A stretch of DNA of 64,000 nt from contig NC_014734.1 of assembly GCF_000183135.1 (NCBI RefSeq), positions 2,108,001 to 2,172,000 of the forward strand. Reading direction: 5' to 3'. Positions within the stretch are counted from its first letter, which is position 1. The number at the start of each line of letters is the position of its first letter. Source of the DNA: Paludibacter propionicigenes WB4 (GTDB taxonomy: Bacteria > Bacteroidota > Bacteroidia > Bacteroidales > Paludibacteraceae). This document shows positions 1 to 64,000 of this stretch, piece by piece. The notes beneath the pieces are model-generated. The model searched no databases and was not told the origin of the DNA. It was given only the letters and a program-made list of their open reading frames with translations. The translations under genes were made by a program, and so were the position numbers.

Positions 1-141
1 CTTAATTTGACAGGAAGCAAGTATAGAAAAGATGCTGGATAAAATTTCTCTTTTCTTCTGAATATCAGCTTCTGTCAGACTATCTTCAATTAACTGATAA
101 TCATTAACCAACAGGTTGTAGTTTTGAATAATCATGTTCAT
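1..141 (-). CDS. N-terminal fragment of an unidentified protein (cut by window edge)
   Basis: Reading leftwards from an ATG at 141 there is an open frame of 47 codons running off the left edge without a stop. It starts MNMIIQNYNLLVNDYQL and looks helical. The frame stays open upstream to a TAA at 223-225, so a longer protein with a non-ATG start is possible. A TAGCTTTG box at 158-151 resembles a -7 element but lies only about 10 nt before the ATG, which is tight. No family was recognised. The call rests on the open frame alone. Confidence 0.4.
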   Translation of the reverse strand, partial: MNMIIQNYNLLVNDYQLIEDSLTEADIQKKREILSSIFSILASCQIK

Positions 142-455
142 AATTCGGGTCAAAGCTAAATGATAAAATAAATTCGTTTGGGTTTTGAGCTTTTCAATGT
201 CAGGAATCGCAATTTTGCTGTTTTAATGGAGATTTTTTTCATTATATCATCACAAAGAAAAACTTACAGAAACCTGAAAAACAAATATAACAACAATAAC
301 CACTCGGTCATTAAAATTTTGCGCAAGTATAGGCAAAAGAGCCATTTATATAGCAAAACACGATAAAATAAGTCCCGATTTGTAACCTTATTATAACATC
401 GCTGCTAGGGTGGCTACTAATCGGAGCTTAAATTGATATCGGCAAAAGAATGACT
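142..455. other. Intergenic stretch without a convincing gene
   Basis: AT-rich stretch between the fragment at the left edge and the 3' end of the TPR-like gene. An open frame on the plus strand (178-366) has lysine/asparagine-rich random composition and no family resemblance, so it is not called. A pair of TTGTAAC-like 7-mers 11 bp apart (380-386 and 391-397) resembles the Pho boxes found further right, but has no -7 box at the expected distance and no gene downstream. Confidence 0.5.
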
Positions 456-1079
456 TTATTTTTTACTCAATGCAAAAACTACCCAACTTTTTCCCCATGT
501 AGGTGTCAGCAACATTGAATCCTGCGCTGCAAACAGAGCTGAAGCTTTCTCTATGTCTTTCGGAAAGTTATCGTACGTTTGTTGGAGATACTTTGCCATG
601 TCATTTTTAAATAAAGCAGACAGAATAATAGCTCTGGGATTATTCGGGTTTATTGCCAACGCTGTTGCGTACGCACTGACTATTTCTCCCGAGTACTTCG
701 GTCCATTGATTTGAGGATCAAGAGCCATAAGCGCATAAAGTCTCAATCCTTTCAATGTAAAAAACTCCGATTTATCAATATCTTTCAATTCAGAAAATTT
801 ATTCAAATAAGTTTCGGCTTCGGCAAGATATTTAGTTTTTTTGTCAACATCCGGAGTAACCAAAGATAACTGAATATCCACATAAGCCAGATAATAAGTT
901 GCAAGTGACAACTGAGGCTGAGCTAACAAGAACCTTTCAAGTTGGCTCCTGACTTGAATATAGTCAGAAACACGCTGTGCCTTGTTTACATTTTGAACCA
1001 CAGGCGCAAAATCCTGTGCAGAAAGAACAATCGAGAACAATAATAATAAGCTGGTCAAAAAACATTTAATTGATTTCAT
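456..1079 (-). CDS. Secreted TPR-like protein of unknown function
   Basis: 207 residues with a clear Sec signal peptide (MKSIKCFLTSLLLLFSIVLSAQ, cleavage after the AQ near residue 22). The mature part is alpha-helical, with TPR-like spacing: an ATYYLAYVDIQL helix near residue 60, a YLAEAETYLNKF helix near 85, and an ALAINPNNPRAIIL helix near 145 that is typical of a TPR turn. It therefore probably acts in the periplasm as a protein-interaction module. It lies 27 bp downstream of the TonB-dependent receptor gene on the same strand and is probably co-transcribed with it. The substrate or partner is unknown. The function is inferred only from the helical repeat pattern and the neighbour. Confidence 0.75.
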   Translation of the reverse strand: MKSIKCFLTSLLLLFSIVLSAQDFAPVVQNVNKAQRVSDYIQVRSQLERFLLAQPQLSLATYYLAYVDIQLSLVTPDVDKKTKYLAEAETYLNKFSELKDIDKSEFFTLKGLRLYALMALDPQINGPKYSGEIVSAYATALAINPNNPRAIILSALFKNDMAKYLQQTYDNFPKDIEKASALFAAQDSMLLTPTWGKSWVVFALSKK

Positions 1080-1106
1080 TTTAATTGGATTTTAAATATT
1101 AATAAT

Positions 1107-3278
1107 TTAGAAATTTGAAACATCGTAAGCTGTTTTTCCACTGAGAGTGATAAATATTCCTATGTAGAAGAAATGTTTACTGGGGTCGGTCACTGGCGTT
1201 TTCACATACCTATCCGGATTAGTTGCATCATTAGCAAAATTGTAATTATAGGTATTTTGTCGTCCAAGCAGATTGGTTGCAGAAGTATAAATAATCACCT
1301 TCTGACTCACCAGATAGGTAAGACTCAGATCCACACTATTATAAAATCCGGTAGTCGAATTCATAACACCGCTTTTTGACGGATCATGGTATGGTCTGCC
1401 ACTGGCGAATCTATTGGTCACGCCCAAAATACTTTTCAATGCAGGTATATTATACTTTATCGAAACAGTAGCATTGTGAATAGTAGCATATTGAGGGGTT
1501 GATAGCTCGGTATAGTCCAGGTACTTCCTTTTAGACAGATTGAAAGAATAGGCAAGCATATATTCAAAACCCTTGAACAGTGCCCTGTCATTAAAGAACA
1601 AATCCAGCCCTTTACTATAACCATATCCGTCCGACGTGAGTGCAGTTGATTGTTGCAGTACAAGATCATTGTATTTTTTATAATAAGTTTCAGCTCTATA
1701 AACTTTATTTTTTGTTTCGTAGTAAACACCACCTACATATTGCATACAATTCTCGGTACGTAAATTACTATTTGTCAGCAAAAATTTATTGTCCGGAAGT
1801 TGGGTATACTGACCCACAACTCCCGAAAAGTGAACTCCATTCATATTATAAGTTAGAGACAAACGCGGATTTGACCTCCACATACTATTGATGCTTGTAT
1901 ATTCCACTCTGTCCGATAACTCCGCATAGAGATTGGAATTAATGTTGAAAATGGCGGATGCAAATAATGCACTGATTGAATGATTTATTGAGTCCGTATG
2001 AACGGTTGAAGCATAAAAATAAGCAATATCGTTATGTCGGAAGAAATTTTCGATGCCAAAGTTCAATCGGAGAAAATCTGTAAAACGTTTGCTCACTTTA
2101 GTTTTTAAATGAATTTCCCATTCCTTGTTTCGATACGAATCGGTTGCAAGTAGCGCATCATCTACATGCTGATTTTTGAGAGAAAATGCGGCACCGGCAA
2201 AAATCTTATAACCCGATTCCGTGGTTTTCTGAAAAGTAGAATTCAGATAAAAATTATCATCGTCGAACGCTAAATTTCTTGTAGGTTGGTTCATTGATGA
2301 AGCTATATGCTGAATAAAAGAAGTTTTATCGTATCCTACAAAGGTTTTGAAAACAGTAGTCTGATTTGGATTGAACCGAATTTGTCCACTTCCTGAGAAA
2401 AGCTGATATGGTTTTACCCAGTCATATGTGTTAGGTACAATGGAATAATATGGCTTGAGGTTTTGATAATCGAGATTCAAAGAAACCGATCCTTTTTCGA
2501 ATGCGCGGGTTCCACCTCCGCTAAACCCAACTGAAGAGGCGTTTACTCCAATTTTGGTGATCGGACTAACATCTTTGGTATTGAGCGCTAACACACTCGA
2601 AAGCCCCTGAGCATATTCTGATGAGCTGGCACCGGTTGAAAAGTTGATTCCTTCAAACATAAAAGGTGAATAACGACCGCGAACCGGCATATTATCGCTG
2701 GTGGCTGTATAAGGTGAGAGTACGTGCATTTCATCAATGTACGTTTGGGATTCATTACTATCGCCTCCCCGAATAAACAACTTACCGCTTTCACCAACCA
2801 TTTGTGCGCCCGGCAGCGTCCGCAACGAATGATACAAGTCCCCAGTAGATCCGGCTGTAGTGACAATATCAACAGCAGACATTTTTCCAAACTGGCTATT
2901 CCCTTTTACCCTGAAGTTACCTGCAGAAACCACTACATTATCCAATGTAATGTTATCCGGCTTCATATTCAGTACCAGTGATGTTGATTTTTTATCCGAG
3001 ATTTGTGTATTGAATTCGGCATAGCCAAGCATTCGAACACACAAGGTCATTTCACTCTGTTTATTGGTAGTAAAACTAAAGTTCCCTAACGAGTCGGTAG
3101 AAGCACCATCAATGGTTCCTTTTATAAAAACATTGGCATTGGACAGCGGTCTAGATTGTTCATTAAGCACCTTCCCTTCCACCTTAAACTGTTGAGCAAA
3201 ACAGCTCAATACTCCCACATAAAAGAGTAATAAAAATAGAAACATCTTCTTCATTTGTTGTTGCATTAAAATTTTCAT
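1107..3278 (-). CDS. TonB-dependent outer-membrane receptor with CarboxypepD_reg-like N-terminal domain
   Basis: 723 residues. A signal peptide (…FLFLLLFYVGVLSCFAQQ) is followed by a carboxypeptidase-regulatory-like beta-sandwich at about residues 30-110 (FKVEGKVLNEQSRPLSNANV, then GASTDSLGNFSF). Next come a TonB plug domain at about 120-230 (DNVVVSAGNF, GKLFIRGGDSNESQTYIDE) and a C-terminal beta-barrel. The order matches Bacteroidetes TonB-dependent transporters for substrates such as metal chelates or peptides. No SusD partner is adjacent, so it is not a classic glycan-utilisation pair. The first ATG (3278) gives a long lead; the ATG at 3254 (MKKMFLFLLL) is an equally good start. The TPR-like gene follows after 27 bp. 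A phased direct repeat about 80-117 bp upstream of the start may be its operator. The transported substrate cannot be told. Confidence 0.88.
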   Translation of the reverse strand: MKILMQQQMKKMFLFLLLFYVGVLSCFAQQFKVEGKVLNEQSRPLSNANVFIKGTIDGASTDSLGNFSFTTNKQSEMTLCVRMLGYAEFNTQISDKKSTSLVLNMKPDNITLDNVVVSAGNFRVKGNSQFGKMSAVDIVTTAGSTGDLYHSLRTLPGAQMVGESGKLFIRGGDSNESQTYIDEMHVLSPYTATSDNMPVRGRYSPFMFEGINFSTGASSSEYAQGLSSVLALNTKDVSPITKIGVNASSVGFSGGGTRAFEKGSVSLNLDYQNLKPYYSIVPNTYDWVKPYQLFSGSGQIRFNPNQTTVFKTFVGYDKTSFIQHIASSMNQPTRNLAFDDDNFYLNSTFQKTTESGYKIFAGAAFSLKNQHVDDALLATDSYRNKEWEIHLKTKVSKRFTDFLRLNFGIENFFRHNDIAYFYASTVHTDSINHSISALFASAIFNINSNLYAELSDRVEYTSINSMWRSNPRLSLTYNMNGVHFSGVVGQYTQLPDNKFLLTNSNLRTENCMQYVGGVYYETKNKVYRAETYYKKYNDLVLQQSTALTSDGYGYSKGLDLFFNDRALFKGFEYMLAYSFNLSKRKYLDYTELSTPQYATIHNATVSIKYNIPALKSILGVTNRFASGRPYHDPSKSGVMNSTTGFYNSVDLSLTYLVSQKVIIYTSATNLLGRQNTYNYNFANDATNPDRYVKTPVTDPSKHFFYIGIFITLSGKTAYDVSNF

Positions 3279-3358
3279 GCTGCAAACGTATATGAAAGAA
3301 ATTAGACCGGAAAAGAACTGGGATGTATTGTGAAACTATGTGACAGAAAGACTATCAG

Positions 3359-3395
3359 CAGGGATGAGTGGCTAAAAACAGGGACGAATGGCTAA
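3359..3395. promoter_or_regulatory. Two 17-bp direct repeats 20 bp apart upstream of the TonB receptor
   Basis: CAGGGATGAGTGGCTAA (3359-3375) and CAGGGACGAATGGCTAA (3379-3395) match at 15 of 17 positions and start 20 bp apart, about two helical turns. Two copies on one helix face suit a dimeric activator such as a LytTR-type regulator, but the binding protein is not known from the sequence. The element starts 81 bp upstream of the receptor's ATG. Apart from the repeat and a terminator, the 317 bp between the receptor and the cysteine-rich gene hold no gene that I can support. Confidence 0.5.
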
Positions 3396-3482
3396 GTCTG
3401 ATTTGACTGGATACGGTACAATTGGGTGTATTGGGAAGACCCATAAAATGATAACAGTAAGATTAAAAACTGTAATACAAAG

Positions 3483-3519
3483 AAAAGAGACAAAGCTCTG
3501 TTGGAACTTTGTCTCTTTT
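3483..3519 (-). terminator. Intrinsic terminator of the eight-cysteine small gene
   Basis: Perfect 13-bp inverted repeat: AAAAGAGACAAAG (3483-3495), 11-nt loop, CTTTGTCTCTTTT (3507-3519). On the minus strand it lies about 75 nt past the stop of the gene at 3596-3832, and the stem ends in a T-run. Confidence 0.7.
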
Positions 3520-3595
3520 CGTGTTAAAACAAGCGTTGAAACGATTTGCGTATACTTTTAATTTCTTGTCATCAGTAATAATTCATTTTTTAGCC

Positions 3596-3832
3596 TTAGA
3601 GATTATACTTTCTAAAAATCTCCAGTCGGGTGGGACATTTACAAATAACAGAGTTACCAAAAATCATTCTGTATTCGCAAGATTCATCATGACAATTTAC
3701 AAATAGAGTGTCTCCAGATAAAAATCTGTCGATTTTCACATTCAGGCAGGAAGATTTCCCGTCTTTCAAGCAACAGAAATCGTTGCTGCATTCTGTTTTT
3801 CGCTTAATACTTTCATCTACGACCTTTTTCAT
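3596..3832 (-). CDS. Small eight-cysteine protein, conserved-hypothetical type
   Basis: 78 residues starting MKKVVDESIKRKTECSNDFC. It has eight cysteines (15, 20, 21, 29, 47, 52, 64, 66) in clusters such as CSNDFCCLK, NCHDESC and ICKCPTR. The spacing suggests metal (Zn or Fe) binding rather than secretion, because there is no signal peptide. The pattern (basic start, then C-x4-F-x-C-L, later C-P-Y/E-Y-x-x-x-F-G-x-x-x-x-C-x-C-P) is reminiscent of short uncharacterised Bacteroidetes proteins. It stands alone, with its own downstream terminator, between the TonB receptor and the MFS gene. The protein is very likely real because of its cysteine organisation, but no function can be assigned. Confidence 0.7.
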   Translation of the reverse strand: MKKVVDESIKRKTECSNDFCCLKDGKSSCLNVKIDRFLSGDTLFVNCHDESCEYRMIFGNSVICKCPTRLEIFRKYNL

Positions 3833-3975
3833 TTGAGTAAATATTCATTAATACTTTCCAAACAAAGAATCACTAGGCGAATATACGTATTATTTTCTAC
3901 ATGAATATATTTTTGTCGTTTTTATTGCTACTTAATCGTTATAAACAAGAGAATTAACTTCATTTTTAAATGTAA

Positions 3976-5163
3976 TTACTCCGCTTCGGATAGCGAGTAC
4001 TTTTTAAATCGGCGATTTTTAGTAAAAGCAATAAAAAAAGCAAAACTAACAAACACTGTAAGCAGTATAAAGCTCAAATGCAGAGACCTGAAATCAGCCA
4101 CAAAGCCTAACATCACGGGACCAACAAGAAAACCAATATTAGAAGTAGCTGCAATAAATGATACCCCATCGGCAGTCTGTATTCCCTCCACCTGTGAGGC
4201 CAATCTGTATACTTCCGGCACAACCACCGAGAAGCCAAGACCTACAACAAAAAAACCAAAAATGGAAACAATCGGATTAAGAATTAACACGAGCAAAAAT
4301 CCGACTATTCCCGTCAGAATTGAATATGTTATCAATCTCCAGGAGCCGAACTTCTGGCTTAAAGAATCACCGGTAAAACGCCCAATCATCATTGCAAATG
4401 AAAAAGCTGCGTATGCCAGGCCAACATATTGCATGTCCAGAAAGATAATTTTTTTCATATATAAAGCGCTCCAGTCCGCAATTGCTCCTTCGGAGACCAT
4501 CGTCACAAGCCCGATAACAGCTATTGCGTATAATGGTTTTAAGTTAGTCTTGTGTCGCTTTTCCTGCTCTACAACTTCGCCTTTACGATTATAATAGAAT
4601 GATTTGAATCTCAAATGAATAATCAGGATAATTGCAACGAGAATGGATATATGCAAAATCGGATTGTGCAAAAGGACAGCAAAAAAACTACCTGTAGCAG
4701 CACCTAACATGCCCCCGATACTCCAAAAAGCATGGCTTCTTGACATTATATAAATCTTATCTTGCTTTTCAATGGTGGCAGTTAATGAATTTAGCGATAT
4801 AGCAAAAGATGAGCCTGCCATTCCGAACAGAAACAAACTAACGCACAAAGCTGTGTAACTTCCGGCAAGAAAGGGACCGTAAAAAGCAACTATGTAAGCA
4901 ATCAATGCAAAAAATGCGTATCGCCCTACTCCTACTTTATCAACAAAATGCCTACAGATACGAATCATGACAAAGGCACCCAGAGCTGAAAAAAATATTG
5001 CTTTACCTATTCTTCCTTCTGAAATTCCTAGCTTTTCGGCTACTTGTGGAATATAAGTAACCCATGTGCTGAAAATCAGACTAAAACAGGAGTAAAGAAA
5101 AGCAGAAGCAAAGTATTTTTTGTTTTGGTAGAAAAATTTTATTGAATTCATTAAGAACGACAT
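3976..5163 (-). CDS. MFS transporter, YbjJ-like
   Basis: 395 residues with about twelve hydrophobic segments. The first half carries an MFS-type loop (ICRHFVDKVGVGRYAFF, near residues 69-85) and a conserved SRSHAFWSIGGMLGAATGS segment (about 140-160), which recalls the YbjJ/FucP-like branch of the major facilitator superfamily. The second half has GRFTGDSLSQKFGS, the equivalent loop of the C-terminal bundle. It would sit in the inner membrane, and the substrate is unknown (sugars or drugs in related families). It is transcribed alone, with 105 bp to the next gene downstream and 143 bp upstream. A start at the first ATG gives TM1 directly after a short basic N-terminus, as expected. Confidence 0.8.
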   Translation of the reverse strand: MSFLMNSIKFFYQNKKYFASAFLYSCFSLIFSTWVTYIPQVAEKLGISEGRIGKAIFFSALGAFVMIRICRHFVDKVGVGRYAFFALIAYIVAFYGPFLAGSYTALCVSLFLFGMAGSSFAISLNSLTATIEKQDKIYIMSRSHAFWSIGGMLGAATGSFFAVLLHNPILHISILVAIILIIHLRFKSFYYNRKGEVVEQEKRHKTNLKPLYAIAVIGLVTMVSEGAIADWSALYMKKIIFLDMQYVGLAYAAFSFAMMIGRFTGDSLSQKFGSWRLITYSILTGIVGFLLVLILNPIVSIFGFFVVGLGFSVVVPEVYRLASQVEGIQTADGVSFIAATSNIGFLVGPVMLGFVADFRSLHLSFILLTVFVSFAFFIAFTKNRRFKKYSLSEAE

Positions 5164-5268
5164 TAAATGGGGAGCAAAATTACCCTATTCCAATTAAACT
5201 TCCAAGATTTAAGCGTACTTTATACACTTTTAATCAGAGCCACAAGCCTACATGTACTTTTCATTAAC

Positions 5269-6504
5269 TCAGCGAATAAATCCCGTTAAAAATCTGGCTA
5301 AAAACGGTGTAGATTCAAGAGTTACTTTCGCTTCACTCACAGAGCTTAACTGCCTTGCCGAAAAATCGCGGGTACAAAGCTCATAGCACAGTTTAAGCCA
5401 CACCAACGTACAGGGTAAAGCTTTCAGCGCATATGGTTTTATCAAAGTCTTCCGTATAATGTGGGGAAAAATATCTGTCGGTGACAGGCTGGTAATCACA
5501 AACACAAAGATGAGAAGAGCCAAATCCCATTTACCACGTTTCCAGGGTGCAGCTGTATACCAGATAGCCACTCCTATCAAAGGGGTAATATAACCACTAG
5601 ACTCACTACCGGTACTGAACAGAACGACAAAAAGCAAAACTGATGCCAGTATAAAATACCGAAATGAGAGGTTAGCATATTGCTTAATACGTAAATATGG
5701 AAGAGCAAAAAGCACCATGCCAACAGCAATAATATAAGAATCGGAGTAAGTAGCTATTCCTGATATTTTCCGTATCATCCCCAACAGCGAAACGTTTTGA
5801 TGAATCGCAAACATATTGGAGTCGTTTTTTTCAGACAACACACGAAGCCAGTCCACATATTGCCCCAACACGTATGACGGAGATGAGATCAGCATTGGCA
5901 AAACAAAAAATACAACAGACCACATCAGCAAACTACCGATAAATTTGGTTTTGTGTTTCGAAAAAAAGAAAAATGCCAAACCAACTATACTATACAGTTT
6001 TACAAATACTCCCAACATTATGAAAAAAGCTGCCCAACTATCTTTTTCTTTTTCTATAAACAGAAACGAAAACAGTATACAGGCTGCTATTGCAATGTTG
6101 AATTGTTGCATATAAAGAGCTGTCAGTAACTCGTTGGCACAAAACCAATAAATAAATAAAGTATTTGCTCCAGGCAGTTTTTTTACTGCAAAATATAGAA
6201 TTGCACTCAATGCCACAAGCCATAAGAACATTCCCTGCCAAACAGGCGGTAGCGAAAAAGGCGCAATGATAGTACTAAAAAAAACTCCATAATGATTTAA
6301 ATCATCATACTCGGCAGGATATGCTACATAAAGTGGTAATTTATGAATAGTATGCCAAAATACTCCCCGAAAGATCATGAAATTATTCCCATCCTTGAAC
6401 ATTGCAAGCACTGGCAAAATCAGTAGCCACAAAAAGATATGTGTTTTTGAACTTTTGAAAAAAGGATGTGAGATAATTTTTTTCAACCAAGCAGGTACAT
6501 TCAT
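5269..6504 (-). CDS. GT87-like (DUF2029) membrane glycosyltransferase
   Basis: 411 residues, an integral membrane protein with some ten hydrophobic segments. Its first periplasmic loop holds the pattern of polyprenol-dependent mannosyl- or arabinosyl-type transferases of family GT87: NNFMIFRGVFWHTIHKLPLY, then a Tyr/Asp-rich YPAEYDDLNHYGVFFS where GT87 proteins usually show YPP. The acidic pair in this loop would be the catalytic site. It probably transfers a sugar from a lipid carrier to a cell-surface glycan or lipid. It lies 293 bp downstream of the GT28-like gene on the same strand but probably as a separate unit, because a terminator lies between. The sugar and acceptor are unknown. Confidence 0.72.
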   Translation of the reverse strand: MNVPAWLKKIISHPFFKSSKTHIFLWLLILPVLAMFKDGNNFMIFRGVFWHTIHKLPLYVAYPAEYDDLNHYGVFFSTIIAPFSLPPVWQGMFLWLVALSAILYFAVKKLPGANTLFIYWFCANELLTALYMQQFNIAIAACILFSFLFIEKEKDSWAAFFIMLGVFVKLYSIVGLAFFFFSKHKTKFIGSLLMWSVVFFVLPMLISSPSYVLGQYVDWLRVLSEKNDSNMFAIHQNVSLLGMIRKISGIATYSDSYIIAVGMVLFALPYLRIKQYANLSFRYFILASVLLFVVLFSTGSESSGYITPLIGVAIWYTAAPWKRGKWDLALLIFVFVITSLSPTDIFPHIIRKTLIKPYALKALPCTLVWLKLCYELCTRDFSARQLSSVSEAKVTLESTPFLARFLTGFIR

Positions 6505-6722
6505 TACTAAATTTTTAATTCTGTTTAAAATTTTGACACGTTATGATAGAACTAATTTAAGCTCCTCTACCTTATTTTTTATTACCAAAAAGCAAGTTCG
6601 TTTTTAAAAGCCACAAAAGTACAAAAAACATTCAGTCGGGACAACTTACAGTATGTACAGGAAGCAGCGGGTTCAGTCTATAATGCAGTATAGATTTCAC
6701 TTTCAGACTAGCAAAAATAAAA

Positions 6723-6751
6723 AAGCCGTCTCCGGCAGATGAAGACAGCTT
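6723..6751 (-). terminator. Intrinsic terminator of the GT28-like gene
   Basis: On the minus strand AAGCTGTCT … AGACGGCTT forms a 9-bp stem (one G·T pair) followed by TTTTTTATTTTT. It lies 46 nt past the stop of the glycosyltransferase at 6798-7901. The rest of the 293-bp gap to the GT87 gene holds no supported feature. Confidence 0.7.
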
Positions 6752-6797
6752 CTTACAATGAAAGAAAAGGTTAGGTTACACAAATTAAAGACAATTA

Positions 6798-7901
6798 CTA
6801 AAGCGTCGCAAATATATTTGATTCTTCGTATTCAAGTCGGGTAAGTTCGAATAGAAAAAATGATTCTGCATTTTGTGTCCAGGATCTGAATTCCTGACTT
6901 CTGGTGTATTGCGGCACAAAACCAAGCAGTAAATCCAGATCAAATTCATTGGCCGCCACGCCCGCACCTGAACTAATGGCATCAATCACATTACATTCTT
7001 GCTCAATATGGGTAGGCACCATTAATACCGGTTTTTGCATGTACATCGCTTCACACACCGATTCGAAACCGCCTGTAGTGGCATAAGCCTTACAACCGGC
7101 CATTTTTTCCAGAAAAAGTATATCACTTAGTTGATGCATAGTTAACGCAGGAGTGAGACTTTCAGTCTTTTGTACATTCTTCTTATCCCAAAAGAAATGA
7201 AGCGGCTGGTCAGGATTTTCAGTACTCCATGCAGCGAGTTCCTTCGCATAGCCACTGTTGAGCATATATCCGTGAATATAATCGCCGCTTGTAATTTCTT
7301 TCCGAAGCACTTCTTCACGAAGAAGCGGTGGCACAATAGTTATATTGCCATAATATAAGCTATTTTCTCTGCGGAATGACAATGCTAATATTTTATACGC
7401 ATTCAGAGCCGTAAGGCGCGAGTAAAAGTTCAACAATCTAAATTGTTTCTTATTTTCGCCCGTGTACCGAAAATCGGGAGTTAGAAAATAATACTGATGA
7501 GCCACGTTTATCATGGGTGGCTTTGGATTAAAAATTCCATAAGTTGCACCACACATCAGTTCGTAGAAATTGACAACCACATCGGGTTCATAAGTTTTTA
7601 TTGCACGCCGAATTGTCAACAAGCTACTGATATAAACCGGCAACAGTAATACATTATAAAGAATACTTATAATTAATGGTGACTGCTTACCTTTAGGTGT
7701 GGGCAGAAAATTCGGACTCTGAAACTGTATAACTTCATTCTCAATCTTTCTGGTAAAAAAGTCGGGCAATGTGCGTTTGGCACTACAACCAACCAACACA
7801 GCCACCACTTCATGACCATTTTTTTCAAGCATCGATTTTAAACTTAAAGCTTGAGTAAAATGGCCTCTGCCCTCACCTTGCACTACAAACAAGTATTTCA
7901 T
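6798..7901 (-). CDS. Glycosyltransferase with GT28/MurG-like fold
   Basis: 367 residues. The N-terminal VVQGEGRGHFTQALSLKSML is the glycine-rich nucleotide-binding start of MurG/GT28-like enzymes. The C-terminal half has TTGGFESVCEAMYMQKPVLM, the donor-sugar-binding G-G-x-x-x-x-x-E-A motif of the GT-B fold. No signal peptide is seen, so it is cytosolic or peripheral to the membrane, probably making a glycolipid or surface glycan. The start was set at the ATG at 7901 (MKYLFVVQ); the upstream GTG at 7938-7940 would add 13 hydrophilic residues with no support. It begins 42 bp after the metallophosphoesterase gene ends, so the two are probably co-transcribed. That suggests lipid A or glycolipid metabolism, an inference only. 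Confidence 0.8.
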   Translation of the reverse strand: MKYLFVVQGEGRGHFTQALSLKSMLEKNGHEVVAVLVGCSAKRTLPDFFTRKIENEVIQFQSPNFLPTPKGKQSPLIISILYNVLLLPVYISSLLTIRRAIKTYEPDVVVNFYELMCGATYGIFNPKPPMINVAHQYYFLTPDFRYTGENKKQFRLLNFYSRLTALNAYKILALSFRRENSLYYGNITIVPPLLREEVLRKEITSGDYIHGYMLNSGYAKELAAWSTENPDQPLHFFWDKKNVQKTESLTPALTMHQLSDILFLEKMAGCKAYATTGGFESVCEAMYMQKPVLMVPTHIEQECNVIDAISSGAGVAANEFDLDLLLGFVPQYTRSQEFRSWTQNAESFFLFELTRLEYEESNIFATL

Positions 7902-7943
7902 ATTATTGCTTTTCTTTTTGGCGTCTCTGATTGAAACCACACA

Positions 7944-8798
7944 TTAAAAAAACGGATTAAAGAAATTATTTGAGAAAGCTACTTTCATTGGATTCTTTGA
8001 TCCGGCAGGAAATTCAATGACTTCCATAGCTTGTTTTGGTTGCTCTTTGGTGGCATCGGTATGCATATAAACCTCCCATGTTCCATCTTCATGTTCCAAC
8101 AGTGCCGACATACTTTCCACCCAATCACCGGAGTTCAGGTAGTGAATACCATCGATCATTCTGTCGGCTGGTTGGTGAATGTGTCCGCAAATAATACCAT
8201 CTGCATGTCGTGATCTTGCAAGTGAAACAAGCTCATTTTCATAATTGGAAATATAGGAGACAGCGGATTTCACTTTCTGCTTAATACTCTGCGAAAGTGA
8301 GAAATATGGTAATCCTCTTTTAGCCCGATTTTTATTGTAAATTCGGTTAAGCCATAACAATAATGTATAGCCAACATCGCCAAGTTTGGCCAACCACACC
8401 ATTTTAGAGGTAACATTATCAAATATATCGCCATGTACCACATAATAGCGTTTGCCGTTTTTCACGTGCATATAATCTTTCACGATATTGATGTTGGCAA
8501 ATGACAGCGGTGCAATATAGTCAATGAAATCATCATGATTACCACGAACATAGATTACCTTAGTATTGTGGTTCTCCATCATTTTCATGATAATTTTGAA
8601 GAAGTCGGTATGTTCTTTCTTCCACTTTCCTTTTCCGCCTTTTTGCAGATGCCATCCATCAATAATATCGCCGTTAAGAATAAGAGTATCACAATTTACC
8701 GTGCGTAGAAATTCCGCCAGTTCAGCGGTTTTAGAATGTTCTGTTCCGAGGTGCACGTCGGAGATAACAATTGTAGGATAAAATTTTTGATTGTACAT
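7944..8798 (-). CDS. LpxH-like metallophosphoesterase (UDP-2,3-diacylglucosamine diphosphatase family)
   Basis: 284 residues with the calcineurin-like metal-binding motifs in order: SDVHLG (D-x-H, near residue 13), NGDIIDG (GD, near 43), YVRGNHDDF (GNHD, near 84), VVHGD and CGHIHQP (near 205). These bind two metal ions for phosphoester or pyrophosphate hydrolysis. The same set occurs in the LpxH family, which cleaves UDP-2,3-diacylglucosamine in lipid A synthesis. The protein is longer than the roughly 240 residues of E. coli LpxH, so other metallophosphoesterase roles remain possible. The start was set at the ATG at 8798: a TTG start at 8819 would lie inside a TTACTTTG -7-like box (8824-8817). 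It is first in a likely two-gene operon with the GT28-like gene. Confidence 0.78.
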   Translation of the reverse strand: MYNQKFYPTIVISDVHLGTEHSKTAELAEFLRTVNCDTLILNGDIIDGWHLQKGGKGKWKKEHTDFFKIIMKMMENHNTKVIYVRGNHDDFIDYIAPLSFANINIVKDYMHVKNGKRYYVVHGDIFDNVTSKMVWLAKLGDVGYTLLLWLNRIYNKNRAKRGLPYFSLSQSIKQKVKSAVSYISNYENELVSLARSRHADGIICGHIHQPADRMIDGIHYLNSGDWVESMSALLEHEDGTWEVYMHTDATKEQPKQAMEVIEFPAGSKNPMKVAFSNNFFNPFF

Positions 8799-8890
8799 AA
8801 GGTCTTTTTTTATTTGCAAAGTAACTGCTGTAATATTGCAGTGTTACAACAGCGACATTAAATTGCTGTTAAACTACAACTTAAAACAAG

Positions 8891-8922
8891 AAGTGCTGTT
8901 AGAACTAATTCCAACAGCACTT
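8891..8922 (-). terminator. Intrinsic terminator of pstS
   Basis: Perfect 10-bp inverted repeat AAGTGCTGTT (8891-8900) / AACAGCACTT (8913-8922) with a 12-nt loop, about 27 nt past the pstS stop on the minus strand and followed by CTTGTTTT. Confidence 0.7.
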
Positions 8923-8948
8923 TTTAGTGACCAATACTTAAATGTAAA

Positions 8949-9761
8949 TTACATTTTCAATGGAACATAACCTACTTTTTCTACTATTTTTTGTCCTTCG
9001 GCAGATAGTATGAAACCTACAAAAGGAGAAAATTTAGCTTCGCTTTTCTTGTCATAGTAGAAATACAATGGACGTACAATCGGATATGTTTTATTCACTG
9101 CATTTGCCAATGATGGTTCAACAAAGTTTTTACCATCAAATGAAACGTGAAGTGCCTTCACTGTTTTGTTTAAATAAGCCAATCCTACATAACCAATTGC
9201 ACCTTTTGTTTGGCTAACCGATTGGATAATAGCTCCGGTAGCAGGCATACTTAGGATTGAGCTCATATAGTTTTTGTTCAACAATACGTGTTCTTTGAAG
9301 AATTCGTATGTACCTGAACTTGTTTCGCGTGAGTAAGGAACAATTTTCAAATCTTCACCACCTACTTGTTTCCAGTTAGTGATTTTACCTGTAAATATAC
9401 CTTCGAGTTGAGCACGTGTCAATTTAGAAACTCCGTTTGAAGGATTTACCACTACTGCTAATGCATCGTAAGCAATGATCTTAGTTGCAAGAGTTTTTCC
9501 ACCATCCTGATACTTCACTTTTTCATCGAATTTCATAGCACGTGAGGCCATCGCTATGTCAGTAGTTCCTTCGATAAGCGCAGAGATTCCGACACCACTA
9601 CCACCACCAATCACTGTAACCGATTTACCGGTTTTTTTCATAAACTGTTCTGCTTCTTTCTGTGCTAAAGGTAAAACCGTGTCACTACCTTTAACTTTCT
9701 GAGCGTAAAACGATGGAGCAATTGCGCAAACCATCATAACTGATAAAATAAGTTTTTTCAT
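8949..9761 (-). CDS. pstS: PstS phosphate-binding periplasmic protein
   Basis: 270 residues with a signal peptide (MKKLILSVMMVCAIAPSFYA). The mature protein starts KVKGSDTVLPLAQKEAEQF, the usual first phosphate-binding loop of PstS (GSDTV/GSSTV). Further binding-site elements are IGGGSGVGISAL (about 51-62), IAMASRAMK (about 69-77) and SRETSSGTYEFF (about 143). GKITNW (125-130) is a family hallmark. It delivers phosphate to the PstCAB permease in the inner membrane. It follows the porin gene after 58 bp on the same strand, opposite to pstCAB, and would share the porin's Pho-box promoter unless a further promoter lies in the 58-bp gap; none was seen there. It belongs to the short PstS type, about 270 rather than the 346 residues of E. 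coli. Confidence 0.95.
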   Translation of the reverse strand: MKKLILSVMMVCAIAPSFYAQKVKGSDTVLPLAQKEAEQFMKKTGKSVTVIGGGSGVGISALIEGTTDIAMASRAMKFDEKVKYQDGGKTLATKIIAYDALAVVVNPSNGVSKLTRAQLEGIFTGKITNWKQVGGEDLKIVPYSRETSSGTYEFFKEHVLLNKNYMSSILSMPATGAIIQSVSQTKGAIGYVGLAYLNKTVKALHVSFDGKNFVEPSLANAVNKTYPIVRPLYFYYDKKSEAKFSPFVGFILSAEGQKIVEKVGYVPLKM

Positions 9762-9819
9762 TTTCTGTTGTTTTATTTTTTATTTGTCACTTGTAAGTAT
9801 TTACCTGTAACTTTTTTTA

Positions 9820-11130
9820 TTAGAATTTATATTGAAGACGAACTGTTACCAAATTGTCTTTTGCATCATTTATAAAACCTTTTAAGCTTGTTTTTTCATT
9901 AGAAACAATATCATAATAAGCCATTAAACGAACATTATTATTCAATCGATACAAATAACCCAGACCTAATGTAGAATAAGCTATATCTGCTTTACCTGCC
10001 TTATTAGCAACACTTACTTGACGTCCTGAAATATCTGTGTTAGGATCGTACCAATCGTATTTAACCACGATAGAGTGTTTTGTTCCGGCTATATCCTGAA
10101 CGAAGTTAACATAACCTCCCTGGAATTTACGAATATATGTATCATAAGCTACACCAGATGCAGTAGGATCAAAACCATTAAGACTTGCCGAACTTCCTGC
10201 AGCACCCGGTTGCTTTCCTTGTATGAATTCTGCACGGATAGAGCTAAGACCCAGGTCTGAAGCAATGCTAAACTGACCATCTACTCCAAAATATGAACGA
10301 TCAGCAAATGAACTAAGATTTGAAGCTGTGTTATTAAGAACAAATGCTCCGTTTGACATTGTATAAACATTGGCATTAGTTTGAAGAACGTATCCTGAGT
10401 ACATAGAAACACCAAAACCATATTTCATGTTAGCTTCAGCCTTGTTATAAGTTAAGTGAGCTGCAAAGTCTTTCTTGCTCTTGTAATCTTTACTAATAGC
10501 ATTACCTGAAAGCAATCCTGCTTCTAATTTCAACACATTCCATGGAGATGTTTTTGGAGCTTGGATAGTCAACATTGTACCAAGATCTTTTTCATCCGGG
10601 AATAACATTTGAGTAATACGGCTACGTTCAGGTGATTCAAGTTTAGAAGAAGAATAAGCAACTTCGTATCCGAACGGACGATCAAAAACCCCACCTTTAA
10701 TAGCGAAAGTATTCACCCATGGATCAAGTATATTCAAATAAAGATCTTTAGTTTTCAATCCGCTTTCAGAAATATCAAATTCTATTACTGCCTGGCAACC
10801 GAAATCTTCGTAAGTAGCTTTTAAACGACCACGACGTACTCCAAAACGGTTATAACTGCCTGTACCAACTTCCGGGAAGTTTTTTGAAATACCATTCTTC
10901 ATGTCATTTGATTTGTTTCCAAGAGAGTCAAGTTGAGAAGACTGCCATTGAGATTGAATGTACCCGCTGAATTTCAGTTTCTTCAATTGAAGTAAAACAT
11001 CTTCAACTGATGTAATGCGTTGATCAAGGACATTAAGTGAATCCACTTTTTCTTCTTGAGCGAAAGCAACTGTTGAGCAAATAAGACCCAAAACAATTAC
11101 CAAACTTTTTAGAGTAACTTTAATTTTCAT
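9820..11130 (-). CDS. Phosphate-selective porin, OprO/OprP family
   Basis: 436 residues: signal peptide (…LVIVLGLICSTVAFAQ), a short coiled-coil-like segment (VLDQRITSVEDVLLQLKKL, about 34-52) as in OprP trimers, then an antiparallel beta-barrel starting SGYIQSQWQ. It ends with an aromatic outer-membrane signature (VTVRLQYKF, terminal Phe). GVRRGRLKATYEDFG (about 97-111) is typical of OprO/OprP porins, whose basic residues line an anion channel. It would let phosphate or polyphosphate cross the outer membrane. It is the first gene of the leftward pho transcript, followed by pstS. Its promoter (11172-11229) carries four 11-bp-phased Pho-box repeats, so it should be induced by phosphate starvation. 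Confidence 0.9.
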   Translation of the reverse strand: MKIKVTLKSLVIVLGLICSTVAFAQEEKVDSLNVLDQRITSVEDVLLQLKKLKFSGYIQSQWQSSQLDSLGNKSNDMKNGISKNFPEVGTGSYNRFGVRRGRLKATYEDFGCQAVIEFDISESGLKTKDLYLNILDPWVNTFAIKGGVFDRPFGYEVAYSSSKLESPERSRITQMLFPDEKDLGTMLTIQAPKTSPWNVLKLEAGLLSGNAISKDYKSKKDFAAHLTYNKAEANMKYGFGVSMYSGYVLQTNANVYTMSNGAFVLNNTASNLSSFADRSYFGVDGQFSIASDLGLSSIRAEFIQGKQPGAAGSSASLNGFDPTASGVAYDTYIRKFQGGYVNFVQDIAGTKHSIVVKYDWYDPNTDISGRQVSVANKAGKADIAYSTLGLGYLYRLNNNVRLMAYYDIVSNEKTSLKGFINDAKDNLVTVRLQYKF

Positions 11131-11171
11131 TTTTTATTTTTAAATTTAGTTTCGTTTGATTTTTCATGGTG

Positions 11172-11229
11172 CAAAGAAACTGCGACCAGATTACAGTGTT
11201 TTGTCAAATACATTACATTATTGTTACAA
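11172..11229 (-). promoter_or_regulatory. Pho-box promoter of the porin-pstS operon
   Basis: Read on the minus strand: TTGTAAC (11229-11223), ATGTAAT (11218-11212), TTGACAA (11207-11201) and CTGTAAT (11196-11190) are repeated exactly every 11 bp. Then come 10 nt and TTTCTTTG (11179-11172), matching the Bacteroidetes -7 box TAnnTTTG at all but one fixed position. The first repeat starts 50 bp before the box. The 7-mer plus 4-nt spacer matches the known E. coli Pho-box layout. Binding by the PhoB-type protein at 15309-15998 is inferred. Confidence 0.75.
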
Positions 11230-11312
11230 ATAAAAAATCGGTTTCTTAATGTGTAAATTGCTGAAAAACATACAATAATATTAAGCGAAAGAAAACTTCA
11301 ACGAAATATGTA

Positions 11313-11370
11313 TTGTAACATTTTTGTAACACTGCTTTAATTTCATCTTAATATGAAAGCTATTCCTTTG
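11313..11370 (+). promoter_or_regulatory. Pho-box promoter of pstCAB-phoU
   Basis: TTGTAAC (11313-11319) and TTGTAAC (11324-11330), with weaker CTTTAAT (11335-11341) and TCTTAAT (11346-11352), all on an 11-bp step. Then come 10 nt and the -7-like box TTCCTTTG (11363-11370). The first repeat starts exactly 50 bp before the box, as in the two other promoters of this locus. Transcription should begin near 11376, which rules out the TTG at 11373 as start of pstC and favours GTG 11397. Confidence 0.75.
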
Positions 11371-11396
11371 CATTGATTTTAAAAACAAAGCACAAC

Positions 11397-12587
11397 GTGA
11401 AACGATTCTTAGAAAAATTAGTAGAAGGAGCATTATTGATTAGCGGAAGCATAACCAGTATCACTATTTTGTTGATAATAATTTTCTTATTCAAAGAAGC
11501 CTCAGGGTTATTCAATAGTCCGGTTGTGGAAGAAGGATATGTATTGGCATTCAATAAAGCGAATCCGGTAAAAAAACTAAGTTCTTATCAAATAAAAGAA
11601 ATATTTGATGGAAAAATAACAAACTGGGACGAAGTCGGAGGTAAAGAAGAACCCATAGAATTAGTCCGCCTGAGTGACTTAACCAAGTACTACACTGAGG
11701 AAGAGTTGGGTGCTAATTTTGAAAATATCCCGGCAAAAGCCAGCGAACTGACCGCAAAACATCCCGGCATCATATTGTTTTTACCTAAAAATTACGTAGC
11801 CAAAAACTTCAATGGTACATTGCTGAAACATGAAACCCTGAAACCCGGCGATTTTTTTGGCGGAAAAGAATGGTATCCTACAGCATCACCATCTCCTCAA
11901 TATGGATTATTACCGTTACTACTTGGTACAATTTGGGTGAGCCTCGGAGCCATATTGCTATCCTTGCCGTTTGGCATCGCCGTTGCTGTTTACTTGGCTG
12001 AAATTGCCACCATGCGGGTTCGAAATATATTAAAGCCGATTATCGAATTACTTGCCGGAATACCTTCGGTAGTCTATGGGTTCTTTGGTTTGGTGGTTAT
12101 TGTTCCTTTTCTACAAAAACTATTTCATTTGCCTGTAGGCGAAACGGCTTTAGCCGGAAGTGTTGTTTTGGGAATCATGGCATTGCCAACTATCATAACC
12201 GTGGCAGAAGATGCCATGCGTACCGTACCAAGAGCTATGAAAGAAGCCAGTCTGGCTTTAGGAGCCACACACTGGCAGACCATTTATAAAGTAATAATCC
12301 CTTACGCTAAATCTGGAATCACTTCTGCAGCTGTATTAGGAATCGGACGAGCCATTGGTGAAACCATGGCAGTATTAATGGTAACAGGTAATGCTGCCGT
12401 TATACCTCATACTTTGTTGGAACCTGTTAGAACCATTCCTGCTACCATTGCCGCAGAACTTGGTGAAGTTTCAGCCGGAAGCGGACACTATCAGGCCTTA
12501 TTTATGCTCGGTGTAATTTTATTTATTATCACCATGATTATCAGTATTAGTATAGAGTTTATTGGCAAAAAGAAATATAGCAACTAA
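11397..12587 (+). CDS. pstC: PstC phosphate permease with a PstS-like segment in its first periplasmic loop
   Basis: 396 residues from GTG 11397. TM1 is at about residues 12-34. A hydrophilic stretch of about 120 residues follows (about 45-165), then the usual binding-protein-dependent permease core: GTIWVSLGAILLSLPFGIAV, the LLAGIPSVVYGFFGL motif and the cytoplasmic EAA loop (EASLALGATHWQTIYKVIIP). The extra stretch resembles PstS itself: LSSYQIKEIFDGKITNWDEV (61-80) aligns with LTRAQLEGIFTGKITNWKQV of the PstS in this window, sharing GKITNW. E. coli PstC is about 319 residues, so the length difference is this insertion. It forms the phosphate channel with PstA. No ATG exists in frame near the 5' end; GTG fits the predicted transcription start. 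pstA follows after 4 bp. Confidence 0.93.
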   Translation: MKRFLEKLVEGALLISGSITSITILLIIIFLFKEASGLFNSPVVEEGYVLAFNKANPVKKLSSYQIKEIFDGKITNWDEVGGKEEPIELVRLSDLTKYYTEEELGANFENIPAKASELTAKHPGIILFLPKNYVAKNFNGTLLKHETLKPGDFFGGKEWYPTASPSPQYGLLPLLLGTIWVSLGAILLSLPFGIAVAVYLAEIATMRVRNILKPIIELLAGIPSVVYGFFGLVVIVPFLQKLFHLPVGETALAGSVVLGIMALPTIITVAEDAMRTVPRAMKEASLALGATHWQTIYKVIIPYAKSGITSAAVLGIGRAIGETMAVLMVTGNAAVIPHTLLEPVRTIPATIAAELGEVSAGSGHYQALFMLGVILFIITMIISISIEFIGKKKYSN

Positions 12588-12591
12588 AATT

Positions 12592-13479
12592 ATGACACCT
12601 ATTATAAATTCGGGAAGAACCGACAATAAAAAACGTTTATCGCAAGCCGTAGCGTTTACCATTTTTAAACTGATGAGCTATTCGGTTGTTCTAATTTTAT
12701 TTCTAATTCTTGGTTTTATCGTCACCAAAGGAATTGGCGTGATTAGTTGGGATTTTCTGACTAAAGCCCCCGAAGAAGGTATGACCAAAGGTGGAATATT
12801 CCCTGCTATTGTAGGAACGCTCTGCTTGGTTTTGGGAAGTAGCGTATTCAGTTTCCCTATCGGAATCATGTCGGGTATTTATATGAACGAATATGCAGCC
12901 GGAAATAAATTTGCCACTTTTGTGCGCATTATGACTAACAACCTGAGTGGTGTTCCGTCAGTTGTTTTCGGGCTTTTCGGGATGTCGCTCTTTGTAAACA
13001 CTATGAAATTCGGCGATTCTATCTTAGCCGGCTCGCTCACATTGGGATTACTTTCACTCCCATTAGTAATTCGTACCACCGAAGAATCGTTGAAAGCCAT
13101 AGACAAATCGTACCGCGAAGGAAGCTTGGCACTCGGTGCTACAAAGCTTCAAACTATCCGAAAAGTAATTATGCCAATGGCATTTCCAAATATCATTACC
13201 GGATTAATTTTGTCGATAGGTCGTGTTTCGGGCGAAACTGCTCCAATTCTGTTCACGGTTGCAGCTTATTTCTTGCCCAAATTACCAACCAGTATTTTCG
13301 ATCAGGTAATGGCGTTACCATACCATTTATACGTTATTTCAACCAGTGGAACCGACATTAACTCAAGCCGAGGCATTGCTTATGGAACTGCGTTGGTACT
13401 TATTGTCATTGTATTGATTGTAAATCTACTGGCCAATTTCTTACGAAGCTATTTTGCAAAAAAAGTAAAAACGAATTAA
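12592..13479 (+). CDS. pstA: PstA phosphate permease subunit
   Basis: 295 residues with six hydrophobic segments. Family marks are GIFPAIVGTLCLVLGSSVFS (start of the permease domain), NLSGVPSVVFGLFGM (matching the PstC loop) and the ATPase-docking EAA loop EGSLALGATKLQTIRKVIMP. It pairs with PstC in the inner membrane. The start was set at ATG 12592, 4 bp after the pstC stop; the upstream in-frame codons overlap pstC and add only a short basic stretch. The length is close to that of E. coli PstA (296). It is followed by pstB after 78 bp. Confidence 0.94.
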   Translation: MTPIINSGRTDNKKRLSQAVAFTIFKLMSYSVVLILFLILGFIVTKGIGVISWDFLTKAPEEGMTKGGIFPAIVGTLCLVLGSSVFSFPIGIMSGIYMNEYAAGNKFATFVRIMTNNLSGVPSVVFGLFGMSLFVNTMKFGDSILAGSLTLGLLSLPLVIRTTEESLKAIDKSYREGSLALGATKLQTIRKVIMPMAFPNIITGLILSIGRVSGETAPILFTVAAYFLPKLPTSIFDQVMALPYHLYVISTSGTDINSSRGIAYGTALVLIVIVLIVNLLANFLRSYFAKKVKTN

Positions 13480-13557
13480 AAACAGTCAAAAAACATAAGT
13501 CAACGGTCAAAAGAAAGACCTGAGACATGGGACTTTGAACATCAGACATAAAAAAAC

Positions 13558-14310
13558 ATGCTAACCATTGATGCAAAAAACGTTGATTTTTACTACAGTG
13601 ATTTTCACGCACTGAAAAACATCAACTTCGAAGTAGAAAAAAACAAAGTTGTGGCCTTGATCGGACCTTCGGGTTGTGGTAAGTCAACTTTCCTACGTTT
13701 AATAAACCGTATGAACGACCTGATTGACGGAACACGCATGACAGGAACCGTATTGGTAGAAGGTAAAGATATTTACGCCCCCAACATTCATGTCGACGAA
13801 TTGCGCAAAGAAGTAGGAATGGTTTTTCAAAAGCCAAATCCATTTCCAAAATCAATTTTCGAGAACGTTGCGTATGGTCTCCGGGTTAATGGTATAAAGG
13901 ATAGCACTTTTATTGAAGAACGTGTTATTGAGTCCATTAAATCGGCAGCTTTGTGGGACGAGGTAAAAGATAAATTGAATAAATCGGCATTTGCTCTTTC
14001 GGGAGGTCAACAACAGCGACTTTGCATTGCCCGCGCATTGGCAATTTCGCCTAAAGTGGTGCTTATGGATGAACCGGCTTCGGCTCTCGATCCGATTTCT
14101 ACCGCCAAAGTTGAAGAATTGATTCATGAACTGAAAAAAGATTACACCATTATTATCGTTACACACAACATGCAGCAGGCATCTCGTGTTAGTGATAAAA
14201 CAGCTTATTTCTATCTGGGGGAACTGATTGAATACGACGAAACAACAAAAATATTCACCAATCCAACCGAGCATTCAACACAAAATTATATCACCGGAAG
14301 GTTTGGTTGA
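13558..14310 (+). CDS. pstB: PstB phosphate ABC transporter ATPase
   Basis: 250 residues. Walker [10 protein letters not shown] lies at 36-44, the Q-loop at [19 protein letters not shown], the ABC signature at LSGGQQQR and Walker B at [13 protein letters not shown], with the switch histidine in [12 protein letters not shown]. The KPNPFPKSI stretch after the Q-loop and the [13 protein letters not shown] region are characteristic of PstB. It hydrolyses ATP on the cytoplasmic face of PstCA and also signals phosphate status with PhoU to PhoR. It lies in the pst operon. Downstream, 155 bp containing a dispersed inverted repeat separate it from phoU. Confidence 0.96.
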
Positions 14311-14324
14311 TATGAACTCCTAAA

Positions 14325-14446
14325 GACCCCTAACCCCGTTCGACTAAGCTCACGCCGAAGCCTAAAGGGGAATAAGAAATATTAGAATTGACTTATAAAA
14401 TCTACATTAAGAACTTGATCTTTATTCCCCTTTAGGGGTTGGGGTC
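14325..14446. repeat. Inverted pair of CCCCTAACCCC/CCTAAAGGGG elements between pstB and phoU
   Basis: Copy 1 (14325-14375) reads GACCCCTAACCCC, then about 23 bp (GTTCGACTAAGCTCACGCCG AAG), then CCTAAAGGGGAATAAG. Copy 2 (14420-14446) is the reverse complement without the central insert: CTTTATTCCCC then TTTAGGGGTTGGGGTC. The two face each other across 44 bp and could fold into a long hairpin in the pst transcript. The G/C-run palindrome resembles dispersed REP-like elements of Bacteroidetes genomes, and the insert resembles another such element. It might lower phoU expression relative to pstB. Confidence 0.65.
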
Positions 14447-14465
14447 AACAATAAGAATAAAGAAT

Positions 14466-15131
14466 ATGACACACTTAGAACAAGAACTGATAACGCTCAA
14501 ACAAGACGTTACCGAAATGTGGAAACTGGTTATTTCTCAGGTTAGCAATTCGGGCGAAGCCATTCTGTCGTTCGATAAAGAATTGGCAAAGAAAGTATCG
14601 ATGCGCGAAAAAAAAGTAGATGCATACGAGCTCAAAATAGACCGGTTTTGCGAAAATGTAATCGCGCTTTACCAACCTGTGGCAGTCGACTTACGTTTTG
14701 TGCTTGCTGTGTTGAAAATCAACTCTAACCTGGAACGTATTGCTGACTTTGCCTACGGGATTTCGGGCGTGTTGATTGCCAATCCTTCTGTCATTCTCGA
14801 TGCCGAAATCATTTCCGAAACTAACTTGCGGTTAATGATCGATCAGGTAACCAAAATGTTGACACAAGGTCTTGAAGCTTTCGAAAACGAAAAATCTGAT
14901 ATTGCCTCGGCTATTTTCAGCGAAGATTATCAGGTAGACGAAATTAATATCGATGCTGCACGTATTATTGCGGACTATATTCAGCGTAACCCCGACAGGG
15001 CTTTTGAGTGCCTGCAATTGGTAAGTGCATTCCGCAAGTTGGAGCGCATTGGAGACCACTGCAGCAACATAGCCGAAGAAATTTTCTTCTACGTGGACGC
15101 CAAGGTGCTGAAGCATTCTCCGAAGGAATAA
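14466..15131 (+). CDS. phoU: PhoU phosphate-signalling protein
   Basis: 221 residues, all helical, with two PhoU repeats. The first has LITLKQDVTEMWKLVISQVS and the metal-site region REKKVDAYELKIDRF (about 57-71), then PVAVDLRFVLAVLKINSNLE. The second has DYQVDEINIDAARII (about 162) and ASAFRKLERIGDHCSNIAEE-like residues near 195-215 (here LVSAFRKLERIGDHCSNIAE). PhoU links PstB to PhoR and represses the Pho response when phosphate is plentiful. The start was set at ATG 14466; a TTG at 14439 lies inside the inverted repeat and is rejected. The regulator gene follows 177 bp downstream with its own Pho-box promoter. Confidence 0.94.
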   Translation: MTHLEQELITLKQDVTEMWKLVISQVSNSGEAILSFDKELAKKVSMREKKVDAYELKIDRFCENVIALYQPVAVDLRFVLAVLKINSNLERIADFAYGISGVLIANPSVILDAEIISETNLRLMIDQVTKMLTQGLEAFENEKSDIASAIFSEDYQVDEINIDAARIIADYIQRNPDRAFECLQLVSAFRKLERIGDHCSNIAEEIFFYVDAKVLKHSPKE

Positions 15132-15224
15132 TTTCTGATATCATTTGTCTTTCTAAAGCGGTAAATCAACAATTGATTTGCCGCTTTGCATTTATTTTAA
15201 AGTAATTACGCTAGATTTAAAATT

Positions 15225-15282
15225 TTGTAATACTTTTGTAACAGTTATTACACAGCTCCGAAATATACAATTAGTTTCTTTG
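15225..15282 (+). promoter_or_regulatory. Pho-box promoter of the phoB-phoR pair
   Basis: TTGTAAT (15225-15231) and TTGTAAC (15236-15242) lie 11 bp apart. The next two positions in phase (15247, 15258) are degenerate. A TTTCTTTG -7-like box lies at 15275-15282, again exactly 50 bp after the first repeat, and 26 nt precede the ATG at 15309. The layout implies autoregulation of the two-component pair under phosphate starvation. Confidence 0.72.
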
Positions 15283-15308
15283 TAACATAATATTAATACA
15301 AGAAAAGT

Positions 15309-15998
15309 ATGAATCCTTATCGTATTTTGGTAGTAGACGACGAAGAAGACTTGTGTGAAATTCTTCAATTTAATCTGGAAACTGAAGGTTATCTGGTGGA
15401 TGTAGCTTATTCGGCTGAAGAAGCACTAAAAAAAGACATTAGCATCTATAATTTACTTTTGCTTGATGTAATGATGGGAGAAGTTTCAGGGTTCAAAATG
15501 GCTCGCATACTCAGGGAAAACCCTAAGATGGCAAACATCCCAATCATTTTTCTTACGGCAAAAGACTCCGAAACAGACAGACTCACAGGGTTTAATATAG
15601 GTGCTGACGACTATATCTCCAAACCATTTTCTATTCGCGAAGTGCTTGCACGCGTGAAAGCCGTTATCCGCAGGGCAGACACCAATAAAGTTGAAGCTGC
15701 TCCGACATTGGTGCTGAGTTACGAGAAACTTGAAATGTCATTGGAAAACAAAAAAGTAATGCTCGAGGGAGTTGAAGTTCCATTCACTAAAAAGGAATTC
15801 GAAATACTGAAGCTTTTTCTGGGAAACAAAAACCGTGTTTTTTCACGCGATGAAATGTTGTCCAGAGTCTGGAGCGATGAAGTCATTGTACTCGACCGCA
15901 CAATCGATGTAAACATTACCCGACTGCGCAAAAAAATTGGTCCATACGGAAAAAATATCGTGACACGATTGGGCTATGGATATTGTTTCGAGGAATAA
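15309..15998 (+). CDS. phoB: PhoB-type response regulator (OmpR family)
   Basis: 229 residues. The receiver domain (1-120) has the acidic pocket D10/D11, the phosphoacceptor Asp53 (LLLLDVMMGE), Thr in FLTAKD and Lys in YISKPFS. A winged-helix DNA-binding domain follows (about 130-229), with VPFTKKEFEILKLFL, RDEMLSRVW and RTIDVNITRLRKKIG, the OmpR/PhoB recognition helix pattern. Its place between phoU and a PhoR-like kinase supports a role in phosphate control. It would bind the 11-bp-phased repeats in front of the porin gene, pstC and itself; this is inferred from the shared sites. The kinase gene starts 56 bp downstream. Confidence 0.9.
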   Translation: MNPYRILVVDDEEDLCEILQFNLETEGYLVDVAYSAEEALKKDISIYNLLLLDVMMGEVSGFKMARILRENPKMANIPIIFLTAKDSETDRLTGFNIGADDYISKPFSIREVLARVKAVIRRADTNKVEAAPTLVLSYEKLEMSLENKKVMLEGVEVPFTKKEFEILKLFLGNKNRVFSRDEMLSRVWSDEVIVLDRTIDVNITRLRKKIGPYGKNIVTRLGYGYCFEE

Positions 15999-16054
15999 AA
16001 ATCAGTTATCAGTGAACTGTTAGCAGCAAACAGCTCAACAAATAAGCAATTTCT

Positions 16055-17782
16055 ATGACTTTAAACCGCCGCCTTTTCCTGTACTTTTTCAGCATCTTTT
16101 TTTTGATGCTGGCTATTATCTGTTTCTTTCAGTACGAGCGCGAAAAAGAGTTCCGCACCGAGCAGCTTGACCAACAACTCAGCACTTACAATTTCACCAT
16201 TTTCCGGTTTATCAAAGAGCAAAAACCAAACTGGGAAATGCTGGAAGAATATGTTCATCTATTCCCCGACACCGCGCTGCGCGTGACCGTTATTGATACT
16301 ACAGGAGTTGTGATCTTCGATTCCTCAGTCAAAAAAGGCACAAAGTTGGGCAACCACCTGAACCGCCCGGAAATAGAAATGTCCGCTTATACCGAGAACG
16401 GAAAAGCCATACGTCACTCCGTTTCTACCGGAAAAGATTATTATTATCTGGCTCACAAATTCCCAGCAAGCTATATCCGCAGTGCTTTGCCCTACAACGT
16501 CAGCCTGGTGAGTATGCTCAAGGCCAATACTTTCTTCCTGTACTTTATGGGGTTGGTATTAATCTTCGCCGTACTTGCACTCTATCTTATTTCCCGAAAC
16601 TTCACCAGATCCATCGACCGATTGCGCATATTTACCCAGAAGGCTGAAAAGGAAGAGTTTCTGGACACAGATATTGAGTTCCCGAATGATGAACTGGGTG
16701 AAATCAGTAAGAATATCGTGAAACTATATAAACTCCAGTTGCAGACCAAAGTAGAAGTAAATAATGAACGGGAAAAACTCATTAAACACCTTCAGATTTC
16801 GCAGGAGGGACTTGGAATTTTCTCATCGGAGAAAAAAGAAACACTTGCTAATTCGCACTTTATTCAATACACAAATATAATTTCCGATCAACAATGTGAA
16901 ACATCCGACCAGATATTTTCATTACCTGAATTTGCCGAATTAAATGAGTTTATTGATAAAAGTCTGTTGAATAATCAGCTGAATCGTAAACGATTGACCG
17001 TTGAAAAAGGAGGTCGGGTTTTTGCTGTACAGTGCATTGTATTCCAAGATGATACTTTCGAAATTTCTATAAATGACATTACCGTTCAGGAACACGAAAA
17101 CGAATTGAAAAGGCATCTTACGCAAAATATTTCGCATGAGCTCAAAACTCCTGTAAGCAGCATATTGGGTTACATGGAAAGCATTCTCGAAAACCCGGAC
17201 ATGGACACCGAGCGTCAACGCTTTTTTGTGGATCGGTCATTTCAGCAAGCGCAACGCCTTAGAGACTTATTGCAGGATATCTCTACGCTGAATAAAATGG
17301 ATGAAGGTCAACGTCTGTTCCAAAAAGAACCATGCAATATTTCGGATGTCATTTCGGATGTTTTGAATGACGTTCACCTCCAAATAGAGCAAAAAGAATG
17401 TAAGGTTATACAAAGCTTCCAGCCGAATACTCAAATACTAGGCAACCGCTCACTTCTATATTCCATCTTCCGCAATCTGATGGACAATACGTTGAATTAT
17501 GCCGGCGAAAAACTTACCATCGAAATTAGTTGCTACCGGGAAGATGAACAATTCTACTATTTTTCGTTTAGCGATAATGGTGTAGGGGTCGCCGAAGAAC
17601 ACTTAAACAGACTGTTTGAACGTTTTTATCGGGTTGATAAAGGACGTAGCAGAAAGCAGGGTGGAACCGGACTAGGATTAGCAATTGTGAAAAATGCTGT
17701 CATTTACCATCGGGGAACTATCTCTGCTAAGCGGGTTCCTTCGGGTGGACTAAGCTTTATTTTTTCTCTTCGTAAATTCTAG
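16055..17782 (+). CDS. phoR: PhoR-like sensor histidine kinase
   Basis: 575 residues: TM1 (about 8-25), a periplasmic sensor region of about 130 residues (about 30-160), TM2 (LYFMGLVLIFAVLALYLISR, about 168-187), a HAMP-like linker, a PAS-like middle part, a HisKA domain with His361 in NISHELKTP, and an HATPase domain with N-box NLMDNTLNYA, G1 box DNGVGV and G2 box GGTGLGLAIVK. The long periplasmic domain differs from E. coli PhoR, which has almost none, so signal input may be partly direct. It autophosphorylates and passes phosphate to the regulator encoded 56 bp upstream. The window shows no other partner. Confidence 0.9.
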   Translation: MTLNRRLFLYFFSIFFLMLAIICFFQYEREKEFRTEQLDQQLSTYNFTIFRFIKEQKPNWEMLEEYVHLFPDTALRVTVIDTTGVVIFDSSVKKGTKLGNHLNRPEIEMSAYTENGKAIRHSVSTGKDYYYLAHKFPASYIRSALPYNVSLVSMLKANTFFLYFMGLVLIFAVLALYLISRNFTRSIDRLRIFTQKAEKEEFLDTDIEFPNDELGEISKNIVKLYKLQLQTKVEVNNEREKLIKHLQISQEGLGIFSSEKKETLANSHFIQYTNIISDQQCETSDQIFSLPEFAELNEFIDKSLLNNQLNRKRLTVEKGGRVFAVQCIVFQDDTFEISINDITVQEHENELKRHLTQNISHELKTPVSSILGYMESILENPDMDTERQRFFVDRSFQQAQRLRDLLQDISTLNKMDEGQRLFQKEPCNISDVISDVLNDVHLQIEQKECKVIQSFQPNTQILGNRSLLYSIFRNLMDNTLNYAGEKLTIEISCYREDEQFYYFSFSDNGVGVAEEHLNRLFERFYRVDKGRSRKQGGTGLGLAIVKNAVIYHRGTISAKRVPSGGLSFIFSLRKF

Positions 17783-17911
17783 GCTACAAAAAACGGCTTA
17801 TCCATTCGCCTGTTTCTCATCATTTGCCTATAAATTTCACAGTATTTTGAATTAAATCGTAGATTTTTAGTTATTTATGTACTTTTCTAGATGGTTATTC
17901 AAAAAAATAAA

Positions 17912-17919
17912 TAACTTTG
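17912..17919 (+). promoter_or_regulatory. -7 box of the T9SS cargo gene
   Basis: TAACTTTG fits TAnnTTTG, 24 nt before the ATG at 17944. It overlaps the alternative upstream start (17917), which supports the later ATG. No clear -33 TTTG was found. Confidence 0.45.
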
Positions 17920-17943
17920 CGAAAACTAATTTTGCATGCGCTT

Positions 17944-18855
17944 ATGAAAAAAACTCTACTCTTCTTTGGAATGGTTGTATTTTCAGCATGTGTTAGCGCG
18001 CAAACAACCATCTTTTCAGAAACTTTCGGTACTACCAAAACTACAAGAGGAAACTGCCCCACAGTTATCCTAGGTACCACAGAAACCGGCAAATACGATC
18101 CATTAAAAAACGAGCAATATACAGATCATGATTGGTTCCCCAATTCACACGTCTGGAATAATGGCATTGCTTACTCACAAACTTCAGCAGTAACCTCTTC
18201 TGTAGGTGCGTGCGATAATGCCGGAACCAGTTTGAATATTCGTGCAGATTACCCATCAAATATGATCGGCTCAAGTGGAAACGGAAACTTGTCATTTTGC
18301 GCCAATACTGCCAATTCATTCACCATTAGCGGCATAAACACACAAAACTATAAAAACATCGTGATTTCATTCGCGATTTTGGGGTTGAATAATGCCGATG
18401 CTATGCAATTAAGACTTCAGTACGATAATGGTGAAGGCTTTACTGACATTGGACAAAACCAAATAGGTAGCCTAAGCACTGTAGGTCTGAACTGGCTTCA
18501 GGTGAATAACATAATCCTTCCGGCAGGATCCATATTCAGTCTGAAATTTTCTACACCAATCACCAATCCGCTAAATAAAAATAATCCTGTTGAAATAAGA
18601 ATAGATGATATTAAAATTACCGGAACCGCTATTACTACATCTGAGGATGATCTGTTTTTGGCTAATAATCACAAGGTTGTAGTTTCCAATCCTACCATTA
18701 CGCTCGAAGGATTTACAAGTGGAGATATAGAAATCTATACTTTCCAGGGGAAAAGAGTATTCTTCTCTGAGTTCAAAGAAACCATCCAACCCCAATTATC
18801 AAAAGGGTTGTACATCATCAGAATTGGTAATTTCAGACAAAAAATAAGTTGGTAG
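17944..18855 (+). CDS. Secreted beta-sandwich protein with type IX secretion sorting domain
   Basis: 303 residues. A signal peptide (MKKTLLFFGMVVFSACVSAQ) is followed by a beta-rich domain of about 210 residues starting IFSETFGTT, with jelly-roll-like features (NIVISFAILGLNNADAMQLR, RIDDIKITGT). These resemble carbohydrate-binding or lectin-like sandwiches. The last 70 residues match the type A T9SS C-terminal domain: NPTITLEGFTSGDIEIYTF, a GKRVFF turn, LSKGLYIIRIGNF and a basic end. It should be exported across the outer membrane and anchored or released by the Por machinery. No catalytic motif was seen, so adhesion or glycan binding is the best guess. It is transcribed alone with its own terminator. 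Confidence 0.75.
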   Translation: MKKTLLFFGMVVFSACVSAQTTIFSETFGTTKTTRGNCPTVILGTTETGKYDPLKNEQYTDHDWFPNSHVWNNGIAYSQTSAVTSSVGACDNAGTSLNIRADYPSNMIGSSGNGNLSFCANTANSFTISGINTQNYKNIVISFAILGLNNADAMQLRLQYDNGEGFTDIGQNQIGSLSTVGLNWLQVNNIILPAGSIFSLKFSTPITNPLNKNNPVEIRIDDIKITGTAITTSEDDLFLANNHKVVVSNPTITLEGFTSGDIEIYTFQGKRVFFSEFKETIQPQLSKGLYIIRIGNFRQKISW

Positions 18856-18883
18856 AAAGCTTACATTACATTCTCATTAAATA

Positions 18884-18920
18884 TCCGGAATACCACACTT
18901 TGTAGTACTCCGGATTTTTT
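18884..18920 (+). terminator. Intrinsic terminator after the T9SS cargo gene
   Basis: TCCGGAATAC (18884-18893) pairs with GTACTCCGGA (18905-18914), nine of ten positions plus a wobble, followed by TTTTTT. It lies 28 nt past the stop. Confidence 0.7.
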
Positions 18921-18976
18921 ATATCAAAATAAAATTCCCTACTTTTGTCTTTCATAAAAATAAGGAGAACAATCCC

Positions 18977-20218
18977 ATGCAATTATTCCGAAATAAATGG
19001 ACGGCACTTTTTCTGAGCAACTTCCTGGGAATTTTCAATGATAATTTTCTGAAACACTGCATTATTTTCATAGCCGTAGGTTGGTCGTTACCACACTGGC
19101 TGACAAGATCTCAACTGATATCCATGGTGTCGGCATCGCTGATTGTTCCTTATCTTTTTCTTTCGCCCCTAGCTGGTCGGCTTGCAGTTATTTATTCAAA
19201 AAAAGCTGTTTTTAGAATTTGTAAATTCATCGAAATACCTACACTTGTACTTGCCTGTGTGGCTTTCTATTTTCAGTGGGTAATGTTGGCTGTGCTTACT
19301 GTATTACTAATGGGCATTTTGAGCTGTATGTACTCTCCATCCAAATACAGTCTGATTCGTGATATTGGTGGAGAACAGGGAGTATCATTCGGTAGCGGAG
19401 TGTTCGAAATGATGGCTTTTCTTGGTATTTTGGTGGGAACTGTGAGCGCATCCATTGTTTCAGATACATATAATCAAACAGTCGTCTTTTCCATACTCAT
19501 TGGATTAGCGCTGATTGGATATATTGTTACAAGAACAATAAAAGCAAAAGAATTACCTGAAAATAGAGACGAAATCGGAACATTAAATCCTATCCGTTTT
19601 CTAGTGGATTCGTTTCGCTTTGCGCGACAGCATAAAAATGTAAATAGTGCTGTTTTAGGAGCTTCGGCATTTTGGCTTATCGGCGGTATGCTACAAATGA
19701 ATTTGCTTATTCACTGCAAAAACGTTTACCACGCTTCGAATACTACCACCGGCATAGTGATGGCTTGCGCTGCCATCGGTATTGCATCGGGCTGCTGGGC
19801 TGCAGGAAAAATATCCGGTAAAGAAGTGAAAAGAGGTCTGATATTAATCGGTATAACCGGTATGAGTCTACTTTTTCTCATTCTTACCGTTTTTCATCTA
19901 AATCTTATCGTTTTTGTAATTTGCGTGTTTAGTGTCGCTTTTATGGGTGGCATTTTTCAAATTCCCTGTTTGTCAATGTTGCAAAACTCCGATCTGGGTC
20001 GTAAACTTGGCGATATGATAGCATACCTCAATTTAGTTACCTTTGTGTTTGTTCTTCTTGGAACATTGCTGTTTTCTATCACTACATACCTCACCTCTGA
20101 GAATAGCTTCGCTGTATTTGCTGTTATTTTGGTTATTTGCCTGCTCGTAACCATTTACTTTCTGCGCAAATCACCCGAATATCTATCCGAAACAAAGAAA
20201 ATACTACGTTTGAAATAA
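18977..20218 (+). CDS. MFS transporter, LplT-like (lysophospholipid transporter family)
   Basis: 413 residues with about twelve membrane segments. The start LFLSNFLGIFNDNFLKHCII (F-x-x-x-N-D-x-x-x-K) and the SPSKYSLIRDIGG stretch after TM4 are typical of LplT-like transporters, which flip lysophospholipids inward for re-acylation; the motif YSPxKYG/SLIxE is conserved in that family. In many bacteria this transporter is fused to, or next to, an acyltransferase. No such enzyme is found here, so the substrate assignment is a family inference. A TACTTTTG box at 18940-18947 may be its -7 element. The gene ends in a terminator shared with the convergent ompA-like gene. Confidence 0.8.
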   Translation: MQLFRNKWTALFLSNFLGIFNDNFLKHCIIFIAVGWSLPHWLTRSQLISMVSASLIVPYLFLSPLAGRLAVIYSKKAVFRICKFIEIPTLVLACVAFYFQWVMLAVLTVLLMGILSCMYSPSKYSLIRDIGGEQGVSFGSGVFEMMAFLGILVGTVSASIVSDTYNQTVVFSILIGLALIGYIVTRTIKAKELPENRDEIGTLNPIRFLVDSFRFARQHKNVNSAVLGASAFWLIGGMLQMNLLIHCKNVYHASNTTTGIVMACAAIGIASGCWAAGKISGKEVKRGLILIGITGMSLLFLILTVFHLNLIVFVICVFSVAFMGGIFQIPCLSMLQNSDLGRKLGDMIAYLNLVTFVFVLLGTLLFSITTYLTSENSFAVFAVILVICLLVTIYFLRKSPEYLSETKKILRLK

Positions 20219-20220
20219 AA

Positions 20221-20249
20221 AAAAGCTTCGGAAAAATCCCGAAGCTTTT
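20221..20249. terminator. Shared bidirectional terminator (LplT-like / OmpA-like genes)
   Basis: AAAAGCTTCGG (20221-20231), 7-nt loop, CCGAAGCTTTT (20239-20249): a perfect 11-bp stem with A-run and T-run on either side, placed between two convergent genes. Confidence 0.85.
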
Positions 20250-20273
20250 TTATTTTTGATTTTAATTTCCTTT

Positions 20274-21506
20274 TTATTTCTCAATAACCAACTCAGCCCT
20301 ACGATTCTTGTATCGTCCTTCTTTGGTCTCGTTAGTTGTCTTTGGTTTTTCTTTCCCAAATCCGGCAACATCGATTACTGAAGCTGAAATTCCTTTCGAT
20401 ATCAGATATTTCTTTACTCCGGCAGCTCGTTCTTCTGACAATTTCTTATTGGCTTTATCACCGCCGATATTATCAGTATGTCCCGAAATTAATAGTTTTG
20501 ACCACGCTTTATTTACTTTAAGTACTAAAGCAACATCATCCAAAATGGCTCTGGATCTTGAACTTAATTCCGATGAGCCAAATTCAAAGTTTACATCCAG
20601 AAGCACTGTCAATGCATCTTGATTACTATCGGCAGACACTTTAGCCTGAGGTATATCTTTCAAGTCAGCTTGCAATTTTGCTTTGTCTGCAGCTCTTTCT
20701 GCATTTGCAGCTTGTAAGTCCGCCTCCAGCTTTTGGATCTTTGCTTTGTTAGCTGCATTTTCATCCTCAATTGCCTTTAAGCGAACTAGAACAGGATCAT
20801 TCTTGATATTTGCATCATTGTATTTTAAGATGCTTACGTCACGGATATGCTGCTTATTCTTTGTCCCTAACTTGTATCGTAGTCCTAAAGTCAATGCAGC
20901 AGCATCATTTCCGTAAACCATGTCTGAGCCTCCGCTTAAATTCTTACTTGAACTCACCCCACCTAAATCCTCCCGGGTATAATATCTGCGCTGAATTTCA
21001 GCCTGTAATGCCCAGGCTTTACTAAGTTTATACTCAAAACTCAATGCACTTGTAAACAGTGGTGACATCAGTTTATGTTTTTCGCCTGTAGCCAAAAACT
21101 CATTTGAAAAAAATCCCAGCCCAGCACCCCAAGTGCCATAAACATTGGCTCTACTCCAAAAACCTGTACGTTTCGGCACAAGCAGATTCGTTAGATTTAC
21201 AGACCCAAAAACACTGAAATCCAACGTATTCCCTTTTGCAACATTCCTGTTGTAGGTAAGATAATCAACACCTCCGCCAAAACCAATCAACGGATTAATA
21301 GTGTATTCTACAGCTACACCCGGAAAAGTCCAACCCATATCGTCAATATAGCTATTGACTCCACCTTTAGTCGATGTCGGTGATACGCGATAATAATCTA
21401 ATCCGACTTTCCCCACTACTGACCAGTGAGATAAAGAGTCCTGCGCTTTAAGACTCTGAGCTAAAACGCATATAACAAGAAACATAACAAGTAAAATTCT
21501 TTTCAT
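20274..21506 (-). CDS. OmpA-family outer-membrane protein
   Basis: 410 residues. A signal peptide (…LVMFLVICVLAQSLKAQ) precedes an eight-strand-type beta-barrel (about 25-225), a linker predicted as a coiled coil rich in Ala/Glu/Lys (about 245-285, KAKIQKLEADLQAANAER), and a C-terminal OmpA-like peptidoglycan-binding domain (about 295-410) with LLISGHTDNIGGDKANKKLS and the conserved RAAGVKKYLISKGI and RYKNRRAELVIEK blocks. It would tie the outer membrane to peptidoglycan. The barrel has the look of a Bacteroidetes surface antigen. It is transcribed alone. The 297 bp between it and the divergent EF-G-like gene are AT-rich and must hold both promoters, but no clear consensus box was found. Confidence 0.88.
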   Translation of the reverse strand: MKRILLVMFLVICVLAQSLKAQDSLSHWSVVGKVGLDYYRVSPTSTKGGVNSYIDDMGWTFPGVAVEYTINPLIGFGGGVDYLTYNRNVAKGNTLDFSVFGSVNLTNLLVPKRTGFWSRANVYGTWGAGLGFFSNEFLATGEKHKLMSPLFTSALSFEYKLSKAWALQAEIQRRYYTREDLGGVSSSKNLSGGSDMVYGNDAAALTLGLRYKLGTKNKQHIRDVSILKYNDANIKNDPVLVRLKAIEDENAANKAKIQKLEADLQAANAERAADKAKLQADLKDIPQAKVSADSNQDALTVLLDVNFEFGSSELSSRSRAILDDVALVLKVNKAWSKLLISGHTDNIGGDKANKKLSEERAAGVKKYLISKGISASVIDVAGFGKEKPKTTNETKEGRYKNRRAELVIEK

Positions 21507-21803
21507 ATTTTATACTTTATTTGTAATGATTATTTATTTGTATTTGTAACAATAAATACTACACATTTGTTTGATTAACACATATCATATACTACAAAAA
21601 ACAAGATTCAATACAATATTTAACAAACTAATAAACAAAAAACTCAATGCACATTATCGAAGATCGCTGTTGTTTACCAAAATTCTGTTGTAAAACATAC
21701 AAACTGAAATAGTATTTTAATAGAGATTTCATACATTGCCATACGATTTTTCATTAATAAACAACTATCTTTTTAGTATTAATTCTTTTAATTTTAATGC
21801 TGT

Positions 21804-23963
21804 ATGAAAGTATATCAATCGAATGAAATCAAAAACATTTCATTGCTGGGTAGTTCTGGCTCCGGGAAAACCACTCTTGTAGAAGCTATGCTTTACGAGA
21901 GTGGAGTTATAAAACGCAGAGGCACCATTGTGAGCCAAAACACTGTTTCCGATTATTTTCCAGTTGAAAAAGAGTACGGTTATACCGTCTTCTCCACCAT
22001 CATTCAAACTGAATGGCAAGAGAAAAAACTAAACTTCATTGACTGTCCTGGTTCCGATGATTTTATCGGAGGAGTAGTTACTTCACTTAATGTAACCGAT
22101 ACAGCTCTCATTCTGCTTAATACCCAATATGGTGTGGAGGTGGGAACCAATAACCACTTCAGATATACCGAAAAATTCAATAAGCCGGTTATTTTTGTAA
22201 CCAACCACCTCGATCAGGAAAAAGCCGATTTTGAAAAAACACTTCTCCAACTTAAAGAAACTTTTGGTAATAAAGTAGTTCAAATTCAATACCCTATATC
22301 AACAGGTCCTCAGTTTAATGCTGTAGTTGACGTATTGAAAATGAAAATGTATCGTTGGAAACCTGAAGGCGGTGTGCCCGACGTGTTGGAAATTCCTGCA
22401 GAAGAAATTGAAAAGGCTCAGGCATTACACAATACATTGGTTGAAGCAGCTGCCGAGCACGATGAAGAATTAATGGAAAAATTCTTCGATCAGGGTTCTC
22501 TCAGTGAGGAAGAAATGCGCGTAGGGATCCGCAAAGGTCTTATACATCGTGATATGTTCCCTGTTTTCTGCGTTTGCGCCGGAAAAGACATGTGTGTTCG
22601 CCGCTTGATGGAATTTGTTGGAAACGTTTCTCCAAGTGTAAGTCAGACTGAAAAACCTCAAACAGCAGATGGAAAACAGATAGCACCGGACAGTAATGGA
22701 CCGACCAGTATATATGTATTCAAAACCAGTGTAGAACCGCATATTGGTGAAGTTTCATATTTCAAGGTAATGAGTGGAAAGCTCAAAGAAGGGGATGATT
22801 TGATCAACGTAGACAGAGATTCTAAAGAACGCATAAGTCAGATTTTCGCTGTGGCCGGGCAAATCCGGACAAAAGTTGATGAAATAACGGCCGGCGATAT
22901 CGGAGCTACAGTAAAACTAAAAGATACACGTACCGGCAACACTCTGAATGCCAAAGGATGTGAGTATGACTTCAAGGAAATAAAATATCCGGAACCTAAA
23001 TTCCGCCGTGCCATCAAAGCTTTGTCTGAAGCCGATGAAGAAAAACTGAGCGAAGTGCTCACACGCATGCACGAAGAAGATCCAACCTGGGTAGTAGAGC
23101 AATCCAAGGAATTAAAACAAACAATATTATATGGTCAGGGAGAATTCCATTTACGTACATTAAAGTGGCGTGTAGAGCACAACGACAAAATAATGATTGA
23201 GTATAAAGAACCTAAAATACCTTATCGCGAAACCATTACTAAGAATGCACGTGCCGATTATCGTCATAAAAAACAATCGGGGGGATCTGGTCAATTTGGT
23301 GAGGTACACATGATTATTGAACCTTATTACGAAGGAATGCCTGCTCCTGACACTTTCCGTTTTAATGGGCAGGAATATAAAATCAGTAACCGCGATACAC
23401 AGGTGGTAGATTTAGAGTGGGGCGGCAAACTCGTGCTCATCAATAGTATAGTGGGAGGATCTATTGATTTACGATTCTTACCTGCTATCATGAAGGGAAT
23501 CATGGACCGCATGGAACAAGGCCCTCTTACCGGTTCTTATGCTCGCGATGTACGTGTTATTGTGTACGATGGTAAAATGCACCCGGTAGATTCAAATGAA
23601 ATATCGTTCCGCCTGGCAGGACGCAATGCTTTTGCACAAGCATTTAAAGAAGCTGGTCCGAAACTATTAGAGCCAATTTACGATGTAGTCGTTCAGGCTC
23701 CAACCGACAGACTTGGCGATGTTATGAGCGATCTTCAGGGACGTAGAGCTGTAATTATGGGCATGGAAAGCGAGAAAGGATACGAAAAGCTATCTGCTAA
23801 AATTCCATTAAAAGAATTGGGTAGCTATTCTACTACACTGAGTTCACTTACCGGAGGGCGTGCTTCATTCAGTATGAAGTTTGCAAGCTACGAACTCGTT
23901 CCAATGGACATTCAGGATAAATTATTGAAAGAATACGAGGCTTCCAAAAAAGAAGAAGAGTAA
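21804..23963 (+). CDS. EF-G-like translational GTPase (paralogue type)
   Basis: 719 residues with the five EF-G domains in order. G1 is GSSGSGKTT (16-24), where true EF-G has AHIDAGKTT. G3 is DCPG instead of DTPG. G4 is NHLD instead of NKxD. Domain II is at about 300-390, domain III at about 395-480, and domain IV has GSGQFGEVHMIIEPY and GGSIDLRFLPAIMKGI; domain V ends the protein. The altered G motifs match the EF-G-like/EF-G2 paralogues widespread in Bacteroidetes rather than the housekeeping fusA product. It has no ribosomal-protein neighbours, unlike fusA in the str operon. A role in translocation, recycling or stress adaptation is possible but not shown. It is a single-gene unit ending in a terminator. 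Confidence 0.88.
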   Translation: MKVYQSNEIKNISLLGSSGSGKTTLVEAMLYESGVIKRRGTIVSQNTVSDYFPVEKEYGYTVFSTIIQTEWQEKKLNFIDCPGSDDFIGGVVTSLNVTDTALILLNTQYGVEVGTNNHFRYTEKFNKPVIFVTNHLDQEKADFEKTLLQLKETFGNKVVQIQYPISTGPQFNAVVDVLKMKMYRWKPEGGVPDVLEIPAEEIEKAQALHNTLVEAAAEHDEELMEKFFDQGSLSEEEMRVGIRKGLIHRDMFPVFCVCAGKDMCVRRLMEFVGNVSPSVSQTEKPQTADGKQIAPDSNGPTSIYVFKTSVEPHIGEVSYFKVMSGKLKEGDDLINVDRDSKERISQIFAVAGQIRTKVDEITAGDIGATVKLKDTRTGNTLNAKGCEYDFKEIKYPEPKFRRAIKALSEADEEKLSEVLTRMHEEDPTWVVEQSKELKQTILYGQGEFHLRTLKWRVEHNDKIMIEYKEPKIPYRETITKNARADYRHKKQSGGSGQFGEVHMIIEPYYEGMPAPDTFRFNGQEYKISNRDTQVVDLEWGGKLVLINSIVGGSIDLRFLPAIMKGIMDRMEQGPLTGSYARDVRVIVYDGKMHPVDSNEISFRLAGRNAFAQAFKEAGPKLLEPIYDVVVQAPTDRLGDVMSDLQGRRAVIMGMESEKGYEKLSAKIPLKELGSYSTTLSSLTGGRASFSMKFASYELVPMDIQDKLLKEYEASKKEEE

Positions 23964-23981
23964 ACTCACACTATTCTTGCT

Positions 23982-24031
23982 ATTCAAAATCAAAGCAGCT
24001 ATCCGTTCTCCGGTTAGCTGCTCTTTTGAAT
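23982..24031 (+). terminator. Terminator of the EF-G-like gene
   Basis: Nested inverted repeat: ATTCAAAA (23982-23989) with TTTTGAAT (24024-24031), and GCAGCTA (23995-24001) with TAGCTGC (24015-24021). It lies 19 nt past the stop. Confidence 0.6.
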
Positions 24032-24071
24032 AAAGTAAAGCTTTATCTTACATTTTACCATTATCTACTTT

Positions 24072-25712
24072 ATGAAAAAAAACATACTTCTCTTTATATT
24101 GCTTCTTCCAATACCAGCTCAATCGATAGTTTTGGCAGATGAAACCGCATCAATAAAACTAAATTCATTGGGTTATCTTCCTCAAGCAATAAAAAAGGCA
24201 ACTGTTACTACTGAAGCAACTGTTTTTCAGATTATAAATTCGCAAACCGGACTCGAAGTTTTTCAAGGGAAACTCAGCGAACCAGTCTACCAAAAAGATG
24301 TTGACCAAAAAGTTTGGATTGCAGATTTTTCGCAAGTTACCCAACCGGGGAAATACACATTACAGATTAAAGGCGTTGGAAAATCGTATGAGTTTACCAT
24401 CGGTTCCGACGTGTACAAAAGTCCTTTTGTAACCTCAATGCGTGCTTTTTATCTTTGGCGTTGTGGAATGGCTGTTCATACTGACTATAAAGGAAATCAT
24501 TACGAAACAAAAGCTTGTCACCTTGAAGATGGCTGGATGGATTATATCGGAAAACCGAATGAACGACGCGATGGAACCGGTGGTTGGCACGATGCAGGTG
24601 ATTTTGGAAAATATACTGTAAATGCAGGCGTAACCATGGCTGTTCTTTTTTATGCCTGGGATCATTTCGGAAACAAGCTGAAGAACATTTCTCTCGATAT
24701 TCCACAAACAGCACCTGGCATGCCTGATTTTTTACAGGAATTGAAATGGGAAACAGATTTTTTATTGAAAATGCAATATAACGATGGTTCAGGTCGTGTT
24801 TCACATAAACTTACCCGCAAAGGGTTTGAAGGTTTTGTTATGCCACAAGACGACAAAGAAAAACGTTATTTTACCGAATGGGGATCTGCTGCAACTGCCG
24901 ATTTCGTTGCAATCATGGCCATGGCAGCGCGCTATTTTAAGCCTTACGATGCTGTTTACGCTCAAAAATGTTTGGATGCAGCAACTGTTAGTTATAACTT
25001 CTTACTGGCTAACACTGCAACTAAGAATTTTGTACAAGGTGATTTCTCAACCGGAGGTTATCAAACCGGTGATGCCGATGATCGGTTATGGGCATCAGCC
25101 GAAATGTGGGAAACAACAGGCAGTTCCAGGAGTTTAATCGATTTAGAATCACGAATTGAGAAACTAAGAAATTTAGCACAAGAGAATTGGGATTGGGGAA
25201 ATATAGATAATTTGGGTGTATTTACTTATGCACTTTCTAAACGAGAAGGAAAAAATCCACAGCTTCAGGCTAAAGTAAAACAAGCTATCCTTACTTCAGC
25301 AAATCTATTAGTAGAAAAAGCACAAGCTGATGTATACGCTCGTCCTTTGGCAGGTCTTTATTTTTGGGGTTGTAACGGTACCGTTGGTCGTCAGGCGGTG
25401 AATTTGCAAGTCGCTAATATTCTTTCACCCAATAAAAAATACACAGAAACCATACTTGATATTATTGCGCATTTATTTGGACGAAATTATTACGGACGCT
25501 CTTATGTAACCGGATTGGGTGTAAATCCACCAATGTATCCACACGATCGACGTTCTGCTGCTGATGATATTGAAGCACCTTGGCCTGGTTATTTAGTTGG
25601 TGGTGGACATACAGCTACAGATTGGGTGGATAAACAGGCCGATTATTCCCGAAATGAGATAGCTATCAACTGGCAGGCCGGATTAGTATACGCTCTGGCT
25701 GGAGGACTCTAA
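24072..25712 (+). CDS. GH9 cellulase/endoglucanase-type glycoside hydrolase
   Basis: 546 residues. A signal peptide (MKKNILLFILLLPIPAQSIVLA) precedes an Ig-like N-terminal domain (about 27-115; SIKLNSLGYLPQAIKKATV, then FTIGSDVYKSPFV) as in CelD-type cellulases. The GH9 (alpha/alpha)6 barrel has GGWHDAGDFGKYTVNAG (about 171-187), whose two Asp residues include the catalytic base, and the C-terminal blocks GLGVNPPMYPHDRRSAADD and DYSRNEIAINWQAGLVY (the general acid Glu in NE). It hydrolyses beta-1,4-glucans in the periplasm or outside; there is no T9SS domain or lipobox, so periplasmic is likeliest. It is isolated from any SusCD pair. It ends in a shared terminator with the convergent glyS. 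Confidence 0.9.
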   Translation: MKKNILLFILLLPIPAQSIVLADETASIKLNSLGYLPQAIKKATVTTEATVFQIINSQTGLEVFQGKLSEPVYQKDVDQKVWIADFSQVTQPGKYTLQIKGVGKSYEFTIGSDVYKSPFVTSMRAFYLWRCGMAVHTDYKGNHYETKACHLEDGWMDYIGKPNERRDGTGGWHDAGDFGKYTVNAGVTMAVLFYAWDHFGNKLKNISLDIPQTAPGMPDFLQELKWETDFLLKMQYNDGSGRVSHKLTRKGFEGFVMPQDDKEKRYFTEWGSAATADFVAIMAMAARYFKPYDAVYAQKCLDAATVSYNFLLANTATKNFVQGDFSTGGYQTGDADDRLWASAEMWETTGSSRSLIDLESRIEKLRNLAQENWDWGNIDNLGVFTYALSKREGKNPQLQAKVKQAILTSANLLVEKAQADVYARPLAGLYFWGCNGTVGRQAVNLQVANILSPNKKYTETILDIIAHLFGRNYYGRSYVTGLGVNPPMYPHDRRSAADDIEAPWPGYLVGGGHTATDWVDKQADYSRNEIAINWQAGLVYALAGGL

Positions 25713-25731
25713 AAAGTTATTGAAAATAAAG

Positions 25732-25773
25732 AAACGACAAACGCCGAAAAATAGATTTCGGCGTTTGTCGTTT
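25732..25773. terminator. Shared bidirectional terminator (GH9 / glycyl-tRNA synthetase)
   Basis: Perfect 18-bp stem: left arm 25732-25749, 6-nt loop AATAGA, right arm 25756-25773, built around ACAAACGCCGAAA / TTTCGGCGTTTGT, flanked by A- and T-rich tails. It sits between convergent genes. Confidence 0.9.
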
Positions 25774-25794
25774 TATAAAGTTTGGAGAATCGGT

Positions 25795-27342
25795 TTATGC
25801 CAGAATTTTCTTAAACAAGTTCTTCATGTTTACCGCATCACCAATAATCTTATGTAAATCGGCTATTGCCACACGCTCTTGCAACATACTGTCGCGATGA
25901 CGAATGGTTACAGATTTGTCTTCCGGAGTCTGATGGTCAACAGTGATACAGAATGGAGTTCCCACAGCATCCTGACGACGGTAACGTTTTCCAATAGAAT
26001 CTTTTTCATCATAAGCACATTTGAAATCAAACTTCAAATCGTTTATAATCTCGCGGGCTATTTCAGGAAGGCCATCCTTTTTCACCAACGGCATAACACA
26101 AGCTTTAACCGGAGCCAAAACCGGAGGAAGTGTCAGCACTACGCGACTATCCCCTCCTTCAAGCGTTTCTTCTTTGTACGAAGCAGCCATGATTGAAAGG
26201 AAAGTACGATCCACACCAATGGATGTTTCGATAACGTAAGGAACATAAGATTGGTTAATCTCTGGATCGAAATATTTGATGTTTTTTCCGGAAAATTTTT
26301 CGTGGCTACTCAAGTCGAAATCGGTACGTGAGTGAATACCTTCCACCTCCTTAAATCCGAAAGGCATTTCAAATTCGATATCAGTTGCAGCATTGGCGTA
26401 GTGAGCCAGCTTATCATGATCATGAAAACGATATTTTTGATCACCCAGACCCAGTGCTTTATGCCATTTCAGGCGAAATGCTTTCCAGTGTTCAAACCAT
26501 TTCATTTCTTCGCCCGGACGAACGAAGAACTGCATCTCCATTTGCTCAAACTCGCGCATACGGAAAATGAACTGACGGGCTACGATTTCGTTGCGGAAAG
26601 CTTTACCAATCTGAGCAATACCGAAAGGAATCTTCATGCGACCGGTTTTCTGAACATTCAGGAAGTTTACAAAAATACCCTGTGCCGTTTCAGGACGAAG
26701 GTAAATTTTCATTGCACCTTCGGCTGTAGAACCCATTTCGGTGGAGAACATCAGGTTGAACTGACGTACATCAGTCCAGTTGCGTGTTCCGCTAATAGGG
26801 CAAACTACCTCATAATCTTCGATTATAGCTTTCAATTCAGCCAAATCTGAATCGTTCAGCGCTTTTACAAAACGAGTGTGGATTTCATCACGTTTAGCCT
26901 GATTTTCGAGCACACGTTCGTTGGTAGAACGGAAAACAGCTTCGTCAAAGCTTGCACCAAAACGTTTAGCGGCTTTTTCCACTTCCTTACTCATTTTGTC
27001 ATCGTACTTTGCCAATAAGTCTTCGATCAACACATCAGCACGATAACGCTTTTTACTGTCTTTGTTATCAATCAACGGATCATTGAAAGCATCCACGTGG
27101 CCAGAAGCTTTCCAGGTAGTAGGGTGCATAAAAATTGCTGCATCAATTCCCACCACATTTTCGTTGAGGAGCACCATGCTATCCCACCAATACTTTTTGA
27201 TATTGTTTTTGAGCTCTACGCCATTCTGACCATAGTCGTAAACGGCACCCAGTCCGTCATAAATCTCGCTCGAAGGAAATACAAAACCATACTCCTTACA
27301 ATGCGCAATTAATTTTTTGAAAACATCTTCTTGTGAAGCCAT
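25795..27342 (-). CDS. glyS: Glycyl-tRNA synthetase (homodimeric type)
   Basis: 515 residues, class II synthetase. It charges tRNA-Gly with glycine in the cytosol. Motif 1 region: FVFPSSEIYDGLGAVYDYG (about 15-33). Motif 2: FRNEIVARQFIFRMREFEQM (about 252-271), with the class II arginine. Motif 3: SIGVDRTFLSIMAAS (about 370-384), with ATP-binding Arg. An anticodon-binding domain ends the protein (VLTLPPVLAPVKACVMPLVK onwards). This is the alpha2 archaeal/eukaryotic-like form, not the alpha2beta2 form of E. coli, and is usual for Bacteroidetes. It has a TAACTTTG -7 box (27439-27432) divergent from the topoisomerase gene. It is a single-gene unit. Confidence 0.95.
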   Translation of the reverse strand: MASQEDVFKKLIAHCKEYGFVFPSSEIYDGLGAVYDYGQNGVELKNNIKKYWWDSMVLLNENVVGIDAAIFMHPTTWKASGHVDAFNDPLIDNKDSKKRYRADVLIEDLLAKYDDKMSKEVEKAAKRFGASFDEAVFRSTNERVLENQAKRDEIHTRFVKALNDSDLAELKAIIEDYEVVCPISGTRNWTDVRQFNLMFSTEMGSTAEGAMKIYLRPETAQGIFVNFLNVQKTGRMKIPFGIAQIGKAFRNEIVARQFIFRMREFEQMEMQFFVRPGEEMKWFEHWKAFRLKWHKALGLGDQKYRFHDHDKLAHYANAATDIEFEMPFGFKEVEGIHSRTDFDLSSHEKFSGKNIKYFDPEINQSYVPYVIETSIGVDRTFLSIMAASYKEETLEGGDSRVVLTLPPVLAPVKACVMPLVKKDGLPEIAREIINDLKFDFKCAYDEKDSIGKRYRRQDAVGTPFCITVDHQTPEDKSVTIRHRDSMLQERVAIADLHKIIGDAVNMKNLFKKILA

Positions 27343-27431
27343 ACTATTTAGTTATGAGTAACAAATTACAAACCTGTGAGAAATTAAAAAAAAGACAAAT
27401 CCAGACACAAATTGTACTGAGAAATGAGGTG

Positions 27432-27459
27432 CAAAGTTACTATTTTTTTTGTATTTTTG
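27432..27459. promoter_or_regulatory. Divergent -7 boxes for glyS and the topoisomerase IV A gene
   Basis: TAACTTTG on the minus strand (27439-27432) points to glyS, and TATTTTTG on the plus strand (27452-27459) points to the topoisomerase gene. Both match TAnnTTTG. The boxes lie only 12 bp apart, so two polymerases could not occupy both at once. No good -33 was found for either. Confidence 0.45.
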
Positions 27460-27513
27460 TCGATTGAATTTGAAAAATATACAGCACAAGAGGCTTTAAA
27501 ATAATACTTTCCC

Positions 27514-30369
27514 ATGAGCACAGACGAAATAATTGAAGCAGAAAACGAAGAAAACGAAATGACTGGCGCAGCCGATGAAATCGTGAATGATGCTGAATCT
27601 GCTGCGCATTCTAATTATAAAGTACCTAAAATTTCGGACGATGCAGTCAAGCATCACTTGTCCGGTATGTACCAGAACTGGTTTCTGGACTATGCCTCGT
27701 ATGTAATTCTTGAGCGTGCTGTTCCAGATATTTACGATGGATTAAAGCCCGTTCAGCGTCGTATACTTCACTCCATGAAACGATTGGATGATGGACGCTA
27801 CAACAAGGTTGCAAACATCGTCGGGCATACCATGCAGTTTCACCCACATGGTGACGCATCAATAGGCGATGCATTGGTACAACTCGGACAAAAAGACCTG
27901 CTGATTGACTGTCAGGGAAACTGGGGAAATATCCTCACAGGCGATGGCGCTGCTGCACCTCGTTATATTGAAGCCCGCCTCTCTAAATTTGCACTCGAAA
28001 CGGTTTTCAATCCGAAGACTACCGAATGGAAATCTTCTTACGATGGCAGAAATAAAGAACCGATTGCATTGCCCGTAAAATTTCCGCTATTGCTGGCGCA
28101 AGGTGTTGAAGGTATCGCTGTGGGTCTTAATTCAAAGATCCTACCCCATAACTTCAACGAACTGCTGGACGCTTGCGTAGCCAACCTGAAAGGTGAAGAT
28201 TTTATTCTTTACCCTGATTTCCAGACAGGAGGTTCTATTGACGTAAGTCGCTACAACGACGGCGAGCGTGGAGGTGCCGTTAAAATTCGGGCTAAAATAG
28301 GAAAGATAGATAATAAAACGCTGGCAATAACCGAGATTCCATTTGGTACTAACACATCCAAACTGATAGAATCGATTATAAAAGCCAGCGATAAAGGCAA
28401 AATAAAAATTCGCAAAGTTGATGATAACACATCGGCGAATGTCGAAATTTTAGTGCACTTACTACCCGGCTCATCATCCGACAAAACAATTGATGCGCTT
28501 TACGCATTTACCGATTGTGAGCTGAGTATTTCGCCAAACTGCTGTGTAATTCACGATAATAAACCACGGTTTTGCGGAGTGAGCGAAATGCTTCGCATAA
28601 GTTGCCAGCATACAATGGATTTGCTGCAAGCCGAACTTGAAATCCAAAGAGCGGAATTACAGGAACAACTTTTCTTTACTTCGCTCGAAAAAATATTTAT
28701 CGAAAACCGGATTTATAAAGATAAAGGTTTCGAGGATAGCACTTCGCAAGACGAAGTTATCGTACACATTGATAAAAGACTGGAACCTTTCAAAAAAGAC
28801 TTTATCCGGGAAATTGTACGGGAAGATTTTATCAAGCTTCTTGAAATAAAGATGATGCGTATCACCAAGTTTGACTCCGACAAAGCAAACGAAACATTGA
28901 TATCCATACAGAAAAGAATTGATGAGATTAATCACCATCTGGCTCATTTGGTTGACTATACCATTTCATGGTACGAGGGACTGAAAGCCAAATACGGAAA
29001 GGATCATCCCCGCCTGACAGAAATACGCAACTTTGAAACCATCGTAGCATCTAAAGTGGTGGAAGCAAACGAAAAACTATATGTCAACTACGATGAAGGA
29101 TTTATCGGCACTTCGCTGCGTAAAGACGAATTCGTTTGCAACTGCTCGGACATCGATGACATTATTATTTTCTTTAAAGACGGGAAATACAAAATCGTGA
29201 AAGTAGCGGACAAAATCTTTATCGGCAAAAATATATTGCATTTGGATGTGTTCAAGAAAAACGATAAAAGAACCATTTATAATGCCGTATACCGTGATGG
29301 GAAAACAGGACCGTATTACATCAAACGCTTCGCTGTAAACGGAATTACACGTGATAAAGATTACGATATCACGCAGGGCACAGCCGGATCCAAAGTGGTT
29401 TATTTTACGTCGAACCCCAATGCCGAAGCAGAGGTTATACGCGTGACTCTAAAACCCCGTGCCCGTTTATTTAAACTCGTATTTGAAAAAGATTTCAGCG
29501 ACATAGCTATTAAGGGCAGACAATCGATGGGAAATATCCTGACCAAAAACGATATTCAGAAAATTACACTGAAACAAAAAGGAGGCTCCACACTGGGCGG
29601 TCGTCAGGTTTGGTTCGACCGCGATGTGTTACGGCTGAACTACGATAACCGGGGAGAATATCTCGGCGAATTCCTGAGCGAAGATTCTATTCTGGTGGTA
29701 TCCAGCAAAGGAACTTTCTACACCAGCAATTTCGACCTGAGCAATCATTACGAGAAAGACATTCTGGTTATCGAAAAATTCGATGCAAACAAAGTCTGGT
29801 CGGTGGCGCTATATGATGCAGACCAAAAATACTATTATTTAAAACGCTTTCAACTGGAGGCTACAACGAAACCTCAGAATTTTCTGGGAGATAATCCTGA
29901 ATCGCGCTTAATGTTGATGACCGATGCAGATTTTCCACGCTTCGAAGTAGTCTTCGGGGGAAATGATGCATTTCGTGATGCATTGGTGGTTGACGGCGAA
30001 GAGTTTATTGGCATAAAAAGTTACAAAGCCAAGGGAAAACGTCTCACTACTTTTGAGGTGGATACAATCAACGAACTGGAACCTGTTCGTTTTGCTCCGG
30101 TCAAAGAAACCGATAACAACGAGGAGGGATCCGATACTGCCGATGACACTGAATCAGCAGAAATAGATGTGGAAGATAATACCGTAGCCGTTGAAGATAA
30201 AGAACTTGCGGAATACTCCGATGAACCGGAATTGACTGTAACACAAGCCAAACCGCCGAAAAAGGAAAAGCCTGCAAAACCGGCTGAGACAACCAAAACT
30301 AGCGATGATGATGTGATAGATCAGCAACGCATAATTGATGATCTGACAGGACAAATGACCTTGTTCTGA
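27514..30369 (+). CDS. parC: DNA topoisomerase IV subunit A (ParC-type)
   Basis: 951 residues, type IIA topoisomerase A subunit, which cuts and rejoins DNA when paired with ParE. The N-terminal winged-helix/tower region contains SYVILERAVPDIYDGLKPVQ (about 63-82) and the FHPHGDASIGDALVQLGQ QRDR-like region. The catalytic tyrosine is Tyr151 in APRYIEARL. The tower and coiled-coil parts follow (about 360-520), then a C-terminal DNA-wrapping beta-pinwheel. The last 100 residues are an acidic, low-complexity tail (Asp/Glu/Thr-rich, from about 850) ending DDLTGQMTLF. The GyrA-box is not evident, so ParC rather than GyrA is favoured. No parE is in this window. A strong terminator follows. Confidence 0.88.
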   Translation: MSTDEIIEAENEENEMTGAADEIVNDAESAAHSNYKVPKISDDAVKHHLSGMYQNWFLDYASYVILERAVPDIYDGLKPVQRRILHSMKRLDDGRYNKVANIVGHTMQFHPHGDASIGDALVQLGQKDLLIDCQGNWGNILTGDGAAAPRYIEARLSKFALETVFNPKTTEWKSSYDGRNKEPIALPVKFPLLLAQGVEGIAVGLNSKILPHNFNELLDACVANLKGEDFILYPDFQTGGSIDVSRYNDGERGGAVKIRAKIGKIDNKTLAITEIPFGTNTSKLIESIIKASDKGKIKIRKVDDNTSANVEILVHLLPGSSSDKTIDALYAFTDCELSISPNCCVIHDNKPRFCGVSEMLRISCQHTMDLLQAELEIQRAELQEQLFFTSLEKIFIENRIYKDKGFEDSTSQDEVIVHIDKRLEPFKKDFIREIVREDFIKLLEIKMMRITKFDSDKANETLISIQKRIDEINHHLAHLVDYTISWYEGLKAKYGKDHPRLTEIRNFETIVASKVVEANEKLYVNYDEGFIGTSLRKDEFVCNCSDIDDIIIFFKDGKYKIVKVADKIFIGKNILHLDVFKKNDKRTIYNAVYRDGKTGPYYIKRFAVNGITRDKDYDITQGTAGSKVVYFTSNPNAEAEVIRVTLKPRARLFKLVFEKDFSDIAIKGRQSMGNILTKNDIQKITLKQKGGSTLGGRQVWFDRDVLRLNYDNRGEYLGEFLSEDSILVVSSKGTFYTSNFDLSNHYEKDILVIEKFDANKVWSVALYDADQKYYYLKRFQLEATTKPQNFLGDNPESRLMLMTDADFPRFEVVFGGNDAFRDALVVDGEEFIGIKSYKAKGKRLTTFEVDTINELEPVRFAPVKETDNNEEGSDTADDTESAEIDVEDNTVAVEDKELAEYSDEPELTVTQAKPPKKEKPAKPAETTKTSDDDVIDQQRIIDDLTGQMTLF

Positions 30370-30388
30370 TTTTCTAGCTTATAATTTT

Positions 30389-30440
30389 CAAATAGAAAGA
30401 GTCCGAAAAGTTTAGTTACTTTTCGGACTCTTTCTATTTG
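30389..30440. terminator. Shared bidirectional terminator (parC / OstA-like gene)
   Basis: Perfect 22-bp stem (30389-30410 with 30419-30440), 8-nt loop TTTAGTTA, core GTCCGAAAAG / CTTTTCGGAC. It lies between convergent genes and serves both directions. Confidence 0.92.
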
Positions 30441-30474
30441 AGTTATGTATGTTTTGATAGCAATTTCCCGTTTT

Positions 30475-32214
30475 CTATTTGGGCTTACCGGAAGCAGACT
30501 TCTTGTCGGTTGCAGGCTTAAAACGCTTGGTTTTAGGAAATATAGAAAACAAATCTTTCACCTTTTTAGGTCGTTGATCTTCAATCCAGAAAAAGTTTTT
30601 CAGGTAAATATCAGATGTATTAAGGCCTAACAACGGATCCATCGTACCTGTACTGGATGATGTAAGAACAACCTTGTCTATTTTTTTATTTTTCAGATAC
30701 ATGACGACAAAACTACTTTGAGTTTTGTTCATCCCTACCAACGTAGAATCTTTATCATCCCGAGGATAGTAAATCGTTTCAGCATTACCATTGACATTCA
30801 CTTTTTTCAACTGACCACTATCCACATAGGCAATTATCTCTTTACCCGAAAGCTGGTTGTAATACACCGAATCTTCATGCTGAATAGCTACCGCCTGTTG
30901 TTGAATAAAAACCTTATTAATTTTTTTGTTCTTGGTAAAAGCCTGAATAAAATCACCGGACAACTGATTATTTTCAGCCCAAAGCACCGGTTCACCGTGC
31001 AGGTTCATTATCGAATCGCGCGACGAATAAGCTATCGAATCAGCCAATCCCTGAACATCATTCCTAAAGAACCGAACATGATAATAGCCTTTTACCACAT
31101 TGTATATTGAATCCTTCGAGGTAAAAAGCGTGTCTGCATGAACAGACATGGTATCTTTGCTTGACCAATCTACCAGCAAAGCCGAATCCGTAGCCAATCC
31201 ATTCTTTGTTTTATCGCTGTAGTAGCAATATTCACCATACAGAGTCGATTTCTGAACGGAATCCGTCATCACCACCTTTTTGAAACCTTCGCCATAGTTT
31301 TGTTTCTTATCGTAGAAAATGGTATCTGCAACGAGTGTTTTACCGTCTTTGTGGACTACTCTTGAGCGATTCAACAGCATCGACCTTTCTGTAGCTGTAT
31401 TGTACCAGCCACGGTTACTGTAAATGTTTGTTTCCTCGTTGTAAAGAATGTGCGTCGGACCTACAATGTTGGCAATACTGCTTTTGGTATTATATTTCAG
31501 CGTATCAGCGCTTAGTACAAAATTCTTATTTTTCAGCTTTACCTTATTCCTAAAAACAGCATCGTTAGTCGATGGAGAGTATTCGCCCCATACCGAGTTA
31601 AGTACGTTGAGCGGATCGGATATCTGTCCGCCGGTATAATAATATGCCAGATTTGCCATCCGGTCGTAGTTCAAACTATCGGTTACAAGCGTGGTTTTTC
31701 GGTTCACCATCCGCACGTTATGCCTCAACCTTGCAAGTTTCGTATTACCATCATAATACAACACATCACCATAAACAAAAAGAGTATCACCCTGCACAAG
31801 GCGTACATTGCCGTAAGCATTCATAGAGTTGTTTTTTTCAAAAAAATAGGCGCTGTCACAATACATCAGGGCATTGTCATGCCTGAACCTGATGTTACCC
31901 TTCAACACCTGTACATTGGGATTGAGAACATCATCGTAAGTTATTGTTTCTGAGTTTTCGAGATAAACCAATGTCGCCCTTTTGTTGCTCAACGGATTTA
32001 CCATTGGCACCAATGGTTTTTGAGCTTGCTGGATCGATCTCTGCCGACTAACCTTTTTGACAGGTTTGGCAGGCATTTGGTTTTGCATTATTTCCTTACG
32101 CAGCTGCTTAGGGCGAATCTGCTGACCGTGAATTACGGCAATAAACAAACACAGCACACCGAAAATTACGATGTGCCTGTGATTTATGTTGCTTTTATTA
32201 AGAAGAGACTTCAA
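30475..32214 (-). CDS. OstA-like LPS-assembly protein (OstA_2 domain)
   Basis: 579 residues from the TTG at 32214. A basic lead and hydrophobic core (IVIFGVLCLFIAVIHG) form a signal peptide. The body is made of repeated OstA/LptA-type beta-jellyroll units: TLVYLENSETITYDDVLNP, then VLKGNIRFRHDNALMYCDSA, VRLVQGDTLFVYGDVLYYD and several D-x-L-x-Y motifs (ADTLKYN, ADTIFYD). Such proteins belong to LPS or surface-lipid transport to the outer membrane. It is longer than LptA, with no LptD barrel. No in-frame ATG precedes the signal peptide; the TTG at 32277 would overlap the SurA gene by 16 bp, and the TTG at 32214 puts the signal peptide at the N-terminus, so the start is a judgement. It follows surA, as in many Bacteroidetes. 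Confidence 0.78.
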   Translation of the reverse strand: MKSLLNKSNINHRHIVIFGVLCLFIAVIHGQQIRPKQLRKEIMQNQMPAKPVKKVSRQRSIQQAQKPLVPMVNPLSNKRATLVYLENSETITYDDVLNPNVQVLKGNIRFRHDNALMYCDSAYFFEKNNSMNAYGNVRLVQGDTLFVYGDVLYYDGNTKLARLRHNVRMVNRKTTLVTDSLNYDRMANLAYYYTGGQISDPLNVLNSVWGEYSPSTNDAVFRNKVKLKNKNFVLSADTLKYNTKSSIANIVGPTHILYNEETNIYSNRGWYNTATERSMLLNRSRVVHKDGKTLVADTIFYDKKQNYGEGFKKVVMTDSVQKSTLYGEYCYYSDKTKNGLATDSALLVDWSSKDTMSVHADTLFTSKDSIYNVVKGYYHVRFFRNDVQGLADSIAYSSRDSIMNLHGEPVLWAENNQLSGDFIQAFTKNKKINKVFIQQQAVAIQHEDSVYYNQLSGKEIIAYVDSGQLKKVNVNGNAETIYYPRDDKDSTLVGMNKTQSSFVVMYLKNKKIDKVVLTSSSTGTMDPLLGLNTSDIYLKNFFWIEDQRPKKVKDLFSIFPKTKRFKPATDKKSASGKPK

Positions 32215-32261
32215 TGATTTCTTAATTGACCAATGATTATAAAATATAAATATTCCTTTTC

Positions 32262-33617
32262 TTATTTCTTTATCCAACCCGGATATTGAAATTTACAATT
32301 TTGCCATGCTGGATCAATACTTATATAAGTTTCCTTTTGCTTTTTGGCTATCCAGGTACTTATGAATTCTTGCTTTTTCTTTGATTCGTAGAAGTTTCTC
32401 AGCATTTGATAATCATCAGTCAGGTTTGCTTTATGAACATCAACTTTAGACTTGAGCTTTACTACCGCAACGACTTCTTTATTGGTTGATTTATCTATCA
32501 TCGAAAACGGTTTTGATACTTCACCGACATTCATATCATAAACCTTTTTGGCTACTTCCGGTGGTAAGTCCTGATATTCAAACTTCGAAGTCCCTGATTT
32601 TTCGTTTAACATCAATCCAGCATTCATAGCAGTGTTTTTATCCATAGAGAAATTTAATACAGCTTTTTCGAACGTAATTTTGTCTTCGCGAATCTGATTG
32701 GCAATTGAATCCAGCACATGAATTGCTTTTTCTTTATCTTCTGCAGCAATTCGTGGTTTTAGGAGAATATGACGACAATTTATTCGGTCACCACGCTTTT
32801 CTATTAGTTGAATAATATGAAACCCAAATTCGGTTTGTACAATTCTGGAAACTTTTTTGGGATCAAGCAAATTAAACGCAACGGCCGAAAATTCAGGAAC
32901 TAACTGACCTCTTCCCATAAATCCAAGTTCACCACCGCGCTTTGCACTTTCACTATCTTCCGAGTACAACCGAGCTAATACAGAGAAATCCGATGAACCG
33001 CTGTTTACACGTTCGGTAAAGTCGCGCAGTCTTTCCTTTATTCTATTGATTTCCGTAACCGGTACCGGCGGCTCAAAACTTACTATCTGCAACTCTACTT
33101 CGGCAGGTACAGTAGGTATACTGTCGGCAGGTAGATCTTTCATAAAACGACGAACATCAGAAGGGGTTGATTTTATGTCTCCCACCAGTTTTCGTTGCAT
33201 GTCTTGTATAATTTGCTGATTACGTGTTATTTCACGCAATTGCTCTCGAAGCTCTTTGGTACTCATTTTGAAGTACTCCTCCACTTTCTCTTTCGATCCT
33301 ATCTGAGACTCGTAATAATTTAATTGCTTTTCTACCTGATTGATTACAGATGATTCATTTACTGTAACACTATCAAGTACGGCTTGATGCAAAAAGAGCT
33401 TCTGAATTGCTATTTGCTCAGGAATTACGCAATACGGATCTCCATCTATCGGGGTATTATCTATCTGAGCCCGTAAGCGCTGTTCTTCAACTTCTGATTT
33501 TAAAATAGCTTCATCGCCAATAATCCAAATGACTTCGTCAACAACGTTTTTTTGAGCCATCATTTTCAGAGGTGAAATGCTTAAAAGTAAAAGAAGCGAA
33601 AGAATTATTTTTTTCAT
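32262..33617 (-). CDS. surA: SurA-like periplasmic peptidyl-prolyl isomerase and chaperone
   Basis: 451 residues. A signal peptide (MKKIILSLLLLLSISPLKMMAQ) precedes a SurA N-domain (about 25-160; VDEVIWIIGDEAILKSEVEE, the standard start). Two parvulin-type PpiC domains follow (about 175-275 with FSVLARLYSEDSESAKRGGE and GFMGRGQLVPEF, and about 280-395 with RHILLKPRI), then a C-terminal helix. It helps fold outer-membrane beta-barrel proteins in the periplasm. It stands immediately upstream of the OstA-like gene, fitting a joint role in outer-membrane assembly. 289 bp separate its start from the YjbR gene, with no gene seen there. Confidence 0.9.
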   Translation of the reverse strand: MKKIILSLLLLLSISPLKMMAQKNVVDEVIWIIGDEAILKSEVEEQRLRAQIDNTPIDGDPYCVIPEQIAIQKLFLHQAVLDSVTVNESSVINQVEKQLNYYESQIGSKEKVEEYFKMSTKELREQLREITRNQQIIQDMQRKLVGDIKSTPSDVRRFMKDLPADSIPTVPAEVELQIVSFEPPVPVTEINRIKERLRDFTERVNSGSSDFSVLARLYSEDSESAKRGGELGFMGRGQLVPEFSAVAFNLLDPKKVSRIVQTEFGFHIIQLIEKRGDRINCRHILLKPRIAAEDKEKAIHVLDSIANQIREDKITFEKAVLNFSMDKNTAMNAGLMLNEKSGTSKFEYQDLPPEVAKKVYDMNVGEVSKPFSMIDKSTNKEVVAVVKLKSKVDVHKANLTDDYQMLRNFYESKKKQEFISTWIAKKQKETYISIDPAWQNCKFQYPGWIKK

Positions 33618-33906
33618 AAATTTGTTATTGACGTTCTATTAGTTTCTATGATATGGTTGATAGCAGTTATCCACAATTAAAAATTGCTTGCAAATTTACA
33701 TATTATTTACGAGTGCTAAACAACCGACGCCTAAAAAAAAACTTTAATTGGATAGATTTTGGAGTATTTTGTAAGTTATGGTTGGAATCCTCAGACAAAT
33801 TGAGAATATTTAAGATATTATTCAGGTCATATCGTAGTTAATATCAATTAAGTACAATAAACCTGAGAAGCAGATATAATTATTACCTGTCAATAAGACT
33901 GAATTT

Positions 33907-34257
33907 CTATGCTAATTCTTCACGCAGTTTTTTGGGCAACCCTGCCACGACCAGGTCATAAGAGTGCTGTATCAGCTCAAGCAGCAACGACTGCGAAATA
34001 GACGAATCGATGCGTACGGAGTTCCAGTGTTTTTTATTGAAGTGATAGGCAGCAGTGATCGCTTCGTATTCTTCACGAAGCTGTATAGCTCTTTCCGGGT
34101 CACATTTAAGCGCTATTTGTGGTTCGGTATTGTCTAGCGGTATCAACCCGAACATTTTCCCCTGTACTTTGAGCACCAACGAAAATTCGTCGAAAGGAAA
34201 ATGTTCAGTTGCACCTTTCATACTCAGGCAATAATCACGTAGTTCTTCTATATTCAT
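33907..34257 (-). CDS. MmcQ/YjbR-family protein
   Basis: 116 residues. MNIEELRDYCLSMKGATEHF is the usual start of the MmcQ/YjbR (CyaY-like fold) family, with the F-P-F stretch after it. Conserved later blocks are KMFGLIPLD, LKCDPERAIQLREEY and the HWNSVRIDSSI (Asn/Trp) segment. The fold resembles a DNA-binding double-wing, but the role of the family is not established. There is no signal peptide, so it is cytosolic. It is 53 bp upstream of the outer-membrane receptor gene's stop and likely an independent unit. Confidence 0.85.
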   Translation of the reverse strand: MNIEELRDYCLSMKGATEHFPFDEFSLVLKVQGKMFGLIPLDNTEPQIALKCDPERAIQLREEYEAITAAYHFNKKHWNSVRIDSSISQSLLLELIQHSYDLVVAGLPKKLREELA

Positions 34258-34310
34258 ATCCTTACCTTTATTTTTGTCAACCAGACAAAGATAGAAATAA
34301 TCTCTTATAA

Positions 34311-36737
34311 TTAATTGCTTGATCCGCCGCTTTTCACATCGTCGTTTGAGATTCCTCGTCTTGCTTTTTTGACTTCCATATTAGTTTTTCCAAAATTATA
34401 ACTTAGACTAAATCTTGCGTTTCTAGTCTCATATTTATACTCATAATTTTGTATAGAATTCTGATCTGTCATTGAATAGGATTGTGTCATGAATCTTTTA
34501 AATGGATTGGTTACTGATAGGCTCAGAGTTAACTTTTTATTAAGAAACATTTGGGATATACTTACACCATTATAGAAGTATACCGAAGATTTTCCCTGGA
34601 GCATAATGGACGGAGATGAGACATTTCCATTAATGGAAATAGAGTTATCTTTCCACAATACTGCTCTCGCACCAAAAGATCCATAATACATATATCCTTT
34701 ATTCGACAATGTAGTTCCATTATTCGCCTCCATCTTGATGTATGAGCCATTGCCGTTACAATAAATGTTGAATTTTTCGTTCGGGCGATACGAGCAATAA
34801 AGATTCAATCCTACATTCATGTTAGTACCAATGTTTTCATAAGTTGTAGTTCTAACGTCATTTGCATTGACAGTAGAAATACTTTCTATGGAATTATTTG
34901 TAAACGAGCCCCTTCCTGTCAGACTCAAATTTAATTTTTGTGTGAAAGTGCTATATCCCAATTCGAATGAATGAGAAACTTCTGACTTCAAATGAGGATT
35001 ACCATAAGAAATGTATTGGGGAGTAGAAGTGTCAACGTATGGGTTTAGATAATAGATGCCCGGACGGTATAGGCGTTGTGTATAAGATGCTCGCAAAGTA
35101 CGCCCCGGCTTAACTTGATAATTAAAGGTGACATAAGGAACTACATTCTGTAACTTATTACTGAATTTAATTACTGAGTCTGATTTAGAAGTTGCATTAT
35201 TCCAGGTATATTCCGCCCGAAGTCCACCTTTTACAGTGAGAGTTTTTAATTTAAACACATAGCCTGCATAAGCACCAAGAATATATTGATTGTAATCCAA
35301 ATCATTACTTTTTGTTTGGCTATACTCCCACAAATTGGTTGTTGTGTTAAGCCTGTACGTATCGGAATTACTGTCGTTCTGGCGGTAAATTGCCTTCACG
35401 CCACATTCTAGTTGGTGGTTTGCAGACAGTGGATCATAATAATCGACCTGTAGTGTTTGCTCCCTCGATAACGCATCTCTGACTGAGCGTTGAGCATAAG
35501 GGCTGTAATTAAGCGTATTAATCACATCTGTCTCATAATTAGATGTATTGGGAGAATTGTCTAATTTATAAGACAGCGTGAAAGTTTTATCCGGCTTTTT
35601 ATAGGTTTTCTGATAATCAATATTGCCCGACAACGTATTATAGGTATATTTTCCATTACTCAGGCTTTCGTAATATTGCGATCTGACATTGTTTATATCA
35701 AGTGTATTGGTAATGCCCTGTGAATTATTTCGCGCAGTATATCCGTAACCCCAAAACGAAGAACTTATCAAGTTTAATGAGTCAATCTCATAGCTTAGTT
35801 CTCCTGAAAAATTAGATGAATTCCCAGAAGATTTAGATGATCCTGTAGAATTAGTCGTTCTGTAAGTATCGCTCAGATAATTTTTTCTTTCAGAAGTATT
35901 TGAATTTGGTGCATTTTTATATTCAGAGTCCGAATATCTGACAGAAAATCCGAATTTATTGATTTTGGCAGCCAGATATAAGCTCCCGTTTAATCCCCCA
36001 CGAGAATCTGCTCCCGCCGTCACACTCCCATTGTATCCGGCAATGCTTTTCTTTGTTGTAATAATATTAATGATACCCCCTACACCTTCAGCATCATATT
36101 TAGAAGATGGATTGGTTATCACTTCTATATCTTTTATACTGTTTGCAGGAATTGTCTTAATGATATCCTTAAAATTATTTGACATCATAGAAGAACTTTT
36201 CCCATTAATCAACACCTTGAAGTTTGATTGTCCGTTAAGAGTCACTTCGTCTTCCGAATTGACTGTAACGAGTGGAACTTTTCTCAACATATCCAACGCG
36301 TTAGAGGTATGCGAATCCGGATCGGACTCTACGTTGTAGGTTATCTTATCAGCATCAACCTTAACCAAGGGTCTCTGTACACTTACCGATACCTCTTTAA
36401 GAGCGATGCCCTCATCCATTTTTATCTTACTTAAATCGGTTTTGGTATCTGTTACATCGATTTTTTTAGTAACTTCAGAGTATCCGATAGAAGTGAATAT
36501 GAGTGAATATGTTTTCTTTTCTGCAACAGTGAAAGTGAATTTTCCTGATGCATCAGAACTGATTTTTTTAATTATTTTAGCGCTATCATTCTGTATTGTC
36601 ACCGTAACATAAGGTATGTCTTTCCCTGTAGTAGCCTCAATAACTTGCCCTGAGATTTGATAATTAGCAGACTTGTTTTGTGCATGAAGATTAAATGACA
36701 CAAACAGAATAAACAGTAATAGTGATTTTAATTTCAT
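34311..36737 (-). CDS. TonB-dependent-receptor-like outer-membrane beta-barrel (OMP_b-brl_3 type)
   Basis: 808 residues. A signal peptide (MKLKSLLLFILFVSFNLHAQ) is followed by a CarboxypepD_reg-like domain (about 24-110: YQISGQVIEATTGKDIPYVTV). A TonB plug-like domain (about 115-230) has NALDMLRKVPLVTVNSEDEV and VLINGKSSSMMSNN, then the GVGGIINIITTKK motif. The rest is a large barrel with many SYT/YxT strands, for example LRASYTQRLYRPGIYYLNPY. This matches the Bacteroidetes 'outer membrane beta-barrel family protein' type (PF14905), less studied than SusC. The tail is short and basic rather than a terminal aromatic. The substrate is unknown. It is transcribed alone, with 314 bp upstream in which a promoter must lie. 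Confidence 0.85.
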   Translation of the reverse strand: MKLKSLLLFILFVSFNLHAQNKSANYQISGQVIEATTGKDIPYVTVTIQNDSAKIIKKISSDASGKFTFTVAEKKTYSLIFTSIGYSEVTKKIDVTDTKTDLSKIKMDEGIALKEVSVSVQRPLVKVDADKITYNVESDPDSHTSNALDMLRKVPLVTVNSEDEVTLNGQSNFKVLINGKSSSMMSNNFKDIIKTIPANSIKDIEVITNPSSKYDAEGVGGIINIITTKKSIAGYNGSVTAGADSRGGLNGSLYLAAKINKFGFSVRYSDSEYKNAPNSNTSERKNYLSDTYRTTNSTGSSKSSGNSSNFSGELSYEIDSLNLISSSFWGYGYTARNNSQGITNTLDINNVRSQYYESLSNGKYTYNTLSGNIDYQKTYKKPDKTFTLSYKLDNSPNTSNYETDVINTLNYSPYAQRSVRDALSREQTLQVDYYDPLSANHQLECGVKAIYRQNDSNSDTYRLNTTTNLWEYSQTKSNDLDYNQYILGAYAGYVFKLKTLTVKGGLRAEYTWNNATSKSDSVIKFSNKLQNVVPYVTFNYQVKPGRTLRASYTQRLYRPGIYYLNPYVDTSTPQYISYGNPHLKSEVSHSFELGYSTFTQKLNLSLTGRGSFTNNSIESISTVNANDVRTTTYENIGTNMNVGLNLYCSYRPNEKFNIYCNGNGSYIKMEANNGTTLSNKGYMYYGSFGARAVLWKDNSISINGNVSSPSIMLQGKSSVYFYNGVSISQMFLNKKLTLSLSVTNPFKRFMTQSYSMTDQNSIQNYEYKYETRNARFSLSYNFGKTNMEVKKARRGISNDDVKSGGSSN

Positions 36738-37011
36738 AAAGTAAATGATTTAATTGATTTAAGTATTTTATTTTTGGTTATCTCCTTTGAGATGAGATTC
36801 CCTATGATTTAAATTTTAAGCAAAGTAAATAAATATCCATACAACTAATAAATTAGTTATACATTATTAACAATCTTTTATTTATATTGCAAAAACAGTT
36901 AATCTGAAGTTGCTAAAACTACTCTCTACATTGATACTTGTCACTCTTACAAGAAAGTGGCTAAACACTTATTAACACATCTAGCAAATACCCTCGCATA
37001 AAGCAAACACA
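36738..37011. other. Upstream region of the PF14905-type receptor
   Basis: AT-rich intergenic DNA between the receptor start and the next terminator. It must hold the receptor promoter, but no clear TAnnTTTG with -33 was found on the minus strand. No open frame with coding character was seen. Confidence 0.5.
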
Positions 37012-37050
37012 ATTTCGCCTCATTTAAGCAATACTTAAATGAGGCGAAAT
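37012..37050. terminator. Terminator of the ABC/GntR operon
   Basis: Perfect 17-bp stem: ATTTCGCCTCATTTAAG (37012-37028), loop CAATA, CTTAAATGAGGCGAAAT (37034-37050). It lies directly after the stop of the gene at 37052-37750. Confidence 0.85.
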
Positions 37051-37051
37051 C

Positions 37052-37750
37052 TTATCTATTTGCAGCATAATTGTTATCGTCAATAAAAACATTGCTATTT
37101 GTATCTTTCTCAATGGCAATGTATCCATTTTTATCCTTGCTATAAAATCTGGAGAAATTTGTTAACACAGCACTAAGGCGATTAGTCTCGCAATAATTAT
37201 TTACAAAAGCGTTGTTTGATTTTATAGTGAGATTTCCAAATTTGGAGTTATCAAGATCAACATGAGCACTGTCATTTGCAATGATGCTTATATTGTAATA
37301 TTTTTTATTAATTGTATATCTTTTATCCTGATCACTATTGTAAACAAATCTTCCTCGCGTCACTTTAACCATTAACGAGTCCGGTTCAAAATTACTAACA
37401 TTTATCCACAAGTGTTTTTTCCCAACAATTTGAGAAATTTGTTTACATTTTATAAACATTCTGAGTCCGCAATAAGCGTGCAAGGTATCATGAGTGACCT
37501 CATACAATTTTCTGGGTGTTTTTATTCCCTTCACGTATTCTACCCTCATTAGATTGCTGTCAGAACGGTCAACATGAATATCCGAAGCTTCTTCTGCTAC
37601 AATTACCTTAAAACTTGGTAAAACATATTCTTTATAGCTAATCTTATTATTTTCTTCTTCCTTGTGTGTTTTTGAGTCGGCAAATAAAAAAAATACTGCT
37701 CCTACGATAAGGATAGCAAAAGCGGTTATAATTATGTTACTTGTTTTCAT
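37052..37750 (-). CDS. Membrane-anchored beta-helix-like protein (DUF2807-type, unknown function)
   Basis: 232 residues with one N-terminal membrane segment (IIITAFAILIVGAVFFLFA) and an exported beta-rich domain. The later part (NISIIANDSAHVDLDNSKFG then NLTIKSNNAFVNN) has the repeated short strands of the 'head GIN' / DUF2807 adhesin-like fold. It overlaps the start of the upstream GntR gene's end by 14 bp, so it belongs to the same operon and may act with the ABC transporter. A sensing or envelope role is possible; nothing more specific is visible. It is the last gene, directly before the terminator. Confidence 0.65.
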   Translation of the reverse strand: MKTSNIIITAFAILIVGAVFFLFADSKTHKEEENNKISYKEYVLPSFKVIVAEEASDIHVDRSDSNLMRVEYVKGIKTPRKLYEVTHDTLHAYCGLRMFIKCKQISQIVGKKHLWINVSNFEPDSLMVKVTRGRFVYNSDQDKRYTINKKYYNISIIANDSAHVDLDNSKFGNLTIKSNNAFVNNYCETNRLSAVLTNFSRFYSKDKNGYIAIEKDTNSNVFIDDNNYAANR

Positions 37751-38114
37751 TTTCTTGTATAGCTGTTAGTAAGTCCGTTAAATCATTATTTGTAAGTTTC
37801 AGCACTTTAATTTTTTGAATAAATTCGGGCAATTCATTCTTGAAAAAGGTTTCTCTTTCGGTTTTCAGAATACGATCCAGAGCATCCTCGGATACAAAAA
37901 ATCCAATCCCGCGTTTGTTATCAATCACTCCTGCATCCTGCAGTATGGCATACGTTCGTAAGAGCGTGTTTCGGTTTACTTCAAACTCCACCGCCAGATC
38001 GCGCACCGAAGGTACACGTTCGCCGGGACTGAGCTTGCCTTCCAGTATCTGGTGACAAAGGTTATCAGCTATTTGCTGAAAAATACCTTTGGTCGATTTA
38101 AAATCTATACTCAT
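37737..38114 (-). CDS. GntR-family regulator, YtrA-like short type
   Basis: 125 residues. The winged-helix N-domain is typical: IFQQIADNLCHQILEGKLSP, then GERVPSVRDLAVEFEVNRNT (about 31-50). There is no long effector domain, only a short helical tail (about 75-125), as in the YtrA subfamily that controls ABC transporter operons. It overlaps the permease gene by 4 bp (ATGA-type) and the downstream DUF2807-like gene by 14 bp, so translation is coupled. It probably represses its own operon; a TGGCATA/TATGCCA inverted pair (39784-39790 and 39813-39819) lies in the operon leader and could be the operator, unproven. The effector is unknown. Confidence 0.85.
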   Translation of the reverse strand: MSIDFKSTKGIFQQIADNLCHQILEGKLSPGERVPSVRDLAVEFEVNRNTLLRTYAILQDAGVIDNKRGIGFFVSEDALDRILKTERETFFKNELPEFIQKIKVLKLTNNDLTDLLTAIQENENK

Positions 38115-38959
38115 AGTTGTTTCTCTTTAAGTTTAAAATAACCCAGCGGAAGTAAAAATAAAGGTGCCAAATAAGCAATAGAATAAAGAAATATCTCCTC
38201 ATTTATATAACCATTGGATAAGAAATAGCCGATATTGGCCACGTTAAAACCTTTTGTTTCAGGATAGAAAAGGTAAGAAACGCCTACCATTAAAAATACT
38301 ATCAAAAATATTGCGGCAACAAGTGCAATTCCGGTTTTTATTAACCCTAATTTCCGAAAGAATATCTTTACTGAAAATAAAAACATACCCGATGAAAAGA
38401 TTATCAGGATCATACCAATTCCTTCAAACAGCCTCCAGTTTTTTACGATTGGATAATTATTTTTAATCAAAAACATGGAGTAATGGAATTTTTCAATAAA
38501 GCTGTATTTTTCAGGTCCTGCCAATTGTCCATTCGAGTATTCTATATGTCTAAGTGCTGCTATACGTGCTAAGTGCACATCAATCCAAAAAATAGCTAAA
38601 AATATTACTGTTCCTGCTAAAACTCTGAGAACAAACTGGCAAAGAAATTTTTCAAATGTAGATGCCGGCATAAGCAAATAGTTGCTTGTTTTAATTTTTG
38701 AGCTTAGCTCTGAAAAACCAGAACCTACAAATGCTCCAAGTCCCACAAGACACATTGAAAAAAGATCTCTATACCTTGAAGCATCAAATTTATAGGTTGT
38801 ACTACTATAGATATAACTTGGCATGTACATTCGCATAAAAATAAAGCCCAGAATAAACCCACCCACAATGGTGAGCAGGTATTTTTTATAATTGATTAAC
38901 AAGTCATTCCTCAAAAGAAGGTAAAACCTGCTGACACTAAAAAACTTATTTGAATTCAT
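38111..38959 (-). CDS. ABC transporter permease
   Basis: 282 residues with six hydrophobic segments (for example YLLTIVGGFILGFIFM near 27 and GMILIIFSSGMFLFSVKIFF near 185). There is no signal peptide and no known substrate motif. It is 12 bp downstream of the ATPase gene and overlaps the GntR gene by 4 bp, which makes it the membrane partner of that ATPase. Operons of GntR-ATPase-permease type in Firmicutes (YtrA) answer cell-wall antibiotics; the same role here is only a possibility. Confidence 0.75.
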   Translation of the reverse strand: MNSNKFFSVSRFYLLLRNDLLINYKKYLLTIVGGFILGFIFMRMYMPSYIYSSTTYKFDASRYRDLFSMCLVGLGAFVGSGFSELSSKIKTSNYLLMPASTFEKFLCQFVLRVLAGTVIFLAIFWIDVHLARIAALRHIEYSNGQLAGPEKYSFIEKFHYSMFLIKNNYPIVKNWRLFEGIGMILIIFSSGMFLFSVKIFFRKLGLIKTGIALVAAIFLIVFLMVGVSYLFYPETKGFNVANIGYFLSNGYINEEIFLYSIAYLAPLFLLPLGYFKLKEKQL

Positions 38960-38971
38960 ATTTTTCCGGAA

Positions 38972-39784
38972 TTAGATTTTCTTGTTGATAATCGCATTAA
39001 ATAAAAGTTCTAAATCGATGCTTGACTCATTGTCAGTGGTTGCAGGAACTATAATTTTTTGTCCCAGTGGGCATTGCTCATTATAAAGCACATTTTCTAC
39101 TCCGGTGAGCGATGGAACCAAATCGAAATACAATTTCTGAGTTATTTCTTCAATATTTTCCTGATAAATCATTTTACCGTTCTCAATTACCACCACTTTG
39201 TCAATCACCGTGTCGATGTCTTTCACCTGATGGGTGGAAATGATGACCAATTGCTCTTCGGTCACCGAGCTCACCAGAATTTTACGAAACTGGCTTTTGG
39301 ATGGGATATCAAGTCCGTTTGTAGGCTCGTCAAATACCAACATTTTGCAATTGGTGGAAAGAGCAAACGCTATAAGGAATTTCTTGCGCTGCCCGTGCGA
39401 AAGTTTGTTCAGGTTAGAAGAAGGCTGCAATTCAAATTCATTAAAAATGTCATACAGTTTGTGATAATCGAAGTTAGGATACATCGGACTGAATGCTTTC
39501 ACGTAAGTAGAAATACCAATGGAAGGGAATGCAAACTCTTCGGGAACCATATAGATATCTGCCAAATAATTTGGATTGCGATCGAACGGTACAAACCCGT
39601 TTACTTTGATTTTTCCACTTTTGGGCTGAATTAATCCCGAGATTAAATGCAGCAGGGTCGATTTGCCTGCTCCGTTTTTACCGAGCAGTCCAACGATGCG
39701 TCCGCTTTCTACCTCCAACGAAAAATCGTTGAACAGCGGCGACTTCTTTTTGTAATGAAATGATACGTTTTGAATGTTGATCAT
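38972..39784 (-). CDS. ABC transporter ATP-binding protein
   Basis: 270 residues. Walker A GKNGAGKST (about 35-43), Q-loop near VPEEFAFPS, signature LSHGQRKKFLIAF (LSHGQ), Walker B MLVFDEPTNGLD and switch His in IISTHQ. The C-terminal 70 residues lie outside the core and have no known domain. It energises the permease encoded 12 bp downstream. It is the first gene of the operon and is preceded by a good promoter (TTTG 39850-39847, 19 nt, TTATTTTG 39827-39820). The export or import direction is not known, but there is no binding protein, so export is likelier. Confidence 0.88.
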   Translation of the reverse strand: MINIQNVSFHYKKKSPLFNDFSLEVESGRIVGLLGKNGAGKSTLLHLISGLIQPKSGKIKVNGFVPFDRNPNYLADIYMVPEEFAFPSIGISTYVKAFSPMYPNFDYHKLYDIFNEFELQPSSNLNKLSHGQRKKFLIAFALSTNCKMLVFDEPTNGLDIPSKSQFRKILVSSVTEEQLVIISTHQVKDIDTVIDKVVVIENGKMIYQENIEEITQKLYFDLVPSLTGVENVLYNEQCPLGQKIIVPATTDNESSIDLELLFNAIINKKI

Positions 39785-39819
39785 GGCATAATAGTTTAGT
39801 GACCTATGTTTCTATGCCA

Positions 39820-39850
39820 CAAAATAACGGACAATTTTTTAATTTACAAA
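39820..39850 (-). promoter_or_regulatory. Promoter of the ABC/GntR operon
   Basis: On the minus strand, TTTG at 39850-39847, 19 nt, then TTATTTTG at 39827-39820. This fits the -33/-7 consensus apart from TT for TA. It lies 35 nt before the ATG at 39784. Confidence 0.55.
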
Positions 39851-39920
39851 ACAAAAAACAATGTTTTTTGAGAATTTATTTCAAAAAATAATTTATCACG
39901 CTATAAATCAGCAAAATAAA

Positions 39921-39958
39921 AAGCAGCATTGAACGAATTTAATCGTGCAATACTGCTT
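39921..39958 (-). terminator. Terminator of the Nif11-like gene
   Basis: AAGCAGCATTG (39921-39931) with CAATACTGCTT (39948-39958), 11-bp stem with one wobble, loop 16 nt. On the minus strand it is followed by TTTTTATTTT and lies 78 nt past the stop of the small gene. The rest of 39785-40035 holds only this and the operon promoter. Confidence 0.7.
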
Positions 39959-40035
39959 AAAAGTTTCTTTTAAATCAGTAAAGAGCTACTGCCACAAATC
40001 TAAAAATAGTTCAGTCGACATTAATAGACCTTAAC

Positions 40036-40254
40036 TTACCCCCAAATACTGCGTTTGGGTGGATTTCCGTAATTTTCGAATTGGTCGCCATTTTCACGAA
40101 TGACTTGAGTTAGCTCCTCAATAGTGAAATCATAACCATCAGCTATGGCCAACTCAACAAATTTCTCCTTCGACATTACATTATCATACTTCACTCTAAA
40201 TTCCTTATCACTGCCTCCCTTTGCAAGCAGATTTTCTACACTCTGTTTAGACAT
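40036..40254 (-). CDS. Nif11-type leader-peptide-like small protein
   Basis: 72 residues. Residues 1-55 match the Nif11 / nitrile-hydratase-like leader pattern (MSKQSVENLLAKGGSDKEFR, then FVELAIADGYDFTIEEL, whose G-Y-D-F-T-x-E-E-L block is the family hallmark). Residues 56-72 (GDQFENYGNPPKRSIWG) would be the tail or core peptide. In Nif11-type RiPP systems such a leader guides modification of the core. Here no lanthionine synthetase, cyclase or radical-SAM enzyme was found in the window, so the partner is elsewhere or absent; a non-RiPP function of the domain is equally possible. It is a single gene with its own terminator. Confidence 0.75.
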   Translation of the reverse strand: MSKQSVENLLAKGGSDKEFRVKYDNVMSKEKFVELAIADGYDFTIEELTQVIRENGDQFENYGNPPKRSIWG

Positions 40255-40457
40255 ATACGTTTATTGATTGAATAATTAATTACAGCACAAATATAATCAA
40301 ATATCCGTTAATATCAAATAATAACAATCATATTGTCGCAATATTTATTTATTTACTTTCTTTTTAAAACTACATATTGTTTAATTGAAGCATATAGAAA
40401 AAACGCCCAACCGGTTCAACAACCGATCGGACGATTCTATAAGTTATATTTTGTTCC

Positions 40458-42497
40458 TTATTTTACTTCCACGCCATTCGTAACCTTGACACTCGGACGG
40501 ATAAGTACCAGCTTACCATCAGCATTTTCAGCGGAGAGTATCATACCTTCGCTCATCACACCGCGGAGTTTGCGGGGTTCAAAGTTGGCAATAAAGCAAA
40601 CCTGCGTACCAATCAACTCTTCAGGGTTTGGATATGAAGCGGCAATACCCGAAAGAATAGTGCGTTCGCCCATGCCATCGTCCAGTTTAAACTGAAGCAG
40701 CTTGTCGGCTTTAGGTACTTTTTGGCAATCGAGCACGGTAGCTACACGGATGTCCATCTTCATAAAGTCATCAAAAGCCACGTTTTCTTTCACATCATTG
40801 GGTTTATAAGCCGCAGCCTCGTTAGCCTTTTTGGTATCGAACAGTTTTTGTACCTGAGCAGCAATTGTTTCGTCTTCAATTTTCTCAAACAACAGTTCGG
40901 GAGTTCCCAACTGATCGCCGGCTTTCAGCAGATCAATACGCCCCAGCTCTTTCCAGTCAAAAGTAGAAAGATTCAACATCGTTCGCAGTTTTTCGGACGT
41001 AAACGGCAAAAACGGCTCAAAAGCAATGGCCAGATTAGCCGCAATCTGCAAACTCAGATGCATAATGGTGGATACCCTGTCCATATCTGTTTTGGCAACT
41101 TTCCACGGCTCGGTATCGGCCAAGTATTTGTTACCGATACGTGCCAGATTCATAGCTTCTTTCTGCGCATCACGGAAACGGAAGTTATTGAGTAGCTTTT
41201 CTACATCGGCTTTTACATTTACAAATTCGTCGAGCGTTTGTTTGTCATAATCGGTCAACTGCCCCAAAGCAGGCACTTTGCCATCGTAGTATTTTTGAGT
41301 CAGCACCAACGCACGATTGATAAAATTGCCAAAAATAGCCACCAACTCGTTGTTATTACGCGCCTGAAAATCTTTCCAGGTAAAGTCGTTGTCTTTGGTT
41401 TCGGGAGCATTGGCAGTGAGCACATAGCGCAACACATCCTGTTTCCCGGGAAATTCTTCCAAGTACTCATGCAACCAAACTGCCCAGTTGCGCGAAGTAG
41501 AAATTTTATCGCCCTCAAGGTTCAAAAATTCGTTAGCCGGAACATTATCAGGCAAAATATACGAACCCTCGGCTTTCAACATAGCCGGGAAAACGATACA
41601 GTGGAAAACAATATTATCTTTTCCAATAAAATGAAGCAAACGGGTTTCGGGGTCTTTCCACCATTTTTCCCAGCTATCCGGCAAAAGTTCTTTTGTATTA
41701 GAGATATAACCAATCGGCGCATCGAACCACACATACAGCACTTTACCTTCGGCTCCTTCTACAGGCACAGGAATTCCCCAATCGAGGTCGCGACTTACAG
41801 CACGGGGTTGCAAGCCCATATCGAGCCAGCTTTTACACTGTCCGTACACGTTTGGTTTCCATTCTTTATGGTCTTCCAAAATCCACTGGCGAAGCCATGC
41901 TTCGTGCTGATCCAGCGGCAAGTACCAGTGTTTGGTTTCTCGCATTACAGGAGCAGAACCGCTGATAGCCGATTTTGGGTTAATCAAATCCGTTGGATTC
42001 AACGAGGTTCCGCAGGCTTCACATTGGTCGCCATACGCATTTTCGTTGCCACAATGCGGACATTTTCCGGTAATATATCGATCAGCCAGAAACTGCTGAG
42101 CCGTTTCGTCATAATACTGTTCGCTGGTTTGGATTACAAAACCATCTTTATCGTTGATGGTTTTAAAAATTTCAGAAGCAAGCTCTTTATGCGTTTTAGA
42201 AGTGGTGCGCGAATAAATATCGAACGAAATACCAAAATCTTCAAATGATTTCTTGATAATTCCATGGTAACGATCCACAATATCCTGTGGTGTAACACCT
42301 TCTTTTTTAGCTTTAATGGTAATGGGTACGCCGTGCTCATCCGAGCCTCCGACAAAAAGTACCTCTTCGCCTTTCAGGCGGAGATAGCGCACATAAATAT
42401 CGGCAGGAACATATACACCCGCCAAATGTCCGATATGAACAGGACCATTGGCATAAGGCAATGCAGAAGTAACGGTGGTACGTTTGAAATTAGTCAT
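40458..42497 (-). CDS. metG: Methionyl-tRNA synthetase
   Basis: 679 residues, class I synthetase, charging tRNA-Met. The signature HIGH is exact (21-24), the KMSKS-like loop is KISTS (about residue 340), and a zinc knuckle [21 protein letters not shown] lies at about 145-165. An anticodon-binding helical domain follows (about 390-540), then a C-terminal EMAP/Trbp111-like tRNA-binding domain (about 575-679), with [34 protein letters not shown] and [12 protein letters not shown]. The fused C-terminal domain makes a dimer, as in E. coli. It has a TATCTTTG -7 box (42635-42628), divergent from the neighbouring gene. Confidence 0.96.
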
Positions 42498-42627
42498 GTA
42501 GATAATCTGTTGATTAGTTGAATAGTTGAATGATCAACTTGTTGATCGCTTAATCGGCTTATTGGTTTTCCGGCTTGTTTTTCACAACAACCAATTAACT
42601 TACAAACCAATAACCTGAAACGGGACG

Positions 42628-42666
42628 CAAAGATACGGACAAATTCTCAAAATTTGCATATATTTG
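42628..42666. promoter_or_regulatory. Divergent -7 boxes between metG and the DUF6155-like gene
   Basis: TATCTTTG on the minus strand (42635-42628) serves metG. TATATTTG on the plus strand (42659-42666) serves the gene starting at 42693, 26 nt further. Both match TAnnTTTG. The plus box shows that the in-frame codons before 42693 are untranslated. Confidence 0.5.
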
Positions 42667-42692
42667 TATGCCAAAATAAATCTCCAACTCCC

Positions 42693-43238
42693 ATGCCACG
42701 CGACAAAGCTATTCTCAAAGAACAACTTGCACAACTTTCTAAAAATGAATTAGCCGAAATGGTGCTGAAACTTGCTGGGAAACGCTACAATTATGAATTT
42801 CTGTTGGTCAATTTTCTGGATAAAGATGGTGGAGAACAAACTTTGTTTGAAGAAGCCCGGGAAGATATTGATCAACTCTTTCAGAAGGAGTTTAAAGGGA
42901 GAACTATTCAACATCAGCTCGTCAAAAAGCTTAATGCTTGTACCAAAAGAATCGGCGAATTCACAATCGAGACCAAGAGTAAAAAGCTGGAAGCCGATTT
43001 AGTACTCCATGTACTCGAAAAGCAATTCAGCCACCCGATAAATGTATTTGGAGCCCGTTTCTCCGGTTACGACTACAAAGTTGGATTGTTGCTTAAGCGA
43101 CTTATCAACTTAATTACAAAAAAACTTCACCCCGATTACTTGATTGATTATCAAGACAAAATAAACGAATATCTTACAAAACTTCACTACACCTCGAATA
43201 GGATAAATACTATCAAAGACTTACCCAAAACGATTTAA
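42693..43238 (+). CDS. Helical cytosolic protein, DUF6155-like
   Basis: 181 residues starting MPRDKAILKEQLAQLSKNEL. It is helical and rich in Lys/Leu, with no signal peptide and no membrane segment. Conserved-looking blocks are the SKNELAEMVLKLAGK start and a middle stretch LVLHVLEKQFSHPINVFG. It fits a Bacteroidetes family of unknown function (DUF6155), from memory only. The start was set at ATG 42693 because the -7 box at 42659-42666 covers the longer alternative. It is probably alone: the POT transporter has its own promoter 98 bp downstream of its stop. No function is visible. Confidence 0.7.
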   Translation: MPRDKAILKEQLAQLSKNELAEMVLKLAGKRYNYEFLLVNFLDKDGGEQTLFEEAREDIDQLFQKEFKGRTIQHQLVKKLNACTKRIGEFTIETKSKKLEADLVLHVLEKQFSHPINVFGARFSGYDYKVGLLLKRLINLITKKLHPDYLIDYQDKINEYLTKLHYTSNRINTIKDLPKTI

Positions 43239-43335
43239 TCACTCATTTTATATATAATCACTTCCGCAATTTCATTAAACCACTGATTTAATCATAATTA
43301 GGAAATTAACCCTTTAAGTATCGATGGGTTATTTG

Positions 43336-43343
43336 TATATTTG
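43336..43343 (+). promoter_or_regulatory. -7 box of the POT transporter
   Basis: TATATTTG matches TAnnTTTG and lies 31 nt before ATG 43375. No clear -33 was seen. It rules out the longer frame beginning at 43324. Confidence 0.5.
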
Positions 43344-43374
43344 TCGAATATTAAACCAACAAAACAGCAATTGC

Positions 43375-44727
43375 ATGACTAAATTTTCTCGCCCGTTCTG
43401 GGTTGCCAACTCAGTTGAATTATTAGAAAGACTTGCTTATTACGCCGTCTTTATAGTTATAACGCTTTATCTGTCAAATGTATGGGGATTCAGCGATGTA
43501 GAAGCAGGTTTCATTTCCGGAGTATTCTCAGCAACCTTGTATTTACTACCTACCTTCGCAGGAGCTTATGCCGATAAAATAGGATTCCGATCAGCTATAA
43601 TGATAGCTTTCGGATTGTTGACACTCGGATATGGAGGCCTGGGACTTCTTCCCACCTTGCTGGAAAGCGCTGGATTGGTGAAATACGAAATGACTACCTC
43701 CTTTAATGGACTAGACACCAGTCCACTCCGTTGGACAATCGTTCCGGTACTGACGTTAATTGTTATCGGAGGTTCATTTATCAAAGCAGTTATCTCCGGA
43801 ACTGTTGCCCGCGAAACCACTACCGAGACGCGTGCTCGTGGTTATGCCGTTTTTTACATGATGGTAAACATCGGTGCTTTCATGGGCAAAACAGTGGTTG
43901 ATCCGTTACGCAAAAGCCTCGGAGACCAGGGACTTGTTTATCTCAATTTTTTCTCTGCCGGTATGACATTGCTTGCATTTGTAGCCGTATTCTTCATGTA
44001 TAAATCAGTAAAGACTGAAGGACAAGGGAAAAGCTTTGCTGAACTGGGGAAAGGCTTACTAAAAGTGCTGGGAAACGGACGACTTATCATCTTGATTCTT
44101 ATTATCAGCGGATTTTGGATGATTCAAAGTCAAATGTACGCCACTATGCCTAAATACGTTATCCGCATGATTGGAGCCGAGGCCTCGCCCGGCTGGTATG
44201 CCAATGTCAACCCCCTGATTATATTTGTATGCGTAAATTTCATTACTTCACTGATGAAAAAACAAACTGCTCTGACATCCATGACAATAGGCATGCTTAT
44301 CATCCCGCTTTCGGCTCTTGCTATGTCTTTTGGCACCCAGATTGGGGCAGAATATATCCTTGGATTACACCCCGTAGCATTTATGATGATTGTGGGAATT
44401 GCCTTACAAGCCATTGCCGAATGCTTTATTTCGCCCCGTTATTTAGAGTATTTTTCCATGCAGGCTCCAAAGGGAGAAGAAGGACTTTATTTGGGATTCA
44501 GCCATCTACACTCGTTTATCTCTTACCTGTTTGCTTTCGGATTATCTGGCTTTTTACTTGAAAAATATTGCCCCGACCCACGCAAATTTGCCTCAAAAGC
44601 CGACTTTGTAGCCGCTACATCACATGCTCATTATATTTGGTATGTCTTTGTAGGTATAGGGTTGATATCGGTCATTGCATTACTTATTTACGGATATGTT
44701 ACTCGCAAAACAGCTTCAAAACAATAA
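43375..44727 (+). CDS. POT-family (PTR2-like) MFS transporter
   Basis: 450 residues with 12-14 membrane segments. RPFWVANSVELLERLAYYAV (about 6-25) has the POT E-x-x-E-R-x-x-Y motif (here ELLERLAYY), whose charged residues bind proton and peptide in this family. A second mark is GARADKIG-like AGAYADKIGFR (about 63-73). Proton-driven uptake of di- or tripeptides is the usual activity, but Bacteroidetes have divergent members, so the substrate is not certain. It sits in the inner membrane as a single gene with its own promoter, and shares a bidirectional terminator with the FMN-binding gene. Confidence 0.82.
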   Translation: MTKFSRPFWVANSVELLERLAYYAVFIVITLYLSNVWGFSDVEAGFISGVFSATLYLLPTFAGAYADKIGFRSAIMIAFGLLTLGYGGLGLLPTLLESAGLVKYEMTTSFNGLDTSPLRWTIVPVLTLIVIGGSFIKAVISGTVARETTTETRARGYAVFYMMVNIGAFMGKTVVDPLRKSLGDQGLVYLNFFSAGMTLLAFVAVFFMYKSVKTEGQGKSFAELGKGLLKVLGNGRLIILILIISGFWMIQSQMYATMPKYVIRMIGAEASPGWYANVNPLIIFVCVNFITSLMKKQTALTSMTIGMLIIPLSALAMSFGTQIGAEYILGLHPVAFMMIVGIALQAIAECFISPRYLEYFSMQAPKGEEGLYLGFSHLHSFISYLFAFGLSGFLLEKYCPDPRKFASKADFVAATSHAHYIWYVFVGIGLISVIALLIYGYVTRKTASKQ

Positions 44728-44749
44728 CAACAAGCCACATCATTAAACA

Positions 44750-44780
44750 AAAAAAGCAAGGCGATAAACCTTGCTTTTTT
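44750..44780. terminator. Shared bidirectional terminator (POT transporter / FMN-binding gene)
   Basis: AAAAAAGCAAGG (44750-44761), 7-nt loop, CCTTGCTTTTTT (44769-44780): a perfect 12-bp stem with T-run, between convergent genes. Confidence 0.85.
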
Positions 44781-44801
44781 AATTTCCAGACAAAACCTGT
44801 T

Positions 44802-45320
44802 TTATTTCTTCGGCAGCTTGGCAACAGCAGTATTCAGAAGAAAATCTACGTTCTTGGCAACTGCTTTAGCCGTATAAGTAGCACCTGTACGCGCATCTAC
44901 CTGAACGGCTTTAGCCGACTGTAAATCTTTTCCAACCCACGAGTCAAAAAAACCATTTTGCTCAAGCTTACTCACAAATCTGGGAGTCTCCCAATTTGAC
45001 AATAATGCTACTTTCTTAACAACCTTGCTCTTATCCACCAAAATCATCACCGGAGTCAAATCGTTGTATCCTTTCACATCTTTGCAAAACGAAATGCTCG
45101 ACATCGCAAAACCTATGGTTTTATTCTTGGCATTGAGTATCCGATACCAATAGTCATTTACTTTTTCTACTTTTACTGCATCAGGGTAAACGCTCTGAAC
45201 TACATCCTTATTAGACACTTCGTGCAATACAGGATTTTTTTCCTTTCCTCCTCCCGGTCTCTCTTGTGCGAACGCTACTGTTCCTACCAACAACAATACA
45301 AAAACTATTTTTCTAAACAT
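44802..45320 (-). CDS. Exported FMN-binding domain protein
   Basis: 172 residues. A signal peptide (MFRKIVFVLLLVGTVAFAQ) precedes an FMN_bind domain. The mark is DARTGATYTAKAVAKNV (about 142-158), the S/T-G-A-T-x-T motif whose threonine is flavinylated by ApbE in NqrC, RnfG and related proteins. YNDLTPVMILVDKSKVVKKV (about 83) and FDSWVGKDL (about 125) also match the domain. It probably carries electrons in the periplasm. It is not within an rnf or nqr cluster, so its partner is unknown, and no apbE is in the window. It is a single gene. Confidence 0.82.
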   Translation of the reverse strand: MFRKIVFVLLLVGTVAFAQERPGGGKEKNPVLHEVSNKDVVQSVYPDAVKVEKVNDYWYRILNAKNKTIGFAMSSISFCKDVKGYNDLTPVMILVDKSKVVKKVALLSNWETPRFVSKLEQNGFFDSWVGKDLQSAKAVQVDARTGATYTAKAVAKNVDFLLNTAVAKLPKK

Positions 45321-45744
45321 TCCTGAATCAATTTATTTTTTTTGAAATTTATATTTAATGTTATAATACAGACAATACGAAACGACTTAGGTTTAAAAGC
45401 TGTTCTCAGATATTACACAACGGACAATTGTCGTCATAATCCTTTTTTATTTTTATAAAACTCTTTTTCTTCAAATATGTTCTTTTTAAGGCCAGAATTA
45501 GAAGACCCTTTTATAAAATCTGTTGAACGACAAAAGTAACTTTTTTCTGCGCTACAGTGTAAATATTTAAGAAATTATTGTGTTTTTCATGATTATTTCA
45601 ATGAATACATTGATGTCTTTTATGAAAATTGTCGATAACTTCATAGTAAAAATTTTATTCGCTTTCAAAAATTACAGTATCTTTAGCAGCCAAAAAACAA
45701 TTCCACAAGTGGAATTGTAATGTACCAATAAACAACCGCTTAAC
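45321..45744. other. Divergent intergenic region before dnaE
   Basis: 424 bp without a supported gene. It holds a TATCTTTA box (45678-45685, one off TAnnTTTG at the last position), a GACAATTGTC palindrome (45423-45432) and a larger inverted repeat at 45698-45719. The first 200 bp must carry the promoter of the FMN-binding gene on the minus strand, not identified. Confidence 0.5.
45698..45719. promoter_or_regulatory. 10-bp inverted repeat just upstream of dnaE
   Basis: ACAATTCCAC (45698-45707), AA, GTGGAATTGT (45710-45719): arms perfect over 10 bp with a 2-bp centre, ending 25 bp before the dnaE ATG. It may be a repressor operator or, less likely because of the tiny loop, a leader hairpin. 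Confidence 0.45.
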
Positions 45745-48700
45745 ATGAATTCCTTTGTTCATCTTCACGTTCACTCTCACTATTCAGTATTGGATGGGAT
45801 GTCTACCATCTCAGGGCTTGTAGATAAAGCTTCGAAAAGTGGGATGCATGCCGTGGCACTGACCGACCACGGAAATATGTTTGGCGTTAAGGAGTTCTTC
45901 AACTATGCCAAGAAAAAAAATGGTAAGGTAAAGGGGCAGATTGCCGACCTACAGAAGCAACTAAAAGCGGAAGGCCTGACGGAAGAAGAAAAAACCTCTA
46001 TTCTGGAACAAATAGAAGAAGCCAAACACAAAATTTTTAAACCGATCATTGGCTGTGAGGCCTATGTAGCCCGCCGCGGACGCTTATCAAAAGAGGGTAC
46101 CGAAGACAGAAGCGGATATCATCTCGTGCTACTGGCAAAGAACAAAAAAGGCTATCAAAATCTGTGTAAACTTGTTTCGATGTCGTGGATTGAAGGGATG
46201 TATTACCGTCCACGCATAGACCATGATATATTAGAGAAATACAGCGAAGGATTGATCGCATCTTCTGCATGCCTTGGAGGTGAGATACACAAGAAAGTAG
46301 AAAGCGGCAATATGGATGAAGCCGAGAAATCGGTTATGTGGTACAAAAAAGTGTTTGGTGATGATTTCTATATCGAACTTCAACGACACAAAACCGACAA
46401 ACCAAACGCGGATTATTCTACTTTCGATAAACAAATGCGCCAAAACGAGGAGCTCATTAAACTGGCGCGTAAAACCAACACTAAAATAGTTGCTACCAAC
46501 GACGTACACTTTGTTGAAGAAGAACACGGCGAAGCTCATGAACGTCTGATATGCCTAAGCACTGGCAAGGATCTGGACGATCCGAACCGTATGCGCTATA
46601 CCAAACAAGAATGGCTTAAGTCGCCTGAGCAAATGTGGCAAATCTTTGCCGATATACCCGAAGCGCTTAACAATACGTTGGAGATAGCCGAGAAAGTTGA
46701 ATTTTTCGATATTGACTCCAATGCCATGATGCCGGTATTTCCCATCCCCGAAAGCTTTGGCACTGAAGAACAATACCGCGCTAAATTCTCCGAAGAGATG
46801 CTTCGTTCGGAATTTGGAGAAGGTTTTGACAGACTAGGAGGATATGAAAAAGCGGTTCGCGTAAAACTGGAAGCTGATTACCTGACAAAACTTGCTTACG
46901 AAGGTGCTGCCGTCCGCTATGGCAGCGAGCTTACTGCCGACCAGAAAGAACGTATAGATTTTGAACTGGAAGTAATGAAAACCATGGGTTTCCCGGGTTA
47001 CTTTCTTATTGTACAAGACTTTATACGAGCAGCCCGCGACATGAAAGTATCAGTAGGTCCGGGTCGTGGATCGGCTGCGGGTTCAGTAGTGGCGTACTGC
47101 CTCCGAATTACCGACATCGATCCACTTAAATACGACTTGCTGTTTGAGCGTTTCCTCAATCCGGATCGTATCTCCATGCCCGATATTGATATTGACTTTG
47201 ATGATGACGGACGCGGACAGGTTTTGCGCTGGGTGACTGAAAAATACGGAAAAGAGCGGGTAGCTCACATCATCACCTATGGAACAATGGCCACCAAATC
47301 ATCAATCAAAGATGTGGCGCGTGTTCAGCGGCTACCACTCTCGGAAGCCGACAGATTGACAAAACTTATCCCTGATAAATTTCCTGAAGGAGCCGATGGT
47401 AAAGCTCCTAAAATTACCATTAGTAACTGCCTGAAATATGTGCCCGAGATGCAAACTGCCCGCAACTCTTCGGACTTAAATCTGGCTAATACTTTGCGGT
47501 ATGCAGAGATGTTGGAAGGAACTGTGCGCCAAACCGGAGTGCATGCTTGCGGTGTCATTATTGGTGCCGACGACCTGACCAATTTAGTACCGCTAAGTAC
47601 GGCAATGGACAAGGAAACCAATGAAGAAATGCTCGTAACACAGTACGAGGGGTCTGTCATTGAAGAAATAGGGCTAATAAAAATGGACTTTTTGGGACTT
47701 AAAACCTTGTCCATTATAAAAGAAGCCCTGTCCAACATCAAAAAATCCAAAGGAATTGATCTTGACATTGACAGTATTCCGATAGACGATTGTAAAACAT
47801 ACGAACTTTTCAGCAAGGGATTAACCGTCGGGACATTCCAGTTTGAATCTGCCGGAATGCAAAAACACCTTATCAACCTTCAACCTACCCAGTTCGAAGA
47901 TTTGATTGCGATGAATGCCTTGTATCGTCCGGGTCCAATGCAATACATTCCTCAGTTTGTCAACAGAAAGCACGGTCGGGAAAAAATAGAATATCCTTTT
48001 CCTATCATGGAAAACCGTTTGAAAGATACTTATGGTATTACGGTTTATCAGGAACAGGTCATGCTTTTAAGTCGCGACTTGGCCGGGTTTACCCGTGGTC
48101 AGTCGGATGAGCTTCGGAAGGCGATGGGCAAAAAACTCATCGACAAGATGGAGGCGCTGAAAGTGAAATTCATGGACGGATGTGAGAAAAACGGTTTCGG
48201 ACCGAAAGCAAAATTGGAACAAATCTGGTCCGACTGGGCTGAATTTGCGAAATATGCTTTCAACAAATCGCACGCCACCTGTTACTCGTGGATTGCTTAC
48301 CAGACAGCATACCTCAAAGCACATTATCCGGCAGAATTTATGGCTGCCAACTTAACGCGCAACAAGGATGATATTACCGAGGTCGGCAAATTCATGGACG
48401 AATGCAAAAATCTGGGCATGAATGTACTGGGTCCCGATGTCAATGAAAGTGATTTGACCTTTACAGTAAACGCCGATGGCAATGTGCGGTTTGGATTGGG
48501 AGCCATCAAAGGCGTAGGTGAAGGAGCCGTAGAAGCCATTGTAAATGAAAGAAATGCCAATGGAAAATACACCAGCATGTTCAATCTTATTGAACGCGTG
48601 AACCTGACTGCCTGCAACAAAAGAGCTATGGAAAGTCTGGCATTATCGGGTGCATTCGATAGTTTTTCAGATGTGCATCGCGAACAGCTTTTTGTAGAGA

Positions 48701-49542
48701 ACAGCAAAGGCGAGCAGGTTCTCGAGTCTATACTTCGCTACGGAAATAAATATCAGACCGATCTGGCGATGACAAAGAATTCATTGTTTGGCGGACTGGA
48801 TTCGGTTGAAATTACCAAGCCTGAAATTCCGTATGCCCCTGAGTGGTCGCCGCTTGAAAAACTAAATAAAGAGCGTGATCTGATTGGCATGTACCTCTCT
48901 GCTCACCCGTTGGATGAATATGAGTTTGAGATTAATCATATATGCAATGCCACCACTGTAGACCTGAAAGATTTATCGAGCTTGCAGGGTAAAGGACTGA
49001 AAATAGGCGGAATGGTTACCAATTTCCGACACGGGACATCGAAAGCAGGAAATCCCTATGGAATTTTCACGCTGGAAGATTATGCCGGAGCATTTGAGTT
49101 TGCCCTGTTCGGTAAAAATTATATTGAATTTGGCAAATACATGATTAAAGATTTATATCTGTTTATCAATGCTATAGTTCAGGAGAGAGGGGCAGATTAT
49201 AAATTTAAGAAACAAGAAAACACAAATCCGGACATTCCTAAAGAACTGGAATTAAAGATTCAAAAAATAGAAATATTCTCGGACATTAAAGACAAATTAA
49301 TCAATACGTTGACCCTGACAATCCGACTTCAGCAACTGACCGAAGATTTCGCAATTGAACTAAATGAATTAACTTTGCAGAACAAAGGGAATGTAAACTT
49401 GTATATTCAGGTGGTAGATGAACTTTCGCCGAATAAAGTAATGCTCTTTTCGCGTCATCATCGCATACAGATAAACACCAAAGTATATCATGCTCTGAAA
49501 CGCGCTCAGCAAGAAGAAATACTTGAATTTCAGGTTCATTAA
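45745..49542 (+). CDS. dnaE: DNA polymerase III alpha subunit
   Basis: 1265 residues, the replicative C-family polymerase. The PHP domain begins the protein (HLHVHSHYSVLDG, ALTDHGNMFGV) and is metal-binding. The palm has VGPGRGSAAGSVVAYCL (about 435) and the catalytic aspartates in MPDIDIDFDDDGR (about 477-489). Fingers and beta-binding blocks follow, for example YRPGPMQYIPQFVNRKHG and KAMGKKLIDKM. The C-terminal part includes an OB-fold (LKIGGMVTNFRHGTSKAGNPYGIF). It is longer than E. coli DnaE (1160), with an inserted coiled region (about 55-95: KAEGLTEEEKTSILEQIEEA) within the PHP domain. An inverted repeat lies 25 bp upstream. Confidence 0.96.
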   Translation: MNSFVHLHVHSHYSVLDGMSTISGLVDKASKSGMHAVALTDHGNMFGVKEFFNYAKKKNGKVKGQIADLQKQLKAEGLTEEEKTSILEQIEEAKHKIFKPIIGCEAYVARRGRLSKEGTEDRSGYHLVLLAKNKKGYQNLCKLVSMSWIEGMYYRPRIDHDILEKYSEGLIASSACLGGEIHKKVESGNMDEAEKSVMWYKKVFGDDFYIELQRHKTDKPNADYSTFDKQMRQNEELIKLARKTNTKIVATNDVHFVEEEHGEAHERLICLSTGKDLDDPNRMRYTKQEWLKSPEQMWQIFADIPEALNNTLEIAEKVEFFDIDSNAMMPVFPIPESFGTEEQYRAKFSEEMLRSEFGEGFDRLGGYEKAVRVKLEADYLTKLAYEGAAVRYGSELTADQKERIDFELEVMKTMGFPGYFLIVQDFIRAARDMKVSVGPGRGSAAGSVVAYCLRITDIDPLKYDLLFERFLNPDRISMPDIDIDFDDDGRGQVLRWVTEKYGKERVAHIITYGTMATKSSIKDVARVQRLPLSEADRLTKLIPDKFPEGADGKAPKITISNCLKYVPEMQTARNSSDLNLANTLRYAEMLEGTVRQTGVHACGVIIGADDLTNLVPLSTAMDKETNEEMLVTQYEGSVIEEIGLIKMDFLGLKTLSIIKEALSNIKKSKGIDLDIDSIPIDDCKTYELFSKGLTVGTFQFESAGMQKHLINLQPTQFEDLIAMNALYRPGPMQYIPQFVNRKHGREKIEYPFPIMENRLKDTYGITVYQEQVMLLSRDLAGFTRGQSDELRKAMGKKLIDKMEALKVKFMDGCEKNGFGPKAKLEQIWSDWAEFAKYAFNKSHATCYSWIAYQTAYLKAHYPAEFMAANLTRNKDDITEVGKFMDECKNLGMNVLGPDVNESDLTFTVNADGNVRFGLGAIKGVGEGAVEAIVNERNANGKYTSMFNLIERVNLTACNKRAMESLALSGAFDSFSDVHREQLFVENSKGEQVLESILRYGNKYQTDLAMTKNSLFGGLDSVEITKPEIPYAPEWSPLEKLNKERDLIGMYLSAHPLDEYEFEINHICNATTVDLKDLSSLQGKGLKIGGMVTNFRHGTSKAGNPYGIFTLEDYAGAFEFALFGKNYIEFGKYMIKDLYLFINAIVQERGADYKFKKQENTNPDIPKELELKIQKIEIFSDIKDKLINTLTLTIRLQQLTEDFAIELNELTLQNKGNVNLYIQVVDELSPNKVMLFSRHHRIQINTKVYHALKRAQQEEILEFQVH

Positions 49543-49653
49543 TTAATCCATAGATTTTCTCAATAAGCATATTTCTATTAGAATAAGAAACAATTTCGAC
49601 CAGGAACTGTTTAAATACATACTTTACAAGAAACATTTTAAAACTTAAATATT

Positions 49654-49968
49654 ATGGCATTAGAATTTACAGATGAAAACATCAAAGAATTTATTAACAG
49701 TGGAAAACCTGTAGTTATCGACTTTTGGGCAGAGTGGTGCGGACCTTGCCGCATGGTTGGCCCTGTTGTAGAAGAACTGGCTAAAGAATACGACGGAAAA
49801 GTAGTTATTGGTAAAATGGACGTGGACAACAATGTGGACACCCCTAACGAATATGGCATTCGTAATATCCCTACTATTTTGTTCTTCAAAGATGGTCAAT
49901 TGGTAGACAAACAAGTTGGTGCAACGCAAAAATCGTCTTTAGTAGCTAAAGTTGAGGCTCTGCTTTAA
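49654..49968 (+). CDS. trxA: Thioredoxin
   Basis: 104 residues with the exact active site WCGPC (Cys29/Cys32) and the conserved cis-Pro in IRNIPTILFF. There is no signal peptide, so it is cytosolic; it reduces disulfides of enzymes such as ribonucleotide reductase, and likely the arsenate reductase of the ars region in this genome. It lies 111 bp after dnaE and ends in a strong terminator shared with trmN6. It is probably an independent unit. Confidence 0.95.
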   Translation: MALEFTDENIKEFINSGKPVVIDFWAEWCGPCRMVGPVVEELAKEYDGKVVIGKMDVDNNVDTPNEYGIRNIPTILFFKDGQLVDKQVGATQKSSLVAKVEALL

Positions 49969-49995
49969 TCTGTCGGATATTATATACAAACGTGG

Positions 49996-50033
49996 ATAGC
50001 CTTTTTATTGCTGCTTAGCAATAAAAAGGCTAT
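49996..50033. terminator. Shared bidirectional terminator (trxA / trmN6)
   Basis: ATAGCCTTTTTATTGCT (49996-50012), loop GCTT, AGCAATAAAAAGGCTAT (50017-50033): a perfect 17-bp stem between convergent genes. Confidence 0.85.
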
Positions 50034-50046
50034 TCTTATGTATTCT

Positions 50047-50760
50047 CTATAGTTTCAGGTAAAAATCTTTTGCCAGCAGGGAAAACTGATCCGAGTATTG
50101 ATGGCGCTCTTCAGTTTCAATCACAAGCTCAGAAAGCACGGTATCTACTTTAGTAAAACCAAATTCGAGCAACAACCGCTTGGCCACAACTCCCGGCTTA
50201 GGAAACACCTTAACCAGCTTAGAGCAAAACAATCCTTTGCTTTGAGCAAAATCCACACATTGCATTCCTTCATTTACCGGTAGAATAATACAAAGCCTCC
50301 CCCCGGCACTCAACAACTTTAGAGAGCCATTTATCAGCTCCTCGTGTGTAAGCGAGTCGGTATGTCGGGCAGTAGCTCTGTTCTTATCCGGATTTTTCAG
50401 AGAATTCACAAAGTAAGGTGGATTGGAAACAATCAAATCAAAAGTAGCAGACTCATTTGCAGTAAACTCCTGCAAAGAAGAACTTTGAACTGCTACTCTA
50501 TCTTTCCACGGAGAATTCAGTGTATTTTCTCTGGCCTGAAACACAGCATCCTGATCTATATCTATTGCAGTAATCATTGCCGAACTTCGTTGCGCCAGCA
50601 TTAAAGCTATCAAGCCGGTACCTGTACCAACATCCAATATATTCTTAGCCTCGCCAATGGGTGCCCAAACGCCCAACATAAAACCATCTATGCCAACCTT
50701 CATCGCGCATTTATCGTGAAAGACAGTAAACTGTTTAAATCTGAAATATGGATTGGACAT
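50047..50760 (-). CDS. tRNA1(Val) adenine-37 N6-methyltransferase (YfiC/TrmN6 family)
   Basis: 237 residues. MSNPYFRFKQFTVFHDKCAM (F-K-Q-F, start block of the family), the SAM motif ILDVGTGTGLIALMLAQ, acidic residue AIDIDQDA and the catalytic N6-adenine motif NPPYF (about 116-120) with the downstream RATARH block are all in place. It methylates A37 of tRNA1-Val in the family; specificity here is by homology. It is the last of a group of minus-strand genes, 2 bp after the stop of the CpxP/Spy-like gene upstream, so probably co-transcribed with it. Confidence 0.88.
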   Translation of the reverse strand: MSNPYFRFKQFTVFHDKCAMKVGIDGFMLGVWAPIGEAKNILDVGTGTGLIALMLAQRSSAMITAIDIDQDAVFQARENTLNSPWKDRVAVQSSSLQEFTANESATFDLIVSNPPYFVNSLKNPDKNRATARHTDSLTHEELINGSLKLLSAGGRLCIILPVNEGMQCVDFAQSKGLFCSKLVKVFPKPGVVAKRLLLEFGFTKVDTVLSELVIETEERHQYSDQFSLLAKDFYLKL

Positions 50761-50762
50761 AA

Positions 50763-51515
50763 TTATCTCCTATTCGTAGCCGGTTGGTTTTCCGTTTGTC
50801 TGGAAGGACTCGCAGTCTGTGTTGGAGTGTTCTGTATTCTGGTTGTAGCTTCTCTTCGAGGTTCATTAGCTGGCATCGACTGCGACCTGCTAGGTGCCAC
50901 GGTTTGTCGGGCCTGATTATCAGATCTTCGCACCGAAGAACTATTCGGATTACCGGTTGACATCCTTGCTGCATTTTGGTTATCCTGATTCTGGGTGGCT
51001 CTAAATGTACTAGATGGAAGCGTCGTTCTTACAGGTCTGTTCGTGGGATTACCATTCTGAAAGTTCGGGTTGACTGCACGATTTGCATTTCTGGAGTTTA
51101 ACTCAGCCTGATTAGTTCTGAAGTTGGTGGTTGACCTGAATCCGGACGGATTGACCTGCTGACTATTATAAATAGCCTGACGATCAGTCGAGGTTCTCTC
51201 ATAGCGTTTACTCTGTAACCTATCGTTTTGATCAGCACTAAGCACCTGCTGAATTTCAGCATTTTTATTCTTCGCCCGCTCCAATCCTTCGCTACGTTTA
51301 CTGGAAATTAAACGTTCACGCGCATAACGCAGGTTAATTTCATAAATCTGTTTCGCCTGCTCGGCATTTAAGTTCAGCTCCTTCTGTAATTTCTCAGTCT
51401 GTTTCACCGCCTCCTGTTCCGGAGTTCTTTGCAGCACAACTGTATTATCCTGACTGAAAGCCGGGAGTTTAAGTATGAGTACAAAGAAAAGCAAAATCAG
51501 TTTTACAGTTTTCAT
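50763..51515 (-). CDS. Exported Spy/CpxP-like helical protein with low-complexity tail
   Basis: 250 residues. A signal peptide (MKTVKLILLFFVLILKLPAFSQ) precedes a helical segment (about 30-100) with LQKELNLNAEQAKQIYEINL (L-N-L-x-x-x-Q-A-x-x-I/V-Y), as in periplasmic Spy/DUF4890-type proteins. The last 150 residues (about 100-250) are almost entirely Asn/Arg/Gln/Thr/Ser/Pro, without hydrophobic clusters, and are likely disordered. The start was set at 51515; the in-frame upstream stretch lacks a signal peptide. A chaperone role in the envelope is possible. Its own stop lies 2 bp before trmN6 starts. Confidence 0.7.
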   Translation of the reverse strand: MKTVKLILLFFVLILKLPAFSQDNTVVLQRTPEQEAVKQTEKLQKELNLNAEQAKQIYEINLRYARERLISSKRSEGLERAKNKNAEIQQVLSADQNDRLQSKRYERTSTDRQAIYNSQQVNPSGFRSTTNFRTNQAELNSRNANRAVNPNFQNGNPTNRPVRTTLPSSTFRATQNQDNQNAARMSTGNPNSSSVRRSDNQARQTVAPSRSQSMPANEPRREATTRIQNTPTQTASPSRQTENQPATNRR

Positions 51516-51639
51516 ATTGCCGCGAAATTTCTTATTGAAGCAACTAATAGCATAACAATCATTGTGCCAGAAACCCTTAAATACTTCATTCTGATTTAAT
51601 TCCCGCAAAGCCTCTAAATTCTCTCTTTATAAGACTTTA

Positions 51640-52407
51640 TCACTTATTGAAGTTTCGCAACTTTATATTTGTCAGCACTTTTTTGGTATGCAATGAGAAG
51701 TCACTGTTCATCATCCAACCATAATAACCCATATCATTTTTCAAAACATCAACCACCTTTTGGCCTTTGTATTTTCCGAAATTGATTATCTCTTCGCCTT
51801 TGTCATCATAAACAATTCTTCCTGCAAAATCCACATTGTTACTCTGCGTGGTGAATTTTGCCAGAAAATCAACATCGTTCTTAAGTTCCGGATAGCGATC
51901 CAATTGCGCCTTAAGTACCTCGTACGTAGCCAGTGTATCGGCTTCCGCTCCATGAGCCCCAACCAAATCTTTATCGCAATAGAATTTATAAGCTGCACCC
52001 AGCGTACGTTGCTCCATTTTATGAAACACCACCTGCACATCTACAAATTTTCTTTTCATCAAATCAATATCAATATCGGCACGTAGCAACTCTTCTGCCA
52101 ACAGCGGAATATCAAATCTGTTCGAGTTATATCCCGCAAGGTCACAACCTTCAATGTCACGTACAATCTCCTTTGCAACAGCCTTAAATGTAGGACAATC
52201 GGCAACATCAGCATCATAAATACCATGAATAGCCGAAGAAGATTCAGGAATGTGCATTTCCGGATTTATACGTATCGACTTTGTCTCTTCACGCCCGTTA
52301 GGCGAAACCTTATGGTATGCTATTTCTACAATACGGTCCGTTACAATGTTAGTTCCGGTGGTTTCCAGATCAAAAAAGACTATAGGATTTTTTAGTTGGA
52401 GTTTCAT
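51640..52407 (-). CDS. DnaQ-like 3'-5' exonuclease (ExoX-type C-terminus)
   Basis: 255 residues. The DEDDh exonuclease domain (1-180) has FFDLETTGTN (D-x-E), NSNRFDIPLL (Asp) and HGAEADTLAT (His and Asp), the four metal ligands and the catalytic histidine. The C-terminal 70 residues (IINFGKYKGQKVVDVLKNDM) match the small ExoX-like C-terminal domain. It may proofread for DnaE or act in repair. The start was set at ATG 52407 (MKLQLKNPIVFFDLE); the upstream frame adds 14 residues without support. It lies downstream of dnaN on the same strand after a terminator. Confidence 0.85.
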   Translation of the reverse strand: MKLQLKNPIVFFDLETTGTNIVTDRIVEIAYHKVSPNGREETKSIRINPEMHIPESSSAIHGIYDADVADCPTFKAVAKEIVRDIEGCDLAGYNSNRFDIPLLAEELLRADIDIDLMKRKFVDVQVVFHKMEQRTLGAAYKFYCDKDLVGAHGAEADTLATYEVLKAQLDRYPELKNDVDFLAKFTTQSNNVDFAGRIVYDDKGEEIINFGKYKGQKVVDVLKNDMGYYGWMMNSDFSLHTKKVLTNIKLRNFNK

Positions 52408-52491
52408 TTCTTTAGTTGGCAATGGGTGGAAGTGCAGACTCTTACGCACTTCCGCTTGTTATATATTTGATTTCAATTGTTTTAAAAAATT

Positions 52492-52522
52492 AAGGTCTAA
52501 AGATTTTCGACCTTTAGACCTT
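52492..52522 (-). terminator. Terminator of dnaN
   Basis: AAGGTCTAAAG (52492-52502) with CTTTAGACCTT (52512-52522), a perfect 11-bp stem with a 9-nt loop, followed on the minus strand by a TTTTTTA-rich run. Confidence 0.8.
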
Positions 52523-52543
52523 ATACTTAATATGTACCGGACT

Positions 52544-53680
52544 TTAATCGTTAAGCAGCATAGGCATTAACAACATTAGAATCTCTTCATTAGCTTCGTT
52601 CTCAAACGGAAGTATCAATCCTGCACGCGATGCATCCGATAATTCAAAAATGATGTCAGTTGCATTGATGTTTCCAAGAATTTCAATCAAAAATGAAGAT
52701 TTAAATCCAATTTTAATCGGATCGGCATCGAACTGACAGGTAATGGTTTCTTCTGCAGAAATAGAAAAGTCAATATCCTGAGCCGAAATATGAATTTGAT
52801 TCTGACCAAAAGCCAGTTTCACCAGATTGCTTGCCTGATTAGCAAAAACCGAAACGCGCTTCAATGCATTTAGCAATGTTACACGATCAATAATAATCTT
52901 AAACGGATTTGATTTCGGTATTACGCCATTATAATTTGGATAACGTCCTTCAACCTGACGACAAATCATGGTATAATTAGCCAGCTTGAAATGAGCGTTT
53001 TTGTTATCGAAACGAATTTCAACCTCTCCACTCTCTCTTGGCAGGATATTCTTAAGCATATTTGCCGGTTTTTTCGGCAAGATAAAGTTGACAGTTTCTT
53101 CACCTTCTACTGATGCCGAAGTATGAGACGTTTTATAACGTACCAGTTTATGTGCATCGGTAGCTACCAACGTTAGGCTATCAGCCACAATATCAAAAAA
53201 CACACCATTCATCACCGGACGTAATTCATCATCTGCCGTACAGAACAGTGTTTTTGAAATTCCAGCGGAAAGCGTAGACACCGGCAATGTTAGCGACTGA
53301 GCATCATCCTGCAACTGTGGTAAACGTGGATATTCGTCACCATTCTGACCGATAAAATTATACGATCCATTGGCAGAGGTAATAACCATGGCTAAATTGG
53401 AATCGTTTATCGAAAAAGTAAGAGGTTGCTCGGAGAATTCGCGAAGGGTATCAAGCAATAAACGAGATGCTACTGCAACTTTTCCATTTCCATCTGCACT
53501 TTCCACTTCCATCGACGTAATCAATGTAGTTTCAATATCGGAAGCCGTCATGGTCAATGTTTTGCCCTCCAGGTGGAACAAAAAGTTATCTAATATTGGT
53601 AGTGAGTTCTTGTTGTTTATTACACGGCTGATGGCTTGTAAATGGCTCAATAGGTCGGTGCTTGAAACAATGAATTTCAT
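52544..53680 (-). CDS. dnaN: DNA polymerase III beta subunit (sliding clamp)
   Basis: 378 residues with the three clamp domains of about 120 residues each. MKFIVSSTDLLSHLQAISRV is the usual start. NLAMVITSANGSYNF and ATDAHKLVRYKT (domain 2), and DFSISAEETITCQFD with an ILGNINATDIIFELSDASR-type block (domain 3, here NATDIIFELSDASR) follow the standard order. It encircles DNA and holds DnaE on the template. The last residues (LMLLMPMLLND) differ from the usual PMR(L/V) end. The start was set at ATG 53680; the -7 box TACATTTG at 53727-53720 covers the longer frame. It is a single-gene unit. No dnaA lies nearby, so this is not an origin arrangement. Confidence 0.95.
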   Translation of the reverse strand: MKFIVSSTDLLSHLQAISRVINNKNSLPILDNFLFHLEGKTLTMTASDIETTLITSMEVESADGNGKVAVASRLLLDTLREFSEQPLTFSINDSNLAMVITSANGSYNFIGQNGDEYPRLPQLQDDAQSLTLPVSTLSAGISKTLFCTADDELRPVMNGVFFDIVADSLTLVATDAHKLVRYKTSHTSASVEGEETVNFILPKKPANMLKNILPRESGEVEIRFDNKNAHFKLANYTMICRQVEGRYPNYNGVIPKSNPFKIIIDRVTLLNALKRVSVFANQASNLVKLAFGQNQIHISAQDIDFSISAEETITCQFDADPIKIGFKSSFLIEILGNINATDIIFELSDASRAGLILPFENEANEEILMLLMPMLLND

Positions 53681-53719
53681 ATAGTTCGAATTTAAAATTT
53701 GCTTTTGAGAATAATTTAG

Positions 53720-53727
53720 CAAATGTA
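53720..53727 (-). promoter_or_regulatory. -7 box of dnaN
   Basis: TACATTTG on the minus strand fits TAnnTTTG, 39 nt before ATG 53680. No convincing -33 was found. Confidence 0.45.
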
Positions 53728-53840
53728 ATCATTATTTTAAACAAAAGAAAATTCTCGCCTAATTTTTCAATAAAAAAATAGGATTACACGGTGTTTAACT
53801 CTAAACAGAAACATTTTTGAAAATTTGAGGCTGTATTTTT

Positions 53841-53877
53841 TTGTCAATGAAATTAATATTCGTAGTTTTGCGAACAA
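53841..53877 (+). promoter_or_regulatory. Promoter and operator of ars operon 1
   Basis: TTTG (53841-53844), 19 nt, TAGTTTTG (53864-53871) is an exact -33/-7 consensus match. The -7 box is bracketed by TATTCG (53858-53863) and CGAACA (53872-53877), with TTCG/CGAA as inner inverted arms 8 bp apart. The same arrangement occurs before the second arsR. It suggests that ArsR bound here blocks polymerase. Confidence 0.7.
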
Positions 53878-53911
53878 CAAACAACAGTTTTCAAATCCAA
53901 TCCGATAAAAC

Positions 53912-54244
53912 ATGCCAGAAAAAGACTACTCTTCTACAAACGAACAACTTGCAAGATTTGCTAAAGCCATGGGACATCCATCACGTATTACGATCCTACT
54001 TTTCCTAGCATCTATGGATAGTTGTTATTTTGGCGAAATACATAAAGAATTGCCTATCGCAAAAGCTACGGTGTCTCAACACTTAAAAGAACTAAAAGAC
54101 GCTGGACTCATACAGGGAGAAATAGAAACTCCCAAAGTGAAATACTGTATCAACAAGGAAAACTGGGAAAAAGCAAGAATCTATTTTGAAACCTTTTTCG
54201 CAAATAAGAAAGAAAAAACAAGTTGTTGCAACTCTAACTCCTAA
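53912..54244 (+). CDS. ArsR-family repressor (operon 1)
   Basis: 110 residues, a winged-helix ArsR/SmtB protein. It has GHPSRITILLFLA (helix 1-2) and the recognition region LPIAKATVSQHLKELKDAGLIQGE. Cysteines are C38, C79 and the terminal pair C105/C106 (TSCCNSN). The canonical ELCVCDL metal site of E. coli ArsR is absent, so sensing would use other cysteines, perhaps the C-terminal pair with another. It should repress this operon until arsenite or an organic arsenical binds. It shares the KATVSQHLKEL block with the second ArsR of this window but not the sensing cysteines. A 102-bp gap precedes the next gene. Confidence 0.88.
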   Translation: MPEKDYSSTNEQLARFAKAMGHPSRITILLFLASMDSCYFGEIHKELPIAKATVSQHLKELKDAGLIQGEIETPKVKYCINKENWEKARIYFETFFANKKEKTSCCNSNS

Positions 54245-54346
54245 AGGGGTAGTTTGCAATTGCTATTTTATAATATTATCAATTCAAATAATTATTAGTA
54301 ATCAATAATACAGCCATTTATCTGCTGTAGTCAAAATTTTATCTTT

Positions 54347-54580
54347 ATGCACATTCAGGTTTTAGGTACAGGCTGCCAAAAGTGTAAATCACTTGAAAAA
54401 GCCACTCGCGAAGTAATAGCTCAAAACAATATCGATGCCACAATCACTAAAGTTGAAGACATTGTTGAAATAATGAAATTTAACGTTATGACCACACCGG
54501 CTTTGGTAATTGATGGTAAAGTTGTGGTAAAAGGTCGAGTACCTTCCAACTACGAATTAAAACAATTACTCATCAAATAA
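54347..54580 (+). CDS. Small thioredoxin-fold protein (MTH895/TM0996 type; possible ArsE)
   Basis: 77 residues with a C-x-x-C site in GTGCQKCKSLEKAT (Cys10/Cys13) and the cis-Pro region MTTPALVIDGKVVVKGRVPS. It matches the small glutaredoxin-like family known from archaeal MTH895 and Thermotoga TM0996. It is cytosolic. It stands right before ArsF, where ArsE would be in arsEFG clusters, so it could be the partner in reduction of nitroaromatic arsenicals. That identity is inferred from order and fold. It is 12 bp upstream of ArsF. Confidence 0.8.
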   Translation: MHIQVLGTGCQKCKSLEKATREVIAQNNIDATITKVEDIVEIMKFNVMTTPALVIDGKVVVKGRVPSNYELKQLLIK

Positions 54581-54592
54581 TAATTCAACAAT

Positions 54593-55015
54593 ATGAAAAA
54601 GTTAATTTTATTGTCAGTACTACTTTTAGCAATATCATTTTTATCCGTAAATACTCTTGCTGCCGACAAGAAAACGCAGACAACAGTTTCCAAAGCAGCT
54701 AAAGTCGAAGTGTATTACTTCCATTTTACCCGCCGTTGCGTAACTTGTCAGGCTGTAGAAACCGAAACAAAATCGGCCATTGCGGCACTTTACCCTGCTC
54801 AAGCTAAAAAGGGGCTGATTACTTTTACTGCCGTGAACCTCGACGAAAAAAAATCTGAAGCATTAGCAAAGAAATGTAAAGCTGAAGGTCAGGCACTTTT
54901 AGTCATTAGTGGCGGCAAACGTATTGATCTTACCGAACAGGGATTTATGTATGCCAAAAGCACCCCGAACAAACTAAAAGCCGAGCTAAAAAAGACCATC
55001 GACCCATTGTTGTAA
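54593..55015 (+). CDS. ArsF-family thioredoxin-like exported protein
   Basis: 140 residues with a signal peptide (MKKLILLSVLLLAISFLSVN, cleavage near TLAA). The mature part is a thioredoxin-like fold with FTRRCVTCQAVE (Cys49/Cys52), then VNLDEKKSEALAKKC and ALLVISGGKRIDL. It matches the ArsF family, named as subunit of a nitroreductase for nitrophenyl arsenicals in arsEFG. The signal peptide places it outside the cytosol, so a redox relay with the membrane protein ArsG is plausible. It starts 12 bp after the small redox gene and 24 bp before arsG. Confidence 0.82.
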   Translation: MKKLILLSVLLLAISFLSVNTLAADKKTQTTVSKAAKVEVYYFHFTRRCVTCQAVETETKSAIAALYPAQAKKGLITFTAVNLDEKKSEALAKKCKAEGQALLVISGGKRIDLTEQGFMYAKSTPNKLKAELKKTIDPLL

Positions 55016-55039
55016 CTTGCATATTGTCAAATTGAAATC

Positions 55040-55738
55040 ATGGAATTTTTGCAAAGCATATTAGAGAATTCACAATACTCATTTGTTACAGCCATTCTGC
55101 TAGGACTGATGACAGCCATTAGTCCTTGCCCTTTGGCAACAAACATTTCAGCTATTGGCTTTATCAGTCGGGACATCGAAAACCACCGTCGTGTTTTTAT
55201 CAATGGCTTAGTTTACACACTCGGCCGGACCATTAGTTATACCGTTCTGGCACTAATCATTTTCTTTGGTGCAAGCAAAATGCATATTTCCATGATTTTT
55301 CAGGGTTGGGGTGAAAAACTATTAGGTCCTGCACTCATTCTCATAGGGTTGTTTATGCTCGATGTGATTAAAATCAAATTCCCCGGATTCTCGGCTCTGA
55401 CCGATAAAATTGGAGAGAAAGGCAAAGGAAGTTATTGGAGCACTTTGTTATTGGGAATGGTTTTCGCTCTGGCTTTTTGTCCATATAGCGGAGTGCTTTA
55501 TTTTGCGATGCTAATTCCGATGACCGTAGCCAGTGCAAGCGGTCTGTATCTTCCTGTTTTATTTGCCATTGCCACCGGTTTACCTGTCATTGTTTTTGCG
55601 TGGCTCTTAGCTTACGCCGTCGGAAATGTAGGTAAATTGTACAATCAAATTAAAACCTTTGAATTGTGGTTCAGGCGGGTTGTTTCTGTCATATTTATTG
55701 TGGTTGGGATATATTATATAGCCATTTTCTTTATTTAA
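55040..55738 (+). CDS. ArsG-family DsbD-like membrane protein
   Basis: 232 residues with six membrane segments. Cys30 in ISPCPLATN and Cys147 in AFCPYSGVLYF occupy the CP positions of the DsbD/CcdA transmembrane domain, where such a pair passes electrons across the membrane. The family is annotated as efflux permease for aromatic arsenicals in arsEFG. The conserved cysteine pair equally fits electron transfer to ArsF. Both readings are open. It lies 24 bp after arsF and 8 bp before the ArsP-type permease. Confidence 0.82.
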   Translation: MEFLQSILENSQYSFVTAILLGLMTAISPCPLATNISAIGFISRDIENHRRVFINGLVYTLGRTISYTVLALIIFFGASKMHISMIFQGWGEKLLGPALILIGLFMLDVIKIKFPGFSALTDKIGEKGKGSYWSTLLLGMVFALAFCPYSGVLYFAMLIPMTVASASGLYLPVLFAIATGLPVIVFAWLLAYAVGNVGKLYNQIKTFELWFRRVVSVIFIVVGIYYIAIFFI

Positions 55739-55746
55739 ACTAAAAA

Positions 55747-56769
55747 ATGAAACTCAATAAAAACATAATAATACCAATCATTCTATTGCCTGCTTGGTAT
55801 ATGGTATATGCCAATCTCCAACAGATAGCCGATTGGCTTGTAGATACCGTGTTTGGTATGACAAAAGGCTCTCATATAACAGAAGCACTGCGATTCTTTA
55901 TTTTCGAGTTTCCGAAAGTATTAATGCTGTTGGCATTAATTATTTTTTTCGTGGGTATTCTTCGTAGTTATTTTACTGCCGAACGTACCCGTAAAGCCTT
56001 GGAAGGTAAATCTACATTTATGGGGAACATCATGGCTTCTATGTTGGGGATTGTAACGCCTTTCTGTTCTTGTTCGGCTATTCCGCTGTTTCTGGGTTTT
56101 GTTGAATCCGGTGTGCCGCTAGGTGTGACATTCTCGTTTCTTATTGCAGCACCCATGATAAACGAAGTTGCCATCATACTTCTTTACGGAATGTTTGGCT
56201 GGAAAGTGGCTGCCATCTACATCGGAACAGGCTTAACCATTGCCATTGTGGCTGGTTGGATTATTGGCAAATTGAAACTGGAAAAATGGGTGGAAGAATG
56301 GGTGTATGCTACCAAATTGGGCGAGGGCGAAGCAGAAGATGATAAAATCTCTTTTTCAAGACGCATTACGATGGGTTACGATGCTGTAAAAGAAATAGTC
56401 GGTAAAGTTTGGTTGTATGTGGCATTCGGTATTTTAGTTGGTGCAGGAGCGCATGGCTTTGTACCTGAATCTTTTATGGTATCGTTAATGGGCAAAGATG
56501 TCTGGTATGCTGTTCCACTGTCTGTATTGATTGGTATTCCATTGTATTCTAATGCGGCAGGAATAGTTCCAATCGTTTCTGTATTAATCGAAAAAGGGGC
56601 TGCACTTGGAACCTCTCTGGCATTTATGATGTCAGTAATTGCCTTGTCATTGCCCGAAATGATTATTCTCCGCAAAGTACTGAAAATGCCTTTAATTCTA
56701 ACATTCATTGCCGTTGTTGGTACTGGAATTATGATAGTAGGATTCATTTTCAACTACATATTCTATTAA
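55747..56769 (+). CDS. ArsP-type permease (ArsP_1 / UPF0718)
   Basis: 340 residues with about eight to ten membrane segments. The TPFCSCSAIPLFLGF motif (Cys107/Cys109, about 104-118) is the family signature, with FLIAAPMINEVAIILLYGMF after it; a second, similar half has GIPLYSNAAGIVPI. In ArsP the conserved cysteine helps bind trivalent organoarsenicals for export. It is the last gene of the operon and ends in an 18-bp terminator stem. Substrate specificity is inferred from family and context. Confidence 0.85.
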   Translation: MKLNKNIIIPIILLPAWYMVYANLQQIADWLVDTVFGMTKGSHITEALRFFIFEFPKVLMLLALIIFFVGILRSYFTAERTRKALEGKSTFMGNIMASMLGIVTPFCSCSAIPLFLGFVESGVPLGVTFSFLIAAPMINEVAIILLYGMFGWKVAAIYIGTGLTIAIVAGWIIGKLKLEKWVEEWVYATKLGEGEAEDDKISFSRRITMGYDAVKEIVGKVWLYVAFGILVGAGAHGFVPESFMVSLMGKDVWYAVPLSVLIGIPLYSNAAGIVPIVSVLIEKGAALGTSLAFMMSVIALSLPEMIILRKVLKMPLILTFIAVVGTGIMIVGFIFNYIFY

Positions 56770-56819
56770 AAAAAGTGCGGGCTAGCGTTTTTTTCTCAAC
56801 AGCTAGCCCGCACTTTTTT
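56769..56819. terminator. Shared bidirectional terminator (ars operon 1 / sigma cluster)
   Basis: Left arm 56769-56786 and right arm 56802-56819 pair perfectly over 18 bp (core AGTGCGGGCTAGC / GCTAGCCCGCACT), loop 15 nt, with T-run. It lies between convergent operons. Confidence 0.9.
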
Positions 56820-56832
56820 CTCTATAGATACA

Positions 56833-57762
56833 TCAAAAATTCAACATCAGTCCTAACGAAACGGCTCTTACATTGGGACCTTTGCCGGATTCAAAAATAC
56901 TGAAAGGAGAATACTTAGCGTAAACATTGAAATCGCCGTATCCAACCTGAGCCATATAATCAAGCGAAAGTGGCAACACATTCAGCCCTTTAGCTTCATC
57001 ACGCTTAACCATATCTCCATCCTGATTTCTGAATTTGGTTTTTGAAACTGAATACGTTTTAATCCCAAAAACTAAACCGGCTGATACAAAGAACTTATCA
57101 TGAGGATTGCCCAAAGCGGGCTGCCACTCAACGAGTACAGGTAAAGTTATATGAGCTATTTTAAGTTTGCTGTATTCATAGTTTACTCCCGCTGGTGCAG
57201 GTTGTACACCGGTTACTCCGTTTGTTTCTACCAGGTGCGTATTATCATCTAGGTAGTAAGCTCGCCAGTTGAAACCCAAACCGGTGGTTATCCCTACACG
57301 ATTTTTATATATCGGAAGTATTTTTTCGATCAGGTTGAAGAAAAACTCAGTACTTGAACCCGACTTCAACGGCACACCAGCTATATTGTTTATCTTAAGC
57401 GATGCGTCGGAGATATTAGCAAATCCCCAGCCAATACCGGCCCAGTGAGGCTCCATTTTTCCATAATGTCTACTTAATGTTTTCTTCATAAATGGAATCT
57501 GAAGTCCAATTTCTTCCATCACCGTCCATTTCTCATAGGTTTTTCCGTCTGAAAAAATCCCTTCGTACACCGGCTTGTAAGGAACTGAATCATTAACTCC
57601 GGCAGCATCAAATACTTTTACTTTCATCTGACCCACGCTATCTTTGAGTTCAATCCGTTTTTTGTTGTAAAAAACCGTGGTGTCTGCTTTACTTATTTCG
57701 ACTGCACTTACAGTAGCGATTGCTACAAAACATACAATTATACTAAAAACTATCTTTTTCAT
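56833..57762 (-). CDS. Outer-membrane beta-barrel protein of unknown function (sigma cluster)
   Basis: 309 residues. A signal peptide (MKKIVFSIIVCFVAIATVSA) precedes a soluble stretch (about 25-95), then a barrel with alternating hydrophobic strands and a final phenylalanine (VSLGLMLNF), the outer-membrane insertion mark. It is the last gene of the ECF-sigma operon, 25 bp after the DUF4252 gene. It may be the main target of the sigma factor. No family with a known function was recognised. Confidence 0.72.
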   Translation of the reverse strand: MKKIVFSIIVCFVAIATVSAVEISKADTTVFYNKKRIELKDSVGQMKVKVFDAAGVNDSVPYKPVYEGIFSDGKTYEKWTVMEEIGLQIPFMKKTLSRHYGKMEPHWAGIGWGFANISDASLKINNIAGVPLKSGSSTEFFFNLIEKILPIYKNRVGITTGLGFNWRAYYLDDNTHLVETNGVTGVQPAPAGVNYEYSKLKIAHITLPVLVEWQPALGNPHDKFFVSAGLVFGIKTYSVSKTKFRNQDGDMVKRDEAKGLNVLPLSLDYMAQVGYGDFNVYAKYSPFSIFESGKGPNVRAVSLGLMLNF

Positions 57763-57787
57763 TTTGTTTATTATTAGAGGTTTATAT

Positions 57788-58240
57788 CTATTTCTTTTTT
57801 AAAATTAGCTTCAGAATATTCTCCGAATCGTTTTTCGACTCAATGTAAATCAGTGTGATTTTATTCTCGGGATTAAAAGTCTCGTTAAACAAAATCAGCC
57901 GATACAACTGACCCTTGCGGGGAAGCTGCAAATACACCGATGTTAATACCCCGTTAGCTACCACTTGTTTCACCTTCTTGGCTCCTTCCTGATCTTTTTC
58001 AAGACATTTTCGAATAAAATCGGCAGCCGAAGGATTATTTTTAATGGTAATACTTTTGAACGACGAAAAATCGTAGCCATCCAGCATCTCATTCGTCAGG
58101 TCAACCATTACTACTCCTTTTTTTTCTCCATACTGATCAAAAACCTTACTTATCTGCAAATCTTTTTGAGCAAGTAGCGAAGGCGATATTGTCAGTAACA
58201 ATATCAGAATTGGCACAAAATGCATTTTAATTGATTTCAT
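57788..58240 (-). CDS. DUF4252 protein
   Basis: 150 residues with a signal peptide (MKSIKMHFVPILILLLTISPSLLAQ). The mature part has the DUF4252 pattern: a helical start (ISKVFDQYGEKKGVVMVDLT), then FSSFKSITIKNN and GVLTSVYLQL. The family has no known function and often accompanies ECF-sigma genes in Bacteroidetes, as here. It is 37 bp downstream of the anti-sigma-like gene. No lipobox was seen. Confidence 0.82.
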   Translation of the reverse strand: MKSIKMHFVPILILLLTISPSLLAQKDLQISKVFDQYGEKKGVVMVDLTNEMLDGYDFSSFKSITIKNNPSAADFIRKCLEKDQEGAKKVKQVVANGVLTSVYLQLPRKGQLYRLILFNETFNPENKITLIYIESKNDSENILKLILKKK

Positions 58241-58277
58241 ATCTGTATTTTCTCCTTATTAACTCACTTTGAGTAGA

Positions 58278-58754
58278 TTAATTATTTGTAAAAACATCGA
58301 GTTGTTGATCAATCAACTCGTTGTCATGTAAAGAATTCAAACCATCAGCTACGTCATTGTCTGCTGAAGATATTTCGGTTAACGATGCCAAGGCTGTCTG
58401 TTTTACTTCCTGAACATCGGTTATTTTTTTCCCATTGACGTAAGCGAAACTTCTCGGAGTAGCAGTTGTGTAAACTTTTACCGATAATAAACACACAACC
58501 AAAATGGCGGCAGCAGCGGACCAACGTGCAAATGGCATCGTATGAACCTTAGCTTTTTGTTTTTTAGTCTCATAAAATCCCAAGATATCTTTTTCCACCT
58601 GATAACGCTCAGGAAGGTTAGATTGCATCAAGAATTTACGGAGCTTCTTTTCTTCATCCACCGTAGTAAATCCATCGTAGTATCTCTCTATCAATCGGTC
58701 TGCTTCGACAAAATCGAGTTTTCGTTTTATATTGATTATCATACGTTTGTCCAT
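58278..58754 (-). CDS. Putative anti-sigma factor (single membrane segment)
   Basis: 158 residues with a helical N-terminal cytosolic part of about 75 residues (DRLIERYYDGFTTVDEEKKL, the pattern of Bacteroidetes anti-sigma proteins), one membrane segment (ARWSAAAAILVVCLLSVKVY, about 76-95) and a short outer part. It overlaps the sigma gene. An ATG at 58754 gives a 16-bp overlap; the ATG at 58742 gives an ATGA overlap of 4 bp and is equally likely. It should hold the sigma factor inactive at the membrane; this is inferred from gene order and topology. Confidence 0.7.
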   Translation of the reverse strand: MDKRMIINIKRKLDFVEADRLIERYYDGFTTVDEEKKLRKFLMQSNLPERYQVEKDILGFYETKKQKAKVHTMPFARWSAAAAILVVCLLSVKVYTTATPRSFAYVNGKKITDVQEVKQTALASLTEISSADNDVADGLNSLHDNELIDQQLDVFTNN

Positions 58755-59239
58755 TTAATGTATTCTTCTCTTACTTTTTTCCTTGCTCGCGAGAGGTTTA
58801 CTCTTACTGCTTCTACTTTAGTTCCTGTTATTTCAGCAATCTCTTCTACTTCATATTCTTCCATATCTTTCATTCGGATAATTGCTTGCTGTAATGCCGG
58901 AAGATTCTCAATTATTTTCTGTAGTATCTCTTCAGTGTTTTTCCTTTCCAGTTGCAGGTAAGGATTATCATTGCCTGCCCTGGCGTAGTATGTTTCGTCC
59001 AATGAATCCTGCCTGTTTTTTACTTTCAATCTATCCAGGCAATGATTTTTTGTAACCGTGGTGGCAAATGCAGCAGGACTATCATACTTTTCCAATGAGT
59101 CACGCGTGTGCCAAAGCTTTAGAAGAACTTCCTGTACGGCATCTTCTGCTTCCTGCTCTTCTACAAGTATCTTTTGCGCAATGTAGAAAAGCTTTTCACG
59201 TAATGGCAATATCTCTGCCTTAAATCGTTCCTGACTCAT
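58739..59239 (-). CDS. ECF-type RNA polymerase sigma factor
   Basis: 166 residues. Region 2 has AQKILVEEQEAEDAVQEVLL (DAVQEV core) and KLWHTRDSLEKY; region 4 has LPALQQAIIRMKDMEEYEVE and AEITGTKVEAVRVNLSRARK (helix-turn-helix). No long region 1 exists, so it is an ECF sigma. It heads a four-gene operon with the anti-sigma-like, DUF4252 and barrel genes, and probably drives its own operon. The inducing signal is unknown. The 209 bp before the second arsR hold the divergent promoters. Confidence 0.9.
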   Translation of the reverse strand: MSQERFKAEILPLREKLFYIAQKILVEEQEAEDAVQEVLLKLWHTRDSLEKYDSPAAFATTVTKNHCLDRLKVKNRQDSLDETYYARAGNDNPYLQLERKNTEEILQKIIENLPALQQAIIRMKDMEEYEVEEIAEITGTKVEAVRVNLSRARKKVREEYIKWTNV

Positions 59240-59397
59240 TTATAACTATGACGACTGAGTGACGAAAGTATAACATCAAAAATGAAAAAAACTCACAACA
59301 AAATTAAAGTAAATAATTTCAACTATCAACAAATCATTCCTAATGAGTGAATTATTCGCGAGTGAGTAAAATTGTAACATAAATTTCATTCCGGAAA

Positions 59398-59436
59398 TTT
59401 GGATTTCTCAAAACTATGTCGTATGTTTGCGACATA
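59398..59436 (+). promoter_or_regulatory. Promoter and operator of ars operon 2
   Basis: TTTG (59398-59401), 20 nt, TATGTTTG (59422-59429): a match to the -33/-7 consensus. A perfect inverted repeat TATGTCG (59415-59421) / CGACATA (59430-59436) flanks the -7 box with an 8-bp centre. The geometry is that of operon 1, so ArsR binding would cover the -7 element. The ATG follows 19 nt later. Confidence 0.8.
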
Positions 59437-59448
59437 AAACATTTCAAA

Positions 59449-59790
59449 ATGAGAAAACCGGAAGTATTTGATAAAGAGCTACAAGATTTGGCCTGTTTTG
59501 CGAAAGTAATCTCGCATCCGGCACGCCTGGCTATTTTAAAGTATTTAGCTGAAACAAGAACCTGTATTTCAGGAGATATATCGGATAAATTACCGCTAAG
59601 TCGTACCACCGTTTCGCAGCATTTAAAAGAACTGCGCGATATGGGACTAATCCGTGGAGAAATAGACGGACTGAAAATTAATTACTGTCTGTGCTGCTCA
59701 TCCATCTCTAAATCCATTTCAATGCTAAACAACTTCTTCGAAAAAATTGATCCTAAACAAATCACTTGTGAGAACGAAGATAAACACTAA
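59449..59790 (+). CDS. ArsR-family repressor (operon 2)
   Basis: 113 residues. SHPARLAILKYLAE and LPLSRTTVSQHLKELRDMGL give the ArsR winged helix. Cysteines are C16, C39, C80, C82, C83 and C107. The NYCLCCSS cluster (80-83) is the likely arsenite site and has no counterpart in the first ArsR of the window, which has a C-terminal CC pair. The start was set at ATG 59449 because the -7 box and operator cover the longer frame from 59416. Translation of the ArsC gene begins 15 bp after its stop. Confidence 0.9.
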   Translation: MRKPEVFDKELQDLACFAKVISHPARLAILKYLAETRTCISGDISDKLPLSRTTVSQHLKELRDMGLIRGEIDGLKINYCLCCSSISKSISMLNNFFEKIDPKQITCENEDKH

Positions 59791-59805
59791 AAACAATTAC
59801 ACATT

Positions 59806-60231
59806 ATGAAAATATTAATACTTTGCACCGGAAATAGCTGCCGCAGTCAAATGGCACACGGCTTCCTACAATCGTTCGACTCCTCCATCACAGTTTGTTC
59901 TGCCGGAACTCAAGCCTCAGGTAAACTTAATCAAAAGGCTGTTGCCGTAATGAAAGAAGCTGGAGTAGACATTAGCAACCACACTTCAGATTCGGTAGAC
60001 AAATACCTGAAAGAGGAATGGGATTATGTAATTACCGTTTGTGGAGGTGCCAACGAAGAGTGTCCGGCATTTTTTGGAAAGGTAAAACATCGCTTACACA
60101 TGGGTTACGACGACCCAAGCCATGCCGAAGGAACAGAAGAATTTATCCGAAGCGAGTTTGTACGCGTTCGCGACGAAATCAAAGAAGGTTTCTATAAGTT
60201 CTATATAGAACAAATTAGACCTCAGTTATGA
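59806..60231 (+). CDS. arsC: Arsenate reductase, low-molecular-weight phosphatase type (thioredoxin-linked)
   Basis: 141 residues. The P-loop CTGNSCR (Cys7 to Arg13) is the catalytic C-x5-R of the pI258 ArsC family. Cys79 and Cys86 (VCGGANEECP) stand 7 apart like Cys82/Cys89 of that enzyme and would form the relay disulfide that thioredoxin reopens. It reduces arsenate to arsenite for export by ACR3. It is 15 bp after arsR and 3 bp before the acetyltransferase gene. Plain tyrosine phosphatase activity is less likely given the extra cysteines and operon. Confidence 0.92.
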   Translation: MKILILCTGNSCRSQMAHGFLQSFDSSITVCSAGTQASGKLNQKAVAVMKEAGVDISNHTSDSVDKYLKEEWDYVITVCGGANEECPAFFGKVKHRLHMGYDDPSHAEGTEEFIRSEFVRVRDEIKEGFYKFYIEQIRPQL

Positions 60232-60234
60232 ACT

Positions 60235-60789
60235 ATGCAAGATAAGACTAAAAAAATAAACCTTCGTGAGAAATACACGGACCTTGCAAAAAATAGTTTG
60301 GTGAGAGTGCAATACTCATGTTCAGGCAATACAACTCCAATAGAAGAGTTCGATTTTATAAGCTACAGGAGAGCTTCTGATGACGATTTTCCTGAAATAA
60401 AAACTCTTCTTGCCGAATGTGATTTGCCTCATTCGGATTTATCTGTCGAAAAACAAAACATGGTTGTAGCTGAAATTGACCATAAAATTGTCGGTTGTGC
60501 CGGACTTGAAGCTTATAGTGGTAAAGCATTGTTCCGATCGCTCGCAGTTAAGCCCCTTTACAGAAACATGCAAATAGCCCTGACACTTACCGAAAAGGTT
60601 TTAGAAATGGGACAGGATCTGGGTATAAGCGAATTCTTCTTACTTACCACAACGGCTGATTCCTATTTCGAAAAACTCGGTTGGAATACAATCGAAAGAT
60701 CAAAAGTGCCGGATGATATACAGTCAACGAACGAATTTTCTTCTATTTGTCCCAGTACGGCAATTTGCATGATTTACCGGCTACAATAA
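60235..60789 (+). CDS. ArsN2-like GNAT acetyltransferase with an unusual N-terminal extension
   Basis: 184 residues. Residues about 43-184 form a GNAT domain: FISYRRASDDDFPEIKTLLA, then KIVGCAGLEAYSGKALFRSL and VKPLYRNMQIALTLTEKVLE (the acetyl-CoA loop), and LLTTTADSYFEKLGW (typical of the ArsN2/YhhY-like end). ArsN-type enzymes acetylate organic arsenicals such as phosphinothricin-like compounds. Residues 1-42 (KKINLREKYTDLAKNSLVRV, then CSGNTTP) are not GNAT; they recall the start of arsenite methyltransferase ArsM (R-E-K-Y-x-x-I/L-A, cysteine-rich later). The start sits 3 bp past the arsC stop. The next gene begins 27 bp downstream. Confidence 0.78.
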   Translation: MQDKTKKINLREKYTDLAKNSLVRVQYSCSGNTTPIEEFDFISYRRASDDDFPEIKTLLAECDLPHSDLSVEKQNMVVAEIDHKIVGCAGLEAYSGKALFRSLAVKPLYRNMQIALTLTEKVLEMGQDLGISEFFLLTTTADSYFEKLGWNTIERSKVPDDIQSTNEFSSICPSTAICMIYRLQ

Positions 60790-60816
60790 TACACTTTTCT
60801 CAAAAAAACATATCAA

Positions 60817-63132
60817 ATGAGTATGAATATCACATATAAAGAATCCGCAGTCAGGGGAAATATCTGGCTTAAAGGATTGTTCGGCATCGAAAAAGAAAAC
60901 ATCCGTGTTGATAAACAAGGTGTGATATCGCAAACTCCACATCCTGCTGTGTATGGAGACAAGCTTACCCACCCGTACATCACTACCGATTTTTCCGAAA
61001 GTCAGGTAGAAATGATAACGCCTCCGATGTCGTCTGTGAATGAAGCATTAGGATTTCTGGAAACCATACATGATTTGGTAAGTATAGAACTTTCCGAAGA
61101 GCTTCTCTGGCCACAAAGTATGCCTCCGGTTCTTCCTGATGATGACCATATCCCCATTGCGCGTTACTGCGAAGCAGGAAAGAAAAACGAAGAATACAGA
61201 AAAAAACTGGCAGAAAAATACGGAAAGAAGAAACAAACTCTTTCTGGAATTCATTTCAATATCTCGTTAAATGAAACTCTGCTGCAAGCATTGTATCAGC
61301 AATCAATTCAAATACTTAGCTTTGAACAATTTAAAGATGAAATATATTTAAAGATAACACGCCAACTGTTGCGAAACCGCTGGATTTATGTGTTGGTTTT
61401 CGGGTTTAGCCCGGTTGTCAATCAAACTTTCGACCTAAAATGCCAAAACTTTCCTGTTCGTATATGTACTAAAACCTGGGGATTGTCGCTTCGCAACAGC
61501 TGCTATGGATATGGTAACAAGCAAGAACTTTATCCTGATTACAGTACTGCCGATAGGTACAATCGAAGTATTCAAAAAATGGTTGAAGATAATAAGCTAA
61601 TGGCTTCCAAAGAACTTTATGCATCAGTAAGACCAAAGTTCCTCAATCAATCCAAGTCTATTTCATACGTGGAAGCCCGTTTTGTAGATATTAATCCCCT
61701 GACAAAGGTTGGCGTAACACCCGAAATGCTTCATTTTATACATTGGATGGCTATCTACGGATTGTTGACTGAAGAGCATGATGATTTTTCTAATGAATAT
61801 CAAACCATCGCAAACTCAAACTTCAGGTACGTTGCTCTGCATGGCTTAGACGATAAAATTCCGGTTAAAACAATGTCGGGCAAAGAAGTAAATGCATTTA
61901 GTGAGGCCAAAGCAATTATACAAAAAATGATAGAATTATATTCTGCACTCGAAATAAATCAAACAGATTATTTGCGGGCGTTGGAATATGCTCTGCAAAT
62001 AGCCACCCAACCGGAATTAAGACCAGTTCATCAAATAATAAAACTAACCGGTGAAAACGGTTACATTCCATTTCACTTTCAAAAAGCAGCAGAATATAAA
62101 ATACTGAGTGAGCAAAACAGCTACAACTTTAAAGGGCTCGAAGATATGGAACTCTCCACGCAGCTTCTTCTTCGCGAAGCGGTAAGACGAGGTGTTAGCT
62201 TTGAGATTTTAGATAGAGCAGAAAATTTTGTTCGTCTAAAGCGAGATGGAAATATTCAGTATGTGCGTCAGGCTACCAAAACATCGCTCGACAATTATTC
62301 CAGCATTCTGGCTATGGAAAACAAAGTAGTTACAAAACTGATACTGGAAGAACATAAAATCAGAGTACCCAAAGGATTAAATTATACCGACAAAGCCAGC
62401 GCTAAAGCCGATTTCAATTATTTTAGAGATACAGCCGTGGTTATTAAACCCAAATCTACAAATTTTGGACTCGGAATAACTATCATTAAAGAAAATAGCG
62501 ATCACCTTATTTATGAACGAGCCATCGATATAGCATTTGAGCAAGATGCGAGCATACTGATCGAGGAATTTATTGATGGAAAAGAATTTAGAATATTCGT
62601 TATGAATGACGAAGTAGTCGGTATCTTACATCGAGTACCAGCTAATGTAACCGGCGACGGAGTACTTTCGATTCGTGAACTTGTGATTGAAAAAAATAAA
62701 GATACATTGCGCGGTAAAGGTTATCACACACCGCTGGAGAAAATTCAACTCGGCGAAGCCGAATCTATTTTTCTCAAAGCTCAGGATAAAGACTTTGACT
62801 ATGTTCCTCGGGTAGATGAAGTCGTATTTTTACGTGAGAATTCAAACATCAGTACGGGTGGCGACAGCATTGATTTCACGGACGAGATTCCAGCCTCCTA
62901 TAAAAAAATAGCCGTAAAAGCGGCTCAGGCTTTAGGAGTAAAAATCACAGGGTTAGACATGATTATCCCTGATTATAAGCAGGAAGCAACTGAAGACAAT
63001 TACGCTATAATTGAATTAAATTTCAATCCCGCAATACACATTCATTGCCATCCGTATAAAGGTAAAAACCGACGGTTGAATGAAAAATTGCTGGATATGC
63101 TGGGATATCCGGCTTTAAATCAACTTCCCTAG
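60817..63132 (+). CDS. gshAB: Bifunctional glutathione synthase GshAB (GshF)
   Basis: 771 residues. The N-terminal half (about 1-480) is a gamma-glutamate-cysteine ligase (GIEKENIRVDKQGVI, SESQVEMITPP, SGIHFNISL, IHWMAIYGLL-type blocks). The C-terminal half (about 490-771) is an ATP-grasp domain (VVIKPKSTNFGLGITI, LIEEFIDGKEFRIFV and IIELNFNPAIHIHCHPYKG). It makes glutathione from Glu, Cys and Gly in two steps in one chain. In an arsenic operon it would supply thiol for arsenic binding and for reduction. It lies 27 bp after the GNAT gene and 37 bp before acr3. The length matches the family (about 750-770). Confidence 0.92.
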   Translation: MSMNITYKESAVRGNIWLKGLFGIEKENIRVDKQGVISQTPHPAVYGDKLTHPYITTDFSESQVEMITPPMSSVNEALGFLETIHDLVSIELSEELLWPQSMPPVLPDDDHIPIARYCEAGKKNEEYRKKLAEKYGKKKQTLSGIHFNISLNETLLQALYQQSIQILSFEQFKDEIYLKITRQLLRNRWIYVLVFGFSPVVNQTFDLKCQNFPVRICTKTWGLSLRNSCYGYGNKQELYPDYSTADRYNRSIQKMVEDNKLMASKELYASVRPKFLNQSKSISYVEARFVDINPLTKVGVTPEMLHFIHWMAIYGLLTEEHDDFSNEYQTIANSNFRYVALHGLDDKIPVKTMSGKEVNAFSEAKAIIQKMIELYSALEINQTDYLRALEYALQIATQPELRPVHQIIKLTGENGYIPFHFQKAAEYKILSEQNSYNFKGLEDMELSTQLLLREAVRRGVSFEILDRAENFVRLKRDGNIQYVRQATKTSLDNYSSILAMENKVVTKLILEEHKIRVPKGLNYTDKASAKADFNYFRDTAVVIKPKSTNFGLGITIIKENSDHLIYERAIDIAFEQDASILIEEFIDGKEFRIFVMNDEVVGILHRVPANVTGDGVLSIRELVIEKNKDTLRGKGYHTPLEKIQLGEAESIFLKAQDKDFDYVPRVDEVVFLRENSNISTGGDSIDFTDEIPASYKKIAVKAAQALGVKITGLDMIIPDYKQEATEDNYAIIELNFNPAIHIHCHPYKGKNRRLNEKLLDMLGYPALNQLP

Positions 63133-63169
63133 CTCACAACTAACAAAACATTGATATAAACTAAAAAAT

Positions 63170-64000
63170 ATGAAAACAAAACTAAAATTTCTTGACAGAT
63201 ACCTGACACTGTGGATATTCACAGCCATGTTTATAGGTGTTTTTGCCGGTTGGATTAGCCCGAATGTGGCGAAATTCTGGAATAGCTTCTCGGTAGGAAC
63301 TACGAACATTCCCATAGCCATCGGACTGATAATAATGATGTATCCACCACTGGCAAAAGTAAAGTATGAAGAACTGGGTGAAGTTTTTCGCAACACAAAA
63401 ATACTTGCTCTATCGCTGATTCAAAACTGGATTATTGGTCCGGTTTTGATGTTCGCACTGGCTGTTCTTCTCTTTAAGTTTTTCCCCGGAGAGAATAATT
63501 CCAACCTGCCTTATGTGTATGGAATAATAATGATAGGGCTGGCCCGATGCATTGCCATGGTGATAGTGTGGAACGACTTGGCTAAAGGCGATACTCAATA
63601 TGCCGCCGGTTTGGTTGCCTTCAACAGTGTATTTCAGGTGCTATTCTTCTCAGTCTATGCTTATTTCTTTATTGCCGTGGCACCTGCGTGGTTTGGCATT
63701 CCTACCAGCGATGCTGTTTCGAAAATAACGATTCAGCAGATAGCCGAGAGTGTTTTTATCTATTTAGGCATACCGTTTATTGCCGGATTTCTTACTCGTT
63801 TCGTGTTAGTGAGGGTAAAAAGCAAAGTGTGGTATCAGACCAAGTTTATACCTGCCATCAGCCCTCTAACGTTGATTGCTTTGCTATTCACCATAGTGGT
63901 TATGTTTTCGCTTAAGGGCGAATATATTGTAAAAATACCTCTGGATGTGGTTCTGGTAGCAATACCTCTGCTTATTTATTTTGTAATTATGTTTGTAGGC
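63170..64000 (+). CDS. acr3: ACR3 arsenite efflux permease (cut by window edge)
   Basis: The ATG at 63170 begins a frame open to the right edge (277 codons). It reads [20 protein letters not shown] with many membrane segments, and [19 protein letters not shown] (about 120-138) is the ACR3 signature, holding the essential cysteine (ARCIAMV). ACR3 exports arsenite using the membrane potential. It is the fifth gene of the second ars operon after gshAB. The last part is missing. Confidence 0.93.

Follow-up and report, generated by a model that had tools for sequence, protein, structure and literature searches.

In Escherichia coli MG1655, the pstS promoter comprises four 7-mer units, a 10-bp spacer and TATTTT at 50, counted from the start of the first 7-mer, and the phoA and phoB promoters comprise two units, a 10-bp spacer and TATAGT or CATAAT, respectively, at 28. 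These three hexamers are what we take to be the -10 elements of the promoters. The Pho box is defined in passages of PMC4415409 as 7-bp direct repeats with 4-bp spacers, and the consensus is described there as varying among species. For Bacteroides fragilis, a member of the order Bacteroidales, excerpts of the work on the PhoRB regulon report that PhoB is needed for induction of pstC and shifts a 512-bp pstC promoter fragment, and that pstS lies head to head with pstCAB-phoU; in these excerpts, the PhoB-bound fragment appears without a defined binding sequence or promoter geometry (PMC3547664). Riemerella anatipestifer, also of the Bacteroidota, has PhoP, a response regulator of a two-component system for which DAP-seq gave a motif, but that motif, TTTAACA, is called similar to that of ArcA, the peaks number 583, and the term "pst" is absent from the main text (PMC9603813). 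In Flavobacterium johnsoniae, low phosphate induces PlcP, a glycosyltransferase and PhoB as parts of the PHO regulon, but the main text lacks the terms "Pho box", "promoter" and "motif" (PMC8115612). The literature searched, outside which most subscription papers and bioRxiv preprints lie, yielded no defined Pho-box site for the Bacteroidales in the portions of text covered.

The window, the whole stretch of 64,000 nucleotides of Paludibacter propionicigenes WB4 that was analyzed (NC_014734.1, 2,108,001 to 2,172,000), carries the following features (R1 is a profile built from promoters of other genomes; unit scores are out of 7):

8949..9761, minus strand: pstS (TIGR02136, 253 bits, cut-off 206.6; PF12849)
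9820..11130, minus strand: putative outer-membrane porin, which itself matches no Pfam or NCBIfam family at 0.001; homologues 44 and 47% identical lie downstream of two other sites with the box at 50
11172..11229, minus strand: promoter of the porin-pstS pair; 7-mers TTGTAAC, ATGTAAT, TTGACAA and CTGTAAT at 0, 11, 22 and 33 (scores 7, 7, 4, 6), 10-bp spacer, -7 box TTTCTTTG at 11179-11172 (+50); R1 E 7.1e-12
11313..11370, plus strand: pstC promoter; four 7-mers TTGTAAC, TTGTAAC, CTTTAAT and TCTTAAT (scores 7, 7, 5, 5), 10-bp spacer, -7 box TTCCTTTG at 11363-11370 (+50); R1 E 1.1e-10
11397..12587, plus strand: pstC (PF00528 and PF12849), with an extra PstS-like domain near the N terminus
12592..13479, plus strand: pstA (PF00528; place in operon)
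13558..14310, plus strand: pstB (PF00005; place in operon)
14466..15131, plus strand: phoU (PF01895)
15225..15282, plus strand: phoB promoter; four 7-mers TTGTAAT, TTGTAAC, ATTACAC and CCGAAAT, the third and fourth weak (scores 7, 7, 4, 4), 10-bp spacer, -7 box TTTCTTTG at 15275-15282 (+50); R1 E 1.6e-10
15309..15998, plus strand: phoB, the proposed activator (NCBIfam PhoB-Bacteroides model NF053854, 360.8 bits, cut-off 270)
16055..17782, plus strand: phoR sensor kinase (NF053855, 833 bits, cut-off 500)

The original prediction held that three promoters of this locus share one geometry, and direct, re-parsed reading of the sequence finds it exact: in 3/3 promoters, the starts of two 7-mers are 11 bp apart, with a TTnCTTTG box beginning 50 bp after the first. 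When the genome (3,685,504 bases) is scanned for the pair with its box at 50, allowing up to two mismatches, only the three window sites are returned, all with 0 mismatches, and the reversed-pattern control gives 0 matches in the whole genome. Since this composite pattern was drawn from the three window sites themselves, independent tests weigh more. Profile R1, whose alignment has 40 rows (39 distinct, one duplicated) and includes promoters of same-genus relatives, places the window sites first to third genome-wide among the 150 of 4729 first-look candidates that were scored, with E values of 7e-12 to 1.6e-10, the next match being at 7.4e-6. The alignment of two-box promoters drew on 18 of the 19 cross-order sites and on 22 of the 26 from relatives, and that of one-box promoters on 20 of 22 sites.

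The original prediction also envisaged an activator working across the 50 bp. In the window promoters, however, further, weaker 7-mers lie at offsets 22 and 33; in the phoB promoter, where they are weak, each scores only 4/7 against a background mean of 2.7. Units at exactly 22 and 33 also stand out in 19 two-box promoters of other genomes (z 5.9 and 5.2), and distant activation across an empty gap was rejected on this ground. Because the gap holds these 7-mers, each promoter reads as four units, that is, two tandem Pho boxes, followed by 10 bp and the -7 box. The spacing of 50 bp is then accounted for by two box lengths and a further 10 bp, and, as in E. coli, only 10 bp part the -7 box from the end of the Pho box closest to it.

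This layout was surveyed in 295 Bacteroidales genomes by recording, with no use of gene annotation, how far TnnnTTTG lies from a perfect pair, over 31 distances. Two peaks are observed, at 28 (26 matches) and at 50 (31 matches, three of them from P. propionicigenes itself), against a mean of 2.5 over the other 29 distances; with own-genome matches left out and an even null over the 31 distances, the binomial P is 6e-14 at 28 and 8e-16 at 50. Among the 31 matches at 50 are three, all from genome G045, that seem to be copies of the same repeat. The distance of 39, that of three-unit arrays, has three matches and is at background. Perfect pairs thus fall on units 1 and 2 (31) or on units 3 and 4 (26), the straddling pair of units 2 and 3 (3) being at background. 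In the one-box promoters, with the box at 28, the strong box is itself 10 bp from the -7 box and weak units lie at -11 and -22 (z 3.7 and 5.5; n = 22), so the one-box and two-box promoters resemble a common four-unit array in which the strong half differs. It would be quite improbable, then, that PhoB binds the two strong 7-mers alone (offsets 0-18) and acts from afar, for example through the alpha subunits, with nothing bound beside the -7 box: in the window promoters, units 1 and 2 are indeed perfect, and weakness is confined to units 3 and 4, but the latter are detectable in register in independent promoters, and the one-box promoters have their strong box next to the -7 box.

Gene context was taken for 52 of the 57 on-peak matches, all but the three of P. 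propionicigenes and two of genome G037. The enrichment before phosphate genes that the original prediction implied is seen in the 42 open reading frames (ORFs) scanned after these sites, which include 10 PHO4 transporters, seven Porin_O_P porins, three polyphosphate kinases, three PhoB-type regulators, two PhoU, two PBP-like proteins, one Na/Pi cotransporter and one BPD_transp_1 protein, some proteins falling in two families; for 10 of the 52 matches, no ORF starts within 160 nt. Sites lie inside long frames in 6/52 on-peak cases versus 28/61 off-peak cases, the off-peak part fetched being 61 pair-box combinations from 57 distinct pairs (73 rows in all), with 21 distinct ORFs scanned. Some off-peak matches precede phosphate genes too, namely PhoB at 49 and two Na/Pi cotransporters at 46, and the spacing is therefore not absolute. 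Of the fixed distance originally proposed, the exact 50 at the window sites and its peak stand, but 28 is about as common, and 61 and 72 also occur.

A comparison of 91 combinations of period and gap at 80 pst loci places the 11/10 geometry first, with 18.14 against 13.61 (sd 0.39) for the others, and the gap of 10 is the first of 13 gaps at period 11. When boxes with a near-perfect pair upstream are dropped, 11/10 is still first (15.29 against 13.38, z 6.7); it is also first, with z 7.5, at the 27 loci scored without pair-preceded boxes, two of which (L074 and L075) have a pair before another box. With similar loci removed, 11/10 is the sole best geometry in 35/73 loci, where 0.8 are expected. 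The 7 + 4 repeat layout named in the original prediction is supported.

Chance remains as an explanation to be weighed: AT-rich intergenic DNA is rich in TGTAA repeats and TTTG boxes, and the promoters were picked by eye. Single 7-mers are common, and a pair with at most one mismatch is expected about 0.9 times per window (0.87, against five such matches found). Peaks one base pair wide at 28 and 50 in the survey of 295 genomes, the first rank of 11/10 among 91 geometries and a profile from other genomes that puts the window sites in its top three all speak against chance, which was rejected on the genome scan, the distance peaks and the geometry rank and is left with almost no probability.

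There is variability in the arrays before pstC. Distances of 61 and 72 are found there in Bacteroides, Parabacteroides and relatives and are, weakly, the two highest of 31 distances (8 and 9 of 99 matches; P 0.015 and 0.005, uncorrected). In Bacteroides species other than B. fragilis, the pstC array is in register with the box at 72. The 72-type arrays (23 distinct) score 5.96, 4.52 and 4.83 at slots 22, 44 and 55 and 2.87, which is background, at slot 33; they had been taken for six matching units, and the recount gives five (0, 11, 22, 44 and 55). The long pstC arrays of Bacteroides, where 61 and 72 both occur, would form an exception to a strengthening in whole dimer units. In locus L016, the pstC box is at 51 instead of 50. 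No site lies directly before pstC in relatives L018, L019 and L021-L023, and in L012, L017, L024, L035 and L036 the stretch upstream of pstC is too short to judge.

The Bacteroidetes consensus is TAnnTTTG for the -7 box and TTG or TTTG, some 19-21 bp ahead of that box, for the -33 element. TnnnTTTG, which was itself part of the search pattern, is at a fixed position in the arrays, and its second place is A in 15/19 two-box promoters of other genomes. The box may be of the Bacteroidetes type, as originally proposed; in the three window promoters, the second place is T where the consensus has A. A -33 TTG at a spacer of 19-21 bp is present in just 1/40 two-box and 1/20 one-box promoters, in agreement with the proposed lack of a -33 element.

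Similar to the E. coli promoters, those of the Bacteroidales have 7 + 4 direct repeats on 11 bp in tandem boxes, and 10 bp from the last 7-mer to the -10 or -7 box, which places the box at 50 (as in pstS) or 28 (as in phoA and phoB); the sites precede phosphate-uptake genes, with phoB and pst genes among the targets. The main differences are that the 7-mer is WTGTAAY rather than CTGTCAT, as the original prediction had observed, that the box is TnnnTTTG, probably of the Bacteroidetes -7 kind, rather than TATAAT, and that PHO4 transporters, polyphosphate kinase and Porin_O_P porins are further genes found after the sites. As the consensus varies among species, the different 7-mer is no bar to membership in the wider Pho-box kind.

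What the sequence itself shows is the set of repeats, the register in which they stand, the 10-bp gap and conservation before Bacteroidales phosphate genes. On this basis, the sites are probably PhoB-activated promoters of the E. coli class, with tandem boxes, 10 bp, a -7 box and PhoB in the place of the -33 element (probability about 0.85). PhoB dimers would occupy the tandem Pho boxes in head-to-tail order, with two WTGTAAY 7-mers on an 11-bp step making up one box; two boxes, or four units, would stand in line. The end of the last unit is separated by 10 bp from the first T of the -7 box, and the dimer adjoining the -7 box would fill the place of the -33 element and recruit sigma region 4. 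Binding by PhoB itself, its contact with sigma and a transcription start some 7 nt past the -7 box are inferred. The naming of a PhoB-type regulator is borne out by the window gene, which passes NF053854 (361 bits); its recognition helix is RTIDVNITRLRK, versus RTVDVHIRRLRK in E. coli. Another OmpR-family regulator is unlikely to be the main binder. The candidate, a second PhoB-like regulator (gene G000:C1:2944035-2944712), also passes NF053854 (332 bits, cut-off 270), has nearly the same recognition helix as the window PhoB and has an in-register site upstream (R1 E 7.4e-6), but it is the window PhoB that sits with PhoR and the pst genes and is itself preceded by a site, whereas, of seven ORFs that flank the second regulator within 10 kb of sequence, none matches a histidine-kinase family. 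The two regulators could share sites.

Further sites, overlooked in the original prediction, probably exist elsewhere in the P. propionicigenes genome. Another match, at G000:C1:2841092-2841147 (R1 E 3.5e-4), has no ORF of at least 80 aa beginning within 300 nt. A probable fourth Pho promoter lies in the window, next to two genes:

6798-7940, minus strand: glycosyltransferase, after the PlcP-like gene (PF13528)
7944-8798, minus strand: PlcP-like metallophosphoesterase (PF00149/PF12850)
8817..8874, minus strand: probable fourth Pho promoter, upstream of the PlcP-like gene; units GTTTAAC, ATTTAAT, CTGTTGT and CTGCAAT, then 10 bp and TTACTTTG, weak yet in register; R1 E 0.0064

PlcP-like homologues with 74-86% identity are found in four loci (L026, L028, L033 and L040), and four units, 10 bp and TTACTTTG stand in the same register upstream of the homologue in all of these except L040. 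The pairing of plcP with a glycosyltransferase has been reported (PMC4796936), and the genes at 6798..8798 may possibly form a phosphate-sparing lipid remodelling pair.

The same pattern was followed in 395 genomes drawn from the phylum. Of the 51 matches outside the Bacteroidales, in other orders and phyla, 0 are at 50 and five are at 28 (P 0.02); at the nine pst loci of Cytophagales, 11/10 is not favoured and ranks 9 of 91. A phylum-wide motif is thus not supported, and the 7-mer may be a different one in other orders. Searching 119 genomes of the class for the PhoB protein gave a match at E 1e-60 in six, P. propionicigenes included, too few for a comparison of phoB promoters.

With odds slightly better than even, the geometry of PhoB, sigma and promoter either predates the split of Proteobacteria and Bacteroidota or became fixed on two occasions through the same structure: two primary sigma factors recognize different promoters, yet under both the array keeps its 10 bp to the -12 position, and it is the 7-mer that drifts. 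In Bacteroidales, PhoB would then stand in for the -33 element, as in E. coli it does for the -35 element, and boxes would be strengthened in whole dimer units. The system offers a clean case for studying an activator that was built for one sigma-promoter geometry and has to work with a sigma factor of -33/-7 specificity. With the rule of WTGTAAY units on 11 bp, 10 bp and TnnnTTTG, many putative PhoB promoters become readable from raw sequence in the Bacteroidales, an order with major gut genera, and the targets that the rule picks out are testable predictions: PHO4 transporters and polyphosphate kinase, to which genes for phosphonate and for lipid remodelling can probably be added.

Each of the three phosphate promoters singled out in the original prediction carries two WTGTAAY 7-mers (units) at an 11-bp period, with a TTnCTTTG sequence beginning 50 bp downstream of the first unit's start, as confirmed by direct reading and by parsing:

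11172-11229, minus strand: porin-pstS promoter
11313-11370, plus strand: pstC promoter
15225-15282, plus strand: phoB promoter

In a genome-wide scan for the composite pattern allowing up to two mismatches, only these three places match, with zero mismatches each, and the reversed pattern gives no match at the same threshold. The phosphate locus of the window comprises pstS and the porin gene on the minus strand, pstC, pstA, pstB, phoU, phoB, and phoR, with phoB and phoR each scoring above the cut-off of the corresponding Bacteroides model in NCBIfam. PstC (11397-12587) has, besides its permease domain, an extra PstS-like (PBP_like_2) domain near the N terminus (residues 35-117).

The strong pair of units and the −7 element (TnnnTTTG) at 50 bp stand as proposed, but the spacer between them is not free sequence: weaker units sit there in relatives. 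The pstC promoter of one relative (L008) reads TTGTAAC atct TTGTAAC atct TCGTAAT gcag ATTTAAT acgattgccg TTTCTTTG, and the arrays of two further loci (L010 and L015) are alike, with units at 0, 11, 22, and 33, then 10 bp, then the −7 element; in another relative (L016), the pstC −7 element lies at 51. Across 19 two-box promoters (−7 element at 50) from other Bacteroidales genomes, the mean match of the spacer to WTGTAAY rises above z 3 in two positions alone, offset 22 (z 5.9) and offset 33 (z 5.2). One-box promoters (−7 element at 28; n = 22) have weak upstream units at −11 (z 3.7) and −22 (z 5.5). The four-unit pattern also fits the window promoters, in which the units score 7,7,4,6; 7,7,5,5; and 7,7,4,4 (of 7), units 3 and 4 of the phoB promoter being weak.

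The two distances emerge from a census of 295 Bacteroidales genomes, which took in every perfect pair with TnnnTTTG downstream at a distance between 24 and 54, irrespective of gene annotation. Of the 130 matches, distance 28 has 26 (in 23 genomes) and distance 50 has 31 (in 23 genomes; 3 from P. propionicigenes itself), the other 29 distances averaging 2.5 matches, with 3 at distance 39. Three of the distance-50 matches, on contigs C48, C58, and C60 of a single genome, G045 (L152-L154), seem to belong to a repeated element that recurs there with TGTAATTG-CTTTGTAATTA, and these three are probably not promoters. In the next distance range, 61 and 72 top the 31 distances (8 and 9 of 99 matches), in keeping with the long arrays that precede pstC in Bacteroides, Parabacteroides, Phocaeicola, and their relatives. 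The 23 distinct promoters of the 72 type have matching units at 0, 11, 22, 44, and 55, and slot 33 is at background.

An ORF starts within 160 nt in 42 of the 52 on-peak matches (28 or 50) examined; six of the 52 lie inside a long frame, as do 28 of 61 off-peak combinations. Pfam assigns the 42 on-peak ORFs to PHO4 transporter (10), Porin_O_P (7), polyphosphate kinase (3), PhoB-type regulator (3), PhoU (2), PBP-like (2), and, once each, Na/Pi cotransporter, BPD_transp_1, metallophosphoesterase, and phosphodiesterase. Transport, kinase, and regulator genes account for about 27 of the 42, with the Na/Pi cotransporter and PstC each counted once; these figures are family tallies, most member genes not being named individually. 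Among the families listed for the 21 off-peak ORFs are Na/Pi cotransporter (2), PhoB-type (1), and Porin_O_P (1), and the remainder are without evident phosphate tie.

The geometry was also recovered without a consensus pair. At 80 pst loci, four 7-mers were scored upstream of each TnnnTTTG lying no more than 100 nt from the start of an ORF, over 7 periods and 13 gaps. The combination of period 11 and gap 10 ranks first of the 91 geometries (18.14; others 13.61, sd 0.39). When boxes with a pair (at most one mismatch) in the upstream 75 bp are removed (663 reduced to 596), it remains first for all 80 loci (15.29; others 13.38, z 6.7) and for the 27 non-Cytophagales loci without a pair near pstC (16.44; others 13.12, z 7.5). 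With similar loci removed, it is the sole best in 35 of 73 loci (expected 0.8), and in 25 of 55 (expected 0.6) with Cytophagales and Paludibacter-like loci also left out. The geometry thus outlasts the 7-mer. Drifted units are seen at the best-scoring places of two loci, L097:1401-1458 and L098:3800-3857 (CCGTAGC/CCGTAAT; ACTTAAC/AGGTAAC), with period 11, gap 10, and the −7 element retained. At the nine Cytophagales loci, 11/10 ranks ninth of 91 (z 1.3), and the array rule, as a sequence pattern, is shown for Bacteroidales only.

A profile built from two-box promoters of other genomes (R1; own-genome sequences left out) ranks the three window sites first. Further candidates from this profile and its one-box counterpart are listed below.

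Further predicted sites (G000, own genome; C1, its contig)
Fourth two-box match, E 7.4e-6: before a second PhoB-type regulator, G000:C1:2944035-2944712 (L278:4536-5219)
8874-8817, minus strand, E 0.0064: weaker in-register site before a PlcP-like gene and a glycosyltransferase gene
G000:C1:279603-279642 (L280), E 0.0027: best one-box match, in register, ATGCAAC atac TTGTAAT atctaagctg TTACTTTG
G000:C1:2841092-2841147, E 3.5e-4: good two-box match; no ORF of at least 80 aa starts within 300 nt downstream
59372-59429 of the window, R1 E 0.04: weak in-register site, only the first two units matching well

The second regulator (NF053854, 332 bits) is 68% identical to the window PhoB; no histidine kinase was found among the seven neighboring ORFs scanned, and a patatin-like phospholipase gene follows. 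Its upstream site keeps the register with three units, TTGTAAT, ATATCAT, and TCGTAAC, then 10 bp and TAACTTTG. The four slots, 10-bp gap, and TTACTTTG of the PlcP-like site are repeated in L026, L028, and L033 and were not found in L040; by eye, a near-palindrome, TGTAAC-8-ATTACA, overlaps this array (8814-8850 region, minus strand). The PlcP-like metallophosphoesterase and glycosyltransferase genes (6798-8798) adjoin pst, recalling the lipid-remodeling pairs of marine bacteria. The one-box site is a probable Pho box of a phosphonate locus (L280): downstream lie pbfA (hydroxy-aminoethylphosphonate ammonia-lyase), a gene for a DUF5690 protein, and phnW, and the opposite strand encodes a PhnX-like hydrolase, below its cut-off. 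The genes downstream of 59372-59429 encode a regulator of the ArsR family (PF01022) and a protein resembling arsenate reductases (below the NCBIfam cut-off), arsenate and phosphate being chemical analogues. The second-regulator, PlcP-like, and pbfA sites are predictions of lower confidence than the three window sites.

The two Bacteroidales peaks, 50 and 28, are the distances found in Escherichia coli MG1655, when measured to what we take to be the −10 hexamers: pstS, CTGTCAT aaaa CTGTCAT attc CTTACAT ataa CTGTCAC ctgtttgtcc TATTTT (50); phoA, CTGTCAT aaag TTGTCAC ggccgagact TATAGT (28); and phoB, TTTTCAT aaat CTGTCAT aaatctgacg CATAAT (28). The PhoB recognition helices are near-alike (RTIDVNITRLRK in the window protein and RTVDVHIRRLRK in E. 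coli). Of four loop residues through which E. coli PhoB touches sigma (W184, G185, V190, and D192), the window protein retains W, V, and D, with S replacing G.

The proposed lack of a −33 element is borne out, with TTG at a 19-21-bp spacer missing in 39 of 40 two-box promoters, an absence that a proximal dimer taking the −33 place would predict. Published work describes strict spacing between Pho box and core promoter (PMC10294691), and a Bacteroides fragilis study reports that PhoB is needed for pstC induction and binds a pstC promoter fragment (PMC3547664). From these reports and the observed geometry, we infer that PhoB would act at the window promoters in the same mode as E. coli PhoB, with its binding, the transcription starts, and the sigma contact as predicted features.
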